Assembly: GCA_951813615.1 (NCBI GenBank)
Contig: OX638377.1
Coordinates: forward strand, 5,243,739-5,307,738
Direction of reading: 5' to 3'
Length of the DNA stretch: 64,000 bases
Source: an uncultured Latescibacterota bacterium
Lineage (GTDB): Bacteria > Latescibacterota > UBA2968 > UBA8231
Both the position numbers and the translations under genes were made by a program. Numbering within the stretch: position 1 is the stretch's first letter; the number at the start of each line of letters is the position of its first letter. Under the pieces are notes generated by a model that was not told where the DNA came from, made no database searches, and saw only the letters and a list, made by a program, of their open reading frames with translations. Shown piece after piece: positions 1-64,000 of this stretch.

Positions 1-235
1 CACCTTGGCCCCTTCCGTGGCCGACGCGTACCAGAGCCAAGGACTGGGCAGCTTGATGATGCAGCATCTGCTCGGGCTGTTACCGCGGCTGGGGCGGCGG
101 CGCATGCTGCTGTGGGGCGGCGTGCGTACAGACAATCCCCGCGCCGTCCACTTTTACACCAAATTCGGTTTTCGGCGCGTGGGCGATTTCGAGGCCGGAG
201 GCACTAACAACTACGACATGATCGCAGACTTGTGA
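1..235 (+). CDS. GNAT N-acetyltransferase, C-terminal part (gene cut by window start)
   Basis: The reading frame is open from the first bases, so the 5' end of the gene lies outside the window. The visible 77 residues carry the acetyl-CoA-binding motif A of the GNAT fold (V-x5-Y-x-S-Q-G-L-G-S, where family members usually have R/Q-x-x-G-x-G/A) and the later NPRAVHFYTKFGF segment, typical of the beta5-alpha4 region (N-x-x-A-x-x-x-Y-x-x-x-G-F). It should transfer an acetyl group to an amine; the substrate cannot be judged. The stop lies 14 nt before the next start, suggesting one operon. Confidence 0.8.
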   Translation, partial: TLAPSVADAYQSQGLGSLMMQHLLGLLPRLGRRRMLLWGGVRTDNPRAVHFYTKFGFRRVGDFEAGGTNNYDMIADL

Positions 236-249
236 GAAGAGGAGACGTA

Positions 250-1062
250 ATGACGACTCTACAACTGAAAGCGCAGTACTTCCAAGACAGCACGCCCACG
301 TCAGTGCCCTGCCGCGAGGAAAATTTCGTCGTGCGGGAACTGGATTTCGCCCTGCCGGTCGAGCAAACGGCGCTGGTGCTAATCGACCTGTGGAACGTGC
401 ATCACATCGATAGCTGGATCGAGCGCGCCGAGGTGGTGACCAAGGAAGTGATTGCGCCGCTCATCGGGCGGGCGCGCGAATGCGGCCTGACCATCGTGCA
501 GGCACCCAGTCCCGGAGTACTGGCCAATTTCCCGGATAAGTACGAAGTGTACCAAGGCTGCACGCCCGAACCCGAGCCGGGACCGCCGCCGAGTTGGCCG
601 CCGGCTGAGTTCCGCAACCGACAGGGGGCGTATGCCTGTTTCCGGGGGCCGCGCGACCAGGAACCAGGCATTGGTCCTTATTGGCAGAGCCTAACCGGGC
701 AACTCGATATTTCGCCCCATATCGCCGTGGAGGAAGGAGACTTTGTCGTGGGCACAGGCCAACAACTGCACGATTTGTGCCAAGAACGCGGCATTCTGCA
801 CTTGCTTTTCGCTGGCTTTGCGACCAATTGGTGTATATTGGGCCGCGACTACGGCGTTCGCGCCATGCGCGGGCGGGGCTATAACACCATTTTGGTGCGG
901 GACGCCACGGACGGAGTGGAATTTCCCGATACACTAAAGGCGCGGTGGGCCACGGAATTGGCCGTGCGCGAGGTCGAGCAAGTGCACGGTTTTTCTACCT
1001 CGACAGCCGATTTCTACGCCGCCTGCGCCGCCTTGAACTCACAGGAGAGTAACGCACTATGA
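250..1062 (+). CDS. Isochorismatase-like cysteine hydrolase
   Basis: This 270-residue protein has the cysteine hydrolase fold: VLIDLWNVH with the nucleophile-activating Asp46, and a late GFATNWCI segment with Cys195, followed by the Gly-Tyr and VRDA strand typical of nicotinamidase/isochorismatase relatives. The lysine normally found upstream of the cysteine in the catalytic triad is not apparent; the equivalent stretch reads VVGTGQQLHDLC. The ATG at 250 is preferred because AGAGGAG lies about 8 nt upstream; an in-frame GTG at 232 has no such site. The last four bases overlap the next gene (ATGA), so the two are probably co-translated. The substrate is unknown; an amide or N-carbamoyl compound would fit the family. 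Confidence 0.8.
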   Translation: MTTLQLKAQYFQDSTPTSVPCREENFVVRELDFALPVEQTALVLIDLWNVHHIDSWIERAEVVTKEVIAPLIGRARECGLTIVQAPSPGVLANFPDKYEVYQGCTPEPEPGPPPSWPPAEFRNRQGAYACFRGPRDQEPGIGPYWQSLTGQLDISPHIAVEEGDFVVGTGQQLHDLCQERGILHLLFAGFATNWCILGRDYGVRAMRGRGYNTILVRDATDGVEFPDTLKARWATELAVREVEQVHGFSTSTADFYAACAALNSQESNAL

Positions 1063-1976
1063 GTGAACCAGTCGTCTATCTCAACGATGGCTTCGTCCCC
1101 GCTTCCCAAGCCCATATCAATATCTACGATTTGGGGATCGTTCTGGGGGCCACCCTGACCGAAATGACCCGCACGTTCCGACACGAACCGTTCCGCTTGG
1201 AAGAGCACGTGCGGCGGCTTTTGCGGTCGTGCAAATACGCCGGCATTGAGCTGGCATTGGACCACGAAGGATTGGTCAAGTGCACGCGGGACTTGATCCA
1301 GACCAACAGCAAGCTGATCGGTCCCGAGCAGGATTTGGGCATCGTCCACTTTGTAACGCCGGGGGAAAACCAGATCTACGCTGGCAGCGCGGGGAAATCG
1401 GCGCGCCTGACGCCCACGTTGTGCATCCACTCCTTTCCGCTGCCCTTTGCCGTGTGGCGGCCCTATTTTGAGCAGGGCGTCCACGCGGTTACGCCCTCCA
1501 TCCGCCACGTACCGCCCCAATGCGTTGACCCCAAAACCAAAAACCGCTCGCGCTTGCACTATTGGCTGGCCGACAAGCAATCGCAGGCGGTCGATCCCGC
1601 CGCCACCTCGCTGCTGCTCGATTTGGACGGCAACCTCACCGAGTGCTCGGGGGCCAACTTCGTCGTGGTAGAGAACGACACAATTTTTACGCCCACCAGC
1701 CGCAATATCCTAGAAGGGGTGAGCTTGGTGACGCTGCGGGAATTGGCACCCGAGTTGGGGCTGGGCTGGGTCGAGAAGAATTTGCAGCCCTACGACGCGG
1801 TCAATGCGGACGAGGCTTGGTTGACCAGCACGCCCTATTGTCTAGCGCCGTGTACACGCATCAACAATACGCCGATTGGCGATGGGAAACCCGGCCCTCT
1901 GTTCCATCGAGTGATAGAAGCGTGGAGCCAGCGAGTGGGCATGGACATTCTGGAGCAGCTTAAAAACGCAGACTAA
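1059..1976 (+). CDS. Class IV aminotransferase (branched-chain / D-amino acid type)
   Basis: A 305-residue PLP fold-type IV enzyme. It starts with the usual YLNDGFVP strand and contains DPKTKNRSRLHYW, where Lys159 (or Lys161) should hold PLP. Next comes LLLDLDGNLTECSGANF with the PLP-pyridine glutamate (Glu195), then a TP-x4-NILEGVS phosphate-binding loop and the ADEAWLTSTPYC segment. These are the family's conserved blocks in order, and the length matches. It is joined to the upstream cysteine hydrolase by an ATGA overlap. Branched-chain, D-amino acid or beta-amino acid substrates are all possible. Confidence 0.85.
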   Translation: MSEPVVYLNDGFVPASQAHINIYDLGIVLGATLTEMTRTFRHEPFRLEEHVRRLLRSCKYAGIELALDHEGLVKCTRDLIQTNSKLIGPEQDLGIVHFVTPGENQIYAGSAGKSARLTPTLCIHSFPLPFAVWRPYFEQGVHAVTPSIRHVPPQCVDPKTKNRSRLHYWLADKQSQAVDPAATSLLLDLDGNLTECSGANFVVVENDTIFTPTSRNILEGVSLVTLRELAPELGLGWVEKNLQPYDAVNADEAWLTSTPYCLAPCTRINNTPIGDGKPGPLFHRVIEAWSQRVGMDILEQLKNAD

Positions 1977-1993
1977 GCGGCGGCGCGATGGAA

Positions 1994-2809
1994 TCAGTCC
2001 CACTCGACCTTCCGGTAGCGCTTCAACAATTGTTGACCCTTTGCGGAGAGCGACTCGTAGGAAGCCTGCGGCATCTCGATGTTTTGCGCGATGGCGAACC
2101 AGTCGCGGCAATAGCAGACGACGAGCTCGGGGCGCGGGTCTGGGGTGCGGTTAGGGGTGCCTCGGTGGAGGGTGCGCACGTCTTGGATCCACATCGAGCC
2201 TTTTTTCAGGTTGAGGCGGTGGGCCGAGGGGAAGTGGCCTTTGAGGAGGATTTCGTCGTAACGGCCTTCGAGTTCTGGGTCAGCTATGTATTGGGTCGAG
2301 GGAAGCACCTCAAAGCTGCCGTTTTCCTCCGAGGTCTCGACCAAGGGAAATTTGACGCCTACAACCGGGACGGTTTCGAGGCCGATGTGGGGAATCTCGC
2401 GGGCGATACCGGTGTCGCGGTGCCAGTGTTGGAAGGCGCTCTCCGCACAAGGGGTATTGGAGTGGTAGCAGGTGATGACGTAGCCGTTGGGACGCCAGAA
2501 GCGGTCGAGGAATTCTAAGATGACGGGGTGTTCGTAAATGGCCGGGTCGGCGAACGGTTCGATCCACGGGATGGTCAAGGTGTAGCGGTTGGTCGTCTGC
2601 AAGCGTCCTTGGCCGATGCGCGGGTCGCCGAGTTCGACGTTAGACACCTCGGTTTCGCGCTCTTGGATATGCGCCAGCAGCGGTAGGAATGCTTCGCGGA
2701 TCCGGTCGATCTTTTCCTCGGGGATCATATCCTCAAAGACGGCGTAGCCATTGATTTTGAATTCGGCGAGCTTGAGGTCGAAATCTACATCGGCGCAGGT
2801 GAGGGGCAT
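1994..2809 (-). CDS. Phytanoyl-CoA dioxygenase (PhyH) family Fe(II)/2-oxoglutarate oxygenase
   Basis: A 271-residue member of the PhyH family. The iron ligands are visible as His130-x-Asp132 (WHRD) and a distal His215 (TLHRGTPN). Arg226 in the following DPRPELV stretch could hold the 2-oxoglutarate carboxylate. Such enzymes hydroxylate unactivated carbons with O2 and 2-oxoglutarate; the substrate is not predictable. GGAG lies about 7 nt before the ATG. The gene is the last of a minus-strand group with an aldolase and an SDR, and is convergent with the aminotransferase. It is one of three PhyH-like genes here. Confidence 0.88.
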   Translation of the reverse strand: MPLTCADVDFDLKLAEFKINGYAVFEDMIPEEKIDRIREAFLPLLAHIQERETEVSNVELGDPRIGQGRLQTTNRYTLTIPWIEPFADPAIYEHPVILEFLDRFWRPNGYVITCYHSNTPCAESAFQHWHRDTGIAREIPHIGLETVPVVGVKFPLVETSEENGSFEVLPSTQYIADPELEGRYDEILLKGHFPSAHRLNLKKGSMWIQDVRTLHRGTPNRTPDPRPELVVCYCRDWFAIAQNIEMPQASYESLSAKGQQLLKRYRKVEWD

Positions 2810-2838
2810 GGCGTTCTCCGCTCGTTTTGGTCTCTGTG

Positions 2839-3567
2839 CTACTTAGTGCTTCCCTTGAGACAGTCCAGTAGTTGCGTCCCCCGGTCCATCAGCAGGTCGA
2901 GGTCCGACTTGAAGGTGAGGGCCTGGAAACCCGCGGCTTTTTTGGTCGCGAAGTCCTCGGGAGAATACGTGTTGCAGCAGGGCTTTTTGCCGACCGCAAG
3001 GGTGGTAGTCACAATCCGCTCCATCGCCGCTTGATAGTCAGGGTGCTGTTCGTAACTGGCGCGATGGCGCGACAAGCCCATCGACAGCGCGAGGTCAACC
3101 GGCCCGACAAAGCAGCCATCGACGCCGGGTAAAGCCATGATTTCTTCGGCTTGATCAACGGCGTCAATGTGTTCCATTTGTACCAGCAGCAAGGTCTCGT
3201 CGTTGGCCTTTTCAAAGTAGTCGTCGCCGTAGTGGAGATAGTGGTCGCCGCCCAGCGAGCGCACCCCGGTAGGCGGATATTTGGCAGCGCGGGCGACGGC
3301 TTGCGCCTCGGCAAGCGAGTTAACCATGGGCACTACTACTCCGCCCGCTCCGATATCGAGGGCTTTTTCCACTTCGCCGGGATTGCCGATGGAGGTGCGG
3401 ATCAAGGGGCGGGCACCGGTTGGGCGAGCGGCGTAGATGCACTCATAGGCGGTCTCCCAATTCATCGAACCGTGTTGAAGGTCGAGGACGATCCAATCCC
3501 AGCCCATCAGTCCCAGGTAGCGAGAAATCGCCGGTTGGGGAATGGTCTGCCAGATGCCAATATCCAT
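2839..3567 (-). CDS. HpcH/HpaI family aldolase
   Basis: A 242-residue class II pyruvate aldolase of the HpcH/HpaI (DDHD / 2-keto-3-deoxy acid aldolase) family. Recognisable blocks are VLDLQHG near the N-terminus, RTSIGNPGEVEKALDIGAGG, VVVPMV with the following acidic stretch, an LVQMEHIDAV segment supplying the metal-binding Glu, and FVGPVDLALSMG with the second metal ligand Asp. It should cleave a 2-keto-hydroxy (or 2-keto-3-deoxy) acid into pyruvate and an aldehyde. It starts 3 nt after the SDR stop, with only a weak ribosome site, suggesting translational coupling. The N-terminus is a little shorter than usual for the family. Confidence 0.85.
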   Translation of the reverse strand: MDIGIWQTIPQPAISRYLGLMGWDWIVLDLQHGSMNWETAYECIYAARPTGARPLIRTSIGNPGEVEKALDIGAGGVVVPMVNSLAEAQAVARAAKYPPTGVRSLGGDHYLHYGDDYFEKANDETLLLVQMEHIDAVDQAEEIMALPGVDGCFVGPVDLALSMGLSRHRASYEQHPDYQAAMERIVTTTLAVGKKPCCNTYSPEDFATKKAAGFQALTFKSDLDLLMDRGTQLLDCLKGSTK

Positions 3568-3570
3568 GGC

Positions 3571-4401
3571 TTAGAGGCCGACCTGTTCGGCGGGCGCGTT
3601 GGGCATTCCCGGATGCGAGCCGCCGGCGTTCTTGGAGAGGTTGCCGCCGTCCAAGGGTATCATCGCGCCGGTGATCCAAGCCGAAGCGTCCGAGGCGAGG
3701 AAAATTGCCGCGCCCTTGATATCGTTGGAGTCGCCGAGACGGCCCATGGGGAGGCCGCGCAAATAGGTTTCGCCCAGCGTGGGGTCCGCGGCGATGCGCT
3801 CCTTTAGCTCCACGTTCATTATTTGGGCGCAGACAATGGCGTTGACGCGCACGCCCTTGGCGGCCCACTCCGTGCTCAACTCGCGGGTCATCTGCGCGGC
3901 CGCACCCATGCCCATGCTGTACGAGAGGTGACTGCGGCCCATGGCATTGATGCCGGCGATCGACACGAGGTTGATGATACTGCCGCCGTGGCCCGAGGCC
4001 ATCATGCGCCGGCCGGCCTCTTGGCAACAGACCAAGCGGCCGACGACGAGGTTTTGCAGGGTAAACTCGACCTCCTCGGGAGTCAGGTCGAGCGGAGTGT
4101 TCCGTCGCGCATTGCCAGCCACGTTGCCCACGATGTCGATGCGACCGTATTCTGCATCTACTAATTTAAACATGGTGCGGATCTGATCGGGCTGCGACAT
4201 GTCGCACGTCACCGGGAGAACGCGGCGGCCCAAGGCTTCCATCTCGCGGGCCGCTGTGGCCAAACCGTCGGCATTGATGTCGGCCAAGACGAGGTCGGCT
4301 CCCGCTTCGGCAAAGCCGGTGGCCATGGCTTTGCCGAGGCCGCTGGCCGCACCAGAGACCAAGGCGACGCGGTTGGACAGATCGAAAAGCGGATGGGACA
4401 T
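3571..4401 (-). CDS. SDR-family oxidoreductase with atypical active site
   Basis: A 276-residue short-chain dehydrogenase/reductase. It has the cofactor loop SGAASGLG near residue 17, a CD motif (Asp67) after the third strand, NVAGNA at about 93, Asn117, Ser147 and Tyr161 of the catalytic tetrad, and the C-terminal PLDGG strand. The residue four after Tyr161 is Met165, where nearly all SDRs have the catalytic lysine (YSMGM instead of YxxxK). The ATG at 4401 is chosen because AGGAGG lies 6-7 nt upstream. It heads an operon with the aldolase and PhyH genes and probably oxidises a hydroxyl on the same substrate, unless the missing lysine abolishes catalysis. Confidence 0.87.
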   Translation of the reverse strand: MSHPLFDLSNRVALVSGAASGLGKAMATGFAEAGADLVLADINADGLATAAREMEALGRRVLPVTCDMSQPDQIRTMFKLVDAEYGRIDIVGNVAGNARRNTPLDLTPEEVEFTLQNLVVGRLVCCQEAGRRMMASGHGGSIINLVSIAGINAMGRSHLSYSMGMGAAAQMTRELSTEWAAKGVRVNAIVCAQIMNVELKERIAADPTLGETYLRGLPMGRLGDSNDIKGAAIFLASDASAWITGAMIPLDGGNLSKNAGGSHPGMPNAPAEQVGL

Positions 4402-4533
4402 ATACTGCCTCCTGATTTTATTTGGCTCAGAACATAGGGGCACGACTAGCAGCGGCCAAGCCCTGCCGAGCTTGCGGCGATTCGTTCGCTCGCTCTATAT
4501 TTGCTGCCGCAAATTGAACCTACCGGAGCCGAT

Positions 4534-4935
4534 ATGACCACTGCCATAGACGGTTGGATACGCCAGTCACAAGAGAAAATTTTAAGCGGCGCGGGCGTCA
4601 CCTTGCAGGATTTAGACGCGCTGCGCGACCTGCAAAGCGGCGAACAACAGCACCTCCTCTACATCTGGGCCGACCAAGACCGCATCGACTCGGGCGTCAT
4701 CGCGTGGAATTACTTCGGCCCCTTTGATAGCGAGTTTCGCTTCGACCCCAAAAACGAATGTCCTTATGCCAGCGCGGCTGCGGCCATGGCCGACGGGTGG
4801 AGGGTGGTGTCTTTTCCGGGCGTAGAGTACCCGATGGAAAATGCCCATAACCAACTCGGGTTTGAGTTTATCTTAGAGCGCTATTTCCAGCCCGGCGAGG
4901 GGTTGGATTTTACGCCGCACGGCCAGCGCCAATAA
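4534..4935 (+). CDS. Hypothetical protein, first gene of a PhyH/VOC/cupin operon
   Basis: A 133-residue soluble acidic protein that I do not recognise. It has no signal peptide and no membrane segment. The ATG at 4534 follows CGGAG at a short but usable distance. Codon use matches its neighbours, and it is only 12 nt from the next dioxygenase gene, so it is real and probably co-expressed. The C-terminal half is rich in aromatic residues (WRVVSFPGVEYPMENAHNQLGF), as in small substrate-binding or accessory proteins, but no family can be named. The 132-bp gap upstream separates it from the divergent SDR operon and should hold promoters for both directions. Confidence 0.75.
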   Translation: MTTAIDGWIRQSQEKILSGAGVTLQDLDALRDLQSGEQQHLLYIWADQDRIDSGVIAWNYFGPFDSEFRFDPKNECPYASAAAAMADGWRVVSFPGVEYPMENAHNQLGFEFILERYFQPGEGLDFTPHGQRQ

Positions 4936-4947
4936 ACGGAGGAGGCC

Positions 4948-5745
4948 ATGGAAGCCAACTGGAAAGAACTCAAAAAAGAATTCTTCGACACCGGCTACGT
5001 CGTCCTCGATGGCTGGATCGAGCCCGAGCTGGTGGAGCAGACCAAGCAGGACGCCCACCAATCCGGGGGTATCGACATCTTCGAGTGCGAGAGCATCGGC
5101 GATTTGCTCTGCCATGCCAAGATCGTCGAATTCATCGCCTTCTTGCTGGAGACGCCGGAGGTGGCCATCAGCCCCTTCCGCTTCTGGAACCACCTTACGC
5201 AAGGCGGCCAAAGCGACGGCGGCGGCTGGCACGTGGACGACACCTATATGGCCGACCGGCCGCTGACCGAGATCTTGTGCATGTACTACCCGCAGGACGT
5301 GGAGGAAGACATGGGGCCGACCATGCTGTTGCCCGGCAGCCACCGGCGGCTCTACACGCCGCCGCAAACCGCCAAGCTGGGCTGGGTCCGCGGGCAGCAA
5401 AAAGTGGTCGTCAAGGCCGGTGCCCTCGCCGTGACCTTCCCCTCGATTCTCCACGCCCGCGCCGCGCATTTGTCCGCCAAGCCGCGCTCCATGATCAAAT
5501 ACGGCTACGAGGTGGCCAACCCCCAATACGGCTACTACCTGACCGAGCAAGCCTACCGCAACTTCCGCCGCACCGAGCTAGGGCGCTCGCTGACGCAGCT
5601 AGCCGAGGTCAAGGACAAGGACGACGCGCTGTGGAATTCCTACTGGAAATCGCACCCGAGCTATACTTTTCAAGACTTCAAACACCAAATCGGCGTGGTC
5701 GGGCGACGGCTGCGCAAGCACCTCGACCACGAACAGGTTAGCTAA
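4948..5745 (+). CDS. Phytanoyl-CoA dioxygenase (PhyH) family oxygenase
   Basis: A 265-residue Fe(II)/2-oxoglutarate oxygenase. The metal-binding His95-x-Asp97 lies in GGGWHVDDTY, and a distal histidine in ILHARAAHLS (His169 or His174) is followed by Lys/Arg residues able to bind 2-oxoglutarate. LLPGSH is the family's characteristic loop before the second half of the cupin core. GGAGGAGG is ideally placed before the ATG. It sits second in an operon with a hypothetical protein, a VOC protein, a double cupin and a metallo-hydrolase, so it likely acts on the same small-molecule substrate. Confidence 0.88.
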   Translation: MEANWKELKKEFFDTGYVVLDGWIEPELVEQTKQDAHQSGGIDIFECESIGDLLCHAKIVEFIAFLLETPEVAISPFRFWNHLTQGGQSDGGGWHVDDTYMADRPLTEILCMYYPQDVEEDMGPTMLLPGSHRRLYTPPQTAKLGWVRGQQKVVVKAGALAVTFPSILHARAAHLSAKPRSMIKYGYEVANPQYGYYLTEQAYRNFRRTELGRSLTQLAEVKDKDDALWNSYWKSHPSYTFQDFKHQIGVVGRRLRKHLDHEQVS

Positions 5746-5757
5746 AAGGAGAATTCG

Positions 5758-6129
5758 ATGGTACACAAAATCCACAAAATCGCGGTCATAACCGACGATA
5801 TCGAAGGAGCGGTAGCGTTCTACACGCAGAAACTAGGGCTGACCGTGGTAGAGCGCTTTCACAATGACGACGACGAGGATTATGTCTTCCTCGACGCCGG
5901 AGGGATCCTGCTGGAACTCATGCCCCAAAAGAGCATGGGGCTGGACCCTGGTTTCCACCACATCTCCTTTGATGTCGATAGCGTGAAAGACAGCGCGCAG
6001 GAGTTGAAGGACAAAGGAGTCACCATCACCAAAGAGCCTTTCGATGTCGGTGGGGGGACCGGCATCACCTTGGGTTTTTTCGAGGGACCGAACCAACTGA
6101 ACCTCCAACTCTTCCACCGCGAGAAATGA
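5758..6129 (+). CDS. VOC (glyoxalase/bleomycin-resistance) superfamily protein, methylmalonyl-CoA epimerase-like
   Basis: A 123-residue single VOC module built of two beta-alpha-beta-beta-beta units: KIHKIAVITDDIEGAVAFYTQKLGL then FHHISFDVDSVKDSAQELKDKG. Potential metal ligands are the early His (KIHKIAV), Glu in ILLELMP, His in FHHISFDV, and a Glu or Gln near the end (FFEGPNQLNLQLF). The spacing resembles methylmalonyl-CoA epimerases more than glyoxalase I, but the substrate is open. AAAGGAG precedes the ATG. It lies 12 nt after the dioxygenase and 7 nt before the cupin gene. Confidence 0.82.
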   Translation: MVHKIHKIAVITDDIEGAVAFYTQKLGLTVVERFHNDDDEDYVFLDAGGILLELMPQKSMGLDPGFHHISFDVDSVKDSAQELKDKGVTITKEPFDVGGGTGITLGFFEGPNQLNLQLFHREK

Positions 6130-6136
6130 GGCCATC

Positions 6137-6955
6137 ATGCGCATAGCCAGAGCCGACCGTACAGACATGAAGGAACTGAGCGCCGTCCACGGCGGTGCCG
6201 GGACGATCCTCTTCAACAGCCTGTGGGACCGCGCCGATTTCGAGTCGCCCTTTGCCTTCGTCCACTGCGCGATCCTCCTCCCCGGCGGCGGGATTGGCTA
6301 CCACCGCCACGACGATAGCGAGGAGATTTTTATCGCCATTGACAACGCCTCGCAATTCACCCACAACGGGCGCACGGCCGTAGTCGAGGGCGGGGCCGCA
6401 GTGCCGCTGCGCTCGGGCGAGGTCCACGCTATCTACAACCACACCGACCGCGAGACGCGCTGGTTCAACGTCCACTGCGTGGTTCCCGGCGGCGAACCCA
6501 AATCGACCGACTTGGGCGACGACCGGGTCGGGGCTGAGTTGGAATCCACTGACCGCCTGCCGGTGGGGCGGCTGGACCGCGGTGCACTGAAATACGGCCA
6601 AGCGCACGGCGGCAAGGGTGAAGTCGGCGGTCGGCTCATCTGGGGGCCGGAGGATTTCCGCAGCAATTTTTACTGCTTAGCCCACTGTCTGTTGCCGCCG
6701 GACACCTCGCTCGGCTACCATCGCCACCAAGGCGTCGAAGAAGTCTATATCATCATCGAAGGCAGCGGGCGGATGACAGTGGACGATGAGACGCAGGAGG
6801 TCGCGCAGTGGGACGCGATTCCCAGTCGGCTGGGGGGCAGCCACGGCCTCTATAACCACACGCAAGAAAATCTCGAATTGTTGGTCGTCGCCGTCTGCGC
6901 CGAGAAGGGGCAGTTCGACTCAACGGACCTCGGCGACGATCTAAGTCAACGCTAA
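6137..6955 (+). CDS. Bicupin protein
   Basis: A 272-residue protein with two cupin domains in tandem. Each has the GYHRH-x(3-4)-EE metal-binding motif 1 (GIGYHRHDDSEEIF near residue 56 and LGYHRHQGVEEVY near residue 193) and a later His motif (EVHAIYNHT and GSHGLYNHT). The internal symmetry is strong, including a repeated STDLGDD segment after each domain. Bicupins of this kind are isomerases, dioxygenases or sugar-binding proteins with a bound metal. The position between VOC and MBL-fold genes in one operon suggests a small-molecule enzyme rather than a regulator. Confidence 0.85.
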   Translation: MRIARADRTDMKELSAVHGGAGTILFNSLWDRADFESPFAFVHCAILLPGGGIGYHRHDDSEEIFIAIDNASQFTHNGRTAVVEGGAAVPLRSGEVHAIYNHTDRETRWFNVHCVVPGGEPKSTDLGDDRVGAELESTDRLPVGRLDRGALKYGQAHGGKGEVGGRLIWGPEDFRSNFYCLAHCLLPPDTSLGYHRHQGVEEVYIIIEGSGRMTVDDETQEVAQWDAIPSRLGGSHGLYNHTQENLELLVVAVCAEKGQFDSTDLGDDLSQR

Positions 6956-6972
6956 CAGAAAGGACCATTCCT

Positions 6973-7755
6973 ATGGCATCCGTGAAAATCACCTTTATCG
7001 GCCACGCTTCTTTCCGCTTCGAGTCCGACAAGGGCTCAGTCACCTACTTCGACGCTTGGCTCGACGACAATCCCACCGCCAAGATGAAGCTTAGCCAAAT
7101 AAAAAAAGCCGATATCGTCATCGCCACCCACGGCCACAGCGACCACATCGGCGACTCGTATGAAATATGCAAACGCACCAAGGCCAAGTTCGTCGGCAAC
7201 TACGAGCTTTGCTCGGTCGCCGAGGCCGTGCATGGGCTCAAGATGGGCTCGCGGGCGCTGTCGATGAATCCCGGCGGCGAGGTCAAGGTCAAAGACGCCA
7301 CGATCACCATGGTGCAGGCCCATCACTCGCAGTCGCTATCGTCTCACGTCATCGGTGGCGAACTGCCGGAAGGAATGCTCTTCCACCCCGACAGCGCGGT
7401 CAACGGTTTCATCGTTGCCTACAACAACGGCATCTCCATCTACGACACGTCTGACACCTGCCTGTTCAGCGATATGCAGCTCATTGGCCAGATGTACGGA
7501 CCGCAGATCGCGATTATGCCAGTGGGCGGGCAGTACACCATGGGGATCCGCGAGGCCGCGCGGGCGGCGAGCCTGATTCGTCCCGACATCGTCATTCCCT
7601 GCCACTACGGGCCGATTATGAATCAGCCGGCCGACATCGGCGCGTTGAGCGAAGCAGTGCAATTCCTCTCGCCGAATACGCAGGTAGTAGAGATGCAGCC
7701 TGGGCAGACGCTGACCTACACGGCAAGTAGCCATCGAGTTGGAGGACGCAAGTAG
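6973..7755 (+). CDS. Metal-dependent hydrolase of the UPF0173 / metallo-beta-lactamase fold
   Basis: A 260-residue MBL-fold protein. ATHGHSDHIGD (near residue 54) is the HxHxDH zinc-binding motif. Further ligands are in the AHHSQS segment, the DTSDT stretch and the C-terminal IPCHYGP. Spacing and length fit the UPF0173 (YtkL-like) group, often annotated as L-ascorbate-6-phosphate lactonase-like hydrolases. A lactonase role would suit the sugar-acid dehydratase downstream, but this is inference. AAAGGA precedes the ATG, and the gene ends only 7 nt before the start of the beta-propeller gene. Confidence 0.85.
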   Translation: MASVKITFIGHASFRFESDKGSVTYFDAWLDDNPTAKMKLSQIKKADIVIATHGHSDHIGDSYEICKRTKAKFVGNYELCSVAEAVHGLKMGSRALSMNPGGEVKVKDATITMVQAHHSQSLSSHVIGGELPEGMLFHPDSAVNGFIVAYNNGISIYDTSDTCLFSDMQLIGQMYGPQIAIMPVGGQYTMGIREAARAASLIRPDIVIPCHYGPIMNQPADIGALSEAVQFLSPNTQVVEMQPGQTLTYTASSHRVGGRK

Positions 7756-7762
7756 AACCGCA

Positions 7763-8761
7763 ATGACATTTATAAACATGTTGAGCGCCGTCCACTATCA
7801 GGCCGTGGACCCCGGAACTCAGTGGATCAAGGACGCCGACGTCGCCATCGATTCCGACGGCCCGCTCGATGCAGACCGCACCCTCACTCCGAACGTAATC
7901 AAAATGGACGGCGGGTACCGCATGTACTATCACGGCCTCGGGCCGGAGCGTCCAAACGCGGCTTCAAAGGGGTACATTCTGAGTGCCTTCTCCACCGATG
8001 CCGAGCGCTGGGAGAAGGAGCCGGGCGTCAGAATGGATGCGGGCGGAGAGGGTGCCGAGCACTACATCTGGAGCCCGGACGTTATTCCGCTAGCGGATGG
8101 CCGCTACCGCATGTACTACGAGGGGAAGACCGAGACGGGGGACGGCCAAGTCAAGGCCACAATTGTCAGTGCTATTTCCGCCGACGGTCTGGTCTGGGAA
8201 CGAGAGCCAGGCCTGCGCCTAGCCGGCGCAAGCGTCTCCTATCTGGCACCTCGATGTCTCCACCTCGACCCGGCCTCAGAAAAGGGCGACTCCCACTTTC
8301 GCCTCTACGCCAGTGCCTATCCCTATCCAGATGTTGCTGGTAACAAAAAGATCGTCAGTGCCGTGTCAGAAGACGGTCTAGTGTTCCAGTTGGAGCCCGG
8401 CGTTCGCATACCCCAAGACCGAGCGCTCGAAAGCTATGCCGTCTATGCCCCAGAGGTTTTGCGCCTAGGCGAGGGCGGCTTCCGCATGTACTACGCAGGC
8501 TGGACATCGGCTCCGGAGGTCCAGCGTGGATCAAAGTATCACGGCAGAATCTTCAGCGCATTTTCCGCGGACGGTCTGCAGTGGGTCAAGGATCCGGGAA
8601 TCTGCATTGACAATGGGGGACCATGGGATGCAGCCAAGGCATCAGAGCCGTGTGTGATTGACCTTGCCGACGGACGCTTCCGCATGTTCTACGAAGCCTG
8701 CGATCTCGACGGACGCTGGCGCATTGCCAGCGCGACTTCGGTTTCATCTACCGCGCCGTAA
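7763..8761 (+). CDS. Glycosidase-like five-bladed beta-propeller protein (GH43/GH32/GH130-like)
   Basis: A 332-residue protein made of recurring blades, each with a G-x-R/Y-MYY-x-G or A-G strand followed by SA-x-S-x-DG-x-x-W-x-x-EPG-x-R. At least four near-copies are seen (DGGYRMYYHG, DGRYRMYYEG, EGGFRMYYAG, DGRFRMFYEA). This is the pattern of glycosyl hydrolase families with a five-bladed propeller. No signal peptide is visible, so it would act in the cytoplasm, as phosphorylases of this fold do. The start at 7763 is tentative: GGAGG lies about 17 nt upstream, and an ATG at 7778 is an alternative. Confidence 0.75.
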   Translation: MTFINMLSAVHYQAVDPGTQWIKDADVAIDSDGPLDADRTLTPNVIKMDGGYRMYYHGLGPERPNAASKGYILSAFSTDAERWEKEPGVRMDAGGEGAEHYIWSPDVIPLADGRYRMYYEGKTETGDGQVKATIVSAISADGLVWEREPGLRLAGASVSYLAPRCLHLDPASEKGDSHFRLYASAYPYPDVAGNKKIVSAVSEDGLVFQLEPGVRIPQDRALESYAVYAPEVLRLGEGGFRMYYAGWTSAPEVQRGSKYHGRIFSAFSADGLQWVKDPGICIDNGGPWDAAKASEPCVIDLADGRFRMFYEACDLDGRWRIASATSVSSTAP

Positions 8762-8808
8762 GAACATCCATACAACAAGCGATCACCCATAGCCAAAGGA
8801 GTACTGCC

Positions 8809-9933
8809 ATGCCGGGCACTGAAGCCCCTATCGGCCCCAACGATGCGATTAAAGTCACCAAGATCGAAACGTTCGTTCTCAAAAACTCTTGGGTCTTCGT
8901 CAAGATCTCGACGGACGCGGGCATCACCGGTTGGGGCGAGATGCTCAAGGACGACGCCAAGGCCTGTGCCGCTGGCGCGCTCGAAGTCGCCGACTACCTA
9001 GTGGGCGAGGACCCCCGCCCTGTCACTCACCACTGGCAAGCCATCCACCGGGGAGCCTTCTATCGCGGCGGCCCGATCAAAACCGCCATTTCCTCCGGCA
9101 TTGATATGGCCCTTTGGGACATCACCGGCAAATGCTATGGCGTGCCCGTGTACAAGCTGCTCGGCGGCCCCACGCGCGAGCGGATTCGGGTTTACGGCGA
9201 AGTAAGCGAGAAGACCGGGGTCAACGCCATGAAGGTGGGCCCGGGCACGTCGCGGGCTCCCTTCAAATACATCGAAGGGCAAAAATTCGTCGATGAGATC
9301 GTCGAGCGTTTCAAGGCACTGCGCGAACAACACGGTCCCGGCGTCGATATCGCCGTTGACTTTCACGGCGCAGTGCAGCCCCCTACCGCCCTGCTGCTCG
9401 TCAAGGCGCTCGAACCGTATCATCCTTGGTTCTACGAGGAAATTGTGCAGGCCCTCAACGTCGACGTCATGGCCGAAATCGCCGAAAAGACCCACATCCC
9501 CATTGCTACGGGCGAGCGCATCTTTACTAAGTGGGGGTTCAAGGAAATTCTCGAAAAGCGCGCCGCCCACATCCTCCAGCCAGACATTTGCTATGCCGGC
9601 GGCATCACCGAATTGAAGATCATCGCCGGCATGGCCGAGGCTTACTACTCTCCGCTGGCCCCGCACAATCCCCAAGGCCCCTGTTCGCTTGCCGCGAGTC
9701 TGCAGATCGCCGCTTCCATCCCCAACTTTCTCATCCAAGAGCGCGGCGACAACGAATACGCAGACCTGCTCGCCAAACCCTTGCCACCAGTCGCCAACGG
9801 CCACCGACCCCTGCCCACAGAGCCCGGCCTCGGCATCACCATCGACGAAGACAAGCTCATGGCCCAAGTCGGCGAACCGAATCCCTATCGCGTTCGCCTT
9901 GATCCCGACGACGGGTCGGTCGTGGATTGGTAG
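8809..9933 (+). CDS. Mandelate racemase/muconate lactonizing enzyme family protein, galactonate dehydratase-like
   Basis: A 374-residue enolase-superfamily enzyme. Metal ligands are Asp184 (VDFHG), Glu210 (FYEE) and Glu236 (ATGERI). His186 and His286 (APHNPQGP) are placed as the acid/base pair of D-galactonate dehydratases. The N-terminal capping domain includes the GWGE loop. It should dehydrate a sugar acid to a 2-keto-3-deoxy acid, the kind of product cleaved by the HpcH/HpaI aldolase encoded nearby. GGAG lies about 8 nt before the ATG. The exact sugar acid cannot be told from sequence alone. Confidence 0.87.
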   Translation: MPGTEAPIGPNDAIKVTKIETFVLKNSWVFVKISTDAGITGWGEMLKDDAKACAAGALEVADYLVGEDPRPVTHHWQAIHRGAFYRGGPIKTAISSGIDMALWDITGKCYGVPVYKLLGGPTRERIRVYGEVSEKTGVNAMKVGPGTSRAPFKYIEGQKFVDEIVERFKALREQHGPGVDIAVDFHGAVQPPTALLLVKALEPYHPWFYEEIVQALNVDVMAEIAEKTHIPIATGERIFTKWGFKEILEKRAAHILQPDICYAGGITELKIIAGMAEAYYSPLAPHNPQGPCSLAASLQIAASIPNFLIQERGDNEYADLLAKPLPPVANGHRPLPTEPGLGITIDEDKLMAQVGEPNPYRVRLDPDDGSVVDW

Positions 9934-9978
9934 GGCGGGAAGGAAAAGAGCACTACCCCTTAATTGAGGAGCGCTGGA

Positions 9979-10233
9979 ATGAGCACTTTAACCTTTGAAG
10001 CGCGGGCTTCTAAAATTTGGTTCGATAACGATAATATGTGGCTGACTCTTTCCGATGGTCGGCAATTATCGGTCCCCCTTGCCTATTTTCCTCGGCTGCA
10101 TAAAGCTACAGAACAACAAAGGGAAAAGTATGAGCTTAGTGGTGGTGGGACGGGCCTCCATTGGGATGAAATAGATGAAGATATTAGCGTTCCCAACCTA
10201 CTTATTGGAATCTATGATCGGTCTGTTACTTGA
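9979..10233 (+). CDS. DUF2442 domain protein
   Basis: An 84-residue protein with the DUF2442 pattern: a beta-rich start, then LTLSDGRQLSVPLAYFPRL, and a C-terminal GTGLHWDEIDEDISVPNLL. DUF2442 proteins often sit in small toxin-antitoxin-like pairs, frequently with DUF4160 proteins. No such partner is seen here; the next genes are another small protein, a YgiT-type zinc finger and a nucleotidyltransferase. GAGG lies 8 nt before the ATG. Codon use is more AT-rich than in the catabolic genes on its left, suggesting separate origin. Confidence 0.85.
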   Translation: MSTLTFEARASKIWFDNDNMWLTLSDGRQLSVPLAYFPRLHKATEQQREKYELSGGGTGLHWDEIDEDISVPNLLIGIYDRSVT

Positions 10234-10275
10234 AGCCATCTCATAAATGCCAGCGACCCCGTAAGGACGTTCCCT

Positions 10276-10482
10276 GTGGGTGCCCATTTAGACCGTAATT
10301 CTCCCCATCCTTTAAGAAAACAGCTCGCTACGGATGAGATCATCTTGGAGACAAGGAGGATCAAAGAAGCCTTGGCAGAGTCTATGGATTACGATCTTGA
10401 TCGCATTCTGAAAGATGCGAGGCAGAAACAGGAGAAAAGCGGCAGGATTGTCCTTTCTCCTCCAGTTCAACCAATCCCCTGA
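10276..10482 (+). CDS. Small antitoxin-like protein with degenerate start
   Basis: A 68-codon frame from a GTG. The family-like part begins only at residue 20 (DEIILETRRIKEALAE, then MDYDLDRILKDARQKQEKSG), and the expected initiator just before it reads ACG (10330) rather than ATG. The same pattern (DEII, then EYDLDRL, then LRKKEQEHG) occurs in the small gene at 32362-32529, which directly follows a PIN toxin, so both are likely the same antitoxin-like family. Whether this copy is still translated is unclear: either GTG at 10276 or ACG could start it, or it is a decaying remnant. Confidence 0.5.
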   Translation: MGAHLDRNSPHPLRKQLATDEIILETRRIKEALAESMDYDLDRILKDARQKQEKSGRIVLSPPVQPIP

Positions 10483-10526
10483 CGACGACATAGTACCAAG
10501 AGAGTCTGATCGGTTTTTGAGTCAAA

Positions 10527-10739
10527 ATGAACTGCATCCACTGTCATGGGCGGATGAAGCGCTCGAAAGCCCCCTTCCATGTTGACCGCAACGGCTATCA
10601 CTTGGTGTTCGACACAGTCCCGGCTTGGGTCTGTGCCCAATGTGGTGAGGCGTACTTTGAGGAGCGCGAAGTCGATGTAATTCAGAGCGCCATTACGGGG
10701 CTCGATCAACAGGCTCAGCGGCTTGTTGCAGACATTTGA
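10527..10739 (+). CDS. YgiT-type zinc-finger protein
   Basis: A 70-residue protein with two CxxC knuckles (MNCIHCHG at the N-terminus, WVCAQCGEAYF near residue 34), the zinc-binding unit of YgiT/MqsA-type antitoxins. The HTH domain of full MqsA is absent; only a short helical tail follows. Single-domain proteins of this type usually pair with a DUF4258 or RelE-like toxin. Here the neighbours are a degenerate small protein upstream and a nucleotidyltransferase 6 nt downstream, so the original partner may have been lost. Confidence 0.82.
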   Translation: MNCIHCHGRMKRSKAPFHVDRNGYHLVFDTVPAWVCAQCGEAYFEEREVDVIQSAITGLDQQAQRLVADI

Positions 10740-10745
10740 TTATGA

Positions 10746-11087
10746 ATGCCATTGAAACCCATATCGACGAACGCCACGATCCAAGCCATAGCGCAACTAG
10801 TTGTCGAACGCTTTGATCCAGAACAGATCATTCTCTTCGGCAGCCATGCTCGCGGAGAGGTTGGAGCGCACAGCGATGTGGATCTGCTGGTCGTGCTTCG
10901 TGCAGACGCAGGACGGCCACAACTTGGCAATCCGATTCGTCGGGCCATTGCCGAGCGTTTCGTCCTGCCCGTTGATGTGGTCGTCCGCTCTCCAGAAGTC
11001 CTCGCCGAGCAGCGCGATGCCCCGTATTCCTTGATCCACAAGGTGCTGGAAGAGGGGAAAGTGCTGTATGAGCGACGTATCGCCTGA
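10746..11087 (+). CDS. Minimal nucleotidyltransferase (MNT-type), antitoxin of an MNT/HEPN pair
   Basis: A 113-residue nucleotidyltransferase-fold protein. IILFGSHARGEVGAHSDVDLLVVL holds the GS-x10-DxD motif, with Asp53 and Asp55 as metal ligands; a third acidic residue is expected in LPVDVVVRS. In type VII toxin-antitoxin systems such MNT proteins modify and neutralise a HEPN ribonuclease encoded next to them. The HEPN start overlaps this gene's end, but only 15 codons of it remain, so this antitoxin is probably an orphan. Confidence 0.85.
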   Translation: MPLKPISTNATIQAIAQLVVERFDPEQIILFGSHARGEVGAHSDVDLLVVLRADAGRPQLGNPIRRAIAERFVLPVDVVVRSPEVLAEQRDAPYSLIHKVLEEGKVLYERRIA

Positions 11088-11115
11088 ACGAGACTGGTTC
11101 GAGAAAGCCGATTGA
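11068..11115 (+). pseudogene. HEPN-domain toxin, 5' remnant
   Basis: An ATG inside the end of the nucleotidyltransferase gene opens a frame reading MSDVSPERDWFEKAD followed by a stop. The W-x-E-K-A-D start is typical of HEPN proteins partnered with MNT antitoxins, and the overlapping start is the usual arrangement. The remaining ~100 residues are missing. Homology stops about 62 bp before the left end of the IS5-type element, so the loss came from a rearrangement associated with that element rather than from a simple insertion. Confidence 0.55.
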
Positions 11116-11177
11116 TACCTAGGATGATGATCGACTTTCCATCTCTAGAAACCCGCGATGAAATTTCTTTCTAAAAT

Positions 11178-12332
11178 GGCGTTGTTGCATGAAAGTCTGG
11201 TTAGGGTCTTGAAATGGTGCAGGCTCTCCAGTTAGATTGGTTCGTGGTTCCAGCAAGAAACACGTTCCTCTCTTCCCAAAGAGCCTGTGATGAGCAAAGT
11301 ATCGGGTGGTTCGTCCTCGGTCAAGTCGAAAGCAGTGTATCGGGTCAAGAATTGGTCGTCGTATAATCGGGCGTTGGTTGCTCGCGGTAGCCTGACGGTC
11401 TGGCTGGACGATTCGTTTTGGCCGCAGTGGTATGATCAGCGACCGTGTCAACGGGGTGCTCAGTTTGTCTATTCGGATCGCCCGATTGAATGGATGTTGA
11501 CGATGCGGATGCTGTTTGGGTTGCCGCTGGACCAGACGCAGGGTTTTATCCAATCGCTGTTGGACTTGATGGGGTTGGACTTGGCCGTGCCGGACTACTC
11601 GACCTTGTCGCGTCGCCACGGGTCCTTGGCGGTGATGTTGCCGTGCCAGCGCGCCGATAAACCGATGCACTTGGTGGTGGATTCGACCGGCTTGAAGGTC
11701 TACGGTGAGGGCGAGTGGAAAGTCCGTCAACACGGCTGGACGAAACGGCGGACGTGGCGCAAGCGGCATGTGGGGGTCAACGAGGCCACCGGTGAGGTGG
11801 TCGCCCAGACATTGACGTCCCATCGGATCGATGATGCCTCGCAGGTCTCGGCCCTGCTGGCTCAAGTCGATGAGGTGGTAGAGGCGATAGGCGGCGATGG
11901 GGCCTATGACAAACAGAAGGTGTTCGACGCGTTGGCCACGCCACCCAGCGGCCCCTCGATTCGGCCGATCATTGCCCTACGTAAAGACGCTAAAATCCAG
12001 CAGCATGGTAATTGTAAGGCCCCTCCGTTGGCGCGGGACGAGATGCTCCGAGCTATTCGACAAAAAGGACGCCAGGGGTGGAAACAGGAAAGTGGCTATC
12101 ATCGACGTTCGTTGGCCGAAACGCTCATCTATCGCTATAAGCATCTCATCGGGGGCCAACTCAAGGCGCGTAGCGAGGCCAACCAAACAGGTCGAAAGTC
12201 GCCTCGGCTGTGCCCTCCTCAATCGAATGATCCATCTGGGCAAACCCCAGTCATACCGAGTAGAAAAAAGCAACTGACCAAAAAACAACAGGCGACAAGG
12301 ATACCCCCGATAGCGATTCATGCAACAACGCC
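11178..12332 (+). mobile_element. IS5-family insertion sequence (IS903-like ends), decayed
   Basis: The element is bounded by perfect 16-bp terminal inverted repeats: GGCGTTGTTGCATGAA at 11178-11193 and its complement at 12317-12332. The GGC-T/G-TTGTTGCA ends and the transposase type fit the IS903 group of IS5. The 9-bp flanks (TTCTAAAAT and CTTCCAAAG) do not match, so no target duplication is present. The left flank holds a HEPN remnant and the right flank a truncated acetyltransferase, so the element sits at a deletion or recombination junction. Confidence 0.85.
11290..12277 (+). pseudogene. IS5-family transposase, frameshifted near the C-terminus
   Basis: The frame encodes a DDE transposase with Asp in VVDSTGLK, Asp in IGGDGAYD and the ESGYHRRSLAETLIYRYK block carrying the catalytic Glu, in the order and spacing of the IS903 group. 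Between about 12175 and 12205 the expected C-terminal tail (CALLNRMIHLGKPQSYRV) continues in the +1 frame and ends at 12277. The original frame runs on beyond the right terminal repeat to 12429. The catalytic triad survives, but the tail is lost, so the protein is probably inactive. The start is ATG 11290 next to a GTG. Confidence 0.8.
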
Positions 12333-12543
12333 CTTCCAAAGTAAAAACGCCCAAATCAACTCCAGTCTGACCTTGCTTACCTTGAATTTCTTCAAACCAT
12401 TTGTCGGCGTTTTCTTGAGCAAGTCCTAACTGAACGTGCTCTGTCGGGACATCCTCGGCGGTTTCCGTCATCTCCCACAGCGTATGGCAATGTTCCCGCT
12501 CCAATGCCCGTAGGACCACATGCTCACCTCGAAGTTCGATCAT
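12333..12543 (-). pseudogene. GNAT acetyltransferase, N-terminal fragment cut by the IS5-type element
   Basis: A frame beginning MIELRGEHVVLRALEREH runs 70 codons and then passes straight into the right end of the insertion sequence. The start (I-x-L-R-G-x-x-V-x-L-R) and the later DLGVFTLEG strand are those of RimJ/RimL-type GNAT proteins, in which GVFTLEG would continue into the central beta strands. The motif A region is missing and is not found on the other side of the element. It starts 3 nt after the stop of the dehydratase gene, so it was once the last gene of that unit. Confidence 0.7.
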
Positions 12544-12546
12544 TCG

Positions 12547-13692
12547 CTACTGCTTCCACCCCAGATAATGCCCCTCGGTCTTGTCGCTGACCACTATCTT
12601 TGCGTCGGGACGCTCGCGCACTTCGGGACGCAGACTCGTTCCTAGGCCGGGACCTTCGGGCGCGAGCAGATGCCCGTCCTGTATGTTTAGATTAGTCGTC
12701 ACAAACTCCCCGTACCAGCCTTCGTAATACTGCCGAATCGTCTCCATCAACATCGCGTTCGGCACGTTCATGCAGATATGGGCGCAGGCAAACACGTTTA
12801 CAGGCCCGGTGCAGTCGTGGGGACATACCGGAAGCTGATACGTCTCCCCCAGAATCGCAATCTTCTTCGTCTCTGATATGCCACCCGTCCAGATAAGGTC
12901 GGGCATCAGAATTTCCACCGCACCCTTTTCGATGAACTCGCGGAACTGGTAGCGCGTCACAAACCGCTCGGCGAGACAGATCGGAAACTTCGCTTCTCGC
13001 ACCAGAGCCAGATGCGCGTCCACGTTGCGCGGCGAAAGCATTTCCTCAAGCCAAAGTATGTTGTACGGCTCCAAAGCCTTCGCCACCCTTATCGCGTTGT
13101 GCAGACTCCAGAATCCGTGCCCGTCGATAGCAATGCTCATGCGGTTGCCAACCGCCTCGTGAATTCTGCGTATCGGATCTATCATCGCCTCAATTTCCTC
13201 GTCAGAGACGTAGTACCCGTCGCCCTCGTGCGCATCGGGAAACGCGCCGAGTTTCATGTGCTTGATCCCGCGCTCAAGCAGCTCTGTTACATGAGACACG
13301 GGGTCAGGGCCGCCGCCCGTATTGTAAACGCGGATTCGGTCTCGGCAGGCACCGCCGAGCATTTCATATATAGGTCGGCCCGACGCTTGCCCCGCGATAT
13401 CCCAGAGCGCGATGTCTAGCGCGGAGATGGCGCGAGTCTCCGCGCCGCCATATCCCCAGTGGTCGGCGAGGCGGAACATATTGTGCCAGTGGTTTTCGAT
13501 ATTCAAAGGGTTGCGGCCGATCAGCATGGGCGCGAATAACTCGTGCACTGCGCCTTCTACCGCCATCGGCCCGTACCAAGTCTCGCCCAGCCCAACATGA
13601 CCTTCGTCTGTATAAATCTGCACCCAGATTCCGCAACCATAACTCTGCCTGCGGTCTGCCACGCGGATTGTTTCTACCTTAGTTATCTTCAT
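12547..13692 (-). CDS. Mandelate racemase/muconate lactonizing enzyme family protein
   Basis: A 381-residue enolase-superfamily enzyme, only distantly like the one at 8.8 kb. Metal ligands are Asp190 (IDGHG), Glu216 (WLEE) and Glu242 (LAER). His192 and His292 (CPHDCTGP) are positioned as in sugar acid dehydratases of the galactonate/mannonate type. The N-terminal capping domain has GLGETWYGP. AGGAGC lies about 11 nt before the ATG. It probably dehydrates a sugar acid. Its downstream partner was an acetyltransferase, now truncated. Confidence 0.86.
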   Translation of the reverse strand: MKITKVETIRVADRRQSYGCGIWVQIYTDEGHVGLGETWYGPMAVEGAVHELFAPMLIGRNPLNIENHWHNMFRLADHWGYGGAETRAISALDIALWDIAGQASGRPIYEMLGGACRDRIRVYNTGGGPDPVSHVTELLERGIKHMKLGAFPDAHEGDGYYVSDEEIEAMIDPIRRIHEAVGNRMSIAIDGHGFWSLHNAIRVAKALEPYNILWLEEMLSPRNVDAHLALVREAKFPICLAERFVTRYQFREFIEKGAVEILMPDLIWTGGISETKKIAILGETYQLPVCPHDCTGPVNVFACAHICMNVPNAMLMETIRQYYEGWYGEFVTTNLNIQDGHLLAPEGPGLGTSLRPEVRERPDAKIVVSDKTEGHYLGWKQ

Positions 13693-13766
13693 TTTTTCTT
13701 TGCTCCTAAGCCGGGGGCACAGTGTTAGACGAAGGGCATTTTCGGAGAATGTCCCTACACCTTGGC

Positions 13767-14165
13767 CTATACGAATACTGAGGGTGAGACGCCAAATCGC
13801 TTAGACAAAGCACGTATCTGCCGGACGTTTAGCTCTCGCTTGCCGCTCAGGATCTCAGAAACCACCCCTTGCGAACCCACCTCCGGCAAATCCGACTGGG
13901 TCAATTCATGCTCCTCCATGAGGAAGCGGAGTGAATCCACACCCTCCAACTTGGGCATAGAGTAGTGTTGTTCTTCCCAAGCGTGAACAACGGTGCCCAG
14001 CGTATCGAGCAAAGAATAAAGCGGATGCCGCTCATCCATACCCACTTCATCGATCAGGTTGTTGAGCCGCTCTAGGGCCGAGTCGTATTCCTGCTCGTTC
14101 TGAATCTTGAGTAACGCACTCACTTGCGTCCAGGATCGCTGAAGCTGTGGGGTAATGACACTCAT
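13767..14165 (-). CDS. higA: HigA-type antitoxin with C-terminal XRE helix-turn-helix
   Basis: A 132-residue antitoxin. The N-terminal two thirds is helical and acidic (residues 1-75). The C-terminal part, LRFLMEEHELTQSDLPEVGSQ then VSEILSGKRELNVRQIRALSKRFGVSP, is an XRE/HigA2-type DNA-binding domain. The ATG overlaps the stop of the toxin gene (ATGA), and GGAGG lies about 10 nt upstream, inside that gene. It should bind and block the HigB ribonuclease and repress the operon through the palindromic site in front of the toxin gene. Confidence 0.88.
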   Translation of the reverse strand: MSVITPQLQRSWTQVSALLKIQNEQEYDSALERLNNLIDEVGMDERHPLYSLLDTLGTVVHAWEEQHYSMPKLEGVDSLRFLMEEHELTQSDLPEVGSQGVVSEILSGKRELNVRQIRALSKRFGVSPSVFV

Positions 14166-14449
14166 GTTCTCCATCCTCCACGGTCGTAGGCTTGGTGTGT
14201 AAGCACATGACGGATGTATACTTTGCCTCGATTGAAGTGAATAGAGGCAATCAGGCGGTACTTGTTGCCGGCAATGTTGAATACGACGAATTCTCCGACT
14301 TTGTCAGCCGAAGGAAAAGTGCGGTGCAAGGCTGTGAAACTGCTAAATTGAGTCTGCCGCATGATTTTGAACCAGCGACTTAGAGGTTTCTCACTATCGG
14401 GATGCTGTTCCCAAAACACTCGTAAGGCTTTGCGTGAGATTACGTGCAT
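14162..14449 (-). CDS. higB: HigB-family mRNA interferase toxin
   Basis: A 95-residue protein with the full HigB pattern: MHVISRKALRVFWEQHP start, FPSADKV, VVFNIAGNKYRLIASIHFN and the C-terminal VYIRHVLTHQAYDRGGW, which contains the catalytic His/Asp region. HigB toxins cleave mRNA on ribosomes. The start at 14449 is set by the strongly conserved MHVISRK N-terminus. The toxin precedes the antitoxin, as is usual for hig. The ATG lies only 6 nt after a good -10 box, so the message may be leaderless. Confidence 0.9.
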   Translation of the reverse strand: MHVISRKALRVFWEQHPDSEKPLSRWFKIMRQTQFSSFTALHRTFPSADKVGEFVVFNIAGNKYRLIASIHFNRGKVYIRHVLTHQAYDRGGWRT

Positions 14450-14455
14450 CCGTAT

Positions 14456-14489
14456 AGAATATCGCAATTTGCGATATATCGCAAATTGC
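14456..14489 (-). promoter_or_regulatory. higBA promoter embedded in a palindromic operator
   Basis: On the minus strand TTGCGA (14479-14484) and TATTCT (14456-14461) are separated by exactly 17 bp. The -35 box lies inside a perfect 26-bp palindrome (14464-14489) built from GCAATTTGCGATA arms. A second overlapping palindrome with ATATCGCAA arms around one central base covers the -10 side. The repeated TATCGCAA half-sites are the likely binding sites for the HigA dimer, giving autoregulation. The predicted transcription start falls on or next to the toxin ATG. Confidence 0.8.
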
Positions 14490-14545
14490 CTGTCCTGTCC
14501 AGCGAGCCATTCCACTGGCTTGAGCTCTACGCCCTTGCTCCTTTT

Positions 14546-14582
14546 CGTCTAATGTTCCCGCCACTTGCGAACCCGCCGAGCG
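14546..14582 (-). repeat. attC-like half-site 1
   Basis: One of three related 35-37 bp spacer sequences (others at 17206-17242 and 18915-18949). Read on the minus strand they share GCTYNG, GGGTTCGCAA, then G-G, then a core-like heptamer about 8 nt later. Here the heptamer is ATTAGAC, one base off the integron core consensus GTTRRRY. The site follows a DUF2283 fragment directly and lies just upstream of the hig promoter. It may be the 3' half of a cassette recombination site. Confidence 0.4.
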
Positions 14583-14588
14583 GAGCAC

Positions 14589-14624
14589 TTTACGGTAGGT
14601 AATTTCCAAATAATGTTCTCTCAT
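14589..14624 (-). pseudogene. DUF2283 gene fragment (first 12 codons)
   Basis: On the minus strand an ATG opens MREHYLEITYRK, the same first 12 residues as the complete DUF2283 gene at 24639-24908, with similar DNA. After that the sequence switches abruptly into the attC-like half-site. It is therefore a truncated copy fused to a spacer. It lies 22 nt after the methyltransferase stop. Confidence 0.75.
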
Positions 14625-14646
14625 AGTTGCCCGAAATGCCGGCGGT

Positions 14647-15396
14647 TCACGATGTCTCTTTGCGCGCCAGAGCAATCAGCCGCTTTGAGCTACGCCCATA
14701 CGCACTGCCTGCCAAATCTCCATATAGTTGCGTATTGCTGAACCCAACTTGTAAGAGACGATCCTTCAGTTCCTGGCCGGAGTACAACGTGTGGTGAAAC
14801 TTGAACGATCTTACCTGCTCATCCCGGATCAGGAGCCACTCGTTGCGAATCCTCGTCCAATCATCGAAGATCTCGCGACGTTGAACGAGCAGTGTCCCGT
14901 CGGGATGCACCTCCGAGGAGGTCGCGGCGAATACCTTGGCCAACCACTCTTTACTCATCAGATCCATTACGAGGACTCCCCCAGGTTTGAGACTCTCGTA
15001 GATGTTGTTGAGCACTAGCAGGTCCTCGTCCTTGTCGTCGAAATAGCCGAAGGACGTAAACATGTTGAGCACCAAGTCGTACGATGCGGATCGCACAAAA
15101 CGACGCATGTCCTCCTGCACAAATTCAACGTCTAATTTCCGCGCGCTTGCCCGCGCCCTAGCTTTTTGCAGCAGGAACGCGGTAGCATCAACGCCCGTCA
15201 CGGAAAATCCTCGCTCGGCTAGGATCGTGGCATGTCGGCCGGGGCCGCAGCACAGATCGAGGATATGTGTCCCGCTGAATTCCACCAGCGAAAGAATCTT
15301 GTCGACTTGATCTTCCGCAGATTGAAAGCGCTCTTCCGGGAATATATAGGGATACATTTCCGTCCAGAAGTCTTCGTTTTCAAACCATTCGGACAT
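14647..15396 (-). CDS. Class I SAM-dependent methyltransferase
   Basis: A 249-residue methyltransferase. SAM-binding motif I is ILDLCCGPGRHATILAERG (about residue 45), followed by VTGVDATAFLL with the ribose-binding Asp, the EDMRRF motif around residue 97 and LVLNMFTSFGYF. The form resembles small-molecule or ubiquinone-type methyltransferases. GGAGG lies 6 nt before the ATG. The region in front of the gene carries a GCCTAAC core-like site of the preceding cassette-like unit. The methyl acceptor cannot be inferred. Confidence 0.85.
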   Translation of the reverse strand: MSEWFENEDFWTEMYPYIFPEERFQSAEDQVDKILSLVEFSGTHILDLCCGPGRHATILAERGFSVTGVDATAFLLQKARARASARKLDVEFVQEDMRRFVRSASYDLVLNMFTSFGYFDDKDEDLLVLNNIYESLKPGGVLVMDLMSKEWLAKVFAATSSEVHPDGTLLVQRREIFDDWTRIRNEWLLIRDEQVRSFKFHHTLYSGQELKDRLLQVGFSNTQLYGDLAGSAYGRSSKRLIALARKETS

Positions 15397-15457
15397 AGAA
15401 CCTCCAGCGTCATGTTTCGAGGAGCGTCAGGACCCAAGCGGCAATCGGTTGTTAGGC
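15397..15457 (-). repeat. attC-like site (5' part) overlapping a stop codon
   Basis: On the minus strand GCCTAAC (15451-15457) fits the RYYYAAC inverse core of integron attC sites. Its TAA is the stop codon of the ART-like gene, a common arrangement in gene cassettes. The following AACCGATTGCCGCTTGG resembles the 5' arm of known attC sites. No clear GTTRRRY partner is found before the methyltransferase ATG, so the site may be incomplete. Confidence 0.35.
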
Positions 15458-16198
15458 GCTGACGGCCCGCTCGCAGAATTCGGTAACTGCCTTCAGCTCC
15501 TGCACGATTTCTACGTTGTTCCGGAGCTTCTCCTCAGCATTCAGAAACACCTCACGTAGGTCACTCCTGAGAACCTCGCGTCTCCCATTGCTCCCCTGCA
15601 CTCTGAACCCTTGAAGACTTAGCGACTCAGGGGCAATCTCCGAGCAGATCAATAGCTCATGGTATTCCTGCATTGGGAGCAGGTGGTCCCATCGAATCTT
15701 CAGATTGTCGACGAAGGAAAGGCTGGTCTTCCAGTATGCTTCACACGCAACCGGCTCCATCCTGTCCTTATAGAAGGCTTTTCTCTCCGGCGTATCGAAG
15801 TACCCCGCCTCCTCTGGACCGTTCACCATATCTGAGAACTGGTCGCAGGCGGTCCAAGTCCGCTCAATAATGTGATCTGTGGTCTCAATGCCAATTATCG
15901 CGTCATTAACTTTGCCATCCACAATGCCGTCAGAGCCTCCTTGCCTTGCCTTGTTCATGTAACCGAAAATGCATTTCCTCGGATCCACCCAATTAGGAAT
16001 GAAGTTAGGACGATGCCTGTAATGAGCTTCATAAATTATATGGTGCTGTTCTGTTGGATCTTCTTTGAAACGGGGAATCAAACCCCTCTGAAAGATGCTA
16101 ACCAAATTTTCGCTAGGACTTCCGTGATAGATCAACCCGGTCTCATCAAAATCTGGCAGAAGCCAGTTCATTTCCTCCCATGACATAACACCTGGCAT
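15452..16198 (-). CDS. Uncharacterised protein, possible ADP-ribosyltransferase-like fold
   Basis: A 248-residue cytosolic protein. The start GLIYHGSPSENLVSIFQRGLIP is the L-Y/H-G-[ST]-x5-I-x-x-x-G-L signature seen at the NAD-binding edge of ART-like and RNA 2'-phosphotransferase-like folds. A conserved-looking CIFGYMN segment and many histidines follow (EQHHIIYEAHYRHRP). I cannot place it in a named family. Initiation at ATG 16198 or 16186 is possible. Its start overlaps the tail of the truncated GrpB frame, and its stop lies in an attC-like site. Confidence 0.6.
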   Translation of the reverse strand: MPGVMSWEEMNWLLPDFDETGLIYHGSPSENLVSIFQRGLIPRFKEDPTEQHHIIYEAHYRHRPNFIPNWVDPRKCIFGYMNKARQGGSDGIVDGKVNDAIIGIETTDHIIERTWTACDQFSDMVNGPEEAGYFDTPERKAFYKDRMEPVACEAYWKTSLSFVDNLKIRWDHLLPMQEYHELLICSEIAPESLSLQGFRVQGSNGRREVLRSDLREVFLNAEEKLRNNVEIVQELKAVTEFCERAVSA

Positions 16199-16434
16199 GT
16201 CGAAAACTCCCGTTGGTGGTGGAATCGGTAAGCTGATTGGCTCTCAAAATCCTGTGGCTCAATGACAATGTCAACGTCAATGATTGGCTTGGCGGTCATT
16301 CCGGCGACCGAGGTGCTCCCGACATGCTCGATGCTGCAATACCTTCCGGACAAAACAGAGTCAAAACGGTGTCGCAACTCTTCGAACCATGAGGGCCAAG
16401 CCGGATTATAGTGCTTTACCAAGGTAACGGACAT
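16168..16434 (-). pseudogene. GrpB family (UPF0157) nucleotidyltransferase-like protein, truncated
   Basis: The first 65 residues are clear GrpB: VKHYNPAWPSWFEELR, then IEHVGSTSVAGMTAKPIIDVDIVI, which contains the nucleotidyltransferase-fold GS-x-x and DxD-like residues. Beyond FES (about 16239) the family pattern stops, and the frame ends after a further 23 unrelated residues. GrpB proteins normally have about 170 residues, so roughly 60% is lost. The break falls just before the ART-like gene starts, suggesting that a new unit replaced the 3' part. Confidence 0.75.
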
Positions 16435-16461
16435 GATTCAATTGACCACGTTGCGTCCCAC

Positions 16462-17175
16462 TTATTTCTGTAATTTGAGCCACTGGCTAAGTAAGTTAGG
16501 CAGGAACCCATTCAGACGATGCATCACATCTTTGGAATTCTCCACAAAGACATCAGCATGGCCGTTATAAGCGTCGCCACCGTCGGGGCCGACCAAATCA
16601 GTCACTCCACGCACGATAACGCAAGTGACATTATTCCTAGTAGCGACCCAGGCGATCGCGCCCGACTCCCAATCCGCAGCGACAGCATCGTACTTGGATC
16701 GCAAGTCTGCAATGTCATCAATGATCAAGTCGCGGTCAGCTGATAGTAACAGACCACGGAACTCTGGGTCAGTCACGGGTTGTTGCATCCAAGTCAGGTC
16801 AAGCTGCGTATGATAGAAGTTAATCGCCTCGGTTGGGTCCTGCATCTGCTCCACGATATCGTACACTACAGTATCGGTGGCAACGATGAACATGCCCTTC
16901 TCTATGTGACCTTTAAAACCACCACATGTGCCCAAGTTGATAATCAAAGCTGGTTGCCATCGATCGATAACGTGCTGGGCTGCGGCTGCGGCTGAGATCT
17001 TACCCCATCCCCCTTGAAAGAAGACGATAGGAATAGAGTCAACATCCACAGTAACCTCGTGGCAGAACCACTCGCCAAAGGGCGACAGTAAGTAGGTTGC
17101 ATTAGGATATAGGCTCCGCACAGCCGCCCACTCAGCATCAGCAGAGACGAGAACGATTACTTTGCCCTCGGTCAT
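16462..17175 (-). CDS. Nucleoside phosphorylase/nucleosidase family protein
   Basis: A 237-residue PNP/UDP-phosphorylase-fold protein. INLGTCGGF near residue 80 corresponds to the family's phosphate/ribose loop. AADWESGAIAWV near residue 170 matches the V-x-ME-x-A-A ribose-binding motif, with Glu conserved and the usual Met replaced by Trp. GVTD with the catalytic-type Asp follows. The closest type is MTA/SAH nucleosidase, but the MET-to-DWES change leaves the substrate uncertain. AAAGGAG lies about 12 nt before the ATG. The gene stands alone between spacers in the cassette-like array. Confidence 0.8.
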   Translation of the reverse strand: MTEGKVIVLVSADAEWAAVRSLYPNATYLLSPFGEWFCHEVTVDVDSIPIVFFQGGWGKISAAAAAQHVIDRWQPALIINLGTCGGFKGHIEKGMFIVATDTVVYDIVEQMQDPTEAINFYHTQLDLTWMQQPVTDPEFRGLLLSADRDLIIDDIADLRSKYDAVAADWESGAIAWVATRNNVTCVIVRGVTDLVGPDGGDAYNGHADVFVENSKDVMHRLNGFLPNLLSQWLKLQK

Positions 17176-17205
17176 AGTGCTTCTAGTCTCCTTTGATCAC
17201 GCATG

Positions 17206-17310
17206 CCACTTAACGTCTTCCGGTTTGCGAACCCGCAAAGCGGATTGCCCATAGGCCAAGCCGCCTCAAGACCGGCGCAGCGCGAACCAAGCTGTCGTAA
17301 GACGTATGCT
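17206..17310 (-). repeat. attC-like spacer
   Basis: The spacer after the NUDIX gene, read on the minus strand, begins with ACGTCTT and ends with its inverted copy AAGACGT followed directly by GTTAAGT, a perfect match to the GTTRRRY core. Inside is a small hairpin (TTTGCG-GGTT-CGCAAA) within the motif shared with the sites at 14546 and 18915. Length (about 100 bp), inverted arms and core position resemble integron attC sites. The 5' inverse core is not clear. Confidence 0.45.
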
Positions 17311-17751
17311 CTACTTACGAGCGTTCATGGACTCTACCAGCAGGTCAATCTTGTCGTCGTAATTGGCAATAAGCTTGGGAAGTGCCCTGACATCGGCCCA
17401 AAAGAAATCGAATGGATGGATCACAGATCCGTCCTCCGCATGTTCTCCATGACGCCAAGTTTCTTCTGTTGGTCCTTCTACAGACAAATGAAAGAACCAG
17501 CGATACTGTAGTTCATCGCTCCCGCAATCCCGCATGTCTCGGGTATCCTGGGCTAGGAACTGCTCATATCTGAGTTCGGTTAAACCGGTCTCCTCTTTTG
17601 CTTCTCGCATCACGGCATCCTGAGGATCCTCTCTAGGCTCAATCATTCCTGCTGGGACTTGAATGCCAGCTTCCGGTGCCTCGGGTTGAGTAAAGAGGAG
17701 TAGGCGGCTCCCGTTGGTGATATAGGCGTAAGCTCTGTGACGGATTTTCAT
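17311..17751 (-). CDS. NUDIX hydrolase
   Basis: A 146-residue NUDIX protein. The Nudix box GMIEPREDPQDAVMREAKEETGL (around residues 35-57) fits G-x5-E-x7-REUxEExGU without exception, giving the magnesium-binding glutamates. The start is RHRAYAYITNG, as in ADP-ribose or nucleotide-sugar pyrophosphatases, though the substrate is not certain. The ATG overlaps the stop of the HAD gene (ATGA), so these two form one unit. NUDIX proteins are frequent cargo of integron cassettes. Confidence 0.9.
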   Translation of the reverse strand: MKIRHRAYAYITNGSRLLLFTQPEAPEAGIQVPAGMIEPREDPQDAVMREAKEETGLTELRYEQFLAQDTRDMRDCGSDELQYRWFFHLSVEGPTEETWRHGEHAEDGSVIHPFDFFWADVRALPKLIANYDDKIDLLVESMNARK

Positions 17752-18200
17752 TGCAATTTGAGAAGCTCACTTAGCGAGTGAATCGTAAAATCGGGATCGC
17801 CCGTTTCGTCGTTGGGCACAAGATCGGCGAATTTCCCATTTTGGAACCAAACCGTTGTGGCTCCTGCTGCATTGCCCCACGCAATCCCTCGTATTATGTA
17901 GTCATCGACGACAACGACCTCGTTAGCTTTAAGATCGACTTTTCTTAACAGGGCCTCATATTCCTTTGATTTGGCGTCGCCGCTTGCGGTGAAGACGATC
18001 TCCTCGAAATGGTCGAGAATACCCTGCTCTCGCAATGCCTCTATACGAGCCTCTTCCTCATCCGCAGGGGAGACGGATACTATACTAAGTCGGTACTGCT
18101 CAGCCAGCGTTTTTACGACGGGGATTGCGTCGGGGAAAAAATCGTCGGTTTCTCGATCGTATAGAGTGCGACCATAGTCAAAGATTATCATCTTAGCCAC
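17748..18200 (-). CDS. HAD-like hydrolase, copy 1
   Basis: A 150-residue HAD-fold protein. Motif I is IIFDYGRTLYD, motif II falls in SIVSVSP, a lysine follows in DAKSKEYEALLRK, and motif IV is VVVVDDYIIRG. In motif I the second aspartate of DxD is glycine. The cap is minimal. The start is taken as GTG 18200, because AAGGGG lies about 9 nt upstream and the same GTG with a similar site exists in copy 2 at 24152-24616. An upstream in-frame extension comes from a different gene fragment. Its 3' end overlaps the NUDIX gene. Confidence 0.78.
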   Translation of the reverse strand: MAKMIIFDYGRTLYDRETDDFFPDAIPVVKTLAEQYRLSIVSVSPADEEEARIEALREQGILDHFEEIVFTASGDAKSKEYEALLRKVDLKANEVVVVDDYIIRGIAWGNAAGATTVWFQNGKFADLVPNDETGDPDFTIHSLSELLKLQ

Positions 18201-18229
18201 GGCGAATATCCCCTTTGGTCTCTGAGCGA

Positions 18230-18350
18230 GCGGGAGTAAAACCAAATTTGTCCCTGACCGATAGGATTCCAAATACTTACCCCGGACACCAGGACCGAGA
18301 TCTCCACGGCGATATTCTGGACGCAGATCGTCTAGATCAGCCTTCTTCAT
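18230..18350 (-). pseudogene. Fragment of a small DLRPEY-type protein fused in frame to HAD copy 1
   Basis: From an ATG at 18350 the frame reads MKKADLDDLRPEYRR, then GPGVRGKYLESYRSGTNLVLL, the N-terminal half of a small family of antitoxin-like proteins that I know only by pattern. After about residue 40 the pattern stops and the frame continues into the HAD gene. It looks like a truncated gene joined at a recombination point. The spacer further upstream (to 18462) has no other convincing gene. Confidence 0.5.
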
Positions 18351-18462
18351 AGATTTTCCTTTGCTACTCGCCCGTCCTCGTCGTGATTATTTCGTGATCG
18401 TTCGTTGTCTCCAGATTGGGTCTTTTCGAGAAGCCCAAAACTGACATGGGTCCTATTCATCC

Positions 18463-18834
18463 TTAAACCTCCACATTGACATAGAAATTGACGATGTTCC
18501 TATCTGGATCGCGAAACCAAACGGACCGGCGTCCCCACGGTTGGGTTGTCGGCGGTTTAACAATCTCAACATTCATGGCCTGCAAACGCTCAAATTCTTG
18601 GTCGACGTCTTCTACCTCAAACTCGATAGTATAGCTACCATATCCAGCCCCCTTCAGGCTTCCATGAGCCATCTCCTCCATGTGTTCTGAGGAGAAGATG
18701 GACAACTCTGCACCCTCCGTTGGAATGATCTTAAATACATCCCCTTCTTCTGGTTCGAGTTTTAGGATCTCTCGGTAGAAAGCGCACAATCTGGGCACGT
18801 TCTGTGTTACTATACAAATGCCATTGAACCGCAT
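18463..18834 (-). CDS. VOC (glyoxalase-like) superfamily protein
   Basis: A 123-residue single VOC module: FNGICIVTQNVPRLCAFYREIL start, YTIEFEVEDVDQEFERLQA in the second half and WGRRSVWFRDPDRNIVNFYV at the end, the usual closing D-P-D/E-G/R-N motif. The first metal position is Asn/Cys rather than His, so a standard glyoxalase I activity is unlikely; a binding or resistance protein is possible. GGAGG lies 7 nt before the ATG. It is a single-gene unit in the cassette-like array. Confidence 0.82.
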   Translation of the reverse strand: MRFNGICIVTQNVPRLCAFYREILKLEPEEGDVFKIIPTEGAELSIFSSEHMEEMAHGSLKGAGYGSYTIEFEVEDVDQEFERLQAMNVEIVKPPTTQPWGRRSVWFRDPDRNIVNFYVNVEV

Positions 18835-19192
18835 GAGGAACCTCCAGAAGTCTCAGTGATTTTTTGGACGGCATAGGACGCACCACCGCCTTTGGGTGAG
18901 AAAAGTCACGGCTTGCGTACAACGGGTTGCCGGTTTGCGAACCCCGAGCTTGTCAAGGAGTTGCCGAAGACCAAAGCGTAGACAACGCCGCCGCGCAACA
19001 CCGATGTGTTATGTGTCGTAAAAAAATGCGATAGCCTACAAGACGGATCCCCAAGCGAAATCAGATCAGCTCGATGGGTACACTTGTCAAGCATAAGAAA
19101 ATCGCCGTGTTGTCTGAACACTATTCTCCTCAAAGAGTTCAGGGAACAACGACTTGTCTATGTTCACAGTTTTGTCCGGTCTGTAAGCCCGT
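18835..19192 (-). other. 358-bp spacer without a convincing gene
   Basis: Apart from the attC-like sequence in its first half, the stretch holds only a 75-codon minus-strand frame (18906-19133) with no known pattern and poor codon use. At 19098-19118 it contains a 21-bp sequence also found at 24128-24148 just after HAD copy 2 (AATCGCCGTGTTGTCTGAAC part), one more shared junction fragment in this region. Confidence 0.5.
18915..19014 (-). repeat. attC-like spacer
   Basis: On the minus strand a 5' heptamer ACATAAC (19008-19014) is followed by CGGTGTTG. About 80 bp later CGGCAACCC precedes GTTGTAC (18915-18921). The arms CGGTGTTG and CAACCCG are imperfect inverted copies. The 3' part carries GGGTTCGCAAACCGG, shared with the spacer at 17206. 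Neither heptamer is a perfect core, so this is a weaker candidate than the site at 22164. Confidence 0.35.
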
Positions 19193-19765
19193 TTATTCTT
19201 CGCCCGCCAATAGTCGGATTCGCTGCACAAGGTCATCTATGCTGGGTGAGTATTGCCCCTCTGTTGAGACGTGAACTGTGGGCACGTTGAAATCTGGAGC
19301 TGTATAGTCGTCAGGCGGCGACATCTCACCTGTTTTCCTGTAGATTTCAACGCGCTTATCCCCGTGGTAGAACTCCCGATTAGGATCATCCAGACCCCGC
19401 TGGAGATGGCGCTTAGCCGCCACCATCCCGTCAACGGAGCATACGACAATGAAAGGAGTACACAATTCAAGGATCTTGGGCATCCTTGGTTCCCAAACCC
19501 TGTGCTGAAAGGCCGCCTCAATAACGACAGAGATTTTACCGGCGAGATACTGATTTACTACCTCGAAGAAAAAATTGGAGACTACGCCATTGGTGTCCGG
19601 CGGAAGCTGATCGTGCTTGACGCCATGGGTATTGACATAGCCCTCCTTGATCTCGTCGCGACTGATAACCGGCATCCACAATCGCTCAGCGAGCCTCTTG
19701 GCTAGACTCGTCTTCCCGGATCCCGGTCGGCCTGTGACGATAATGCATTTGGGTTTACTGCTCAT
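19193..19765 (-). CDS. P-loop kinase-like ATPase
   Basis: A 190-residue protein with Walker A VTGRPGSGKTSLAKRLAE near the N-terminus, an ISRDEIKEGY segment as in zeta-toxin and chloramphenicol-phosphotransferase-like kinases, and an EAAFQHRVWEPR block that may act as the lid/Walker B region. It should phosphorylate a small molecule such as a nucleoside, sugar or antibiotic; the target is not clear. The ATG overlaps the stop of a DUF2283 3' fragment. Confidence 0.8.
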   Translation of the reverse strand: MSSKPKCIIVTGRPGSGKTSLAKRLAERLWMPVISRDEIKEGYVNTHGVKHDQLPPDTNGVVSNFFFEVVNQYLAGKISVVIEAAFQHRVWEPRMPKILELCTPFIVVCSVDGMVAAKRHLQRGLDDPNREFYHGDKRVEIYRKTGEMSPPDDYTAPDFNVPTVHVSTEGQYSPSIDDLVQRIRLLAGEE

Positions 19766-19833
19766 GGTTCTGGCTCTTTCACAGGAGCAAGATCAAGGCT
19801 GCGTAAAACCTCGTTGATCTGAGCCACCGTCAT
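19762..19833 (-). pseudogene. DUF2283 gene, 3' fragment
   Basis: The minus-strand frame MTVAQINEVLRSLDL, then APVKEPEP and stop, matches the C-terminal end of the complete DUF2283 gene at 24639 (MTAAQINEVLRSLDLSPMKEED). The N-terminal half of the same gene lies about 1 kb away at 20726-20839, on the other side of the epimerase gene. Its stop TGA overlaps the ATG of the kinase gene. Confidence 0.75.
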
Positions 19834-19890
19834 AATTCGCTCTTCAGCGATGCGTTGACCTCAACAGTCGAAATTATTTTCTATGACTGG

Positions 19891-20706
19891 TTACGCGTCA
19901 TAGTCGTGATTATCTTCCGCTCGATCCTGTGGTACAAATCCCACCTTTCGCTGTGCATCTGAGATGTCCACCCAACGTAGGTCGTTGTTCGACATGCCGT
20001 AGAAAATCTCAAATCGCAAACTACCATCCGCATTGATGCACCGCTCGAATATCTGGACAATATCGCGTTGGCTCACATAGATGTCGGCACCCTGTGGCGG
20101 ACGAGGACGATCGCGCTCGACTTGACCGATACGGACGCAGATACACGACAACCCATGACGATGGGCGTAGGTTCGCGCCAAAGACTCCGTCCACACTTTG
20201 GTTGCGGCGTATAGACCCCTCGGTTCCGCGGGTATATTGGGCGTAATCATCTCTACATTGTCCGGTATATCTGCATGTCGGCGTTCCATCATCGCCTTGT
20301 ACGGCTCTTGCTCGCGATGTCCTTGCGAGACCATAATGCTGCTGGCGGCGACGATACGCGCAACGCCGGTGGCTTTGCACGCTTCAAAGACATTATAAGT
20401 CCCAATGATGTTGTTGTTCAGTAAACTCTCCCAACTCTCCCCGCTCGGATCCGCGGCAAGGTGTGCGACAACATCCATACCTTCAACAGCGCGTCGTACC
20501 TGATCAAAATCAGCCATATCGCACAGGATGAATTTCTCGTCTGGAATTTCGAGCGTCCATGACCCCGGAACGCGAACGGATGGCTCCAATTTGTAGTCGA
20601 GTGCATACGCATCGTACTTTTCCGGTTGTTCTTGCAGCCGTTTGTAGGTCATGTAACCAATCTGCCCAGTTGCACCTGTAACAAGCACCCTCTTGGGTGT
20701 AGCCAT
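19891..20706 (-). CDS. NAD-dependent epimerase/dehydratase (extended SDR) family protein
   Basis: A 271-residue extended SDR. The Rossmann motif VTGATGQIGYMTYKRL lies at the N-terminus, a CDMADFDQV adenine-binding region near residue 60, and DVVAHLAAD is the usual strand 4 motif. Ser in ASSIMVS is followed by YAATKVWTE, the YxxxK active site. AAAGGAAA precedes ATG 20706. It probably acts on an NDP-sugar or uronic acid. It is inserted between two halves of a DUF2283 gene. Confidence 0.86.
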   Translation of the reverse strand: MATPKRVLVTGATGQIGYMTYKRLQEQPEKYDAYALDYKLEPSVRVPGSWTLEIPDEKFILCDMADFDQVRRAVEGMDVVAHLAADPSGESWESLLNNNIIGTYNVFEACKATGVARIVAASSIMVSQGHREQEPYKAMMERRHADIPDNVEMITPNIPAEPRGLYAATKVWTESLARTYAHRHGLSCICVRIGQVERDRPRPPQGADIYVSQRDIVQIFERCINADGSLRFEIFYGMSNNDLRWVDISDAQRKVGFVPQDRAEDNHDYDA

Positions 20707-20725
20707 ACGTTTATTTTCCTTTCGT

Positions 20726-20839
20726 TTATGGGTTCGACTCTGTTCGTACACTTTCCACACCCGAAGCGGACGATAAGTACAGATATGCGGCTAAGGGCTT
20801 CCCTTTACGGTAGGTAATTTCCAAATAGTGTTCTCGCAA
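20726..20839 (-). pseudogene. DUF2283 gene, 5' fragment
   Basis: Reads REHYLEITYRKGKPLAAYLY, then LSSASGVESVRTES, before an abrupt change and a stop, nearly the same as the start of the complete gene at 24908. The ATG has been altered by a small deletion, so only a TTG could start it. Together with 19762-19833 it forms one DUF2283 gene split by the epimerase unit. Confidence 0.75.
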
Positions 20840-20864
20840 TTAGCTCCTCAGCGATGCGTTGACC

Positions 20865-21656
20865 TCAACAGTTTCCGTCCTCCAGATCAGAGCAGGGCTG
20901 CACTCGATACCAATACCGGTACGACTCGCTGAAACCATACTTGCGTTGTAGAGTTAGGGCTGGCTCGTTGTTCGCCATCACCTGCAGGTAGGCCAGACGC
21001 GCCCCTTGCTCAAATCCCCAGTTGAGGCGGGCCTCAAGGAGCCCACGGCCGAAGCCCTGACCCCGATGCTCGGGATCGACCAGCAAATCAAAGAGCCCCA
21101 CGATTGAGCCCGAAACAACGGCGCGGGCGCAGCCTACGGATTGGCCATCAGTCCGGACGACAACATAGGCCGAAGGAGTGGAGATCGCGTTGAGCAAACT
21201 GCGAAATACCTCAGCGTGCTGACTGCGACCGGACAGACGTATCCAGGTTTCGAGCCACTCATCTGTTGCACCTTCGTATAGCGATATGGCAGGGGAACTA
21301 GCGGAACGGGTCTCAAGCCGCTTGGTTTGAACCAGTGTATCGGCGTCTCTCGAGTACTGAAGCTGCGCCAAGGTCTCGTCCAAATCCCCAGGTTGACAGG
21401 CAGGAAAAATCTTAAAAAGACAAGGTAGCGATGCCCGCGCGTACGCCGCTTCACAATGAACCAACTTCTCCTGGAGCGGGGTTGTGGATTCATACAGCGG
21501 GACTACACAGTTGGCACGGCGACTGTACCCCTCAGCCATTCGAACGATCCAGCCGTCGTAGAACTCTGTTTGCAGCGCGGGTAGCCCGTTCAGCGCCGCC
21601 TCTTCCAGCCTTGCTACAAGCTCTGGACTGTTCGTTGAATCAAGTGCTGTAGTCAT
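20865..21656 (-). CDS. GNAT N-acetyltransferase with N-terminal extension
   Basis: A 263-residue protein. The C-terminal 120 residues form a GNAT domain: GLFDLLVDPEHRGQGFGRGLL is motif A with the Q/R-x-x-G-x-G/A acetyl-CoA loop, followed by LAYLQVMANNEPALTLQRKYGF. The N-terminal 130 residues (EEAALNGLPALQTEFYDGWIVR) are typical of a family of two-domain GNAT proteins of unknown substrate. The gene is followed by GTTGAGGTCAAC, also found after the epimerase gene, so both units end in the same short sequence. Confidence 0.85.
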   Translation of the reverse strand: MTTALDSTNSPELVARLEEAALNGLPALQTEFYDGWIVRMAEGYSRRANCVVPLYESTTPLQEKLVHCEAAYARASLPCLFKIFPACQPGDLDETLAQLQYSRDADTLVQTKRLETRSASSPAISLYEGATDEWLETWIRLSGRSQHAEVFRSLLNAISTPSAYVVVRTDGQSVGCARAVVSGSIVGLFDLLVDPEHRGQGFGRGLLEARLNWGFEQGARLAYLQVMANNEPALTLQRKYGFSESYRYWYRVQPCSDLEDGNC

Positions 21657-21684
21657 AGGCTTCGGTATGTCTAGATTCGTTCAT

Positions 21685-22092
21685 TCATCCTGGCTCAACT
21701 TGACCAATTTTCGCTATGATCGAGCGCAAATCCGGGTCTGAAAACTGATCTGACTTCAATACCTTGCCGTCCTCCCTGAATATGGGCTTACCCTGCTCAT
21801 CTAGCTTGCTCATGTTGCTGCGGTGGACTTCAGCAAAGAGCTCTGCGGCAATGTCCTGCAGACCATGCGCAATGAACGTACCCAGCAGTACGTAAAGCAT
21901 GTCTGTAAGGGCGTCTGCGATCTCGACGATGTCGTGGTTATGTACGGCCGCTCGATACTCTTCTAGCTCTTCCAAAAACATCTGGATACGCCCTTGGCTT
22001 ATCTCCGCCGGCACCGTTGCCGTAGGCGTGCTCTGCATGTATGCTTGGAACACCTCGTGAAAACATTTTACGCTATCTAGCTGATCTTTCAC
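21685..22092 (-). CDS. Phosphoribosyl-ATP pyrophosphohydrolase-like (MazG-like) protein, copy 1
   Basis: A 135-residue all-alpha NTP pyrophosphohydrolase-like protein. EELEEYRAAVHNHDIVEIADALTDMLYVLLGT holds the E-E-x-x-E and E-x-x-D metal-binding motifs. The C-terminal HRSNMSKLDEQGKPI then GKVLK is characteristic of this subgroup. GTG 22092 is preferred as the start because AGGAG lies about 7 nt upstream. It should hydrolyse a nucleoside triphosphate, perhaps as house-cleaning or defence. A decayed near-copy lies at 25170-25575. Confidence 0.82.
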   Translation of the reverse strand: MKDQLDSVKCFHEVFQAYMQSTPTATVPAEISQGRIQMFLEELEEYRAAVHNHDIVEIADALTDMLYVLLGTFIAHGLQDIAAELFAEVHRSNMSKLDEQGKPIFREDGKVLKSDQFSDPDLRSIIAKIGQVEPG

Positions 22093-22163
22093 TTGGCATC
22101 TCCTGACCGCTCTGCCTAATACCTTCACAGATAGTTTATGGGGCTACGAATCTAATGGTTGGT

Positions 22164-22255
22164 GCATAACGTCTTGTCACTGGTTGATGGTATCCGCAGG
22201 CGGCTATTCACGGAGGCCGAGTTAGAGGCTGGAGCGGCCGCGAACCCTGTTAGGC
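22164..22255 (-). repeat. attC-like site with both core heptamers
   Basis: The best attC candidate. On the minus strand it starts with GCCTAAC (22249-22255, matching RYYYAAC) 8 nt after the HNH stop and ends with GTTATGC (22164-22170), which pairs with GCCTAAC at six of seven positions. The 92-bp length is within the range of chromosomal attC sites. AAGACGTTA before and in the 3' core is shared with the site at 17206. The inner arms are only weakly complementary. Confidence 0.45.
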
Positions 22256-22263
22256 GTCGGCGG

Positions 22264-22950
22264 TCAGCCGGTTGAGCGCCGACTGACGCGTTTGTACTGA
22301 CCACCGAAAGATACGTTCATTCCAAAGTTAAAATTGTTGGCCCCTGATTCCGTCGCGACCAACCCGTCCGGACCAAACTCTAGCTCAAGGCGATATTCAC
22401 CGACGGGGGTCTCTTCCCGAAAGCTGGGGATCTCTTCCCGAAAGATGGTCGAATTGTTGATCACGGGCGCAACGAAGGCCAAATCTCCGATGTTAGGACC
22501 TCTCGACCGAGAAGTTCCCCAAAGGGCAAATCCCTCGACTCGAACGCGACCATCTGCAAGGATGGATACATCGAACTCCGCCTCCTCGTTCGGCCCTTCG
22601 CGCACGTAGTGCCCAGCTATGGTTTGTATAGGTGGCTCCGCTCCCACGAACGATACCGGAGCGTTCCATTCCGAGGCGATCGCCTCGTGTAACTCGTCAC
22701 GGAATTGCCGGACTTCTCCGAGAGTAAGCCCCTTGCTCTGGCTTGTCGTCCCGTCGTACTTGTCGTGACATTCAAGACATAGAAACACGAGGTTGTTTAA
22801 GGCGCTGTTACTCGCGTTCTGATCTAGGTGCGCTATCTGACCACTCTTGATCGCGGTGTCGCGAGACAGGCCAAAACACATCGCGCACCGACGTCGGCAT
22901 CGGAGCAGTACCTGTTCTTCGACAGCCTTTGGCGTTTTGGGTCGGCTCAT
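22264..22950 (-). CDS. HNH endonuclease domain protein
   Basis: A 228-residue protein. Residues 15-75 form an HNH nuclease: CRRRCAMC knuckle, then IAHLDQNASNSALNNLVFLC and LECHDKYD, giving the H-N-H residues and two CxxC zinc pairs. The remaining 150 residues have no recognisable domain; they are beta-rich (EFDVSILADGRVRVEGFALWG) and may sense or bind something. Small HNH proteins in such arrays may act on DNA in defence. A weak GTAGG lies before the ATG. Confidence 0.83.
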   Translation of the reverse strand: MSRPKTPKAVEEQVLLRCRRRCAMCFGLSRDTAIKSGQIAHLDQNASNSALNNLVFLCLECHDKYDGTTSQSKGLTLGEVRQFRDELHEAIASEWNAPVSFVGAEPPIQTIAGHYVREGPNEEAEFDVSILADGRVRVEGFALWGTSRSRGPNIGDLAFVAPVINNSTIFREEIPSFREETPVGEYRLELEFGPDGLVATESGANNFNFGMNVSFGGQYKRVSRRSTG

Positions 22951-22972
22951 AAATACCTACTCAAGCCCTACT

Positions 22973-23069
22973 TCGCCTTCTCCTCACCCTGCCGTCGCCA
23001 ACCTCATACGGATTCTCCCGATTCGCCAGCGGCAAAGACACTCGCGTCCCCAAGCGCTGCGACTCGTGT
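22973..23069 (-). pseudogene. 3'-end remnant of a Gfo/Idh/MocA oxidoreductase gene
   Basis: The minus strand encodes HESQRLGTRVSLPLANRENPYE, identical in protein to the last conserved part of the oxidoreductase at 31044-32177, while the DNA differs at several positions. The upstream part of that gene is absent. Both copies have the same orientation and lie about 8 kb apart on either side of the defence genes, so this may mark an insertion border. Confidence 0.7.
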
Positions 23070-23072
23070 GAT

Positions 23073-23690
23073 TCATCTTATCCAGTCCTCTATGAACCTG
23101 ACATACTCAGGCACGGGCATCATTTGTAGATCTCTATCCCTAAAGCCCTCGGTTTTTCTCTTCTGATAGAAGTCCGCCATAAACTCGTTAAATTCCTCCC
23201 AAATCACGGTCCCACTAGGCAACTGTCCAATCCCCACCTCAACAAACCAGTTCCTCACCTGACGGACGACTTCCTCAGGTTTATCTTGGTGCCGCTTAAT
23301 GTCAGAATTCGACAGGTCAGACAAGGCTTTTTGGTACTCGTACTGTTCTGTTGCCAAGATCAAACACTGCTTTTGATTCAACAGGCCGCGAGAGAAGACC
23401 TTACAGCCGATGTCGAGACCCAGTTCAAAGGGCATGTTCATTCTGTAAGTCTCGCCCTTGAATGACGCCGACATCCTCGACAGATCATGTACACTGTATT
23501 TTGACTCACGTATCAATTCACAGATTCGATTGATCCGCGCAACTCCAGAGTCAAAAGTCTCCGAAGCAATCCTCACTGTCATGCCTGCTCGAACCACACT
23601 GAACAGCAGAGGTCTTAATAGGGGAATATACTCGTCATCGAAGGGGCAGTTGATGAAGACGTTGGTATGGAATTCTCCTCCGTCGTTCAC
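23073..23690 (-). CDS. TIR-like / nucleoside 2-deoxyribosyltransferase-like Rossmannoid protein
   Basis: A 205-residue protein. It begins VFINCPFDDEYIPLLRPLLF, followed by RIASETFDSGVARINRICELI, SKYSVHDLSRM and RMNMPFELGLDIG, whose Glu is placed like the catalytic glutamate of TIR and deoxyribosyltransferase folds. The C-terminal part is helical. Related proteins are common but, as far as I know, not assigned a function; NAD or nucleotide hydrolysis is plausible. GTG 23690 overlaps the stop of the DUF2188 gene (GTGA), so the two proteins are made together. Confidence 0.65.
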   Translation of the reverse strand: MNDGGEFHTNVFINCPFDDEYIPLLRPLLFSVVRAGMTVRIASETFDSGVARINRICELIRESKYSVHDLSRMSASFKGETYRMNMPFELGLDIGCKVFSRGLLNQKQCLILATEQYEYQKALSDLSNSDIKRHQDKPEEVVRQVRNWFVEVGIGQLPSGTVIWEEFNEFMADFYQKRKTEGFRDRDLQMMPVPEYVRFIEDWIR

Positions 23691-23902
23691 TTAGCCCGTT
23701 TCCATTTTTGTACGGACCCATCTCGTCTGTGGACGACGACATCCCCGCCCTCTGAGATTTTGATTGCGCTTTTTTCGGCAGCGGACTTGGTGCCGTAGAT
23801 TTTTGAAGCTTTGGAATTCCCTTCCTTTTTGACTGCCCAACCATCTTTTCTTGATATAACATGCACTCTCTTGCAACTGGTCGCTTGTAACTTTCTTGCC
23901 AT
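23687..23902 (-). CDS. DUF2188 domain protein
   Basis: A 71-residue basic protein of the DUF2188 type: VHVISRKDGWAVKKEGNSKAS, then SAAEKSAIKISEGGDVVVHRRDG and a basic tail, a small beta-alpha-beta-beta unit. AAGGA lies 7-8 nt before the ATG. It is the first gene of a two-gene operon with the TIR-like protein and has a near-consensus promoter. Its role is unknown; the strong coupling suggests an inhibitor, sensor or partner of the TIR-like protein. Confidence 0.82.
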   Translation of the reverse strand: MARKLQATSCKRVHVISRKDGWAVKKEGNSKASKIYGTKSAAEKSAIKISEGGDVVVHRRDGSVQKWKRAK

Positions 23903-23950
23903 GGTAGGTCCTTTCTCACCCTCGTAGGTGTTTATCTAAGTCTCCTAAAA

Positions 23951-24012
23951 ATTATAGCACACTGTTTGTACCCGAACAATTGATTCGGGTAATCGCCCTT
24001 ATCTGACCCGAA
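23951..24012 (-). promoter_or_regulatory. Promoter of the DUF2188/TIR-like operon with operator-like repeats
   Basis: On the minus strand TTGTTC (23974-23979) and a perfect TATAAT (23951-23956) are 17 bp apart. The -35 box lies inside a 21-bp inverted repeat with ACCCGAA arms (23970-23976 and, complemented, 23984-23990). A third ACCCGAA copy is at 24006-24012. The position strongly suggests binding of a repressor or activator. The rest of the gap to 24151 is AT-rich and holds no gene. Confidence 0.75.
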
Positions 24013-24151
24013 GGTACGTATCCATGTAAACAGTCGCAACCAATGTTGCAAGGTTGAAATATTATACATAACTTACTGTAATAACTTGAGATAGGATGAT
24101 TTTCTTATATCTGACGTGGCTAGCAGCGCAAATCGCCGTGTTGTCTGAACG

Positions 24152-24616
24152 CTAACGAGACTGATCTAGAATTTTAGGAAGCTCACTTAGCGAGTGAATC
24201 GTAAAATCGGGATCGCCCGTTTCGTCGTTGGGCGTAAGGTCGGCGAATTTCCCATTTTGAAACCAAACCGTTGTGGCTCCTGCTGCATTGCCCCACGCAA
24301 TCCCTCGTATTATGTAGTCATCGACGACAACGACCTCGTTAGCTTTAAGATCGACTTTTCTTAACAGGTCCTCATATTCCTTTGACTTGGCGTCGCCGCT
24401 TGCGGTGAAGACGATCTCCTCGAAATGGTCGAGAATACCCTGCTCTCGCAATGCCTCTATACGGGTCTCTTCCTCATCCACAGGGGAGACCGATACGATA
24501 CTAAGTCGGTACTTCTCCGCTAGCGTTTTTACGACGGGGATTGCGTCGGGGAAGAAGTCGTCGGTTTCTCGATCATATAGGGTGCGGCCATAATCAAAGA
24601 TTATCATCTCAGCCAC
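24152..24616 (-). CDS. HAD-like hydrolase, copy 2
   Basis: A near-identical copy of the HAD protein at 17748-18200 with the same IIFDYGRTLYD and VVVVDDYIIRG motifs. The C-terminus differs in the last few residues (SELPKILDQSR). Initiation at GTG 24616 is supported by AGAGG about 9 nt upstream; ATG 24607 is possible. Unlike copy 1, it is not followed by a NUDIX gene. It follows the DUF2283 gene after 22 nt, so it may be expressed with it. Confidence 0.78.
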   Translation of the reverse strand: MAEMIIFDYGRTLYDRETDDFFPDAIPVVKTLAEKYRLSIVSVSPVDEEETRIEALREQGILDHFEEIVFTASGDAKSKEYEDLLRKVDLKANEVVVVDDYIIRGIAWGNAAGATTVWFQNGKFADLTPNDETGDPDFTIHSLSELPKILDQSR

Positions 24617-24638
24617 GGCGAATATCCTCTTCAAGAAA

Positions 24639-24908
24639 TCACACGGCTTCAAGCGGCGATAAGTCCTCCTCTTTCATAGGAGAAAGATCAAGGCTGCGTA
24701 AAACCTCGTTGATCTGCGCCGCCGTCATCTGCTCTGGTGCCGTGATTTCTAAACCAATGGGTTGATCTTCAGGGCCAAAATCCACTAATAAACCTGCATC
24801 TCTCGACTCTGTTCGTACACTTTTCATACCCGAAGCGGCCGATAAGTACAGATATGCGGCTAGGGGCTTCCCTTTACGGTAGGTAATTTCCAAATAGTGT
24901 TCTCGCAT
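24639..24908 (-). CDS. DUF2283 domain protein (complete copy)
   Basis: An 89-residue protein: MREHYLEITYRKGKPLAAYL, then LVDFGPEDQPIGLEITAPEQM with the beta hairpin typical of DUF2283, and a helical tail. GAGGAG lies 6 nt before the ATG. DUF2283 proteins are found in toxin-antitoxin-like pairs; here the partner is the DUF433 gene 10 nt upstream. Three further fragments of this gene lie in the window, so it belongs to a mobile or frequently duplicated unit. Confidence 0.85.
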   Translation of the reverse strand: MREHYLEITYRKGKPLAAYLYLSAASGMKSVRTESRDAGLLVDFGPEDQPIGLEITAPEQMTAAQINEVLRSLDLSPMKEEDLSPLEAV

Positions 24909-24918
24909 AATTAGCTCC

Positions 24919-25119
24919 TCAAGGAGAGTCCACGAGTTCCACCGCGTACTCAAGGGCGGCTCGTACATCCGCGTCGATAATGCCATATTCCTCACAGATT
25001 TCTTCCGGAGTTGCCCCTCCTGCGAGGTTCCCAATAATTCGATGCACTGGTACTCGGGTCTCCCGAATCACTGGCTTGCCATGACGGATTGAGGAATCGA
25101 TTATGATTCGTTCATTCAT
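24919..25119 (-). CDS. DUF433 domain protein (antitoxin-like)
   Basis: A 66-residue protein with the DUF433 helix-turn-helix pattern: IIIDSSIRHGKPVIRETRVP, then NLAGGATPEEICEEYGI and DVRAALEYA. DUF433 proteins usually act as antitoxins of PIN-like DUF5615 toxins; no such toxin is present, and a DUF2283 gene follows instead. GGAGG lies about 8 nt before the ATG. It is the first gene of a short operon reading into DUF2283 and HAD copy 2. Confidence 0.87.
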   Translation of the reverse strand: MNERIIIDSSIRHGKPVIRETRVPVHRIIGNLAGGATPEEICEEYGIIDADVRAALEYAVELVDSP

Positions 25120-25169
25120 TCTGTGACCTCCATGTCTTTAAGAATATAAGCACACAAATATCAAGTCAT

Positions 25170-25575
25170 TCATCCTGACTCAACTGGACCAATTTTCGCT
25201 ATGATCGAGCGCAAATCCGGATCTGAAAACTGATCTGACTTCAATACTTTGCCGTCCTCCCTGAATATCGGCTTGCCCTGCTCATCTAGCTTGCTCATGT
25301 TGCTGCGGTGGACTTCAGCAAACAGCTCTTCGGCAATGTCCTGCAGACCATGCGTGATGAACGTACCCAGCAATACGTAAAGCATGTCTGTAAGGGCGTC
25401 TGCGATCTCGACGATGTCGTGGTTATGTACGGCCGCTTGATCCTCTTCTAGCTCCTCCAAAAACATCTGGATTCGCGATACGCCCTTGGCTTATCGCCGC
25501 CGGCACCGTTGCCGTAGGCGTGCGCTCCATATATGCTTCCTCGTGAAAACATCTCACGCTATCGAGCTTATTTTA
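25170..25575 (-). pseudogene. Phosphoribosyl-ATP pyrophosphohydrolase-like protein, copy 2, 5' end decayed
   Basis: From ATG 25466 the frame encodes a 98-residue product almost identical to the C-terminal part of copy 1 at 21685. Recognisable N-terminal sequence continues upstream to about 25570 at the DNA level but is broken by small insertions and deletions, so the first 35 residues are lost. The metal-binding EELEE and EIADALTD motifs remain. No ribosome site is seen at the internal ATG. The gap from 25576 to 25693 holds nothing I can name. Confidence 0.75.
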
Positions 25576-25693
25576 GTCAAGGGGATGTTAGAGGACGTGG
25601 GATAGTATCTTCACTCTCAAGCTATGTATATGTTTCTTTACTCGTGCAGTACTATTTGTTACTCAATTTACCGATAGTGCTGAGAGTTATTTT

Positions 25694-26137
25694 TTATTTA
25701 CCTGCTATTTTTGCAGCTTCCTCAATCCACCGTTCCAAACTTTCTTTTGAAGTGTATTTGTACGCCTTGAAACCATTTGCTCCGATTTGGAATGGAATAG
25801 CTCCTGGTGATCCTGTTTGCTTATGTTGATCTTTCAGATGATGAATTTGAACTGCGACTAGTCCGTTTCCTCGTGCAAGTGATTGATCGATCTCGTAATT
25901 GATGTATCTGCGATTCGCAGTGCCATAGGTTACGCAGACCACTGTTACAGAAGTGTTTTGTAACGCCTTATCGATCATTGGTTTAATAACTTTGTCTCCC
26001 TTTTTCTTTGATTCTTCCCATAGGGATGCGTCTTGGAATCCAGCAGCGGCTGAGCCAATTATATTTGGCATACTTCGTATCTGGTTTACCTTCCATACAT
26101 ACTTATAGTGAAAGCTGAAGAATACACGCCTAGCCAT
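25694..26137 (-). CDS. ThsB-like TIR protein (DUF1863)
   Basis: A 147-residue member of the MTH538/DUF1863 TIR-like group used as ThsB sensors in Thoeris. It starts RRVFFSFHYKYVWKVNQIR, then FQDASLWEESKKKGDKVIKPM and TSVTVVCVTYGT, and NRRYINYEIDQSLARGNGL with the catalytic-type Glu. No ThsA gene is present nearby. GGAGG lies 7 nt before the ATG, and the gene follows the cyclase by 34 nt, so it is likely co-transcribed. Probable role: NAD-derived signalling or NAD depletion during phage infection. Confidence 0.85.
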   Translation of the reverse strand: MARRVFFSFHYKYVWKVNQIRSMPNIIGSAAAGFQDASLWEESKKKGDKVIKPMIDKALQNTSVTVVCVTYGTANRRYINYEIDQSLARGNGLVAVQIHHLKDQHKQTGSPGAIPFQIGANGFKAYKYTSKESLERWIEEAAKIAGK

Positions 26138-26171
26138 TCTATCCTCCGTTGAAATTCTAGTTTATCGATTT

Positions 26172-27347
26172 TTATAGATCGATATCAGTGGCTTTGGACA
26201 AAAGGGTATTCAAACCTGCTACATAAGCGTCGTACGATCTGGTAGGTTTCTTTGTGAGCCAAGTGAAGTCGAAAGCTGGACAAGTTCTTACATCAACTCC
26301 CCAGATATATGGGCTAACATGAATTCGTCCCTCTGGCCTATCCCAATCCCAATAAGAAGCGAAATAGTAGGGGGTTGAATATTCCTTCAATGACCACGAG
26401 CTCGCGCATTCTGGTAGCAGGCTATGAAGTTGGTCAATGGTCTCTCTTTTTGCAGCTACTAGCTGATCGTGACTCCTATCATCACTTCTGATTTGCCTCA
26501 AGCCATCGTCACTCAAAAATAGAACGGATATTTCTGACCAAGGCGGATTTTTCACTTTGGTGTCTTTGGCTCTACGAAGAACGTCAGGGAGTTGATCATT
26601 GGTCGCGCCAATAAAGGCCGCCTTATCGTGCTTTTCGAAGAGCACTATAGGGGGGGCTTTCTTCTGAGGAACCCCAAGTTTGTCAACTGAGAGGATTGGT
26701 GGTTCGATTTGCAAGTGCCATTTTTCAAGAGGTGGCTTCGATAGACCAAAGTTCACTATAGTGTCGTCTACCTGTATTTGACCTGTGACTGATCGGACCG
26801 GAATTAGAATATTATGTTTGGCAAGAATTTCGTGTATATCTTTGGGACACACATAACTCATCCCCGATACTAATTCGCGCTCTGTCGCTAATCTTCGAGC
26901 TAATAAGTCGTGTATAAGTAGTTGGTCTGGTGCCGCGCTGTCCATCACTCGCTGGGCAATATTAATTGCAGTTCCAGATACATTTTCCTGACCATAAGGG
27001 TCAGTAACAGTATCAAGTTCTCCAGAGTTTATACCGCACCTAACACCTACCGGAGGCTCATGAAGTTTCGCCCAACCAAGTATGCGCGCCGCGATATACA
27101 CAGCTGTATCCTCTCGTGTTTCAAAGGCTGATCCTTTGTTCCAGATAATAACAGCAGCTCCATCGCCAGTAGGAAGGATCAGTGAATTGTCATGCGCTCC
27201 CCGGCTGAGATTCTCTTGGAAAACTTCGCTGATAAGGTCGCGAATGACATCCAAGAATTCTTGCGCTAGTTCGGATTGAGCAGGATCGGATTCGACAGAG
27301 AATCCAGCAAGGTCAAAGAATACGATAGTTCCACTTCGACTATTCAT
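26172..27347 (-). CDS. Class III nucleotide cyclase with unassigned C-terminal domain (Pycsar-like)
   Basis: A 391-residue protein. Residues 5-185 form a class III cyclase domain with both metal-binding aspartates (Asp12 in FFDLAGFS, Asp62 in PTGDGAA), the GxNSGE strand and the NIAQRVMD motif with Asn129 and Arg133. The C-terminal 180 residues match no family I know; the end (IHVSPYIWGVDVRT, CPAFDFTW) looks like a compact sensor or binding domain. No membrane segment is seen. Neighbouring TIR genes suggest a Pycsar-type anti-phage function, making cCMP/cUMP or another cyclic nucleotide. The start is ATG 27347; a TTG at 27365 is possible. Confidence 0.82.
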   Translation of the reverse strand: MNSRSGTIVFFDLAGFSVESDPAQSELAQEFLDVIRDLISEVFQENLSRGAHDNSLILPTGDGAAVIIWNKGSAFETREDTAVYIAARILGWAKLHEPPVGVRCGINSGELDTVTDPYGQENVSGTAINIAQRVMDSAAPDQLLIHDLLARRLATERELVSGMSYVCPKDIHEILAKHNILIPVRSVTGQIQVDDTIVNFGLSKPPLEKWHLQIEPPILSVDKLGVPQKKAPPIVLFEKHDKAAFIGATNDQLPDVLRRAKDTKVKNPPWSEISVLFLSDDGLRQIRSDDRSHDQLVAAKRETIDQLHSLLPECASSWSLKEYSTPYYFASYWDWDRPEGRIHVSPYIWGVDVRTCPAFDFTWLTKKPTRSYDAYVAGLNTLLSKATDIDL

Positions 27348-27874
27348 GAATAAATCGACCTCCAATGCTAGGAGTATTATTTGTGATATCAGGCTATTTG
27401 ATCTGTTATATTCTTATGAATCAGCTCTTCTCATTTGCCTTGCAAGATTGTACTCGCAGGTTTCTCTGTCAGCATGAGTTGCATCAATCAAGTAGTTCAG
27501 AGTCGATGGATTATTCGCGATTTTTCCCCAAGGTACTACTGAGATCCTAACTTCATTTTCGAGAAGATTATCGATAATGCGCGCAGGCATATATGGATAT
27601 CGCGATTCGTATTCACTTCTTGAATCAACCGTAGTCCAATTTGTTGTTTCTGGATACACTCTTTCTTTTTCTCCTGAGTGTGATGTGTTATAATATGAGC
27701 AATAGATACTTGGGAGATTTATAACAAGAATACCAGATTTCTTATTAACGGTGCCATCATACATACTTGAGTATATTTCCCAATCAATATATTTTCTTCT
27801 TGCTGTCTCTGTACCGATTAGTAAGATAGTCACTGTAGAATTGCGAAGATAGTTGTCTCGTATCAACTCTCTTA

Positions 27875-28816
27875 GAGCCTATACGAAAATTATGTTAATC
27901 GGTCGACGATCCGAAAAATGATGAGCACCGAAGCTACGTGAATTAATGCTTGGTAATGGGTACTTTTTTTCTCCCATCGGATCAGCAGTCGGCGGAACCG
28001 ATTATGCCAAGCATGGGTTCGTTCGACGACCCATCGCCGCGCCGGATGCTTCTTTTTGACGGGCCTCTTGGCCCTTTCGGCTTCACTCTTGGCTACGTGT
28101 AGATGATAGTCGCGTTCCTCGACTCCTTCGATGACATCGTCGTAGTTATAGCCTTGGTCCAGACACAGATGATGCAAACGATAGACGACTTTCTCCGGCC
28201 TTTTCACCACGAGGCCATCCAACGTCGCCAGCGCGACCGTTTTGTCATGCGTATTCGCGCCGGTTATTTCCACCGCCAGCGGCGCACCACGCTGGTCGGT
28301 CAACACCGACCGTTTGGTGCCCGTTTTACTCCGATCCACCGGGGAAGGACCCGTCGCTTCGCCGCCCAACGGCGCTTTGGTAATCACCCCGTCGAGGGCT
28401 TGCCATTTCCACGCAATGCCCACCTGCGTATCATAGTAGTGCAGCAGGGTTTGCCAAGCGTGGAGAAACACGCCTTGTTGAACCCAGTGTCGAAACCGGC
28501 CATGCACGGTCGATCCGGGGGCGTAGGTTTCCCGCGGAATAACCTGCCATTGACAGCCGCTGCGTAACACAAAGATAATGGCGTCGAAAAGGACGCGATT
28601 GGGCGTGGACGGACGCCCGACGGTGCCGGGTGGTTTGTCCGGCCCCAGAATCGGGGCAATCAAATCCCACAACGCATCCGGGGTACGCCAGATCGTATCC
28701 AGCGAATCGGTCTTGGTGGCCATGGCTTTCCTCCTCTTGGTTGAGGGCAAATGATACGGAAAGCGTAGGTCGCCAAGACCTTGTTATCAACTGGAAAGCA
28801 ATTTTCGTATAGGCTC
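27875..28816 (-). mobile_element. IS5-family insertion sequence, IS427 type, intact
   Basis: The 942-bp element has perfect 17-bp terminal inverted repeats (GAGCCTATACGAAAATT at 27875-27891 and its complement at 28800-28816). A 3-bp target duplication TTA flanks it at 27872-27874 and 28817-28819. GAG/CTC ends and a short TNA target match the IS427 group. It carries one complete transposase gene in the same direction as the interrupted TIR gene. The perfect ends and clean duplication point to recent insertion. Confidence 0.92.
27890..28723 (-). CDS. IS427-type transposase
   Basis: A 277-residue DDE transposase. It has an N-terminal WDLIAPILGP region with an HTH-like LRSGCQWQVIP segment. Catalytic residues are Asp in WQALDGVITKAP, Asp in LCLDQGYNYDDV and Glu in WVVERTHAWHNRFRR. 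The GPSPVDRSKTGTKRS block is characteristic of the group. GAGGAGG lies 6-7 nt before ATG 28723. All motifs are intact and the frame is unbroken, so it is likely active. Confidence 0.92.
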   Translation of the reverse strand: MATKTDSLDTIWRTPDALWDLIAPILGPDKPPGTVGRPSTPNRVLFDAIIFVLRSGCQWQVIPRETYAPGSTVHGRFRHWVQQGVFLHAWQTLLHYYDTQVGIAWKWQALDGVITKAPLGGEATGPSPVDRSKTGTKRSVLTDQRGAPLAVEITGANTHDKTVALATLDGLVVKRPEKVVYRLHHLCLDQGYNYDDVIEGVEERDYHLHVAKSEAERAKRPVKKKHPARRWVVERTHAWHNRFRRLLIRWEKKSTHYQALIHVASVLIIFRIVDRLT

Positions 28817-29030
28817 TTATGGTTTGGGCAGGTAAGTTCTCATCGATATCACCTGTGTCCACAGACATATCGATGAAAATTTCACACTGGGAATTTATCC
28901 TCAATAATTCGTTCTTGTAATACCAGTCGTTGTCATGGTGGTAACTGATAAAAATCCTATGCATAGTGTACTCTCTCCTTGCAAATAATCTCTTTAGTTA
29001 TATGACCATGACCAAATTTGATGAAGGAGT

Positions 29031-29576
29031 TTATCCAGCCTTTCTAAGCCACTGTCGCAAAGGTGTTGCTCTATTCTTCACATGATCATGGACTATCCAT
29101 TCAGCGTTATCTCTCCCTTTTATCCTTCCCCGTACAATTCGCTGATACAAGCCCAAATATTCTTGTCGCGCCCACTGTTGATCAGTGCTGTCTGTTGTAG
29201 TCGGGAAAAGCGCTATCTGACGGGTATTCTTCTCGCCATCAGCAAGACCAAGTTCCCAAGGAATCCAACGACTACCCTTGCTGTTAATTGTTACAAATAC
29301 TACGAAGAGGGGACATGATTTTATTGTAGAACGCAATATTTCGGCTGTTTCGCGATTAGGGTGATTTGGCAGCCGCTGGTCGTCTTTATCGATATATACC
29401 GATCCGCCATGATTCTGTAGAATAGAGATTATAGCTGAAAGATATTCAGCATCCCGCGACGAATGTGCGAGAAAAACGGTCTTACCAATCTTTGAGGCCG
29501 ATGCCTCCTTTAGCATTACCGATTCATTTAGATGCTGACGGGATCTTTCGAGGTCTCCAAATGTTGCGAAATTCAC
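29031..29576 (-). CDS. TIR domain protein
   Basis: A 181-residue protein with one TIR domain (about residues 32-150): TVFLAHSSRDAEYLSAIISIL, then GSVYIDKDDQRLP and SCPLFVVFVT, and SRWIPWELGLADG, in which Glu sits in the position of the catalytic NADase residue. The N-terminal 30 residues are helical. The likely starts are GTG 29576 or TTG 29579; a short upstream frame stops exactly there. It is the first gene of the cyclase/TIR cluster and lies 31 bp from the left end of the IS1595-type element, which may have separated it from its promoter. Confidence 0.83.
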   Translation of the reverse strand: MNFATFGDLERSRQHLNESVMLKEASASKIGKTVFLAHSSRDAEYLSAIISILQNHGGSVYIDKDDQRLPNHPNRETAEILRSTIKSCPLFVVFVTINSKGSRWIPWELGLADGEKNTRQIALFPTTTDSTDQQWARQEYLGLYQRIVRGRIKGRDNAEWIVHDHVKNRATPLRQWLRKAG

Positions 29577-29713
29577 CAAGTTGCCTTACCCCCAATGGAA
29601 TTTAATGATAGGCTCATTATGGATTCCGGGGAGTTGTCTTGAAGGGGTAATCCCACCGGCTTATCTTGGTGCTGTGCGCCCTTTTTCCTTGCCTTCCAAT
29701 CTGGCTTTTCACC

Positions 29714-30660
29714 ATGGTCAATATCCAACATCTCATCGATGATGCCAAATGCTTTGAAACGGTTCGCGCCTTGCGCTGGTCCGATGGTATTTTCTGTCCG
29801 CATTGTGGTTCGGCTCGGCTTATTAAGCGGGGCTTTGATGACACGCAGCCTGATCGCCAACGCTACCGATGCCACGGCTGTGCTCGGGACTTTGATGATT
29901 TGACCGGCACCGTGTTAGCGGGTCACCACCAACCGTTACGGGTTTGGATTTTGTGTCTGTATTTCATGGGCTTAAATCTATCCAACCGGCAAATTGCCCA
30001 AGAATTGGGATTGAATAAAGATGATGCGCAGCACATGACCACGCACCTGCGGCAAGGCCTCGTCGCCCAGCAGGAGCCCGCTGGTCTTGATGGGGTAGTC
30101 GAGTGCGATGAAGTCTATATTGTGGCCGGTCATAAGGGGCATCCTACCGCGGTGAAAAAAAAGGCCGAACAGGACGACGCAACCGACTCAAAGGCCGTCG
30201 AGGGCGGGGCACCTTAGCCGGAGAAAAACCGCCGATCTTAGGCATGATTCAACGCGGGGGAGAGGTGTGCATTCAGATGCTGGAGAATGTCCAGCAAAAA
30301 ACCATTGAGCCGCTGATTAAAAAGGCGATTGCCCCGGGCACACTCATTTATACCGATGAGTACAACATCTACGGGCGGCTGGAAGCTTGGGGCTATACCC
30401 ATGCCGTGGTTCATCATGGCCAGGGGGAATTCGCACGGGATGACGATCAAGATGGTTTTGGTGAAGTACATGTCAATACGATGGAAGGGTTTTGGTCCTT
30501 GTTACGCTCTTGGTTGAGACCCCACCGAGGGATCTCGCAGGAAAAACTCCCGTTGTATCTGGGCTTCTTTCAATTCGTTCATAACATAAGAAAAAGGGGC
30601 AAAGCGCTCCTAGAAAGCCTCATTAAAGGCATTCTGGGAATAGCTCCCTGCAATCCATAA
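29714..30660 (+). CDS. IS1595-family transposase encoded in two frames
   Basis: The first part (from ATG 29714) has a zinc ribbon (CPHCGS and YRCHGCARDF), an HTH-like RQIAQELGLNKDDAQ region and the first catalytic Asp in VECDEVYIVAGHKG. After AVKKK this frame runs into an unrelated stop at 30217. The second frame continues the expected sequence (GRTGRRNRLKGRRGRGTLAGEK, then LIYTDEYNIYGR, and HVNTMEGFWSLLRSW) to 30660. Joining at A_AAA_AAG (30157-30163) gives about 315 residues, the usual family length. Either -1 frameshifting or a one-base deletion explains this. Confidence 0.85.
30157..30163 (+). promoter_or_regulatory. A_AAA_AAG slippery heptamer in the transposase gene
   Basis: Within an 8-A run (GTG AAA AAA AAG G) the last seven bases form A_AAA_AAG in phase with the upstream frame. 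A -1 slip here makes the ribosome read GGC CGA ACA next, exactly the frame that encodes the rest of the transposase with no stop between. This is the dnaX/IS3-type slippery site. A short CGACG/CGTCG stem can form downstream but is weak. Confidence 0.6.
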
Positions 30661-30674
30661 TGAGCCTAATGATA

Positions 30675-31043
30675 TATAGTCGTATCTCGGTCGTACTCGC
30701 TAACAAACTGACTTACCTTTGCTGTTATCCTCTTTCCTCTAACTACTGTATTCCCGACGTACATCGTCTAACCTACTCAAAGTAAGGGTTAGACGATGTA
30801 CGTCAAAGACTGATTTCTGGCCCCGTAAAATTCGCAAGCATTTATTTGTCGATAATCTTAAGATTATGTTCGCATAAGAATTTGTTTATCAATAACTTAT
30901 AAAAATTGTCTGAAGTATTGATCACTAAGGAGAACATTAGCCATTGTCTTTCTCTCCCTTCCTTTTAATTGCTAGCAAATCCGCAGGCACGTCACCGTCC
31001 ACACGCTAAGACCCAGCTCGAAAAGGGGAACAAACGCCCTACA
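30675..31043. other. AT-rich gap without a gene
   Basis: Between the IS1595-type element and the oxidoreductase gene I see no coding frame of note. The stretch holds the long hairpin at 30756-30804, a perfect 16-bp palindrome ATAATCTTAAGATTAT at 30852-30867, and an AT-rich segment to about 30970. Before insertion of the element it probably contained the promoter of the TIR/cyclase cluster. Confidence 0.6.
30756..30804. repeat. Long perfect inverted repeat (hairpin) with integron-core-like arms
   Basis: Two 18-bp arms (30756-30773 and 30787-30804, starting GACGTACATCGTC) are exact inverted copies. The stem extends by TACT/AGTA to a 3-4 base loop. The inner ends read GTCTAAC and GTTAGAC, which match the RYYYAAC and GTTRRRY cores of attC sites, although the spacing is far shorter than usual. 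No U-run follows either side, so it is not a standard terminator. It could be a protein-binding site or a folded recombination site. Confidence 0.7.
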
Positions 31044-32177
31044 TCACCTCTCCCCATCCTCCCGCCGCCAAGTCTCATACGGATTCTCCCGATTCGCCAG
31101 CGGCAAAGACACCCGCGTCCCCAACCGCTGCGACTCGTGCACCGCCATGATCATTTCCAGCGCCGCTCGCCCGTCCTCGCCGCTGGAACAGGCCCGCACC
31201 GGTCGATCCTCCTCAATGGCTTGGATCAATTCCCGCACAATGATCAAATTGCTCTGGTGCGTGCGCTCGCCCGCCGAATACTGTTCCCACTCGTCCAACA
31301 GCACCCGTTCCCAAGTGCCGTTTTCCTCACCGGGAATCCATAAGCCTTGGCGATAGATGTACATCTCGCCGTTGGGCGAATTGCGCAGGGCGATGATGCC
31401 CTCGCTGCCGTGCGCCTCAAAACCGAACCAACGGCTGTTGGCCCCTTTTGGATAGCCCGGTTGCGACTCAAAATGCGCAGTCACCCCATTGGCAAAAACG
31501 TAGTACGCCGCCACCCCGTTGCCGGCGATCAAGCCGATGCGCTCGTCCCCTTCCCGCACATCGTCCAACGTCACCTCGCGCCCATCCTGCGTGACGTGCC
31601 CGTGCGCCCAAACCACCTCGGCCCCGGCGAAGTAGCGCATGCTGTCCATCATGTGCGTGCCCAAGACCATCAGATCCTGCGACCCAGCCCGGTGGTCGGA
31701 CTTGCCGTGGCTACGCAGCACTTGTAGCTGGCCGATAACGCCCTCGTCAACCAGCTTTTTGCCGTACTGCTCGTAGGGATTGGCGCGCCGGTGCGCCACC
31801 GCAGTCTTGACGCCGTGCTCCTGACAGGCCGCCAACAGGGCGTCGGCTTCGCGCAGAGTGGGCGTCAGCGGCTTCTCGATAAACACGCCGCGCACCCCGG
31901 CCTCAGCGCAGGCGATGACCATGTCGGCGTGGCAGTCGGGCATCCGCGGACAGACGCTGACTATATCCAAGTCCTCGTCGGCGAGCATCTGGCGGTAATC
32001 GGCGTAGAGCCGCTGGGCACCCGTGCGCTCGCCGGCTGCGGCGCGGCCCTCGGGATCGGGGTCGGCCACCGCGAGTAAATCCACTTGCTCCAAGTCCCGG
32101 TAAACGGTTTCCAGCCCGTGGCCGTAGTCGCCGGCACCCGTGCGCCCGATGACTCCGGCTTTATAGCGCTTGCTCAT
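31044..32177 (-). CDS. Gfo/Idh/MocA family oxidoreductase
   Basis: A 377-residue NAD(P)-dependent sugar or inositol dehydrogenase-like protein. The nucleotide-binding start is AGVIGRTGAGDYGHG. CPRMPDCHADMVIACAEAGV leads to VFIEKPLT, the conserved EKP motif. GTHMMDSMRYFAG corresponds to the G-x-H-x-x-D substrate region. AAGGAGG lies about 8 nt before ATG 32177. A remnant of a related gene's 3' end lies at 22973-23069. Substrate probably a sugar or its derivative. Confidence 0.9.
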   Translation of the reverse strand: MSKRYKAGVIGRTGAGDYGHGLETVYRDLEQVDLLAVADPDPEGRAAAGERTGAQRLYADYRQMLADEDLDIVSVCPRMPDCHADMVIACAEAGVRGVFIEKPLTPTLREADALLAACQEHGVKTAVAHRRANPYEQYGKKLVDEGVIGQLQVLRSHGKSDHRAGSQDLMVLGTHMMDSMRYFAGAEVVWAHGHVTQDGREVTLDDVREGDERIGLIAGNGVAAYYVFANGVTAHFESQPGYPKGANSRWFGFEAHGSEGIIALRNSPNGEMYIYRQGLWIPGEENGTWERVLLDEWEQYSAGERTHQSNLIIVRELIQAIEEDRPVRACSSGEDGRAALEMIMAVHESQRLGTRVSLPLANRENPYETWRREDGER

Positions 32178-32361
32178 AATTCGCCCTCCTTCTCGCTTTG
32201 ATTCATTTGATGACTTGGTGTTACGTCGATGGTATGAGTCGCCGGTGGCTAGTGGTATAAGTAGGAGACGAACCACTAACCGCTAAGCCAGCAAGAGGAA
32301 TTTTGAGAACACTTCTAACGACGTGAACTCGTCCGCTGGCTACCGGTATGAGGGGGAAGTT

Positions 32362-32529
32362 CTACTGATCCGTTGTCGGTTGAGGAGTTTGAGAGAGATC
32401 AACAACTCTAAGCCCATGCTCTTGCTCTTTCTTCCGCAACGCTGCCGCCAAGCGGTCGAGATCATATTCAAATTCCTGCGCCAGTTCGTTTTTGGCTCTC
32501 CATACTTCTTCGATTATCTCATCTTTCAT
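32362..32529 (-). CDS. Small antitoxin-like protein downstream of a PIN toxin
   Basis: A 55-residue frame starting directly after the stop of the PIN gene (TAA ATG). It encodes MKDEIIEEVWRAKNELAQEF, then EYDLDRLAAALRKKEQEHGL and a short polar tail. GGGAG lies 10-11 nt before the ATG. The sequence has the same pattern as the small frame at 10276-10482, so it is a real conserved family. The position fits a toxin-antitoxin partner, although PIN antitoxins usually come first in the operon. Confidence 0.75.
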   Translation of the reverse strand: MKDEIIEEVWRAKNELAQEFEYDLDRLAAALRKKEQEHGLRVVDLSQTPQPTTDQ

Positions 32530-33003
32530 TTAATTTTCTCCCATGAGTTCTTGAGGGGTACAGATTTCCGGATAGTGATAACCATGCAAAATACAAAGCT
32601 CACGGATACTTGGTTTCATTTCGGCATTATCGATATGTTTGAAATTCCAAGTCATAAGATAGTCGATACGGTGAACGGCAGAAAGCGCTATATGAAGTGC
32701 ATCATCTATCGCTTTTTCTGGTAAGGGTCCTTCATTTATTAATCTTCGGGCGAACTCAATAGCTGAATCAGTTGTTGCGATTATAGGTATATTCTCCAAG
32801 TGATTCAGTCGCCTCTGGGCAGCTTCCGCATCACCTTTATAGGCTTCGGCCAGCACCAACTCAGAAGTAAATAGATCAAAATAGGTGCGTCGATGTGTCC
32901 ACCATTCTTTTGTAAGCTCTTGCCAAGCCGTAGCCAAGATATTTTTCGATGACCTAGCCGTAAGGTAGCTGATGATTGTTGTCTCGATGTAAACTTTTTT
33001 CAC
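32530..33003 (-). CDS. PIN domain protein (VapC-like toxin)
   Basis: A 157-residue PIN nuclease: KVYIETTIISYL at the N-terminus replaces the usual D-T/S with E-T; SELVLAEAY supplies the second acidic residue; EKAIDDALHIALSAVHRIDYLMTWNFKHIDN carries the DA-x-H-x-A and T-W/N-D-x-D-like positions. Such proteins cleave RNA. GTG 33003 is preceded by GGGAG. It is followed without a gap by the small antitoxin-like gene. Confidence 0.85.
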   Translation of the reverse strand: MKKVYIETTIISYLTARSSKNILATAWQELTKEWWTHRRTYFDLFTSELVLAEAYKGDAEAAQRRLNHLENIPIIATTDSAIEFARRLINEGPLPEKAIDDALHIALSAVHRIDYLMTWNFKHIDNAEMKPSIRELCILHGYHYPEICTPQELMGEN

Positions 33004-33018
33004 CGTGCTAGTCTCCCT

Positions 33019-33879
33019 TCAAACTACTAATGCAATGGCCACCACACCCAATGCCACCCCTAGCACCACCGTCCGACTGATCGGCTCTTTCCACAACAGC
33101 GGTGCCGTCACATTGTCCAAAATGACAACGCCGCAGCCCACCAGCGGGAAAAATACCGTGCCCGGCACGTGCTTGAGCGAGATCAGCACGGCCATTAAGG
33201 CCAGCAGATTGTACACCCCGATACCAGCTCCCACCGCCAAATCGAAGCGCCGAATGCGCTGCCGCGCCTCCCACAACAACACAGCGGCTCCAATAGTCCC
33301 AGCGGTAAAGCCGATGACCATGAGTACTTGTAAATACGCATCGTCCAAGCCGGCGTAATGCACCCAGCGCAGACAGGAAGTGCTCATCCCTTGGATACCA
33401 AAAACCAATATCAGCAGCCCGGTGGCGAGCCAGCGCGAAACATTGGTCTGGTGCCCAGCGTGCCGCGACATCAACAAAACGGCCACCAACGCCAAGCCCA
33501 AGCCCACCAGTTGAAGGCCGCCCAACGGCTCATTCCACAGTAGCACGCCCAGCCCCACCGGCACGACGATGGCGAGGCGGAAAGCGGTCAACACCGAGGC
33601 CACCCGGAAAGTCCGCAACAAGCGCGTCATCAACAGCATGGAGCTGATGAAGACGATGCCAGTGATCGCGCCGACCTTTATCGCGCCGACTGGTACTTGC
33701 AATTGCCCTGTGAATCCCAGATAGAGCAGCAGAATGGACGCTAGCACCCAATAGTTGGTCGATACCACGGTCGGGGCGTAGCACCGGTGCTGCGAGGCCC
33801 ATTTGAACACCTGCCCAAAGCCAAATTCCATCAGCAGCGGCAGCACTAACCAGAGGGGCGGTGCCCCTTCCATACTCAT
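33019..33879 (-). CDS. EamA/DMT-type membrane transporter
   Basis: A 286-residue integral membrane protein with about ten hydrophobic segments in two similar halves (five each), as in the EamA/drug-metabolite transporter superfamily. WNEPLGGLQLVGLGLALVAVLL ends the first half, and WKEPISRTVVLGVALGVVAIAL ends the second, showing the duplicated E-P-x-x-x-x-x-x-G-x-x-L motif. It probably exports a metabolite. It ends 15 nt before the PIN gene, which is likely coincidence. Confidence 0.87.
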   Translation of the reverse strand: MSMEGAPPLWLVLPLLMEFGFGQVFKWASQHRCYAPTVVSTNYWVLASILLLYLGFTGQLQVPVGAIKVGAITGIVFISSMLLMTRLLRTFRVASVLTAFRLAIVVPVGLGVLLWNEPLGGLQLVGLGLALVAVLLMSRHAGHQTNVSRWLATGLLILVFGIQGMSTSCLRWVHYAGLDDAYLQVLMVIGFTAGTIGAAVLLWEARQRIRRFDLAVGAGIGVYNLLALMAVLISLKHVPGTVFFPLVGCGVVILDNVTAPLLWKEPISRTVVLGVALGVVAIALVV

Positions 33880-34010
33880 CCGCCGGTCTCCCTAAAAATT
33901 GACATGCGCTCCAAACTCCACGACCACCCCTGCGCTGTCAAGCCACCCCGTCCATTGCCGCCCCGACAAAAGTCTATTCTATTATAGAGCCGATGACAGG
34001 GAGTGAGCTC

Positions 34011-34814
34011 ATGCAATTAGAACGACTGCTTCTGCACCTAAAACTAGACGGCTGGTGCGTGGTCGAAGACGTCATCCCAGCCGACCAGATTGAGCACGTG
34101 CGCCATAGCGTCGAGGCCGCGGTCGCCGCGCACCGCAATCCCGCCGCCCCACCCGACATTGGCCACCTGCCGGGCATGATCAACTTCGACCAGTCCTTCG
34201 CGCCTTTTCTCGCCGATGAAAATCTCCTCGCCTTGGTCGGCGCGATGTTAGGCCATCATCCGCGCATCTCCTTCACCACCGGCACGATCAACTACCCGGG
34301 CAACGAGCGCGGCGGCTGGCACGCCGACTGGCCCTTCAACCAAAACAACGCCGGCCATATCCCCGCGCCGTATCCCGACGCGACGGTTCACTTGACCACC
34401 TTGTGGATGCTGGCTCCTTTTACTGAGGAAAACGGCGGCACTCTCCTCGTCCCCGGCAGCCACCGCTCCCCCAATAACCCCACCGGCGACAATGGCGTCG
34501 ATCCGCTGACCCCTTATCCCACGGAAGTAAACGCCTGCGGCCCAGCCGGCAGCGTGCTCGTGCTCGACAGCCGCCTGTGGCACGCGACCGCGCCCAACCG
34601 CTCGCACCAACCCCGCACCTCGGTAGTCGTGCGCTACGCCCCTTGGTGGCTCAATGTCGAGGTCTTGCGCCCCGGCTCGGACGAGCGCCGCCGCCTGTCC
34701 GAGGAAACCGGCCGCAAGGAAAACGCCGTGCCGTCGCTGCCCGCCAGCGTTTTCGCCGAACTGCCCGCCCCAGTCCAGCCCTTGTTCCGCCACTGGGTCG
34801 CCCAGCCCGAATAG
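34011..34814 (+). CDS. Phytanoyl-CoA dioxygenase (PhyH) family oxygenase
   Basis: A 267-residue Fe(II)/2-oxoglutarate oxygenase. His104-x-Asp106 (GGWHADWP) and distal His191 (RLWHATAPN) are the iron ligands, and Arg202 follows in QPRTSVVV as the likely 2-oxoglutarate contact. LLVPGSH is the usual loop. ATG 34011 is chosen because AGGGAG lies about 8 nt upstream; an in-frame ATG at 33993 has a weaker site. The gene stands alone, ending in a clear terminator. Only distantly similar to the other two PhyH proteins of the window. Confidence 0.87.
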   Translation: MQLERLLLHLKLDGWCVVEDVIPADQIEHVRHSVEAAVAAHRNPAAPPDIGHLPGMINFDQSFAPFLADENLLALVGAMLGHHPRISFTTGTINYPGNERGGWHADWPFNQNNAGHIPAPYPDATVHLTTLWMLAPFTEENGGTLLVPGSHRSPNNPTGDNGVDPLTPYPTEVNACGPAGSVLVLDSRLWHATAPNRSHQPRTSVVVRYAPWWLNVEVLRPGSDERRRLSEETGRKENAVPSLPASVFAELPAPVQPLFRHWVAQPE

Positions 34815-34838
34815 ATTCCGCGCCGATTGCCTCCGTAG

Positions 34839-34866
34839 GGGCACCCCTCGTGGGTGCCCTTTTTTC
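34839..34866 (+). terminator. Rho-independent terminator after the PhyH gene
   Basis: GGGCACCC and GGGTGCCC form a perfect 8-bp GC-rich stem with a 5-base loop (CTCGT), followed by six T residues. It lies 25 nt after the stop codon of the dioxygenase gene and separates it from the transport operon. Confidence 0.9.
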
Positions 34867-34968
34867 TGCTCCCGATTCCGAACGACTGTCCGAAAATGAA
34901 CAGTGAATGTTCAGAAGCGGACGAAAATGCCCTATCCCGAAAAATACAACTCAAGTAAAAACAATAAC

Positions 34969-34997
34969 TTGTATGTTTGGCACGGAATTTGTTATAC
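34969..34997 (+). promoter_or_regulatory. Candidate promoter of the efflux operon
   Basis: TTGTAT and TTATAC are 17 bp apart in an AT-rich stretch right before the adaptor gene. The -10 overlaps a small palindrome (TTTGTTATACAAA). The boxes are imperfect but the spacing and place are good, and this is the only AT-rich stretch ahead of the operon. Confidence 0.45.
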
Positions 34998-35023
34998 AAA
35001 TGACAAGCGGAGGTATGAACCCG

Positions 35024-36283
35024 ATGAACGCAATGGATCGCCCAATAGATCCCACCTTCCTGCGCCGCCAGCGCGGCAAGCGCATCGCCTATGCAGTGGT
35101 GGGAGTGGCTGCGCTCCTCTGGCTCTCTGTTTGGTTGCCCAGTTGGATCAGGCCGGCGCTGGACCCCGACCGCATCCGCACCGCACAGGTGCAGTGGGGC
35201 GCGGTGGAAGAGACGATTACTGCTTCGGGCACGGTGGTCCCCCAGTTCGAGCAGATCATCTTTAGCCCCATCAATACGCGGCTGGTGCGCATCCTGCAAA
35301 AGCCGGGAGCCATGTTGCAGCAGGGACAGCCCATCGTCGAACTGGACTTGAGCGCCGCGCGGCTCGACGTCGAGAAGCGGGCCGAAGAGTTGGCCCTCAA
35401 GCAGAATCGCCGCACCCAACTCGAATTGGACGAACGCAAAAAGCTGAGCGACCTCGACACGCGCTGGCGGCTGAAAGACTTGGAATTTCAGCGTTTTAAG
35501 ACCCGCACCTCCCAACTCCGCGAGTTACAGGGTTTTGGCGCGGTCTCCCAAGAAGAGTTGAGCCAAGCGCACCTGCAAGAACAGCGCGCCGAGATTGAAT
35601 TACAGCAACTAGAAGAAGACCGCCGCAACCTCGTCGAATCCACTCAGGCCCAGTTGGAAGCCCTGCAATTGGAGATGAATATCCTCGAACGCGAGGTCGA
35701 GGAGGCCCGCCGCCGCTTGGAGCGCGCCCACATCCGCGCCGACCGAGACGGCGTGCTCACTGCGATTGCGCCGGAAGTCGGCGCTTCCATCAGCCAGGGC
35801 CAAGAAATCGCCCGCATTGCCGACCTCAGCTCGTTCCGCGTCGATGTCACTGTTTCCGATATCCACGCCCGCCGGCTCCAGACCGGGCTGTGGGTGCGCT
35901 CGCGCATTAATGAGGAAGAATACGTAAAGGGCCACATCGCCCGCATCCTGCCCACGGTTGAGGGTGGGGTTATTCAGCTCGAAGTCGAATTAGAGGATTC
36001 AGCGCATGCGTTGTTGCGGCCCAACCAGCGGGTGGACGCCTATATCGTCACTGCGCGCAAGGACCGCGCCCTGCGCGTCAAGCGGGGGCCGTTCATCAGC
36101 GGGCGGGCGGGCCTGCACGAGGTCTTTGTGGTGCGCGGCCAAACCGCGGTGAAGACCGAGGTGCGCATCGGCATTGCCAATTTCGAGTACTACGAGGTGG
36201 AGGAGGGATTAATCGAAGGCGACGAGGTGATCATCTCGGATGTGAAAGACTACCTGCACTTGGACGAAGTCCAGATCAAATAA
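35024..36283 (+). CDS. HlyD/MacA-type periplasmic adaptor (membrane fusion protein)
   Basis: A 419-residue adaptor of a tripartite or MacAB-like exporter. It has a short cytoplasmic start, one membrane anchor (IAYAVVGVAALLWLSVWLPS), a lipoyl-like half (VEETITASGTVVPQFEQIIF), a long coiled-coil hairpin between about residues 95 and 230 rich in Glu/Arg/Leu/Gln, the second lipoyl half and a beta-barrel domain (FRVDVTVSDI). Several ATGs cluster near the start; 35024 has GGAGG about 10 nt upstream, and 35015 and 35033 are possible. It is followed by the ATPase gene after 11 nt. Confidence 0.85.
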   Translation: MNAMDRPIDPTFLRRQRGKRIAYAVVGVAALLWLSVWLPSWIRPALDPDRIRTAQVQWGAVEETITASGTVVPQFEQIIFSPINTRLVRILQKPGAMLQQGQPIVELDLSAARLDVEKRAEELALKQNRRTQLELDERKKLSDLDTRWRLKDLEFQRFKTRTSQLRELQGFGAVSQEELSQAHLQEQRAEIELQQLEEDRRNLVESTQAQLEALQLEMNILEREVEEARRRLERAHIRADRDGVLTAIAPEVGASISQGQEIARIADLSSFRVDVTVSDIHARRLQTGLWVRSRINEEEYVKGHIARILPTVEGGVIQLEVELEDSAHALLRPNQRVDAYIVTARKDRALRVKRGPFISGRAGLHEVFVVRGQTAVKTEVRIGIANFEYYEVEEGLIEGDEVIISDVKDYLHLDEVQIK

Positions 36284-36294
36284 AGGAGACTGCC

Positions 36295-36960
36295 ATGATT
36301 AAACTCGAAAGCATCGAAAAGGTGTACCGCACCGAGCAAGTCGAGACCTTGGCCTTGAGCAATATCAATTTCGCCGTTGACGAGGGGGAGTTCATCTCGG
36401 TGATGGGGCCATCCGGCTCGGGCAAGAGCACGCTGCTCAACGTCATCGGCCTGCTCGACGAGCCTTCCGCTGGCGAAATCGTCCTCAACGGGCACGCCAT
36501 CAATTCCTACGCCGACCGCTACTTGGCGCGCATCCGCAACGAGGAGGTCGGCTTCATCTTCCAGAGTTTCCACCTGATCGCCGATTTGAACGTGGTCGAT
36601 AACGTGGAGATTCCCCTGCTCTATCGCCGAGGGTTGTCGGGCAAGGAGCGGCGGCAGATGGCGCTGAAGGCGCTGGATCGGGTGGGGCTGAGTTCGCGGG
36701 TGAAGCACTTCCCGTCGCAACTGTCGGGCGGGCAGCAGCAGCGCGTGGCCGTGGCCCGAGCTATTGTCGCGCAGCCGCACATCCTGCTGGCCGACGAGCC
36801 GACGGGCAATTTGGACAGCCAGATGGGCGACGAAATCATGGGCATCATGCACCAGCTCAACGAAGAGGGCACCACCATCGTCATGGTGACGCACGACCAG
36901 CGCTTGGCCGACCGCACCGGGCGCACGGTGCGGCTCTTCGACGGGCGACAGGTCCAGTGA
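36295..36960 (+). CDS. ABC transporter ATP-binding protein (MacB/LolD type)
   Basis: A 221-residue ATPase. Walker A is GPSGSGKSTLLN (about residue 40), the Q-loop is GFIFQSFHLI, the signature LSGGQQQRVAVARAI, and Walker B ILLADEPTGNLD, with H-loop MVTHDQ. The GLLDEPSAGEIVLNG region is typical of the LolD/MacB/FtsE group, which works mechanically on envelope substrates instead of moving solutes through a channel. It pairs with the two permeases directly downstream. Confidence 0.93.
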   Translation: MIKLESIEKVYRTEQVETLALSNINFAVDEGEFISVMGPSGSGKSTLLNVIGLLDEPSAGEIVLNGHAINSYADRYLARIRNEEVGFIFQSFHLIADLNVVDNVEIPLLYRRGLSGKERRQMALKALDRVGLSSRVKHFPSQLSGGQQQRVAVARAIVAQPHILLADEPTGNLDSQMGDEIMGIMHQLNEEGTTIVMVTHDQRLADRTGRTVRLFDGRQVQ

Positions 36961-36973
36961 GAGGAGGAGGAAA

Positions 36974-38224
36974 ATGCTGAAGAACTACATCAAAATGGCG
37001 CTCAAGGTCCTGTTGCGGCGCAAGGTTTTTACCTGCATCAGCCTCGTTACCATCAGCTTTACGCTCATGGTGCTGATGGTGATGACGGCCTTGTTCGACC
37101 ACGTCTTTGGCTCCTTCCCGCCGGAGACGCGGTCGGATCGGACGCTCGTCCTACAGTCGATAAAAGGGGAAAAATCGGGAGAGACGGGCTATATGGTCAA
37201 CTCGCCTGGCTATGCCTTTTTGAAACGATATGTGTCTTCGCTGACCCAGGCGGAAAAGGTGTCCATTTCCGAACTCGGAAAGTCCACAGCAGCGACGTTC
37301 CGCAAAGGCGAGAAGATCGAATCCGAACTCAAGTACACGGATGGAGTGTTCTGGGAGATCCTCGAATTCGACTTTCTCGAAGGCCGCCCCTATACAGTAC
37401 AAGAGGTAGAGGAAGGCCAACGGGTAGCCGTGATCAATGAGGCGACGCGTCGGGTGTTTTTCGGCGAGGAGCCGGCCGTGGGCAAGTACATCGAACTCAA
37501 GGAACAAGCGTTCCGCGTAGTAGGGGTCGTGTCCAATGTGCCGGCATTCCGCCTAATGACCTTTGCCGATATCTGGGTGCCTGTCAGCGCCCAAAAAACA
37601 GATGATTACCTGCGTTACGATTCGGTGTTTAGCGGCTATCAGGCACTTATCCTAGCGCGTAGTGCGGCCGAAATACCGCTTATCAAAGAGGAATTCGCCG
37701 ATGTACTCACCCGGGTCGAATATCCCAATCCCGACCAAGTCGACCATATCTCTGGCGGTCCGACAACGCTGTTAGAACATACTTTGGATGGCATGTTTTC
37801 CTTTAGCATGCTAACGAGCCGTGGGTTCATAGCGCTGGTTGGCGTTCTCATCCTGCTCTTCATGCTCCTGCCGGTGGTCAGCTTAGTCAATATCAACGTC
37901 ACCCGCATCTTGGAGCGCGCCTCTGAGATCGGCGTGCGCAAGGCATTTGGCGGGTCTTCGCTCACCTTGGTGGGACAGTTCCTAGTAGAGAACGTGCTTC
38001 TCACGCTCTTGGGCGGTGCCTTGGGGCTGGTTTTTACTTTTCTCGTCTTACAAATGCTCGGTGCCAGCGACATTGTGCAGTACGCCGAATTCCATCTGAA
38101 CCATCGCATCTTCCTCTACGGCTTGGTGATGACCTTAGTCTTCGGTCTGATTTCTGGCGTCTATCCGGCGTGGAAAATGTCGCGCTTGCATATCGTAGAG
38201 GCCCTCAGAAGGAGGAAGCAATGA
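36974..38224 (+). CDS. ABC transporter permease (MacB/FtsX type), first
   Basis: A 416-residue permease: one membrane helix near the N-terminus (FTCISLVTISFTLMVLMVMTA), a large periplasmic MacB-PCD-like domain (residues 45-275), and three C-terminal helices with the FtsX domain, including the SEIGVRKAFGGS coupling segment. The last four bases overlap the next permease (ATGA). It likely forms a heterodimer with the next gene product. Confidence 0.9.
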   Translation: MLKNYIKMALKVLLRRKVFTCISLVTISFTLMVLMVMTALFDHVFGSFPPETRSDRTLVLQSIKGEKSGETGYMVNSPGYAFLKRYVSSLTQAEKVSISELGKSTAATFRKGEKIESELKYTDGVFWEILEFDFLEGRPYTVQEVEEGQRVAVINEATRRVFFGEEPAVGKYIELKEQAFRVVGVVSNVPAFRLMTFADIWVPVSAQKTDDYLRYDSVFSGYQALILARSAAEIPLIKEEFADVLTRVEYPNPDQVDHISGGPTTLLEHTLDGMFSFSMLTSRGFIALVGVLILLFMLLPVVSLVNINVTRILERASEIGVRKAFGGSSLTLVGQFLVENVLLTLLGGALGLVFTFLVLQMLGASDIVQYAEFHLNHRIFLYGLVMTLVFGLISGVYPAWKMSRLHIVEALRRRKQ

Positions 38225-39393
38225 TACGCCATCTCTGCAAGCTAGTCTGGAATCGCAAAAGGGCGAACGCGCTAACTGCCCTCCAGATTTTCATTTCTTT
38301 TCTGCTCGTTTTTACCACGGCCTCCCTCGCCATGGACAAAGCAGGCAATTATTGGCGGCCTCTCGGATTTTCCTACGAAGACAGGTGGGTCGTGAACTTC
38401 CACCCGGACCGAGTCAGCGGGCGGATCGGCGGGGAGGAGACGCCCGTGAGCCGCAGACAGGTCTATCTGGCCTTAGAGGGATTCGACTGGGTTGAATCGG
38501 TCTCCTCGGCGGATTACATGGCCCTCCCCTATAGGCTCGGTCTTCAGGCCCTATTTACCGTAGATGGACGATGGGTCTCCATTGGCAGTGTTTCGGACCA
38601 GTTCCACCAGACGCTTGGGCTTGACTTGATCAACGGGCGGTGGTTTGGCGAAGAGGACGCGGCTCTAGACTGGAAGCCGATCGTGATAACCCAGCCGCTC
38701 AGTGAGGCGCTCTTTGGCAGTGAAGATCCCATCGGCCAAAAGATTGAAGAGTGGCAGGGGTCTAACGAACGGATCATCGGGGTGGTCTCTGACTATCGCC
38801 GCTTCGGGGAGTTTTCCGATCCTGGTTTCTTCGTGTTCACGCGCCAGAGTGAAGAAGAAAATCGCGGTAATTTTCTGGTTAAAGTGCGTCCCGGTACGCC
38901 GCTGGTGGCCCAAGAGCAAATCGACAGACGGCTTAAGGCCATGGCACCGGGCTACAAAGTTAACATTACGACCTTAGCGGATTCGCGAGCCTCATCGTTC
39001 AAGTTGACTCTAGTGCCCTTGTTCGCTCTCGGGGTTGTCTCGGTGTTGGTGCTGGGCATGGTGGCGCTGTCGTTGAGCGGCGTGCTGTGGCAGCGGACGA
39101 CGCTGAGAACTGAGGAGATCGGCCTGAGAAGGGCCTTGGGCGGGTCCGCGGCCAGTATCTACGCGCAGTTGACGGGCGAGATAGTGGTAGTCGCTAGCAT
39201 TGGTGTAATCGCTGGTCTGCTACTCGTCTTGCAATTCCCACTGCTGGAACTGCTCAATTACACTAGCGGAATCTACGCGCTCAGTCTGGCCTTTGCGGCG
39301 TTGATAATTTATGGCCTCGTGATCGTGTGCAGCCTGTATCCGGGGCGGCTAGCCTGCCAGGTACGGCCGGTCGAGGCGCTGCACCACGAATGA
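38221..39393 (+). CDS. ABC transporter permease (MacB/FtsX type), second
   Basis: A 390-residue permease with the same layout: N-terminal helix (ALTALQIFISFLLVFTTASL), periplasmic domain, three C-terminal helices and the TEEIGLRRALGGS coupling segment. The start at 38221 overlaps the previous stop and has GGAGG about 6 nt upstream. The end VEALHHE recurs, with changes, as short remnants at 41969 and 44530, showing that copies of this gene once stood further downstream. Confidence 0.9.
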   Translation: MIRHLCKLVWNRKRANALTALQIFISFLLVFTTASLAMDKAGNYWRPLGFSYEDRWVVNFHPDRVSGRIGGEETPVSRRQVYLALEGFDWVESVSSADYMALPYRLGLQALFTVDGRWVSIGSVSDQFHQTLGLDLINGRWFGEEDAALDWKPIVITQPLSEALFGSEDPIGQKIEEWQGSNERIIGVVSDYRRFGEFSDPGFFVFTRQSEEENRGNFLVKVRPGTPLVAQEQIDRRLKAMAPGYKVNITTLADSRASSFKLTLVPLFALGVVSVLVLGMVALSLSGVLWQRTTLRTEEIGLRRALGGSAASIYAQLTGEIVVVASIGVIAGLLLVLQFPLLELLNYTSGIYALSLAFAALIIYGLVIVCSLYPGRLACQVRPVEALHHE

Positions 39394-39459
39394 GTCGGAA
39401 TCTGGCTGTCTGAACTGAACAAACCCAAACGTACTTCACACATCCCATAGGAGGATACC

Positions 39460-40680
39460 ATGAAATCGATCAAATCTGCAATCACTGTAATCGCTCTCGT
39501 CGCCACTGTGTTCAGTTATGGTTTGGTCGGCGCGGAGAGTATCACGGTGACTATGGAATCCGTGCATAAGGATTCTGTAAAGCATCTATTCCAGCCATTT
39601 ATGCCGGGTGGCTTGGCTATCTCGCGGATGACGGAAGAATTGCCCGAGATCCGATCGGTTGCCGGGCTAGACATTGATGCACCTCTGCACGCCCGCTTGT
39701 CGTTCCTCGATTCGTCGGCTGAGCCGATTGTCATAGTGGGACTGGATAGCGACGGACAGGATATCGCCTTCGCCGCTGCCGATTCCACCGCACAACCGCA
39801 GCGACTCCAGTTGACAAGAGGTCGTTTTGATGGAGTTCCGGCTGATGATGCCCCGCGAGCCGAACTGATCGTGTCCCCGCCCGGCCAGTCATCTGAGTTC
39901 AAGATCGAACTTTTTATTCTTCGCGAACGGAATTTCGTGATGTACCGCAATCTCGAACTGCGGTTGGGCGAAGCCGACATTGGCGGCCAACGCTATGCCA
40001 TAGCCTTAGTGAAGAGTCCGAATTTTGGAGCCTACTCCCCACTCGCTGACTCATTGGGGAGGACTTCACATGATATCCTGATTGACCGCGATGGAGACGG
40101 CGTATTCCTGACTTATATGCTAGGAACCGAAGAACTGGAGGACGAGACTTTCGAGATATTCAACCCCTTCATACTCGACGATCAAGTTTACAAATTGGCC
40201 GATGTGTCGGCGACGGGGGATCGGCTAGTAATCGAGCCCAGCGATCAAACGGTCGCCCTCACCGTGGGCTTTGAGATGCCGAATGTCACCGTTACTCGGC
40301 TCGACAGCAGTGCTATCGAGTTGACGGCGTTGCGCGGCAAGCCCGTGGTCATCAACTGGTGGCATACCGCCTGTTCGCCCTGCATTGCGGAGATGCCCGA
40401 ACTCAACGAACTAGTTGAGAAGTACGAGGGTCGCGACGTCGAGTTCCTCGCTATTGCCGACAATGAAATAGCGGAGTTACCGCCGTTCCTAGAGAAGCAT
40501 CCGTTCATCTATGACATCGCCGTGGCGAATGACGAGGCCGCGCGCATTCTCGGCACGGCTTACCCGCGTCATGTAATTGTCAACGACGAAGGCAAAGTTG
40601 TCTTGGATCTCACGGGTCTCAGTTCTGATACCGTTGACCAAATCGACACGGTTATCGGTTCGCTGTTGAGTGAGCTTTGA
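39460..40680 (+). CDS. Secreted TlpA-like thioredoxin-fold protein
   Basis: A 406-residue protein. Residues 1-26 are a signal peptide (MKSIKSAITVIALVATVFSYG, then LVGAES). Residues 27-270 are a beta-rich domain without a known name. The C-terminal 135 residues are a TlpA/AhpC-type thioredoxin fold with GKPVVINWWHTACSPCIAEMPELN, where CSPC is the redox pair (near residue 305), and a cis-Pro region AYPRHVIV. It probably reduces disulfides or senses redox in the envelope. GGAGG lies 8 nt before the ATG. A tandem paralogue follows. Confidence 0.88.
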   Translation: MKSIKSAITVIALVATVFSYGLVGAESITVTMESVHKDSVKHLFQPFMPGGLAISRMTEELPEIRSVAGLDIDAPLHARLSFLDSSAEPIVIVGLDSDGQDIAFAAADSTAQPQRLQLTRGRFDGVPADDAPRAELIVSPPGQSSEFKIELFILRERNFVMYRNLELRLGEADIGGQRYAIALVKSPNFGAYSPLADSLGRTSHDILIDRDGDGVFLTYMLGTEELEDETFEIFNPFILDDQVYKLADVSATGDRLVIEPSDQTVALTVGFEMPNVTVTRLDSSAIELTALRGKPVVINWWHTACSPCIAEMPELNELVEKYEGRDVEFLAIADNEIAELPPFLEKHPFIYDIAVANDEAARILGTAYPRHVIVNDEGKVVLDLTGLSSDTVDQIDTVIGSLLSEL

Positions 40681-40753
40681 GCTTTCTATTGCGGTACAAG
40701 CATTTGCCCGAACAACCCCAAACACACTCTACACATCCACAAAGGGGGATGCA

Positions 40754-41920
40754 GTGAGATTGATCAAAGCGGAACGTACCACAGTGGCCATGAAATCCGT
40801 GCGCGAGGGTTCCGTAGAGCATCTCTTCCAGCCTGGTCTGAGGCGCGCCTTGGGAGGCCCGCAGTTGGTGGAAGGATTGCCCGAGATCCCATCGGTTGCC
40901 GAATTGGATATCCATGAGCCCCTGCACGCCCGCCTATCGTTCCGGGATTCGCCGGCTGAGCCGCTCATCTTAGTGGGACTGGATAACGACGGACAGGACA
41001 TTGCCTTCGTCGTTGCCGATTCCACTACACAGCTGCATCAGCTCCAGTTGACAAAAGGTCCTTTTGAATACGTTCCAGGTGATGACGCCCTGAGAGCCGA
41101 GTTGACCGTGTCCCCGGCTGGCCAAGCGCCTGAGTTCGAGATCGAACTCTTTATTCGCCGCGAACGGAATGACGTGTTGCACCGCCCATTAGGACTGCGT
41201 TTGGGCGAGGTAACCATCGGAGGAAGGCGCTATGCCTTGGCACTGATGAGGGCTCCAGGTTTCTTGACCTACACCCTACCCGACGACTCACTGGGGCTTA
41301 CTTTACATCAGCTCGTGATTGACCGCGACGGGGACGGAGTATTCCTGACTAGTCTATACGGCCAAACCGAGAAGCTGGAGGACGAGGCTTTCTGGGTCAA
41401 CGAGCCTTTCTTGATCGACGGTCAGGCCTACAAGCTATCCCATGTGTCCGCGACGGGGGATCAGTTGGTGATTGAGCGTAGCGATCAAACGGTCGCCCTC
41501 GCCGTGGGCTTTGAGATGCCCAATGTCACCGTTGCTCGGCTCGACAGCACCACTATTGATCTGAGCACGCTGCGCGGCAAGCCTGTGGTCATTAACTGGT
41601 GGCAAACCTTCTGTCCGCCCTGCATCACGGAGATTCCCGAACTCAACGAATTGGTCGAGAAGTACGCGGACCGCGATGTTGAATTTCTCGCCATCGCCGA
41701 CAACGAAGGGCCGGAGTTAAAGCAGTTCTTAGAGGAGCATCCGTTTGCCTATGACATCGCTTTGGGGAACGACGAGGCCGTGCGCATTTTCGGCCAGGGT
41801 TATCCGCGCAATGTGATCCTCGACAGCGACGGCAAAGTCATCTACGACGTCCATGGTTTCAGTTCTGACAGCACCGCTAGGATTGATGCGGTTATCGGCT
41901 CGCTGTTGAGCGAACTTTGA
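40754..41920 (+). CDS. TlpA-like thioredoxin-fold protein, paralogue lacking a signal peptide
   Basis: A 388-residue tandem paralogue of the previous gene, similar over its whole length, with CPPC as redox pair (near residue 287). The start is GTG 40754 with GGGGGA 5-6 nt upstream, the same place as in the first copy. The N-terminus reads VRLIKAERTTVAMKS against MKSIKSA...GAESITVTMES, so the hydrophobic core of the signal peptide has been cut out in frame. The protein should therefore stay in the cytoplasm, unless an upstream start is used. Confidence 0.82.
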   Translation: MRLIKAERTTVAMKSVREGSVEHLFQPGLRRALGGPQLVEGLPEIPSVAELDIHEPLHARLSFRDSPAEPLILVGLDNDGQDIAFVVADSTTQLHQLQLTKGPFEYVPGDDALRAELTVSPAGQAPEFEIELFIRRERNDVLHRPLGLRLGEVTIGGRRYALALMRAPGFLTYTLPDDSLGLTLHQLVIDRDGDGVFLTSLYGQTEKLEDEAFWVNEPFLIDGQAYKLSHVSATGDQLVIERSDQTVALAVGFEMPNVTVARLDSTTIDLSTLRGKPVVINWWQTFCPPCITEIPELNELVEKYADRDVEFLAIADNEGPELKQFLEEHPFAYDIALGNDEAVRIFGQGYPRNVILDSDGKVIYDVHGFSSDSTARIDAVIGSLLSEL

Positions 41921-41968
41921 GCTTCCTACAAACATTCACCGGAACTACCAGTTTCAAAGATGGTTCTG

Positions 41969-41996
41969 CTATAGGCGCTCCACCACGAATGAGTTG
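41969..41996 (+). pseudogene. Remnant of a permease gene 3' end
   Basis: The stretch GGCGCTCCACCACGAATGAG matches the last codons and stop of the second ABC permease (GGCGCTGCACCACGAATGAG at 39376) with one change. Nothing else of that gene is found here. It lies just before the DUF5686-like gene and looks like the scar of a deleted permease copy. Confidence 0.55.
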
Positions 41997-42005
41997 GGAT
42001 GTTTT

Positions 42006-44459
42006 ATGGACTGCAAAAAGATTAACGCGAATTTGCTTTTGACGATGGCCATCTTGGCTGCCTTATGGACCGTCCCCCCAGTCCATGCCCAGCCGTGGTT
42101 GGTGCGCGGCACCGTCACCGACGCGGCTACCGGGCAGCCCCTGCCAGCAGCTACCGTACAGCTAGCCGGCACCTATCGCGGGACCATAGCTAATGACGAG
42201 GGCGAGTACTCGCTCAAGGTGCAACAGCTACCGGCTACTTTGAAGGTGAGTCATATCGGCTACGTCTCCCAAGAGCGCGTGTTGACGGCCCCTGCGGAAC
42301 GGATCGATTTCGCCTTGACGCCAGTGCCCTTTCTATTCGATCCCATCGTGGTGACGGCCGAAACCTCAGCCGAGGGTATCATGCGCCAAGTCATCCGCCG
42401 CAAACAGGAGTGGCGGCCCAGCTTGGTCAGCTATCAGGCACAAGCCTATGCCCGGCGCGTTTTGGAAAACGAAGAAGGCATTGTCTCGATCGGCGAATTG
42501 GCTTCGGAGATTTACTGGGAGCGGGAGCGGGGGCTGCGCGAAGTGGTCAAGTCGAGGCGCGTGACCCAAAATTTGGATGCCCAAGAAGCATACATCTCGG
42601 CCTTTGCGGGGTTTGTGAATTTCTACGACGACGATATCCCCTTTATCGGTCACACCCTGATCGGGCCGACCCATCCCGATGCCCTCAAGCACTACCGCTT
42701 CCACTTGATCGGCCAGCGCTATTTGGACGATAAGGTGGTATTCGACATTTCGGTTGAGCCGAAGAATAAATTGCAAGCTGCTTTTGTCGGCCGCGTCGCC
42801 GTATTGGACGAGGATTTCGCCTTGCTCGAAGTAGAGCTGGCACCCAGCCGGGCGACCACGACCTCGGCCGTTCCTCTGCCCCTGATCGAGCACATGGATT
42901 TCGCCTACCAACAACAGTTCCGCGGCTTTGCCGGAGGGGTGTGGTTGCCGGTCGATTACCGCGCTTCTATGGCAATAAAAATCAGCATGGTAGGGCTGCA
43001 CTTTCCCGCGATTAAATACAACGTGGTGACGCGGCTGAGCGATTACCAAGTCAATGTCGATATGCCCGATTCGCTCTACGCCAGCGAGAAAGTTCTGCAA
43101 GTCGATTCGCTGGCCGTGGTCCAAGACAGTTCCTTTGCCCGGCTGGCCGACAAAGTGCCCCTGTCGGCGCGGGAACAGACCGCTTATGCGACCATCGACA
43201 GCACCATGCAGTTCGAAAAGGCCTTCCAGCCGACGGGGTTTCTCGCTCGTTTGTTGATGAAGGAGGAAGCGGGAGAGACGGAGGTGCGGACGGAACAGAA
43301 AAAGAAAAAGACTGCGGAGCAGGCGAAGTCGTCGAGCTGGTTGGGACAGATCGGTCTGAAGCCGGCTTTGCGGTACGACCGAGTGGGCGGGGCGCATCTG
43401 GGGCTGGAGGGGAACCGGGGTTTGGGCGGCGGACTGAAGGCTGATGCCGCCGCCGGATACAACATCGGTCTGAAGCGCTGGTCTTACCGGAGCCGAGTCG
43501 GCTGGCAGCGGAAAGCGGGTAAGGCGGTTCTGGAATACGGGAGAGAGCCGGTGCCGCGCACTCCTTCAGACAGCTATATCCCTTTGCTCAACAGCGGCCA
43601 GTTCCTGCTGGGCTTGGACGACTATTTCGATTATTACTGGAACGAAAGGCTGCGAGCACGACTTCATTTCTCTCTGCCGAATCAGATCGGCTTGCAAGTA
43701 GGCTTTAACCACGAGGCGCATTCTTCACTACAGGAGACGACCACTTTCAATGTGTTAAATAGGGACTGGAGGCCGCGGCCCAATCCGGCGATTGAAGAAG
43801 GTCGGCTGCGCTCGGTAGAGGCGGGCTTCGAATGGGGCGGGCCGTACCAGCCTTTTGGAATAACGGCCAATCGGCGGGTCGCATTGGGGGTGGAGCACAG
43901 TAGTACCGGACTGGGCAGCGACTTTTCCTTTACCCGTTTGCGTCTAACCTTGGACGGCCACTTCAAGACCTTCCTCAAGCGTCGCATCACGCCCAACGCG
44001 CTCGATGTGCGGCTAGTGGCAGGATACTCGATCGGCGATGTGCCAATGCAGCGCTTTGGATGCTTGGAGGCCAGCATGGGCTTTTTCTCTCCGTTTGGCG
44101 CTTTCCGCACGATGCGCGGCCATCCCTATGAGGGGGAGCACTACGCGGCCCTGTACTGGGAGCACAACTTCAAGACCACGCCCTTTGAGCTGTTGGGACT
44201 GTGGGATTGGGCCATGCGGGGCACGGGGCTGGTGGTACACGGGGCTTCGGGGCGGACGTGGATTGATCCGGAGGGGCGAGCCAAACTGGGATACAATCCG
44301 CGCTACGCGGAGAGTTTCCACCATGAGGTGGGGGTCTCGCTCATGCTGTATCACCTGCTGCGCCTCGATTTTACCCGGCGCTTGGACCGGCCCGGCTGGG
44401 GTGTAGGGTTGAGTTTGGTGCGTTTTGATTTTGGGGGTAATGTTACTGTAAGGATGTAA
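42006..44459 (+). CDS. Outer-membrane DUF5686 / carboxypeptidase-regulatory-like domain protein
   Basis: An 817-residue protein. A signal peptide (LLLTMAILAALWTVPPVHAQ) is followed by a carboxypeptidase regulatory-like beta-sandwich (VRGTVTDAATGQPLPAATVQL, residues 33-105) with the ANDEGEYSL strand. Next come the DUF5686 core (QAYARRVLENEEG) and, from about residue 480, alternating hydrophobic/aromatic strands of a probable outer-membrane beta-barrel ending in RFDFGGNVTVRM. The family is most common in Bacteroidota and relatives. Its role is not known; here it goes with an ABC exporter and thioredoxin-like proteins. Confidence 0.82.
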   Translation: MDCKKINANLLLTMAILAALWTVPPVHAQPWLVRGTVTDAATGQPLPAATVQLAGTYRGTIANDEGEYSLKVQQLPATLKVSHIGYVSQERVLTAPAERIDFALTPVPFLFDPIVVTAETSAEGIMRQVIRRKQEWRPSLVSYQAQAYARRVLENEEGIVSIGELASEIYWERERGLREVVKSRRVTQNLDAQEAYISAFAGFVNFYDDDIPFIGHTLIGPTHPDALKHYRFHLIGQRYLDDKVVFDISVEPKNKLQAAFVGRVAVLDEDFALLEVELAPSRATTTSAVPLPLIEHMDFAYQQQFRGFAGGVWLPVDYRASMAIKISMVGLHFPAIKYNVVTRLSDYQVNVDMPDSLYASEKVLQVDSLAVVQDSSFARLADKVPLSAREQTAYATIDSTMQFEKAFQPTGFLARLLMKEEAGETEVRTEQKKKKTAEQAKSSSWLGQIGLKPALRYDRVGGAHLGLEGNRGLGGGLKADAAAGYNIGLKRWSYRSRVGWQRKAGKAVLEYGREPVPRTPSDSYIPLLNSGQFLLGLDDYFDYYWNERLRARLHFSLPNQIGLQVGFNHEAHSSLQETTTFNVLNRDWRPRPNPAIEEGRLRSVEAGFEWGGPYQPFGITANRRVALGVEHSSTGLGSDFSFTRLRLTLDGHFKTFLKRRITPNALDVRLVAGYSIGDVPMQRFGCLEASMGFFSPFGAFRTMRGHPYEGEHYAALYWEHNFKTTPFELLGLWDWAMRGTGLVVHGASGRTWIDPEGRAKLGYNPRYAESFHHEVGVSLMLYHLLRLDFTRRLDRPGWGVGLSLVRFDFGGNVTVRM

Positions 44460-44460
44460 T

Positions 44461-44554
44461 CCTTGACGTTGACGGACAACATGTTGCTGCTAGCGATATT
44501 TCGGACGAATTTCACCGAACGCTTGGGCTAGCCGAGGCCCTTTACCGCGAATGA
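44461..44554 (+). pseudogene. Permease gene remnant with a large internal deletion
   Basis: One frame reads LDVDGQHVAASDISDEFHRT, then LGL, AEALYRE and stop. The first part matches VDGRWVSIGSVSDQFHQTLGL inside the second ABC permease, and the second part matches its final VEALHHE. About 250 codons between them are missing. It is therefore a collapsed third permease copy between the DUF5686 and CARDB-PDZ genes. Confidence 0.75.
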
Positions 44555-44568
44555 GGAAGGAATCAGCC

Positions 44569-45738
44569 ATGCGTTATCTCATGTTAGCCGTTTTTCTGTT
44601 TGCGCCGTTGGCGTATGCTGCGCCCCTCCTTGAAGCACCTGAGGGCAATTACGATTTGGTGGCCGTCGAAGTCGTCCATATACCCGAAGAAGTAGTAGTC
44701 GGCGATGGAGTCGTGTTTGTCACACACGTGGCCAACCAAGGCACCGACGCCATTCCCCCCCGCACCTATCGGGTCGATTTGTACGTTGACGACAAGCGCG
44801 TCAGCTTCGATCACGGCACGGGAGGTTTGAGGCCGGGCGGGACTAGTACCTACTCAATGTCCGAAGGCTACTATCACTTCGAGCCGACTGAACCGGGAAC
44901 GTACACGTATCGCTGGGTCTTGGACAAGGAAGACAATCTGCCCGAGACGGACGAGACCAATAATGTCATCGAGGGGACCATCGTCGTGACCGAGCGCTCG
45001 GCCGAGCACGACAGTCTCCAAGCGGCCAAACAGGCCCTGCTCGACCAGCTAGAACTCATAGGCAGAAATATGGTGGAAGGGCGCTATCCCCCCGAACTCG
45101 AACTTGGCCCGGATTCAACCCACAAAGAGTTACAGTGGTTTACGGAGTTGTTCGACGAGTTCGGGATTAAAGTGTACTCGGGGGACAACCCTCTTAACTA
45201 CCTGACGTCCCCAGAGTCCGATCCTCCGAGGGAAAGGGCCACTCACCGCTTGGCCTTCAGAAATATGAGTACGAGCGAATGGCCAGCGTTGTTCGTCCAG
45301 TATTTCGATGGGCAGGAATGGGCAAAACAGGCCACTAGCGAATTCGACAGGGATAATCAGGTTACAATGACCTTCAGAGTGGCTCACGACGAGCAAACCG
45401 GTACTTTCCGCCTGCTGGATATGAGCAGGATGAATTATCTTTCCCCGGACGAGAGGGGTTGGCTCGGCGTATGGCTGACCGGAGGCGAGGGCGGAGGTGG
45501 CGCGGTCGTCCGCCGAGTAGAGGACGATAGCCCCGCGCAAGAGGCTGGCTTTGAACCGGGCGACATTTTGCTCACCCTGGCAGAGAAACCCATAGCTTCC
45601 GCATCCCAAGTAAACTTCCTACTGAGGCGTATGAAACCCGGTACTGAAGTTGCGTTCGGGCTAGTGCGCAATGGTGTCCAAATGGAGAAGATGGTACAGT
45701 TGGGAACTCAACCCGCACCCAACTACTCCGCCGACTAG
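44569..45738 (+). CDS. Secreted CARDB and PDZ domain protein
   Basis: A 389-residue protein with a signal peptide (MRYLMLAVFLFAPLAYAAPL). It has a CARDB-like beta-sandwich (VFVTHVANQGTDAIPPRTYR, through ETDETNNVIEG; residues 30-145), a middle region with an FxxxFG-like IKVYSG fold of unknown type, and a C-terminal PDZ domain (VVRRVEDDSPAQEAGFEPGDILLTL, residues 305-380). The PDZ is of the HtrA/S41 type, but no protease domain is present. It may present or hold a partner for the exporter system. AGGAAGGAA precedes ATG 44569. Confidence 0.85.
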   Translation: MRYLMLAVFLFAPLAYAAPLLEAPEGNYDLVAVEVVHIPEEVVVGDGVVFVTHVANQGTDAIPPRTYRVDLYVDDKRVSFDHGTGGLRPGGTSTYSMSEGYYHFEPTEPGTYTYRWVLDKEDNLPETDETNNVIEGTIVVTERSAEHDSLQAAKQALLDQLELIGRNMVEGRYPPELELGPDSTHKELQWFTELFDEFGIKVYSGDNPLNYLTSPESDPPRERATHRLAFRNMSTSEWPALFVQYFDGQEWAKQATSEFDRDNQVTMTFRVAHDEQTGTFRLLDMSRMNYLSPDERGWLGVWLTGGEGGGGAVVRRVEDDSPAQEAGFEPGDILLTLAEKPIASASQVNFLLRRMKPGTEVAFGLVRNGVQMEKMVQLGTQPAPNYSAD

Positions 45739-45758
45739 GCCGCGAATGAGAATAGGCG

Positions 45759-47129
45759 ATGATCCTAGTTGTAGATGACGATATTTCCGTGACCACGTCG
45801 CTGTCCCTGCTGCTCAAGCAGGCCGGCTACCAGACCGCGACCGCTGCGTCTCCGGCGGAAGCCCTCGAATGGCTGGAGCGCAGTGAGTGCGAACTGATCT
45901 TGCAGGACATGAACTTCTCGCGCCAGACCAGCGGCGAAGAGGGCATGGAATTGTTGCGGGAGATCAAGCAGCGGTGGGCCAGTGTGCCGGTCATTTTGAT
46001 GACGGCTTGGGGGTCCATCGAGTTGGCCGTGCAGGGCATCAAAGCCGGTGCTGCGGATTTTGTCACCAAACCTTGGACCAACAAACAGATCCTTCAGGCC
46101 GTGAAAACAGCGCTGGGCTTGGCCGCGGCGACGCCAGAGACTGAGCGCACCATCACGCGCGAGGAACTAGATCGCCAAGGCGATTTCGCCAACATCATCG
46201 GCGTGGACCCCCAACTGCTCAAGGTGCTCGAAGTCGTTAGCCGCGTCGCGCCCACCGATGCCTCAGTGCTGATCACCGGCGAGAGCGGCACCGGCAAAGA
46301 CGAAATCGCCCAAGCCCTCTTCCGCAACAGCAGTCGGCGCGATCATTCCTTTGTCAAAGTGAACCTCGGCGGCATTTCCTCGACCTTGTTTGACAGCGAG
46401 ATGTTCGGGCACGTGAAAGGGGCCTTCACCGACGCGCGGCAGGATCGCACCGGCCGCTTTGCGTTGGCCGATGGCGGCACCATCTTCCTCGACGAGATTG
46501 GCGACTTAGTCCCGAGCTGCCAAGTCAAGCTGCTGCGCGTTTTGCAGGACCGGACCTATGAAGTGTTGGGGTCGAGCAAGACCCGCTCGGTGGATGTGCG
46601 GGTGATTTCGGCGACCAATCAGAACCTGCTGGAATTGGTCGAGTCGGGCACCTTCCGCGAGGACTTGCTCTATCGCCTCAACCTCATCGTCCTGCACCTG
46701 CCGCCCCTGCGCCAACGGCCAGAGGACATCCCGCTGCTAGCGCGCCACTTTGCGCTGGGCGCGGCCCAAGCCTACCGCCGCGACTTGGAGATTGACGCCG
46801 CGGCCCTGAACTGGCTGCAAACCCTGCCGTGGCCGGGCAACATCCGCCAGTTGAAGCAACTTGTCGAACGGACCGCGTTGATGAGTCCCAGTAGTGTCTT
46901 GGGGGCCGACGACTTCTCCGCGGCCTTGTCGATGCAGCCCGAGGAGGGCCAAGGCGGCTCGGGTGACCTGCCCGCGCCGGGCACCATGACCCTCGACGAG
47001 TTGGAACGGTCGATGATCGTCCAGTGCATGGAGCGCTACCAAGGCAATATCAGCCGGGTGGCCCAGGCTTTGGGCTTGAGTCGGGCGGCGCTGTACCGCC
47101 GCTTTGAGAAATACGGGATCGACCCTTGA
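45759..47129 (+). CDS. Sigma-54-dependent NtrC-family response regulator
   Basis: A 456-residue regulator: receiver domain (VVDDD; phosphoacceptor Asp50 in LILQDMN; Lys in VTKPWT), AAA+ domain (GESGTGKDEIAQALF Walker A, GGTIFLDEIGDL Walker B, FREDLLYRLN) and a Fis-type HTH (NISRVAQALGLSRAALYRRF). The sigma-54-contacting loop reads GAFTDA rather than GAFTGA. It most likely controls the exporter operon or related envelope genes. It overlaps the histidine kinase gene by 4 nt. No good -24/-12 promoter was noticed inside this operon. Confidence 0.93.
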   Translation: MILVVDDDISVTTSLSLLLKQAGYQTATAASPAEALEWLERSECELILQDMNFSRQTSGEEGMELLREIKQRWASVPVILMTAWGSIELAVQGIKAGAADFVTKPWTNKQILQAVKTALGLAAATPETERTITREELDRQGDFANIIGVDPQLLKVLEVVSRVAPTDASVLITGESGTGKDEIAQALFRNSSRRDHSFVKVNLGGISSTLFDSEMFGHVKGAFTDARQDRTGRFALADGGTIFLDEIGDLVPSCQVKLLRVLQDRTYEVLGSSKTRSVDVRVISATNQNLLELVESGTFREDLLYRLNLIVLHLPPLRQRPEDIPLLARHFALGAAQAYRRDLEIDAAALNWLQTLPWPGNIRQLKQLVERTALMSPSSVLGADDFSAALSMQPEEGQGGSGDLPAPGTMTLDELERSMIVQCMERYQGNISRVAQALGLSRAALYRRFEKYGIDP

Positions 47130-48427
47130 GCCTGCGCACCAAACTCATCCTCTACCTGATCGGGATCCACCTCGTATTCGCGGGGCTTGCTGGATACCTG
47201 CTGCGCGAGGAAAAGTTTTGGCTGTTGGGGGTCGAAGCATTCTTCGTCCTGTCCTTTGCTATTGGCGTGCGCTTGATCCAGCATTTTTGGGTGCCGATTG
47301 ATCTGATCCGCACTGGTGCCGAACTCATCGGCGAGCGCGATTTCACCAGCAAGTTTGTCGAAGTGGGTCAGCCGGAAATGGATCAACTCGTGCGCGTGTA
47401 CAATCGCATGATCGACCAATTGCGCGAAGAGCGCACGCGGCTGCAGGAACAGCACTACTTCATGGACAAGATCCTGACGGCCTCGCCGTCGGGCATTATC
47501 ACGCTCGACTTCGATGGCAAGGTTGCCTTAGTCAATCCTAGTGCTAGCCGTTTGTTGGGGCTAGCTGAAAGCGCGGTGGTCGGCCAGTCATTGGACGAGT
47601 TGGGAACGGCATTTGCCCGCGCCCTGCACGACTTGGCCGTCGGCGAGTCGCAGGTGCTGCCGCTGCAAGGGCAGTGGGTGCGCTGCCACAAGGCGCAGTT
47701 TTTGGACCAGGGCTTTCCGCGCAGCTTTATCCTGATGGAGGAATTGACCGAGGAGTTGCGCGTGTCGGAGAAAGCGGCCTACGAGAAGGTCATCCGCTTA
47801 TTGGCACACGAGGTGAACAATTCAACGGGAGCGGTCAATTCCCTGCTGCACTCGTGCCTCAACTACAAGGGCCAGTTGCGGGAAGCCGACCACGACGATT
47901 TTGAAAACGCCCTGCAAGTGGCCATCGACCGCATCGACCATCTCAGCGCCTTCATGCGCAGCTTTGCCGAGGTGGTCAAACTGCCAGCACCGCACTTGCA
48001 GCCCGTGGATTTGGAAGCCCTGTTGCGCGACATTGCCTTGCTGATGCGCCCCGAGTGCGAGCGCCGCAACATCGAGTGGGAGTGGGATATTCAGGCGGAC
48101 CTGAAACGCATCGCCATGGATGAAAACCAGATGGAGCAGGCGTTTGTCAATATCCTAAAAAATGCGCTGGAGGCCATTGGCGAAGGCGGCAGGATAACCA
48201 TTCGCTTAGGAAAACTCCAAGACCGGCCCTTTGTCGTGGTCGAGGATACGGGCGCGGGGATCGACCCAGAAGTGGCTGAGAGCTTGTTTACGCCGTTTTT
48301 TAGCACCAAGGAAAACCGGCGCGGCCTCGGCTTGACGTTGGTGCAGGAGATTTTGAGCCGGCACGGTTTTGCCTTTTCCCTCGAAAGCCCTGCAAACGAG
48401 CCGACCCGTTTTACCATCCGCTTTTGA
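47126..48427 (+). CDS. Sensor histidine kinase
   Basis: A 433-residue kinase with two membrane helices right at the N-terminus and hardly any periplasmic part (KLILYLIGIHLVFAGLAGYLL and WLLGVEAFFVLSFAIGV), a HAMP-like segment, a PAS domain (ILTASPSGIITLDFDGKVAL), the H-box RLLAHEVNNSTG with His228, and a HATPase domain (MEQAFVNILKNALEAI, DTGAGID, GLGLTLVQEIL). TTG 47126 overlaps the regulator stop. The kinase probably senses membrane state or a partner such as the exporter. Confidence 0.93.
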   Translation: MSLRTKLILYLIGIHLVFAGLAGYLLREEKFWLLGVEAFFVLSFAIGVRLIQHFWVPIDLIRTGAELIGERDFTSKFVEVGQPEMDQLVRVYNRMIDQLREERTRLQEQHYFMDKILTASPSGIITLDFDGKVALVNPSASRLLGLAESAVVGQSLDELGTAFARALHDLAVGESQVLPLQGQWVRCHKAQFLDQGFPRSFILMEELTEELRVSEKAAYEKVIRLLAHEVNNSTGAVNSLLHSCLNYKGQLREADHDDFENALQVAIDRIDHLSAFMRSFAEVVKLPAPHLQPVDLEALLRDIALLMRPECERRNIEWEWDIQADLKRIAMDENQMEQAFVNILKNALEAIGEGGRITIRLGKLQDRPFVVVEDTGAGIDPEVAESLFTPFFSTKENRRGLGLTLVQEILSRHGFAFSLESPANEPTRFTIRF

Positions 48428-48491
48428 GATCTCTTCGGCTTCGGTAGTTAAAACCTCCGAAAATTAATCGCGTCTGACCCCCTCTCCACGG

Positions 48492-50549
48492 TTAATGGCC
48501 AGCACCCGAGCGCTGCAATTGATCGGCCCGGGCACGAGCTAGACGGGCCTGTTCCGTTCTCCCCATTTTCTCGTAGAGGACGCCTAAGTTGCGATGGGCG
48601 GTGATCGATTGGGCGTCGTATTTGATGACTTGGAGCAGGGACCTTTCCGCTGCCTCGTAGGAGCCCCGTTGCATATAGAGTGCGCCCAAGTTCCGATGGG
48701 CAGGGACAAAATCGGGTTTGAGCCGGACGGCTCGTTCGAGGGCGTGGATTTGTTCCTCTGTCAGATTCAGATTGGCAAAGACGTGGGAGAGACTGTAATA
48801 GGTCTGAGCGGTCTCTCTGTTGTGCAGTGCCCGCTCAAAGGCTTGGCGAGCTTGTTGAAAGTCTTTTTGGAAGAAGAAGACATAACCCAGGTTGTGGTAC
48901 GCCGGATGGGCATTGGCTGGTCGAGGGTCGCGTTTTAGGCTTTGCGCAAAAGCGTGCTGCGCTTGCTCCAAACGCCGTTGACTCAGGTATAGTTTGCCCA
49001 AATTGAACCAGGGTTTGGCGTGATCTGGGACTAGCTCTACTGCGCGCTGGAAGGCCGCTTCGGCTTCGTCAGCCTTGCCCAGGTACTGGTAGGCCACGCC
49101 CAAGCTGTTGTAGAGGTCGGAGTCGTCGGGAAATTGCGCTAGGCCGCGTGTAAAGGTCTGTACGGCTTGGTCGTACTGCTTGTTGCGCAATTGAGTATGG
49201 CCCAACAGCCAAGGAGAGCGCAAGTGATCCACCTGCCGGGGCTCCACCCCGGTGTGTACTAGGGCAAAAGCGGCTGTTAGGAGCAGCAGAAAAACGCCGA
49301 GGCGCGGAAGGGTCCGGGTGGTCAGCAGTTCCTTCAGGTGCCAAATTCCAGCCGCAGCAAAGACCAATAAAAAAGGCAGGGCGGGCAAACGGTAGCGAGC
49401 GCACACCGTGAATAAGAGCCCGGTGGATAGGTAGGCTAAAACGAAGAGGAGCGGCAGGGTATAGGCGGAGGTCCGCTGCCAATGCCACAATATGCCTACT
49501 AGGGCAAAGGGCACCACGAGGCCAAAGCTGAACAAGAAAAGCTGGTAGAGCGGAAAGTGGGTCTCGTAGTAGCGCAAGTCCGCACTTACTGGGATTTCAA
49601 AAGCGTTCCAGAAGAGCCGAGATTTGCGATAGAGCAGATGGAGATAGGCCAGAGGATCGCGGTACATAAATCGCAGGCCTTCGGCGGTGTAAAAGGCCCC
49701 TTTTGCCGCTGGCGTGTCAAATCCCTGTTGGAGGGGCATGAGTTCGAGACGTTGGAATTGGGCTCCCTGGCGTACGTACGGGGTGCCGTCGGCTTCGGGA
49801 TTGGTGCCTATATAGAAGCTGAAGCCGCCCTGGAAGGGTATGGGCGTGCCTTGGACCTGATAGTTGCGCAGGAAAAAGGGCAGCAGAATGAGGAAGAAAG
49901 TCAGGGCAAAGGCTAAGGCCAAGGTGACCCGGCGTTTGGGGAGTCCGCCGGCGCTCAGGTATATCCAGCCCAAGAGCAAGGGCAACAACAGTAGAGTGTT
50001 GCTGCGTCCCATGACTAGTAGGCCCAGCAGAATTCCGGCACCGACTGCGCTGCCGTAGGTCAGATTGGGCGCATAGTGCAGGAGCAGGACCGCCAAGCCC
50101 AATCCGACGAGAATGACCAGTGTTGTGGCCAGGAGTTGGCCGTTGTAAAAGACGAAGGGCCAGTACCCGGCTGCCAGCAGACCGGCGATCAAGGGGATGG
50201 GATGGGAGAAAAGGTAGCTGGCTACGCGGTGGATCAGGACGCAGATGAGCGCGCCCAGCACGGCTTGGAACAGGAGAATGTCCAAATGGTCGAAGCCGAT
50301 TCCTTTGAGCAGGGCGAGTAGGTACGGGTAGAGGGGGCCATGCACGTACATGTCCGCTGCTGGGTCGAGGAGCCAGTTGCCCTGCAGGATTTGGGTGGCT
50401 AAGTGGTCGTATTCAAAGGCGTCTATGACAAGCGTGTGGAAATAGGGAACGTCGCGTATGGCCGCTAGGTAGAATAGACGCAATACCAAAGCCAGCAGAA
50501 AAATGGACAGAACCTGGAATTTGGTGGAATGAATGATAGTTTGGAGCAT
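48492..50549 (-). CDS. GT-C-like membrane glycosyltransferase fused to TPR repeats
   Basis: A 685-residue protein. The N-terminal 440 residues have about ten membrane helices, with an acidic IDAFEYDHLA segment after the first helix in the position of the GT-C catalytic acidic motif and HGPLYPYLLALL next to it, as in ArnT/PMT-like enzymes. The C-terminal 230 residues are about six TPR repeats (FPDDSDLYNSLGVAYQYLGK, FQRAVELVPDHAKPWFNLGK), exposed in the periplasm or on the surface. It may glycosylate secreted proteins of this locus. Similar in layout to the gene at 58491. Confidence 0.83.
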   Translation of the reverse strand: MLQTIIHSTKFQVLSIFLLALVLRLFYLAAIRDVPYFHTLVIDAFEYDHLATQILQGNWLLDPAADMYVHGPLYPYLLALLKGIGFDHLDILLFQAVLGALICVLIHRVASYLFSHPIPLIAGLLAAGYWPFVFYNGQLLATTLVILVGLGLAVLLLHYAPNLTYGSAVGAGILLGLLVMGRSNTLLLLPLLLGWIYLSAGGLPKRRVTLALAFALTFFLILLPFFLRNYQVQGTPIPFQGGFSFYIGTNPEADGTPYVRQGAQFQRLELMPLQQGFDTPAAKGAFYTAEGLRFMYRDPLAYLHLLYRKSRLFWNAFEIPVSADLRYYETHFPLYQLFLFSFGLVVPFALVGILWHWQRTSAYTLPLLFVLAYLSTGLLFTVCARYRLPALPFLLVFAAAGIWHLKELLTTRTLPRLGVFLLLLTAAFALVHTGVEPRQVDHLRSPWLLGHTQLRNKQYDQAVQTFTRGLAQFPDDSDLYNSLGVAYQYLGKADEAEAAFQRAVELVPDHAKPWFNLGKLYLSQRRLEQAQHAFAQSLKRDPRPANAHPAYHNLGYVFFFQKDFQQARQAFERALHNRETAQTYYSLSHVFANLNLTEEQIHALERAVRLKPDFVPAHRNLGALYMQRGSYEAAERSLLQVIKYDAQSITAHRNLGVLYEKMGRTEQARLARARADQLQRSGAGH

Positions 50550-50593
50550 TACGCCAAGAGTCTAGACAGTAGATATGGGGGTGGGTCGACGCA

Positions 50594-50644
50594 TAAAAAA
50601 GCTCCTGTTTCCCACCCGTATGGCGTGAAACAGGAGCTTTAAAA
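50594..50644 (-). terminator. Bidirectional hairpin terminator
   Basis: Perfect 14-bp arms AAAGCTCCTGTTTC (50598-50611) and GAAACAGGAGCTTT (50627-50640) surround a 15-base loop. On the minus strand the stem is followed by a run of T, so it ends transcription from the CBM9-like gene. The plus strand also has a short T run. It lies between two minus-strand genes. Confidence 0.88.
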
Positions 50645-50692
50645 CCCGGGCAGCCTGCCCAGGAGACGTTGCAACGGCTTAAATCGAGACCT

Positions 50693-51604
50693 CTAGCGGT
50701 CGAAACCGGCCTTGATATGCCCCCAACTGGTCTCTGCAACAGCAGTTTCGGCAGAGAGTTCTTCCAGTGCGGGCTCGACAGGTGCCATTACGAAGTCGTT
50801 GACGCCCTTACAGCAGCTCTCCGGCGACAAAGACCAGAAGCCATTGTAGGCGTGGTTTGCCTGTTCGACGTCGATATCACCCATGGTTACAGACATATGG
50901 ATGATTTCTTCCTCTTCCAGGTCGTGGATAGACGAATTGTCCGGAGTCGCGCCTTCCCGGGGGAGGGCATCGATCGGAATGAGGCGGATCTCGTAGAAGT
51001 ACGTCGATTCGCCGAATTGTTCACCCGTGAAAGACCAGCTCATGTCGACGAATTCGGTGTCGTCAGACAACCAAGCCAAATCGCCGATGGGCTCAATCGA
51101 CTGATAAACCCCATCTAGTGGTGGTACGACCCACTTGTAGCTGATGTTGTTGACGGGATTTCCTTCGAGGTTCTGCTCTTCACTGGCAGAATGATCTGGG
51201 TTGATTTCTATTTCCCAGTTGTCATCGAGGCAGTGACAATCCCCAAAGGAGCGGTCGATGTTGTGGATATTGTCGAAAATTTGGCTGGCGAGGTAGATCA
51301 TGTTGGAATTCTCATTCCAGCCAAACCGGTGCCGGATGTTGGCATCGGAGATATCGATCTCACCACGAGCCGCTTGCTGGAACTGAGCGGGATCGAAAAG
51401 CCGATCGTTGAAGATCGAATAAGGCGATTCGGGCAGGATGTCCCAATCGCTGTGTTCCCCATCTATAGTGGGAACTAAGTTGTCGGGAAATTGAGCAGCA
51501 AAAAACAACTCGCCTGGCGGCAAATGGGCATTTGCCACCGAAATGGTTCCAAAGACGAGAAAGACGCTGCACAATATAGCTATCTTTCTTTTCATCTTAA
51601 TCAT
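50693..51604 (-). CDS. Secreted CBM9-like carbohydrate-binding protein
   Basis: A 303-residue protein with a signal peptide (KRKIAILCSVFLVFGTISVA, then NAHLPP). The mature part starts VPTIDGEHSDWDILPE, the usual opening of the CBM9-like domain (DG-x-x-x-D-W), followed by RFGWNENSNMIYLASQIFDN and a DNWEIEINPD strand. A CHC and a CC pair may form disulfides. It probably binds a glycan or surface component. ATG 51604 or 51595 could be used; AAAGG is close to the first. The gene has its own promoter. Confidence 0.78.
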   Translation of the reverse strand: MIKMKRKIAILCSVFLVFGTISVANAHLPPGELFFAAQFPDNLVPTIDGEHSDWDILPESPYSIFNDRLFDPAQFQQAARGEIDISDANIRHRFGWNENSNMIYLASQIFDNIHNIDRSFGDCHCLDDNWEIEINPDHSASEEQNLEGNPVNNISYKWVVPPLDGVYQSIEPIGDLAWLSDDTEFVDMSWSFTGEQFGESTYFYEIRLIPIDALPREGATPDNSSIHDLEEEEIIHMSVTMGDIDVEQANHAYNGFWSLSPESCCKGVNDFVMAPVEPALEELSAETAVAETSWGHIKAGFDR

Positions 51605-51736
51605 GAACCTTTCAGTTAGAGGTAGTAGGATTCTTGAAGAGATAGGAGAGAAACCCCCTATCAACCGCGATCCAAGTTCGATCCTTGGCCTATTCCCCTC
51701 CTTTCTGTTCAAAGGACCACTGGAAAGATGCCCTAA

Positions 51737-51765
51737 ATTAAATGTTAAAGGGATAGGATTGTCAA
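51737..51765 (-). promoter_or_regulatory. Near-consensus promoter of the CBM9-like gene
   Basis: A perfect TTGACA (51760-51765) and TTTAAT (51737-51742) are 17 bp apart on the minus strand. It lies just after the stop of the large secreted protein and leaves a leader of about 125 nt before the CBM9-like start, so that gene can be expressed independently of its neighbours. Confidence 0.8.
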
Positions 51766-51780
51766 GATAGATTTCCGATT

Positions 51781-53946
51781 TCAATAGGCGACGGCAAAGA
51801 CGCCTCGTTGGGTGTATTGCTCCTCGGAATCGAGGGTCAATTCGTAGATATAGGTGCCGGGCTGGACTAGACGATCTTGCTCATTGTAGCCATTCCACTC
51901 TTGGATGAAAGCTCCGCTGCGCGCCTTGAGCACGGGCAGATGTGCCACCTGCCGACCCGCCAAGTCGTAGATGCGTACCTGCATCGGACGGTCGGCCGTA
52001 ACTTCACGCAGCTTGAAGGTGATGGTCAACGTCTCGTTGATCCCATCGCCGTTGGGAGTGAACACCTCGGGCACTCGCACATCTACCAGCAAATCGCCGC
52101 CCACCGGCGTGTTGACCGCCAGCAAGTCGCCCGCAAAGCGGAACGTGGCGTTGCCCGGATCAATCCGCTGCCGGATCTGATCCGGATCTGTGCTGTTGAA
52201 CACCCAACCGCTGAACTCGGTGCCAAAGCGCAGCACCGGCACGTCGAAGTCGACCTCGACCTGCTTGAAGTTGTCGGCGCTGCCCGTCAGCGGCGGGAAG
52301 GACACAATCAGGCGATCGTCGAGTAGCCGCGGGACGAACTGATCTAGATCCACCGGTTGCCCATCGAGACGCACGGCGCGCACGGCGTGTGCTTGGACAT
52401 GAGTAAGGATTTCCAAGCGGTCAAAGCCGGCGTTGTCGTCGTTGAGGGTGGGCAAGACCACATAGGTGAAAGGGGTGGGTTCGAAGGAGTTGACTTCAAT
52501 AGGCCAGATCTCGCCGACGAGTGCCTGTGCCGACAGGGTTTCGCTCAACTGCAGAGTCAGTTGGTCCAGGCGCGGGGCTGCGTTGAAGTCGGCGAAGAGC
52601 TTGATGGCCAGTTGGATGTATCGGCTGGGTCCGGGCGACAAAAGCAGCATACCGTCCTGCCAAGCGTTAGCCGGCTGGTCGGGGTTACGCAGGCCGGCGG
52701 CAAAGTCGTAGGGCGGCGACCAGAAGCTCCAGTTATCGGCGTCGTAGATGGGAAGCAGTTGAGCAGCTCTGTCGATTTTGTCGTATTGGGCGCGGGTGAT
52801 GGGTATAAGCTCGTCGTTGATATTGGGCGCGAAGTAGAGCAGTGGATCGGGAGTGTGACCCGTGCGGGTGCGAATCTCGATGCGGGTGCCGGCGGGCATC
52901 TCGCCATCCCAGCGTATTTTGCCCCAAGTGACGGCTTGGCCGAAGTCGAGGATGGGCGTAAGATAGGTCGTCTCGTCGACGTAGCCGTCGCCGTAGATTT
53001 CGAATTCGGCGATTTCGTAGTCGCGCAGGGGGAAGGTGCGCAGGGTGAGCCAGCGGACCGTGCGCGTGGGGAAGCGCATATCGACGATGGGGTCGAGGTT
53101 TTCGCGGGTAGATTCGAGTACGGTCAGCAGGGGGTCGCTATTGCGCACCCAGCGCAAGTCGCCCAAGACCGTGCGCCGCTTGCTCGTCGCCACAGTGCCG
53201 GAAGCCCCCGCTCTACACTCAGCACAGGTGAGGCTGCCGCTACCGCTACAGGGATCCGGGGCAAAGACGACCGAGTTACCGCCGGTGCGGATTTCATACC
53301 AAGCGAGGAAGTTGGCCAAGAAGCTGTCTTCGCCAAAGGTCTCTACCTCCGGCGTGGGCACGTCCATGGTCTCGATCAACTGGTGATCCTCCCGCCGACT
53401 CAGGCGGGGAAAGAAGCGGATGCGGTTGATGGGTACACCAGCACCGAAATCGAATACCACGGAATTAGTCCAGGTATAGCCCACGCCCGGCGGCGAGCCG
53501 ACCCGTTGGACAAAGGTGCGGAAAGTGGCCGTGGTTGGATCGCCGTCCAGCATTAGCTTGATCGAAGGTTGAAAATTGCCCCAGAAAATACAGTGATCCG
53601 TGCTCAGGACCCTAGAGCCGGGGATATAGGGCAGGGGAATGGTAGTTTTCCCGGCATTGACATCGGCCCGGGCGATATTGACGCTGGGGTCAATAAGTCG
53701 GGGTTGGATTGAGGTGCCAGAAAAGTTGATCAAGGTATCGGCCCCCGCGCCAAAGGGCGAAACCCCCACCGATACTTGGCGCTCGACTTGGCCGTCGGCG
53801 GCAAAAGCTTGGTAGGCACTTTCTCCGGATAGGACGGCCTGCCAAGGATTGCCATCGGTTCCGCCTAAGCGGTATTCCGTCCCCCCCAACGCGGGCGCAG
53901 CACCCAGCAAGACGCCGCAAAAACAGAGCAACATGATGCCTGCCAT
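51781..53946 (-). CDS. Large secreted protein with FlgD-like C-terminal domain, tandem copy 1
   Basis: A 721-residue protein with a signal peptide (MAGIMLLCFCGVLLGAAPAL). The middle holds discoidin-like beta-sandwich segments (INRIRFFPRLSRREDHQLIE; LRDYEIAEFEIYGDGYV; WGKIRWDGEMPAG). The end is a FlgD/type IX-like Ig domain: VFTPNGDGINETLTITF, then VRIYDLAGRQV and QPGTYIYELTL. GGAGG lies about 6 nt before ATG 53946. Such domains anchor or export surface proteins in FCB bacteria. It is highly similar to the following gene over its whole length. Confidence 0.82.
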   Translation of the reverse strand: MAGIMLLCFCGVLLGAAPALGGTEYRLGGTDGNPWQAVLSGESAYQAFAADGQVERQVSVGVSPFGAGADTLINFSGTSIQPRLIDPSVNIARADVNAGKTTIPLPYIPGSRVLSTDHCIFWGNFQPSIKLMLDGDPTTATFRTFVQRVGSPPGVGYTWTNSVVFDFGAGVPINRIRFFPRLSRREDHQLIETMDVPTPEVETFGEDSFLANFLAWYEIRTGGNSVVFAPDPCSGSGSLTCAECRAGASGTVATSKRRTVLGDLRWVRNSDPLLTVLESTRENLDPIVDMRFPTRTVRWLTLRTFPLRDYEIAEFEIYGDGYVDETTYLTPILDFGQAVTWGKIRWDGEMPAGTRIEIRTRTGHTPDPLLYFAPNINDELIPITRAQYDKIDRAAQLLPIYDADNWSFWSPPYDFAAGLRNPDQPANAWQDGMLLLSPGPSRYIQLAIKLFADFNAAPRLDQLTLQLSETLSAQALVGEIWPIEVNSFEPTPFTYVVLPTLNDDNAGFDRLEILTHVQAHAVRAVRLDGQPVDLDQFVPRLLDDRLIVSFPPLTGSADNFKQVEVDFDVPVLRFGTEFSGWVFNSTDPDQIRQRIDPGNATFRFAGDLLAVNTPVGGDLLVDVRVPEVFTPNGDGINETLTITFKLREVTADRPMQVRIYDLAGRQVAHLPVLKARSGAFIQEWNGYNEQDRLVQPGTYIYELTLDSEEQYTQRGVFAVAY

Positions 53947-54057
53947 AATTCCCTCCTTGCTGCTTCGCCAATACAAGTGTGCAGTTCAAAGGTTGCGAAG
54001 ATTAAGTATACACCCAAGCTCAGTGATTTGAAACAAATCTCCTCCACGCTTCCAGTT

Positions 54058-56211
54058 TCAATAAGCAACGGCAAAGACGCCTCGTTGAGTGTATTGCTCC
54101 TCGGAATCAAGGGTCAATTCGTAGATATAAGTGCCGGGCTGAACCAAAACGCCCTGCCCGTCGCGGCCACTCCACTCTTGGATGAACACCCCGCTACGGG
54201 CCTTAATCACCGGCAGATGTGCCACCAGCCGACCGGCCAAGTCGTAGATGTGCACCTGCATCGGCCGGTCGGCGGTGACCTCGCGCAGCTTGTAGGTGAT
54301 CGGCAAGGTCTCATTGATCCCATCGCCGTTGGGGGTAAACACTTGGGGCACCTGTACATCTACCAGCAAATCACCCCCCACCGGCGTATTGACCGCCAGC
54401 AAGTCGCCGGCAAAGCGGAACGTAGCGTTACCTGGATCAATCCGCTGCCGAATCTGATCCGGATCGGTGCTGCTGAACACCCAGCCGCTGAACTCGGTGC
54501 CAAAGCGCAGCACCGGCACCTCGAAGTCGACCTCGACCTGCTTGAAGTTGTCGGCGCTGCCCGTCAGGGGTGGGAAGGACACAATCAGGCGATCGTCGAG
54601 CAGGTGCGGGACGAACTGGTCTAAATCCACCGGCTGGCCATCGAGACGCACGGTGCGCACCGCGTGCGCCTGGACATGGGTGAGAATTTCCAAGCGGTCA
54701 AAGCCAGCGTTGTCGTCGCTGAGGGTGGGCAAGACCACATAGGTGAAAGGGGTTGGTTCAAAGGAGTTAACTTCAATAGGCCAGATCTCGCCGACGAGGG
54801 CTTGCGCCGACAGGGTTTCGCTCAACTGCAGGGTGAGTTGGTCCAGGCGCGGTGCCACGTTGAAGTCGGCGAAGAGCTTGATGGCGATTTGGATGTATCG
54901 GCTGGGTCCGGGCGACAAAAGCAGCATGCCATCTTGCCAGGCATTGGCGGGTTGGTCGGGGTCGCGTTGACCGGCGGTAAACTCGTAGGGCGATGACCAG
55001 AAGCTCCAGTTATCGGCATCGTAGACGGGGAGCAGTTGAGCGGCTTTGTCGATATCGTCGTATTGGGCACGGGTGATGGGGATGAGTTCGTCGTTGATAT
55101 TGGGCGCGAAGTAGAGCAGTGGATCGGGAGTGTGGCCGGTGCGGGTGCGGATCTCGATACGGGTGCCGGCGGGCACTTGGCCATCCCAGCGTATTTTGCC
55201 CCAGGTGACGGCTTGGTCGAAGTCGAGGATAGGGGTAAGGTAGGTCGTCTCGTCGACATAGCCGTCGCCGTAGATTTCGAATTCGGCGATCTCGTAGTCG
55301 CGCAGGGGGAAGGCGCGCAGGGTGAGCCAACGGACCGAGCGCGTGGGGAAGCGCATATCGACGATGGGGTCGAGGTTTTCACGGGTGGATTCCAGCACCG
55401 TCAACAGGGGATCGCCATTGCGCACCCAGCGCAAGTCGCCCAGGACCGTGCGTCGTTTGCTCGTTGCCACACTGCCGGTGCGGCTGCTGGCGCTGCTACG
55501 GCCGTCGCCGCTACAGGGGTCATGGCCAAAGACGACCGAGTTGTCGCCGGTGCGGATCTCATACCAAGCGAGGAAGTTGGCCAAGAAGCTGTCTTCGCCG
55601 AAGGTCTCTGCCTCAGGTGTGGGTGCCTTCATAGTCTCGATCAACTGGTGATCCTCCCGCCGGCTCAGGCGGGGGAAGAAGCGAATGCGGTTGATGGGCA
55701 CACCAGCACCAAAATCGAATACCACTGACGAGCGCCAAGTATAGCCCACGCCCGGCGGCGAGCCAACCTTCTGGACAAACGTGCGGAAGGAGGCCGTGGT
55801 CGGATCGCCATCCAGCATTAGCTTGATCGAAGGTTGAAAATTGCCCCAGGACCAGCAACCGTTGTTGTTGAGGACCCTAGAGCCGGGGATATAGGGCAGA
55901 GGAATGGAGGTTCTGCCGGCGTCCACATCGGCCCGGGCGATATTGACGGATGGGTCGATGAGCCGGGGCTGGATTGAAGTACCGGAAAAGTCGATCAAGG
56001 TGTCGGCCCCCGCGCCAAAGGGCGAGATTCCCACTGACACTTGACGCTCGACTTGGCCGTCGGCAGCAAAGGCCTGGTACAGGCTTTCCCCGGCTAGGAT
56101 GGCCTGCCAGGGATTGCCCTCGGCCCCACCTAAGCGGTATTCTGTCCCCCCCAACGCGGGCGCAGCACCCAGCAAGACGCCGCAAAAACACAGCAACATG
56201 ATGCCTGCCAT
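54058..56211 (-). CDS. Large secreted protein with FlgD-like C-terminal domain, tandem copy 2
   Basis: A 717-residue near-copy of the protein at 51781, with the same signal peptide, discoidin-like middle and VFTPNGDGINETLPITY end. Most differences are scattered substitutions and a short changed cysteine-rich insert (SGSGSLTCAECRAG in copy 1 against SGDGRSSASSRTG here, around residue 250). This points to tandem duplication with some local divergence. About 110 bp separate the two genes. Confidence 0.82.
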   Translation of the reverse strand: MAGIMLLCFCGVLLGAAPALGGTEYRLGGAEGNPWQAILAGESLYQAFAADGQVERQVSVGISPFGAGADTLIDFSGTSIQPRLIDPSVNIARADVDAGRTSIPLPYIPGSRVLNNNGCWSWGNFQPSIKLMLDGDPTTASFRTFVQKVGSPPGVGYTWRSSVVFDFGAGVPINRIRFFPRLSRREDHQLIETMKAPTPEAETFGEDSFLANFLAWYEIRTGDNSVVFGHDPCSGDGRSSASSRTGSVATSKRRTVLGDLRWVRNGDPLLTVLESTRENLDPIVDMRFPTRSVRWLTLRAFPLRDYEIAEFEIYGDGYVDETTYLTPILDFDQAVTWGKIRWDGQVPAGTRIEIRTRTGHTPDPLLYFAPNINDELIPITRAQYDDIDKAAQLLPVYDADNWSFWSSPYEFTAGQRDPDQPANAWQDGMLLLSPGPSRYIQIAIKLFADFNVAPRLDQLTLQLSETLSAQALVGEIWPIEVNSFEPTPFTYVVLPTLSDDNAGFDRLEILTHVQAHAVRTVRLDGQPVDLDQFVPHLLDDRLIVSFPPLTGSADNFKQVEVDFEVPVLRFGTEFSGWVFSSTDPDQIRQRIDPGNATFRFAGDLLAVNTPVGGDLLVDVQVPQVFTPNGDGINETLPITYKLREVTADRPMQVHIYDLAGRLVAHLPVIKARSGVFIQEWSGRDGQGVLVQPGTYIYELTLDSEEQYTQRGVFAVAY

Positions 56212-56295
56212 AACTCGCTCCTTGTTGGTTCGGAGGAGACAATTAATAGGTAAGACCGACGATCAAGATATTGGGTTGTTTTGAGTACGGAGCAT

Positions 56296-58413
56296 TTAGT
56301 AAATCACTCCGACAGCGTGGGCCTTTTCCTCGACCTTGGCGTCTCCCCTGACTTTGATGTGTACGAGATAGAGTCCCGGCGGCACTAGCTGTCCATGCTC
56401 ATTGCGGCCGTCCCAGGTCTTGTCCGTGTACTGCCCGTTGGCCTCGGGACCGTCGTGGATGACCCGGATCTGTCGGCCGCTTAAATCGTACACCTCAATT
56501 GCCACAGGTCGGACGATACTCAGGGATAGCAGATTGTAGCTCATCCCCATCACATCGTTAGCTCCGTCTCCATTGGGGCTAAAGACACTGGGCTCTATAA
56601 GTACCCGGTCGAGCAGTTGGGTCTGTTCGAGTACTGAGGGACTCAGCACGGTGGTACCGGATAAGTCGGCCTCGTCTCCTGCGCCCAACGAGACTGCATC
56701 GCCCGAAATAATGGCCTGCGAGGCCCCTAGTTCTGTGGAGAGCTGGACCGAACCCGTGAAGTTTGTGCTGTAGGTCAAAACTCCGATCTGGAAGCGGAGG
56801 AGTATCACAATATTATCTTCTGTCACCGGCGGCAGACTCACCGAAAAACTGGCAGGGGATACCGAGACGATCTGGAAGCCCCCCTCAGTAGACGAATCAT
56901 CTAGACCAGAGAAAGCTCGCTCCGCGATGATTTGGCCGCTGGAATCCTTCATTTCTATCTTGTCGATGCTTTCCACCTGGCCGGCGGTGGAAATCTCTAT
57001 GGTGTCGAAACCGAGCAAGCCTTCGGACTGAGCCACGGTGCGCAGAGCATAGGTGAAGGACGTACTCTGGGAAACCGGTACATCTCGGGGAAAAATTTCG
57101 CCGATAACGGCGTCGGCTAGCGGGGGTGCCAACACGTCAAAACTCAGACTCTTGAGCACCCGCCCTGCATCCAGATCGCTGCTGTTGAAAAGTACTCGAA
57201 ACTGAAAATAGCGCCGCGGCCCAGGTGAGGTAATGGGCGAGCCCGCCGAATCGTTGGCTGCACTGGCGGGAAACGGCGTGCTGAACGGACTCCAGTTGAC
57301 TAGATCGTCCCGAACCGGTCCGTGCTCCCATCGGCGGCCCAATTCGTCGTCGAGCGGCAGTGATTTGTACTCTGCCAAATCCATTTCCTGTTCCGGGTCA
57401 TTTACCGAGAGCGAAATTTCTGTGGGGTTGCGCTGGCCGTAGAGCAGACGAGTAAAGACAAATGGGTTAGTATCCCTACCTGTGCGGGTGCGAATCTGGA
57501 TATTGGAAAAGGCAGGATCGCCAATTGCTTCTTCCTGCCAGCGGAGTATGTTCCACACCGCAGGTTGGCCCGCATCGAAAATAGGTGAAATATACTCGGC
57601 GTTGGACAAAAAGCCCGTACCGAATACCTCGAACTCGTCGATCTCGTAGTTGACCGTGGTCGTTGCCCGCAAGCGCAGGGCTTTGACCGGGCGCGGTGGT
57701 TCTATGACTACATCAACAACTGGATTCTCGTTATCGGGTTCCAGGAGCAGTGGCTCCCAGATGAGATTGCCTCCTTCGGTCTGGCTGCCGTCGTTGGTGA
57801 ACAATTCAAAGGCCCGCAAAAAATCGTTGTGGAATGGGGTGGTAGGCGATGGGAAAACCGTATTGCGGGGATAGAAGCGAACGCGATTTACCCCAAAGAG
57901 TCCTCCCAACTCGACGAATATTAGGGTCCCCAAGGCGTTGAAGTTCTTGCGTTCGAACGCTTTTATTTCGCCGCCATCTTCCGTTTTGATGAGTTCCTCT
58001 AGGGTGATCCGCAGATCGTTGGCGTCAAAAATGCCAGCGGCGAAGCCGCCCAAGTCAAAGACATTGGGTGCGGTTATACCACCCCCGCGTTTCAGTGCGG
58101 TATTGGCAATATTCTCGCCATCTGGAATGCGCAGAGGATGGATACTACCGGGGAATTGGTCGCTCTCAAACTCGATCAAATTGCCGGGTGAGTTTCCCAC
58201 ATCCAGTTCCACGCCCGGCACGTTTTTGTCCTGGAAAAGAGATCGGTACTGAGGCTCGATAGTCTCCACCGGGGACGAACCTTCACCGCGCCAGTTGAGC
58301 GAGCCGTTCTCGCCAAGACTCACTGTCTCCAGCGCCAGCGCCCAACGGCAGAGGGACAGGATACCAACCCCAACTAAAACGATCTGTCTCGAGGATACTG
58401 TATTTTTGAGCAT
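56296..58413 (-). CDS. Secreted protein with FlgD-like C-terminal domain, diverged paralogue
   Basis: A 705-residue protein with the same plan as the two next to it but clearly diverged. The signal peptide is near VGVGILSLCRWALALE. The middle has FGVNRVRFYPRN and VNYEIDEFEVFGTGFLSN beta-sandwich blocks. The C-terminal Ig domain has VFSPNGDGANDVMGMSYNLL, then IEVYDLSGRQIRVIHDG and VPPGLYLVHIKV. GAGGAG lies 7 nt before the ATG. It is probably a surface protein working with the two glycosyltransferase-like proteins. Confidence 0.8.
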   Translation of the reverse strand: MLKNTVSSRQIVLVGVGILSLCRWALALETVSLGENGSLNWRGEGSSPVETIEPQYRSLFQDKNVPGVELDVGNSPGNLIEFESDQFPGSIHPLRIPDGENIANTALKRGGGITAPNVFDLGGFAAGIFDANDLRITLEELIKTEDGGEIKAFERKNFNALGTLIFVELGGLFGVNRVRFYPRNTVFPSPTTPFHNDFLRAFELFTNDGSQTEGGNLIWEPLLLEPDNENPVVDVVIEPPRPVKALRLRATTTVNYEIDEFEVFGTGFLSNAEYISPIFDAGQPAVWNILRWQEEAIGDPAFSNIQIRTRTGRDTNPFVFTRLLYGQRNPTEISLSVNDPEQEMDLAEYKSLPLDDELGRRWEHGPVRDDLVNWSPFSTPFPASAANDSAGSPITSPGPRRYFQFRVLFNSSDLDAGRVLKSLSFDVLAPPLADAVIGEIFPRDVPVSQSTSFTYALRTVAQSEGLLGFDTIEISTAGQVESIDKIEMKDSSGQIIAERAFSGLDDSSTEGGFQIVSVSPASFSVSLPPVTEDNIVILLRFQIGVLTYSTNFTGSVQLSTELGASQAIISGDAVSLGAGDEADLSGTTVLSPSVLEQTQLLDRVLIEPSVFSPNGDGANDVMGMSYNLLSLSIVRPVAIEVYDLSGRQIRVIHDGPEANGQYTDKTWDGRNEHGQLVPPGLYLVHIKVRGDAKVEEKAHAVGVIY

Positions 58414-58490
58414 GGCATCTCCTCAACGACATTTGGAACTGAGTGGCCTAGTGCTGAACTATGCGCGAAATAGTTTTGCATGTCAATGGG

Positions 58491-60770
58491 TCATTCCCCT
58501 AAGATTCTTGTCAATTGTTCTTTTATTGAGGTTTCGGCCTGTTGCTGCATTTTCTGTTGTCGTTCGGCAAGACTGTAAAGACCGTAGTGTTCGTCGGCCT
58601 TTTTGAGGTCTCCGGCGCGCTTGTAGAGATTGCCTAGGTGCCTGTGCACCTCAAAGTCTGTGGGACTTAATAGCAGGATTTTTTCGAAGTGCTCGATTGC
58701 TTCGCTATAGCGCTTCTGCCTAGCTAGGAGTAAACCCAAGCTCCAACGAGTCTGGACGGAATTGGCATCCAAGCCGATAGCCTGAAGCAGAAGGTCTTCT
58801 GCTTCCAGCAATTGAGGAGACCGACTTAGCGGGTTTGCCCCTTTTTCAGCTCCTTCGCGCTTGATTAAGAGATTGGCCAGCAGGGTGTGGTACTGGGGAT
58901 TTTCTGGTTCTTGGCTTAGCAGGATGCGGCACTCTTTTTCGGCTGCATCTATCTCGCCGGTCTCTTCGTAGAGCCGGGTCAACTGGTAGCGCACTAGGCT
59001 CGAATCCGGCTGGAGGTCAAGGGTTTGGCGATAGGTTTGGATGGCGCGCTGGGGCTGGCCAGCCATCAAATAGGCGTAGCCCAAGCGACCGTGGAGGGCA
59101 GCCCATTGGGGTTGCAGAGGAACCAGATCGGAGTAAATGGTGATGGCCTCTTGATACAACTGGGCACCCAGATAGGCATTGCCTAGCAGAAAACGAGTGG
59201 GAACGGTCTCGGGATAAAAGCGCAAATATTGAAGGTAGATTTCTATGGCATCGGCGTGTTGTGCTTTTGCGTTGTAGAGGTTGGCCAAGCTCAACAGGGC
59301 ATTCCGGTGACCGGGACGGGCCTCAAGTACGGCGCGGTATTCCCGCATGGCGTTGGCGATCATGCCCTTCTGCTCATAGGCATAGCCCATCCAAAAGCGC
59401 TGCTGAGTATCCCCTGCCATGTCCATTCGACCGGTGCCCAAGTTGGTCAGCACTGTGACCCCGACTAAGCCGGCCAAGACCCAAAGGCGATGAGATGCAT
59501 ACCAGAGCCTGTACAGGCCAAAAGCGGCAAAGAGCAGCAAAATAGGCACGGCAGGTAGACGATAGCGAGCAGTCACGAAGAAGAGAATCACCGAGAGCAT
59601 GTAGGCGAGAATAAAAAACAACAGCAGACGCCCCTGGGGGGAACGGCTTTCTTTGCTGCACCAGAAGAACGCCAGCCCGAGCAGGGCGAAAGGTCCCACT
59701 AGCCCAAAGGGAAAAGCCAGCCCGAACTTCCACAGTAAGACCTGGAGCAAGGTCGAATCGCGGCGGGCGAAATAGGGATCGAGATTCCGCCGAATTTCGT
59801 CACCGTGCCAAAAAAGATAGAGTTTGCGCCCCATAAGTTTCAGGTAATCCAGAGGGGCATCAGTGATATATTCCCATGAGCGGGTGAAGAAAAAGCGGGA
59901 CTTTGACGAGGGGCGTTCAATACCTGCTTCTCTTTCGGGGCTTTCAATTAGGTCAAGCCAGTCTTGCCCTGGGCGGATATTGACCGTGTGATCGTAGTCG
60001 GGGTTATTGCCGATGTAGAAATTGATGCCGGCATTATGGGAAATCAGCACTAGGTCGCCACCAACCAGATAATTACGCAGCGCAACGGGAGCGATAATAA
60101 GGCCACATCCCAAAAGCAGGAGGACGCCCTGTTGCAGGATACGAGGGGGGACAATATGTGCTCTTTTACTAGTGGACCACAGCCAGAAAAGCAGGAAGGG
60201 AAGAAAAAAAAGAATATTGGCTACGGCCAAGGCACATATACCTAGCAAGAGTCCGGAGACCAGATAGGGCCAGCGAACGGGGCTGGGCTGGCGGCTCAGA
60301 TGTAACAGCAACAGCAGATTGAGAAAAATGGCCGGAATAGTGGGCAGTAACTCGCCGCCAAAGTAGATCAACGGACCGTAAAAAGCAGCGACCAACCCGG
60401 CCCCAAAAGCCACGGGAAAGGAGAAAACGCGGAGACCGAGAATGTAGGTAAAGACGCATATACCTGCTCCGAGTAGAGCTTGGAAAAGGCGCGGCAAGTA
60501 GAGATTTTGCTCGAAAAACCAAAAAAAGAGGCTCAGGAGATAGGGGTACAGCGGCGGTTGCCAGAAGGGCGTCGGTCGGCCGCCCCAAGACTGACTGCTT
60601 AGATAGAGTCCATCCTCCACATAAGTCTTGGCATCTACGATTGGGATATTGAAGAATAGGCTATCCCGAATTTGCTCCAAGTAGATGAGGCGGAGGATTA
60701 GCGCCAATAGGCCCAACAAAAGGGCAGGCCCTAGGCGGCGCCAGTCGCCTAGGGCAAAAGGTGCAGTCAT
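58491..60770 (-). CDS. GT-C-like membrane glycosyltransferase fused to TPR repeats, second copy
   Basis: A 759-residue protein laid out like the one at 48492. The N-terminal part (residues 1-440) has about ten membrane helices with FNIPIVDAKTYVED as acidic motif and FWQPPLYPYLLSLFFWFF. The remaining 320 residues are about eight TPR repeats (ALHGRLGYAYLMAGQPQRAI and similar). It starts 12 nt after the stop of the large surface protein gene and is likely co-expressed with it. It could transfer a lipid-linked sugar to surface proteins. Confidence 0.83.
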   Translation of the reverse strand: MTAPFALGDWRRLGPALLLGLLALILRLIYLEQIRDSLFFNIPIVDAKTYVEDGLYLSSQSWGGRPTPFWQPPLYPYLLSLFFWFFEQNLYLPRLFQALLGAGICVFTYILGLRVFSFPVAFGAGLVAAFYGPLIYFGGELLPTIPAIFLNLLLLLHLSRQPSPVRWPYLVSGLLLGICALAVANILFFLPFLLFWLWSTSKRAHIVPPRILQQGVLLLLGCGLIIAPVALRNYLVGGDLVLISHNAGINFYIGNNPDYDHTVNIRPGQDWLDLIESPEREAGIERPSSKSRFFFTRSWEYITDAPLDYLKLMGRKLYLFWHGDEIRRNLDPYFARRDSTLLQVLLWKFGLAFPFGLVGPFALLGLAFFWCSKESRSPQGRLLLFFILAYMLSVILFFVTARYRLPAVPILLLFAAFGLYRLWYASHRLWVLAGLVGVTVLTNLGTGRMDMAGDTQQRFWMGYAYEQKGMIANAMREYRAVLEARPGHRNALLSLANLYNAKAQHADAIEIYLQYLRFYPETVPTRFLLGNAYLGAQLYQEAITIYSDLVPLQPQWAALHGRLGYAYLMAGQPQRAIQTYRQTLDLQPDSSLVRYQLTRLYEETGEIDAAEKECRILLSQEPENPQYHTLLANLLIKREGAEKGANPLSRSPQLLEAEDLLLQAIGLDANSVQTRWSLGLLLARQKRYSEAIEHFEKILLLSPTDFEVHRHLGNLYKRAGDLKKADEHYGLYSLAERQQKMQQQAETSIKEQLTRILGE

Positions 60771-60782
60771 GCTCGGGAGGAA

Positions 60783-63470
60783 TTACTGTATACCAGCATA
60801 GACGGTGAGGAAACTTTGGGTGATGATGCTCGCGCTCTTCCCTCTGGCTTTGCGGCGATCTATTTGCAAGCCCATCCGGGTAGTCAGTTGGTACCCTAGG
60901 TAGGCCGAATCATTGCTGAATTGCACCGCACCCACCACGCCGTTGAAGTCGTTGATGTCGTTTTCGAAATCATCGAAGCGGGAGAACTCCAGACCAGCTT
61001 GGACACTAGTATGGGCTAGTAGGGGAAATCCTAAAATAAGGCCGCCCAACTCAGTGAGTTCCCGGCGTTTATCGGTGGAGGTTAGATCGATGCTCTGGTA
61101 GCGGAATTCGCTTTTCCAGCGCGGTTCGATCCACAGGCTACCTAAGTCGAAGCGGTAGCTGGCTTTGTTGATAAGGCCGAAGAAGAAATCTCGTTCGCGC
61201 AAACCCAGAGGAGAAAGCTCATTCTGGCTGAGCCGCTGGTGGTAGAAATCGTACTTTAGGTAGTTGCTGAGTTTAAATCCGCTGAGTTTGTAGTCATTGC
61301 CTAGCCATAGGGAATTGATCCAGGTGTCGCGCCCGATGAGAGGATCCTCGATTTTGGTAGATTCGCCAGTGCGAATATTGGCATTGGGCAACCACTGCAG
61401 TAAATCGTCGGCAATATCGTCTTCCACCGACTTGAGCATATTGAAAAGACGCCAATGGCCCCATGTGGCCGTATCGCGGTCCAAGGTGAAGAGAGCGTAC
61501 CTAGTCTGGTTCTTTTGATTCGAGGAAATCAGCGTCTCGCGCAGGGCTCCAAGGGAGATGCGAATCTCTGGGCTCAGATGGGTGCCAAAATAGATGTTGT
61601 AGCCTCGATGATCCTTCTTGTAGGGATAATCCGGCAGTTCGTCGTTTTCAAAGCGATCGATCCAGCCGTTGTTGTTCATATCGACCCCAAAGAGAAACTC
61701 GGGACGATCCACGTTGTGGCGCAGAAAAGGCTCATCGTAGTCGGGAATGGAGTTGGTCAATGAGCGGTTGTCGTTTTGGTTGAAGTCAGATATAAAGTCG
61801 CCGTTCTCATCCCAACCCGGATAGACCTGCTGGTCGCCCGATCTCCAGTCCTTGCGCACCGTGTCGGGGAATTGGTCCTGATCATCGTTGTCCTCCACCA
61901 ATTCTAATACGTGGGCGCGTTCGTCTTCATAATCGATAAAGCCGGAACTGAGGGTAGTGAAGGTCCTCGTGTTGTAACGCGGGTCCATGCTGTAGGCCTC
62001 GGCAAAGACGAACCAAGGGTAAGCGGCGCGCGACAGGTTGATCATCCAGGCCGGAGCCGCTCGATCTCCTTCGATGCCCGACCAAGTGGAGTGGTCTTTC
62101 TCGGTGGCATCGATGGTGACGTTGGGGTACTTAGTATAGGAATAGCTCAGGTCGTATTCGCCGTAGAAATCGAAGCCCAAAACCTCGTTCAACTCCAAGG
62201 TGCCTCCCCAGATCTGGGTAGCCGTGGGCAAGCCATACTCGAAGCTGACTACCTGCAGGTTGGTATTGTCTTGAACATTGCCCTCGGCTTGGGCCTGCAA
62301 AATCAAAACCGAAACGTCCGATTGGTTCAATTGCCGATCCGAGGTCACCCACACTTGGTAATCGTTGCCCAGAACCAGACGGAATTTCACCTTTTTGATA
62401 TCTTCCTTGGAGGCACTGGAGCGGCTGATAAAGGCCGGGCTGTCAAAGTCGTAACGCAGGCGAATTTCCTCGGTGCCATCGGCTGAGAGGAAGCCTTCGC
62501 GGACAAAACCTCCTTCGATGACGGGCTCAAAGCGAATTTGTTTGCCCCGATCCACCGTACCGTCTAGGTAGGTGATGATAATATCGGAACCGGCCGGGAA
62601 GAAGGCGGCACCTCCCACTCCGTCTTCAGGCGAGTCATCGCGCAGGACAATTTCAATGGCAGAAATAGTGTTGTTTTGGTCCAGAGTCAGTTCGCCGGTG
62701 ATGGGATTGCCAGCGAATCCATCGATGATGGTATTGGATTGGTGACTATTGACGCTGGTGAGACCAATGGTAGCAAAATCGCCGACTTGGGTGGTAAAGC
62801 GCCCGCCAATGAGGGACGTGGTGTTGGTCGCTAGAGTCTCAATATCGTTCGTAGTAGTGCCGCCGGGCTGGCTGATGCGAGAGTAGATTATAGTCCCCTG
62901 GTACTTGTCGGCGGCGTAGTCGAATTGGATTCCGTCCCAGCGAGGTTTGGAAAAGGTCATGGGGGTGAGGGTGGTGCGGAGGGCGGCGCCCATGGTCAGG
63001 GCATAGTAGTTTTGGCCCTTGGCATCGGCCGAGATAAGGGCACCGCTGAACCATTGACTAAACCTGTTGGCTTTGAGGATGGAAGAACCAAACTGTTGTG
63101 GCTGGGTTTGGGAATTATTGAAGATAACCCAACCCCGGGTGATATAGTTGCCGTAGAGGTCGTAGAAAGAATCGCCTTCCTGGACGATATCGACATACCG
63201 CTGAAAATGTTCCCGGGCATAGTTGGAGTACTCCCACTGGCGCCACTGGTACTCATTAAAAAGTTCTTGGGGTACATACCATTTCCTCTGGGCCGGGTCT
63301 AGGGCACCAAAGAGCACCCCTGGGCCCCTGGGTTGGAAGGATACTTCTCCCCCTCGCTGGACCGTGCCGAGACGGCTTCCGTACTGTTGAGCTAGGGCGT
63401 GAAATGGGCTCAAACTCAGAAAGATTGCGCCCCAAACGAGGCAAAAAGCTGATCTCCGTGTAATCACCAA
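60783..63470 (-). CDS. Very large secreted / outer-surface protein
   Basis: An 895-residue protein with a signal peptide (CLVWGAIFLSLSPFHALAQQ). It has many alternating beta strands and no clear family. Two acidic stretches, DENGDFISDFNQNDN and DMNNNGWIDRFENDELPD (about residues 545 and 600), look like calcium-binding dockerin or thrombospondin-3 type loops. The last 300 residues may form a barrel (YRFDLGSLWIEPRWKSEFRY). AAAGGAGG lies 6-7 nt before GTG 63470. A candidate porin- or adhesin-like component of the same operon as the glycosyltransferase. Confidence 0.78.
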   Translation of the reverse strand: MVITRRSAFCLVWGAIFLSLSPFHALAQQYGSRLGTVQRGGEVSFQPRGPGVLFGALDPAQRKWYVPQELFNEYQWRQWEYSNYAREHFQRYVDIVQEGDSFYDLYGNYITRGWVIFNNSQTQPQQFGSSILKANRFSQWFSGALISADAKGQNYYALTMGAALRTTLTPMTFSKPRWDGIQFDYAADKYQGTIIYSRISQPGGTTTNDIETLATNTTSLIGGRFTTQVGDFATIGLTSVNSHQSNTIIDGFAGNPITGELTLDQNNTISAIEIVLRDDSPEDGVGGAAFFPAGSDIIITYLDGTVDRGKQIRFEPVIEGGFVREGFLSADGTEEIRLRYDFDSPAFISRSSASKEDIKKVKFRLVLGNDYQVWVTSDRQLNQSDVSVLILQAQAEGNVQDNTNLQVVSFEYGLPTATQIWGGTLELNEVLGFDFYGEYDLSYSYTKYPNVTIDATEKDHSTWSGIEGDRAAPAWMINLSRAAYPWFVFAEAYSMDPRYNTRTFTTLSSGFIDYEDERAHVLELVEDNDDQDQFPDTVRKDWRSGDQQVYPGWDENGDFISDFNQNDNRSLTNSIPDYDEPFLRHNVDRPEFLFGVDMNNNGWIDRFENDELPDYPYKKDHRGYNIYFGTHLSPEIRISLGALRETLISSNQKNQTRYALFTLDRDTATWGHWRLFNMLKSVEDDIADDLLQWLPNANIRTGESTKIEDPLIGRDTWINSLWLGNDYKLSGFKLSNYLKYDFYHQRLSQNELSPLGLRERDFFFGLINKASYRFDLGSLWIEPRWKSEFRYQSIDLTSTDKRRELTELGGLILGFPLLAHTSVQAGLEFSRFDDFENDINDFNGVVGAVQFSNDSAYLGYQLTTRMGLQIDRRKARGKSASIITQSFLTVYAGIQ

Positions 63471-63541
63471 CTGCCTCCTTTGTGTTGTCTTAACTTCAGC
63501 GGGATCGTGCTCTGACCCTATACTTAAGTCATTCGCGCGTA

Positions 63542-63570
63542 GAGATATACTAAGTTGGACAGCTTGTCAA
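63542..63570 (-). promoter_or_regulatory. Candidate promoter of the large surface protein operon
   Basis: A perfect TTGACA (63565-63570) on the minus strand is followed by TATCTC with a 17-bp spacer or TATATC with a 15-bp spacer. About 70 nt remain to the GTG start. It lies between the stop of the FlgD-domain gene and the large surface protein. Confidence 0.5.
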
Positions 63571-63615
63571 GCTCTTTCCAAGCCATTGGTAGCGGTATGA
63601 GTTTGAGCCTCCCCA

Positions 63616-63651
63616 CTAGTAGGCGACGGAAAGCTAGTAGGCGACGGAAAG
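63616..63651. repeat. 18-bp tandem duplication at a gene end
   Basis: The unit CTAGTAGGCGACGGAAAG occurs twice in a row. On the minus strand it encodes the final codons and the stop of the FlgD-domain gene, so the second unit is an extra copy after the stop. It has no effect on the protein. Confidence 0.85.
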
Positions 63652-64000
63652 CAGACGAGTTTGGGTGGACCCGGATGCTTGGTTGTCTACATCTAGTTCT
63701 AGCTGGCAGAGGTAGAGCCCGGGTGCCACTTTTTGGCCGTTGCGGTCTTCGCCAGACCAGCGAATTGAAACGTGGCCGCTGTCGAGCATCTGCGTCGTCT
63801 CCCATACAGAGCGGCCATCCAGCGTGAAAATCTTCACCCTCACTTGGCGGTTGGCCGTTATTTTGAAGATGGAGAAGCGAATCACAAGCTCGTCGTTGAT
63901 GCCGTCCCCATTGGGGGTGAAGGGATTGGGGTCTAGACTAAATTTATCGATGGGCCTGCTCTCCAACGGTACATTGATAGTAAGGGAATTGCTCGCCACC
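63634..64000 (-). CDS. FlgD-like C-terminal domain protein, 3' end only
   Basis: The frame is open to the end of the window, so only the last 120 residues are seen. They form the same C-terminal Ig-type domain as in the other secreted proteins: DPNPFTPNGDGINDELVIRF, then VKIFTLDGRSVWETTQML and APGLYLCQLELDVD, ending LLSVAY. The rest lies upstream of the gene's visible part, outside the window. It is the fourth protein of this type in the locus. Confidence 0.85.
   Translation of the reverse strand, partial: VASNSLTINVPLESRPIDKFSLDPNPFTPNGDGINDELVIRFSIFKITANRQVRVKIFTLDGRSVWETTQMLDSGHVSIRWSGEDRNGQKVAPGLYLCQLELDVDNQASGSTQTRLLSVAY

Follow-up and report, generated by a model that had tools for sequence, protein, structure and literature searches.

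Within the window, the 64,000-nucleotide stretch of an uncultured Latescibacterota genome analysed here, a gene for a small DUF2188 protein is followed on the minus strand by an overlapping gene for a second protein, referred to here as the effector, which has the predicted fold of the TIR/deoxyribohydrolase (DrHyd) superfamily. The two genes are obligately linked and move between genomes as a unit, from which the effector has been lost repeatedly with DUF2188 kept. We put at roughly 0.58 the probability that the pair is a mobile conflict cassette, in which the effector would be an N-glycosidase of NAD+ or a nucleotide with Glu89 as its catalytic residue, checked by DUF2188 in a toxin–antitoxin-like manner.

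The gene pair

The DUF2188 gene (positions 23687–23902, minus strand, ATG start) encodes 71 residues and the effector gene (23073–23690, minus strand, GTG start) 205 residues, with an overlap of 4 nt, GTGA. A sequence-only reading of the window had given both open reading frames and this overlap correctly; its interval, 23687–24012, took in DUF2188 and the promoter only, and the partner gene runs on to 23073. The 71-residue protein matches the Pfam profile PF09954 (E = 9e-14; 51.8 bits, cut-off 22) and the PADLOC candidate PDC-S16 (E = 4e-14), the two labels under which DUF2188, an otherwise uncharacterised family, was known before, and it is present as one copy only in the 6.27-Mb genome. Its predicted model (pLDDT 83.8) gave nothing significant in a fold search of the PDB, the best match being AcrIF5 at a Z-score of 4.9, which carries no evidential weight; sequence searches of solved structures with DUF2188 and with the effector returned no match of weight for either. 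DUF2188 partners are mostly basic, with a median net charge of +8, which is odd for a proteic antitoxin and suggests contact with nucleic acid or the ribosome.

Linkage of the two genes across genomes

A scan of GTDB genomes yielded at least 552 confirmed effector relatives, and the neighbours of the best 80 of these were analysed. All 80 have DUF2188 upstream, which rules out a chance or artefactual pairing and bears out the conserved adjacency of DUF2188 and a TIR-like gene that had been proposed from the window. A complete DUF2188 open reading frame lies directly upstream in 77, at a spacing in relatives of mostly −26 to +8 nt; in one of the others (L052) DUF2188 is found about 300 nt upstream, and in two (L034 and L094) a contig edge falls within it. 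These 80 units are spread over Pseudomonadota, Bacteroidota, Chlorobiota, Acidobacteriota, Chloroflexota, Cyanobacteriota, Planctomycetota, Verrucomicrobiota and other phyla.

Beyond the nearest relatives, genomes were sampled evenly from one order (150 genomes) and three classes (369, 395 and 385). Within the order, DUF2188 occurs in 33 genomes and the effector in 3, each time with DUF2188. The order and class surveys added 16 further full-length effectors, every one with a small open reading frame just upstream; 5 of these frames encode DUF2188, and the other 11 encode small proteins that are mostly rich in Lys/Arg. The effector members on viral contigs likewise have a small upstream open reading frame (11 of 11), and no effector lacking a small partner was found among the full-length members with readable upstream DNA. 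Homologues regularly lacking DUF2188, which had been named in advance as one of two observations that would refute the proposal, are thus confined to a distant clade, where another small basic protein takes its place. The effector is present in about 1–2% of genomes in the three classes and in 22% of those in the window's phylum; 17 plasmid records match it, and a search of phage records gave no effector-family match. Distances between DUF2188 sequences correlate with those between effectors (Mantel r of 0.54; permutation maximum 0.18), as expected of co-inherited partners, a correlation that linkage alone would equally produce.

Predicted fold and putative active site of the effector

Searches of Pfam, NCBIfam and PADLOC gave no convincing match for the effector, nor did NCBIfam and PHROGs for its relatives. 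None of the canonical TIR models (Pfam TIR, TIR_2 and ThsB_TIR) matches the window protein above its curated cut-off, and CAP12-PCTIR_TIR weakly matches 6 of 61 effector relatives, with a best E-value of 0.0035, below Pfam TIR thresholds. An AF2 model built from the alignment of the 61 relatives has a pLDDT of 90.8 and a pTM of 0.89. Its top Foldseek matches in the PDB are SPARTA TIR domains (E = 1e-4), followed by other TIR domains and nucleoside deoxyribosyltransferase, and the best structural match by VIA-align is DNPH1 (Z-score of 13.6 and r.m.s.d. of 2.6 over 127 aligned residues), with SPARTA TIR and AbTir both at a Z-score of 12.8. Residues 4–156 make up the part that shares the DNPH1 fold, and residues ~157–205 form additional C-terminal helices that are barely covered by the structural matches. 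The model gives the effector the Rossmannoid fold of the TIR/DrHyd (NDT, DNPH1) superfamily, and its resemblance to DNPH1, SPARTA TIR and AbTir upholds the TIR/deoxyribosyltransferase-like character first assigned to the protein from its sequence. TIR, DrHyd and SLOG have been grouped as nucleotide-processing Rossmannoid domains, many of which are NAD+-consuming immune effectors (PMC9503650), and DUF4062 has been added to that grouping as TIR-like NADases (PMC13174449).

Unvarying among the 61 relatives are N14, D18, R52, H68, R83, N85, E89, S124, D125 and D130, part of which sit inside the motifs by which these relatives had been fetched. In a recount free of motif selection, comprising the window protein and 22 members obtained by protein or HMM search (n = 23), the unvarying positions are N14, R52, H68, D69, S71, R83, N85, E89, S124, D125, D130 and H134. 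Because polar residues are unvarying also in the set obtained without motif selection, the effector has an enzyme-like pattern of conservation. E89, N85, R83, D69, R52 and N14 vary little or not at all in either set, and three of them fall in the conserved motif R83-x-N-M-P-F-E89-L-G, by which E89 would occupy the position of the catalytic glutamate of the TIR/DrHyd superfamily.

Transfer of the pair and loss of the effector

Homology between the DNA of the window and that of a second genome carrying the unit (G032) spans 895 bp (88%); it begins 62 nt ahead of the start of DUF2188 and ends with the stop of the effector, and the flanks beyond are unrelated. Since little DNA outside the two genes is homologous between genomes, the pair is mobile as a cassette. 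The adjacent HNH gene (22264–22950) was considered as a third component and ruled out, since the homology with G032 stops at the effector stop.

Seven genomes of the window's phylum contain an intact DUF2188 gene without an intact effector. In six of these same-class genomes (L014, L015, L017, L202, L203 and L204) an intact DUF2188 of the window type precedes a deleted effector, with breakpoints that mostly differ, and in the seventh (L207) no effector follows. The flanking DNA of L014 and L015 is common to L004, which retains the whole unit. That DUF2188 outlasts the effector, and not the reverse, agrees with the likeness to a toxin–antitoxin unit noted in the sequence-only reading. No stops interrupt the orphan DUF2188 genes, whose dN/dS is low; as the losses may be recent and the low dN/dS may predate them, we make no claim of selection on DUF2188 after loss. 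The effector is moreover the larger deletion target (about 615 nt, against 216 nt for DUF2188), so that its retention through six to seven losses, with DUF2188 the gene retained each time, would be no more than mildly improbable as a chance outcome (about 0.74^6 = 0.16). In L207, an apparent MazE/MazF pair, identified by eye, replaces the effector after the orphan DUF2188 (positions 1468–2336 of that locus).

Exchange of partners and DUF2188 in other settings

In a quick tree of 113 effector members, the partner types require 3 changes, against about 21 in shuffles. Basic partners are confined to one effector clade (support 98; L009–L013, L016, L100, L104, L145, L147, L149–L151, L154, L156, L157 and L165–L169), in which two members carry DUF2188 together with the basic partner's helix. 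The motif I/V-x-x-A-V-x-x-V/Y/I near the C terminus is common to 10 of the 23 partners in the basic clade, against 0.3 in shuffles. This exchange provides a natural experiment, in which one effector comes under the control of unrelated small proteins.

DUF2188 genes that have no effector are neighboured by a 69-residue protein, a Multi_ubiq protein or other small open reading frames, and DUF2188 may serve several systems. In L131, L133, L125 and L126, for example, the effector-less DUF2188 adjoins either Multi_ubiq (PF14452) or the 69-residue protein, which is common to these loci and of unknown family. Two rare fusions indicate that DUF2188 acts as a module. One, in a Planctomycetota metagenome-assembled genome (L095), is a TIR_2–DUF2188 fusion located upstream of the effector, giving two TIR-type domains per unit. 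The other is in a Bryobacterales metagenome-assembled genome (L036), where the DUF2188 open reading frame immediately preceding the effector includes a ribosomal S19 domain (PF00203, E = 1e-29), whose C-terminal half is near-identical to the separate canonical S19 of the same genome.

The promoter and the ACCCGAA repeat

Upstream of DUF2188, and likewise on the minus strand, are a ribosome-binding site (AAGGA, 23909–23914), kept in close relatives, a −10 element TATAAT (23951–23956) that is preceded by TGC as in an extended −10 and reads TATATT in close relatives, and, 17 nt from it, a weak −35 element TTGTTC (23974–23979). The promoter named in the sequence-only reading, TTGTTC-N17-TATAAT, is therefore present with a perfect −10, but it matches the consensus at only 3 of 6 positions of the −35, owing to which a promoter consensus scan did not list it. 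The −35 lies, as had also been observed, within an inverted repeat, TACCCGAA-N7-TTCGGGTA (23969–23991), with a third ACCCGAA copy at 24006–24012.

The arrangement ACCCGAA-N1-20-TTCGGGT occurs once in the 6.27-Mb genome, and three of the seven ACCCGAA copies in the 64 kb fall within 43 bp. Simulation produced an 8-bp arm in about 1 of 100 sequences of a 150-nt stretch, whereas 7-bp arms were common (364 of 2000 stretches of 200 nt). The repeat is absent in six close relatives, comprising units of 80–87% protein identity and their effector-less copies, and inverted repeats show no excess across the effector family (17 observed against 13.6 expected); the view that the operator is a conserved part of the unit is accordingly rejected, lack of conservation of the repeat being the second observation that the sequence-only reading had named as a refutation. 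The repeat also falls outside the DNA shared with G032, which reaches only about 62 nt upstream of DUF2188. Operator control is at most a local feature of the window copy, which the repeat may still regulate.

Genomic neighbourhood

The flanking genes of 20 relatives (136 open reading frames) were compared with 137 open reading frames from 20 random loci of the same genomes, at a PADLOC threshold of E ≤ 1e-15. PADLOC matches were few in both sets, with no excess at the 20 loci that would indicate enrichment in defence islands; the sample is small and the control set noisy, containing one Gabija-like locus and helicases. Most of the flanking genes are housekeeping genes, and no ThsA, pAgo-APAZ or CD-NTase family of PADLOC is found among the 136 neighbours. 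With housekeeping flanks and PADLOC matches no commoner than at random, a role in phage defence has no contextual support outside the window; the case for it is built on the fold and on the TIR-rich neighbourhood of the window, where TIR genes are located 2–6 kb from the unit, and not on island enrichment.

This TIR-rich stretch (25694–29579) contains a ThsB-type TIR gene at 25694–26137 and another TIR gene at 29031–29579. Directly upstream of the former is a gene for a 397-residue protein (26172–27365) that is class III cyclase-like by a weak family match, and the two could be a Pycsar-like pair. Between them and the second TIR gene, a ThsB-like TIR gene (27414–28964) is apparently split by a transposase-like open reading frame (27890–28750), with profile positions 1–48 matching weakly in 28431–28964 and positions 52–96 in 27414–27866. 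The DUF2188 unit itself sits between the copies of a duplicated segment (17757–22046 and 24173–25538; 93–97% identity), the pieces of which contain a HAD-like hydrolase, a short stretch and a PRA-PH/MazG-like gene.

Proposed function

As a conflict cassette, the pair would arrest growth through its effector, a putative TIR/deoxyribohydrolase-superfamily enzyme that would use Glu89 as its catalytic residue to cleave an N-glycosidic bond of NAD+ or some other nucleotide. DUF2188, made just before the effector from the overlapping gene, is likely to bind the effector and keep it silent until it is released by phage infection or some other stress. The opposite direction of control, in which DUF2188 would be a sensor and activator, is the main rival to inhibition and in our judgement possible, though by no means probable. 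The effector would then be silent when alone and switched on by a phage or stress signal through DUF2188, giving an abortive-infection defence comparable with that of Swarozyc, which has a portal-sensing auxiliary domain. An interchangeable sensor or adaptor fits the fusions of DUF2188 to TIR_2 (L095) and S19 (L036) and its Multi_ubiq neighbours, the PDC-S16 match makes DUF2188 a defence candidate of PADLOC, and activation of a TIR-like NADase by an auxiliary domain has been described (PMC13174449). The absence of defence-island enrichment in 20 genomes speaks against a sensor, and the persistence of DUF2188 after effector loss in seven genomes fits a neutraliser better.

A metabolic role outside any conflict appears improbable. 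The effector would here be a nucleotide or deoxynucleotide N-hydrolase of DNPH1/NDT-like salvage or pool cleaning, with DUF2188 as a small accessory subunit, and both the best structural match, DNPH1, and the mostly housekeeping flanks could be read in this way; a gene that occurs patchily, is transferred as part of a cassette, has exchanged its partner and has been lost repeatedly is nevertheless unlike a metabolic one. Compatible with any of these readings, and itself decidedly unlikely, is a repressor, either DUF2188 or another protein, that would bind the ACCCGAA repeats over the −35 and so keep the unit off. In favour of it, the repeat exists, occurs once in the genome and overlaps the −35, but its absence from the closest relatives, the lack of an inverted-repeat excess in the family and its position outside the cassette DNA shared with G032 all argue against such a mechanism. 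A wider extension of the conflict-cassette reading, which is speculative and on balance unlikely, would make DUF2188 a plug-in regulator used generally in the conflict systems of bacteria, working with the new family of TIR/DrHyd effectors in this unit and, elsewhere, with TIR, multiubiquitin and further small genes. It would be replaceable in the effector family by basic peptides with a short I-x-x-A-V-x-x-V helix, and contact with RNA or the ribosome, for which the basic charge and the single DUF2188–S19 fusion could be cited, would tie release of the effector to translational state.

With these results, a predicted fold and a probable active site can be assigned to a large unnamed effector family of at least 552 relatives, together with a partner to which it is obligately linked, and the uncharacterised DUF2188 gains a specific and testable context. 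Both genes together span less than 900 bp and are easily cloned, so toxicity, neutralisation and NAD+ cleavage are directly testable.

Comparison with known systems

The pair had been taken as undescribed from the outset, and no description of DUF2188, PDC-S16, the effector-family motifs or the pairing was found in the literature searched, which consisted mostly of open-access journal papers. With DNPH1 and nucleoside 2'-deoxyribosyltransferase (DrHyd), the effector has in common the predicted fold and a glutamate motif, the position of the glutamate being deduced from the motif; it differs in its 14% identity, the lack of a family-model match, the extra C-terminal helices and the small protein partner. 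The TIR domains of SPARTA (TIR–APAZ) and AbTir share with it the fold, a conserved glutamate and predicted glycosidase activity on NAD+ or a nucleotide, whereas the effector is a stand-alone protein without Argonaute or APAZ, has a separate DUF2188 partner and falls below Pfam TIR thresholds.

Swarozyc, comprising DUF4062 TIR-like NADases (PMC13174449), is likewise TIR/NDT-like, found by remote similarity and spread horizontally in a patchy manner. In Swarozyc, however, the auxiliary domain is fused within a single protein, which has been tested as a defence; in the window the auxiliary function would reside in a separate small gene, and the effector has no match to DUF4062. The NDT-like effector of type II retrons (Eco1; PMC12405507) likewise stands alone and has its partner as a separate component, but the window unit contains neither reverse transcriptase nor ncRNA, its partner being the 71-residue protein. 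Type II toxin–antitoxin systems resemble the unit in their small first gene, overlapping second gene, mobility as a cassette and occurrence of the partner without the effector but not the reverse. The window unit differs from them in that its operator is not conserved, its partner is basic and, in one clade, gives way to an unrelated protein that is also basic, and the toxin-like role of its effector is a predicted one. The unit is filed outside any named system, with the TIR/DrHyd effectors and the toxin–antitoxin-like pairs.

What the first reader, a model, noticed from the sequence alone, without database searches (positions are those of the whole stretch)
25694..29576. Nucleotide cyclase flanked by three TIR-type proteins: candidate Pycsar/Thoeris-like hybrid defence system
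Four minus-strand genes with gaps of 34-66 bp encode a TIR protein, a ThsB-like TIR protein (now interrupted), a class III cyclase with intact metal and transition-state residues, and a second ThsB-like TIR protein. Pycsar pairs a pyrimidine cyclase with one effector, and Thoeris pairs ThsB with ThsA. Here no ThsA and no cyclic-nucleotide-binding effector is seen, while three different TIR folds accompany one cyclase. This set may be an undescribed signalling arrangement.
Basis: partly seen in the sequence, partly recalled or inferred. Interest (0 to 1): 0.85.

Follow-up and report, generated by a model that had tools for sequence, protein, structure and literature searches.

The report
Three TIR sensors with a nucleotide cyclase
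A foreign-looking bacterial operon holds three TIR proteins of the kind that raise the alarm in Thoeris anti-phage defence, but where Thoeris has its killing protein it has a rare two-part nucleotide cyclase; this looks like an undescribed variant of TIR immunity, although one of its genes is broken by a jumping element in this genome.

Summary
Window 25694-29579 (minus strand) holds TIR-A, TIR-B, a class III cyclase and TIR-C in one tight, AT-rich operon. TIR-B is split by a 942-bp IS5-type element with a TTA target duplication; its frame is otherwise intact. All three TIRs match ThsB (Thoeris sensor) profiles. No SIR2-SLOG or TM-macro ThsA, ThcA/ThcB4, CNB domain or TM gene was found in the operon; the SLOG profile of ThcA is absent from the whole genome. 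The cyclase is a two-domain protein: a class III cyclase with metal and transition-state residues kept but base-selecting residues changed to Leu/Asn, plus a conserved C-terminal domain unknown to Pfam whose model resembles a degenerate phospholipase-D fold. Full-length relatives are rare: three Magnetococcia plus a partial and a remnant, and one Verrucomicrobiota genome (44% identical). Two of the four intact relatives have a TIR gene immediately beside them; the closest one does not. The three-TIR-plus-cyclase set was seen only here. "Pycsar/Thoeris hybrid" is partly supported: the TIRs are Thoeris-like; Pycsar membership is not shown. Best reading: a Thoeris-like TIR array with a cyclase protein in the effector slot. 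Signal direction is unresolved.

The parts
29031..29579 (-). TIR-A, 182 aa, ThsB-like TIR (TIR_2 type), PWELG glutamate present; start codon TTG
   Evidence: TIR_2 7.9e-9; PDLC00436 1.9e-58; 8btn_B 1.1e-21
28817..28964 (-). TIR-B N-terminal piece (about 49 aa before the IS)
   Evidence: (PF08937 weak, 0.066); Shine-Dalgarno AAGGAG upstream of ATG
27875..28816 (-). IS5-type insertion sequence (DUF4096 + DDE_Tnp_1 transposase, ORF 27890-28750), 18-bp inverted repeats, TTA target duplication
27414..27874 (-). TIR-B C-terminal piece, ThsB_TIR, DWEI glutamate present (the TTA at 27872-27874 is the target duplicate)
   Evidence: PF08937 1.1e-10; PDLC00431 5.8e-10
26172..27365 (-). Two-domain cyclase protein (397 aa from TTG; likely start ATG 27347, 391 aa, GGAGG upstream)
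26841..27335 (-). Class III nucleotide cyclase domain, residues about 11-175; D18, D68, N135, R139 intact; Leu64/Asn128 at base-selecting positions
26172..26816 (-). Conserved C-terminal domain, residues about 184-397, motif ASxxDW...GxIHVSPYxW...CPxxDxxW; degenerate PLD-like fold by weak structural match
   Evidence: no Pfam match
25694..26137 (-). TIR-C, 147 aa, ThsB (DUF1863) family; closest plasmid relatives (56-58% id) belong to type III Thoeris loci
29609..30668 (+). IS1595-like element upstream of the operon (transposase-like ORFs 29666-30217 and 30244-30660); a flank of the locus, not part of the system
   Evidence: 25-nt inverted repeats; family name from sequence resemblance only

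Best explanation
A horizontally acquired Thoeris-like defence operon in which three ThsB-family TIR proteins act as infection sensors and NAD+-processing signal makers, and in which the place of the usual effector (SIR2-SLOG, TM-macro or SLOG) is taken by a two-domain protein: a class III nucleotide cyclase followed by a conserved, degenerate PLD-like domain. Most likely the TIRs detect the phage and make an NAD-derived messenger, or form a complex, that acts on the C-terminal domain and switches the cyclase on. The cyclase then makes a cyclic mononucleotide, or drains an NTP pool, that stops the cell. In this genome the system is probably off or impaired, because an IS splits TIR-B. Shown: gene content and order, family membership of the TIRs, intact cyclase catalytic residues, conservation of the two-domain protein in three phyla, an adjacent TIR gene in two of its four intact relatives, the IS. 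Inferred: defence role, direction of signalling, cyclase activity, substrate and output.
For: All three TIRs match ThsB profiles and keep the catalytic glutamate motifs. Homologous TIR-A/TIR-C genes elsewhere sit in loci whose non-TIR partner varies: SIR2-SLOG ThsA in Sinorhizobium (L034), ThcB4+ThcA in Acidithiobacillus, Indioceanicola and Sphingobium, SLOG-patatin plus ThcB4/ThcA in Klebsiella, and in the own phylum a SLOG2-TIR fusion or a 2TM protein (PDC-M50A). So a swap of partner is a common mode of variation, and here the only non-TIR partner is the cyclase. The cyclase + C-terminal domain is one conserved unit (44% identity over full length to L223, 25-32% to Magnetococcia). In L107 a TIR gene overlaps the cyclase end by 4 nt on the same strand; in L199 a TIR-WD40 gene is the divergent neighbour. 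Those genomes have only 2 and 8 TIR_2 loci, so two of three informative Magnetococcia copies having a TIR next door by chance is of order 1e-5 (own arithmetic, island clustering ignored). Operon GC is 42-45% against 50-62% around. No TIR carries a CNB domain, which speaks against the cyclase acting upstream of them in the known Pycsar way. Thoeris is described as one ThsA and one or multiple ThsB, with two effector types (PMC11204291), and paired TIR sensors cooperate in Sau-Thoeris (PMC11312562).
Against: The three-TIR + cyclase set was found once only. The closest cyclase relative (L223) and L200 have no TIR neighbour. The TIR partners in L107 and L199 are not ThsB-type, and the L107 TIR scores below Pfam's cut-off. 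No recognised signal-binding domain (SLOG, macro) is present: the C-terminal domain's PLD resemblance is weak (Foldseek E 0.02 and 0.002, TM 0.40-0.44). No killing domain is present. No activity, substrate or phage data exist. The copy is interrupted.
Confidence: 0.4

Rival explanations
1. Pycsar-like order: the cyclase senses infection and makes a cyclic mononucleotide, and one or more TIR proteins are the NAD+-depleting effectors.
For: Cyclase-TIR gene neighbours in L107 and L199 have the same two-part layout as Pycsar with PycTIR. Magnetococcia members match the PycC model PDLC00734 at 2e-8 to 4e-11, better than two ordinary class III cyclases match their best PycC model (3e-4 and 1e-3). 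The solved uridylate cyclase 8jsz is among the profile's PDB hits at 0.0018.
Against: PycTIR senses cUMP through an N-terminal CNB domain (PMC11224242); no TIR in the window, nor the TIR-WD40 of L199, has a recognised one. The window cyclase itself hits no PycC model. Pyrimidine-selecting residues reported for PycC (Y/D/R, F/K/F, F/R/Q) are not matched as a set: F16, L64, T66.
Confidence: 0.17
2. Decayed Thoeris-type TIR array that lost its SLOG effector, with the cyclase a passenger acquired in the same island.
For: TIR-B is broken by an IS, a second IS (IS1595-like) sits directly upstream of TIR-A, and the region carries partial duplications. ThcA is absent from the genome and the phylum. 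L223 and L200 show that the cyclase can stand alone.
Against: The cyclase lies between TIR-B and TIR-C with 34-48 bp gaps and a ribosome-binding site, inside one AT-rich block. The same two-domain cyclase is next to TIR genes in two unrelated genomes. Apart from the IS, every gene is in frame.
Confidence: 0.27
3. Catalytically silent receptor: the cyclase-like domain and the PLD-like domain bind nucleotides (for example a TIR product) and the TIRs do the killing by NAD+ depletion.
For: The purine-selecting Lys and Asp/Thr of class III cyclases are Leu64 and Asn128 in all five homologues, and the PLD-like domain lacks HKD in the window protein.
Against: Both metal Asp and both transition-state residues are invariant across three phyla. 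An ordinary LPTGDG cyclase shares the Leu/Asn pair (sequence of L136), so it may mark another substrate rather than loss of activity.
Confidence: 0.1

Closest known systems
Thoeris type I (ThsA SIR2-SLOG + one or more ThsB)
   Same: ThsB-family TIRs, several per operon; TIR-A/TIR-C homologues occur in a ThsA operon in Sinorhizobium medicae (L034)
   Different: no SIR2-SLOG ThsA in the operon; a cyclase protein stands in its place
Thoeris type III (NCBIfam ThcA/ThcB4)
   Same: closest relatives of TIR-C (56-58%) are the small ThsB-like TIRs of these loci (L035, L036)
   Different: no ThcA (SLOG cluster 3) and no ThcB4 in the operon; the ThcA domain also not found anywhere in the genome or phylum
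Thoeris with TM-macro ThsA
   Same: ThsB sensor plus swappable effector
   Different: no TM-macro protein
Pycsar (PycC + PycTIR or PycTM)
   Same: class III cyclase next to a TIR gene, especially in the Magnetococcia pairs
   Different: no CNB or TM effector; window cyclase outside the PADLOC PycC profiles; extra PLD-like C-terminal domain; three TIRs
PADLOC candidate PDC-M50 (2TM protein + ThsB)
   Same: TIR-C matches PDC-M50B (1e-40); the pair exists in relatives (L209, L213, L214)
   Different: no PDC-M50A (2TM) gene in the window operon
Ordinary LPTGDG class III cyclases (Verrucomicrobia, Gallionella)
   Same: same catalytic domain type; the one read (L136) has the same Leu/Asn at base-selecting positions
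   Different: none of the others kept from the scan shows a match to the IHVSPYxW C-terminal domain; some are long multi-domain proteins

Membership tests
Thoeris | ThsB TIR protein(s) | tested here: met
   PF08937 and PADLOC ThsB models, PDB 9b7d/6lhy/8btn
Thoeris | ThsA effector (SIR2-SLOG or TM-macro) in the operon | tested here: not met
   the only non-TIR operon gene is the cyclase; no SIR2, STALD or macro hit; STALD not searched genome-wide
Thoeris type III | ThcA SLOG-cluster-3 protein and ThcB4 TIR | tested here: not met
   NCBIfam scan of the operon genes; PF18180 absent in own genome and 64 phylum genomes
Thoeris | TIRs make an NAD-derived messenger on infection | not testable with these tools
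   catalytic glutamate motifs present in all three TIRs (sequence)
Pycsar | PycC pyrimidine cyclase | tested here: inconclusive
   window protein: no PADLOC PycC hit; relatives weak hits to PDLC00734; class III fold supported
Pycsar | adjacent effector that binds the cyclic nucleotide (CNB domain with TIR, TM or other) | tested here: not met
   no CNB domain in any of the TIRs, nor in the L199 TIR-WD40 protein
PDC-M50 candidate system | 2TM protein (PDC-M50A) next to ThsB (PDC-M50B) | tested here: not met
   PDC-M50B met by TIR-C; no 2TM gene in the operon; pair present in relatives
HKD phospholipase D | HxK(x)4D motif | tested here: not met
   absent in the window, L223, L199 and L200; L107 has one match, at residue 300, away from the conserved HVSPY motif

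The most novel reading that the evidence does not exclude
A two-messenger immune relay: TIR sensors turn NAD+ into one messenger that, through a degenerate PLD-like receptor domain, switches on a class III cyclase that makes a second cyclic-nucleotide messenger or drains an NTP pool. This would be a Thoeris class with a nucleotide cyclase as effector, and cyclase-TIR pairs in Magnetococcia would be its minimal form.
Probability: 0.22. Interest if true: 0.88.

Novelty: new variant of a known kind. Interest (0 to 1): 0.6.

Why it matters
Thoeris and Pycsar are treated as separate signalling defences, one built on NAD-derived messengers and one on cyclic mononucleotides. An operon with Thoeris sensors and a cyclase in the effector slot, plus cyclase-TIR neighbours in other bacteria, gives concrete sequences with which to ask whether the two chemistries are coupled. 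It also defines a conserved cyclase + PLD-like protein that had no family name in the libraries searched.

Tried and rejected
Single-protein scans of IMG/VR and tblastn of phages and plasmids with the window cyclase found nothing. IMG/VR scans with alignments gave only generic class III cyclases or nothing. The first alignment used to scan (A2) held typed-in motif probes, not real homologues; it served only to find candidates, which were then judged on real sequences. Plasmid and phage searches with the homologues gave generic cyclase-domain hits or none. Acidobacteriota: 0 of 396 genomes. AlphaFold of the full cyclase with four sequences was poor (pLDDT 41) and not used; only the C-terminal model (pLDDT 67.6) was searched. 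Literature searches for 'type III Thoeris', 'ThcA' and cyclase + TIR conflict systems returned nothing useful. A plain Pycsar assignment was rejected for lack of a CNB effector. A plain Thoeris assignment was rejected for lack of ThsA. TIR-B was analysed as two separate pieces; the insert was not removed.
Full report
What is there. On the minus strand, window 29579-25694 reads TIR-A (182 aa), TIR-B (split), cyclase (397 aa from TTG, or 391 aa from the ATG at 27347, which has GGAGG upstream and matches the start of the closest homologue) and TIR-C (147 aa), with gaps of 66, 48 and 34 bp. GC is 42-45% inside and 50-62% around. TIR-B carries a 942-bp IS5-type element (27875-28816; DUF4096 + DDE_Tnp_1) with 18-bp inverted repeats and a TTA duplication; without the element and one duplicate the gene length is a multiple of three, so no other lesion is visible. 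An IS1595-like element lies directly upstream of TIR-A (inverted repeats 29609-29633/30644-30668).

The TIRs are Thoeris-type. TIR-C and TIR-B match ThsB_TIR, TIR-A matches TIR_2, and all three match PADLOC ThsB models. TIR-C aligns with B. cereus ThsB1 and TIR-A with 8btn_B. In plasmids, relatives of TIR-A and TIR-C lie in loci with a variable partner: SIR2-STALD ThsA in Sinorhizobium medicae; ThcB4 + ThcA, the NCBIfam type III Thoeris proteins, in Acidithiobacillus, Indioceanicola and Sphingobium; SLOG-patatin plus ThcB4/ThcA in a Klebsiella plasmid. In the window's own phylum, ThsB genes are in 21 of 64 genomes, with a 2TM partner (PADLOC PDC-M50A), a SLOG-patatin partner (L210) or a SLOG2-TIR fusion (L208). 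The window set has none of these: PF18180 is absent from the genome and phylum, and no CNB, SLOG, macro or SIR2 domain is found in the operon.

The cyclase protein is a rare two-domain family. No relative was found in 63 other phylum genomes except one weak generic hit, nor in phages, plasmids or IMG/VR. Profile searches then found full-length copies in G123 and G072 plus a partial one in G147, all four (with L107) in Magnetococcia (4 of 48), and one copy 44% identical over the full length in a Verrucomicrobiota genome (1 of 388; L223). Acidobacteriota gave none (0 of 396). A 50-residue remnant remains in G131. The Asp18/Asp68 metal ligands and Asn135/Arg139 are invariant in the five full-length members; the base-selecting positions are Leu64 and Asn128 in all, so the substrate cannot be read from sequence. 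In a tree of the catalytic domains the window protein pairs with L223 (100/99) and the Magnetococcia copies form a second clade (100/99); one origin of the family is not excluded.

The C-terminal domain (about residues 184-397) has an invariant core (Y334, A336, S337, D340, W341, G346, H349, S351, Y353, W355, C362, P363, D366, W369) and no Pfam match. Its AlphaFold model from five sequences has pLDDT 67.6 and pTM 0.67, with the core mostly at 74-95. The four best PDB matches are all PLD-superfamily enzymes (best E. coli phosphatidylserine synthase, E 0.02, probability 0.96, TM 0.44), and the best viral match is a PLD protein (E 0.002, probability 0.99). The E-values are weak, so the PLD-like assignment is a lead rather than a proof; the HKD motif is missing in the window protein.

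Neighbourhoods of the relatives. L107: a TIR gene overlaps the cyclase by 4 nt on the same strand (contig ends inside it; TIR_2 2.5e-4, below Pfam's cut-off). L199: a divergent 1272-aa TIR-WD40 gene (TIR_2 2.9e-7). L200: housekeeping genes only. L223: no TIR on the contig, but a convergent 181-aa gene whose homologue (38%, 4e-23) opens the TIR array of L208 in the window's phylum. G064, G123 and G072 hold 2, 8 and 5 TIR_2 loci, so adjacency in two of three by chance is of order 1e-5 if genes were placed independently (own arithmetic; defence islands make the true figure larger).

Interpretation. Thoeris has one ThsA and one or several ThsB, with two published effector types (PMC11204291), and two TIR sensors can cooperate (PMC11312562). 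The window fits the sensor half and replaces the effector by the cyclase protein; in that frame the C-terminal domain would be the receptor and the cyclase the output. The alternative, Pycsar-like, order needs a TIR that binds a cyclic nucleotide; known PycTIR does this with an N-terminal CNB domain (PMC11224242), which is absent here. A third reading, a decayed Thoeris array with a passenger cyclase, stays possible because the full set was seen once, is broken, and two relatives of the cyclase have no TIR. A functional cyclase-TIR link is held to be somewhat more likely than not; the direction of signalling is inference.

Noticed in passing
L041-L104 (IMG/VR), e.g. L041:4783-6561: Many viral contigs encode class III cyclases; the one read (L041) is a 592-aa ankyrin-repeat protein with a C-terminal class III cyclase domain (LPTGDG type), near phage-like genes. 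A phage-borne cyclase could bear on cyclic-nucleotide defence or counter-defence.
   Followed up: partly
L210:6789-8108 (G019:C84) and L039:7118-8734 (Klebsiella variicola plasmid): A SLOG-patatin protein next to ThsB-type TIRs is 77% identical between a contig of the window's phylum and an enterobacterial plasmid: a Thoeris-like system with a phospholipase effector, recently transferred or a contaminant contig.
   Followed up: partly
L208:5541-9836 (G039): Array of a 180-aa helical-looking protein, TIR-B-like TIR, 406-aa TIR, SLOG2-TIR fusion and another TIR, followed by a 198-aa protein and a restriction-type specificity gene. The 180-aa family also sits beside the cyclase in L223 (38% identity) and has no Pfam match.
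   Followed up: partly
window 21681-22088 and 25166-25574; 20734-20838 and 24803-24907: A PRA-PH/MazG-like gene and nearby segments are duplicated (about 95%); the second copy ends right beside the operon, so repeats mark the edge of the variable island.
   Followed up: partly
window 23003-23068 and 31074-31139: A 66-bp piece of the Gfo/Idh-like dehydrogenase gene at 31044-32276 is repeated (97%) at 23003-23068, bracketing the 8-kb region that holds the operon.
   Followed up: no
window 23073-23690 and 22264-22950: A 205-aa orphan protein (FINCPFDDEY..., no family above cut-off) lies next to an HNH-like gene; it may be a further defence-type gene.
   Followed up: no
window 29609-30668: The IS1595-like element's transposase is in two ORFs (29666-30217, 30244-30660), which suggests a frameshifted, inactive copy.
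   Followed up: no
L228:8517-8678 (G131:C67): Only the last 50 or so residues of the cyclase protein remain, with no open frame before them: gene decay, consistent with a patchy, dispensable gene.
   Followed up: yes
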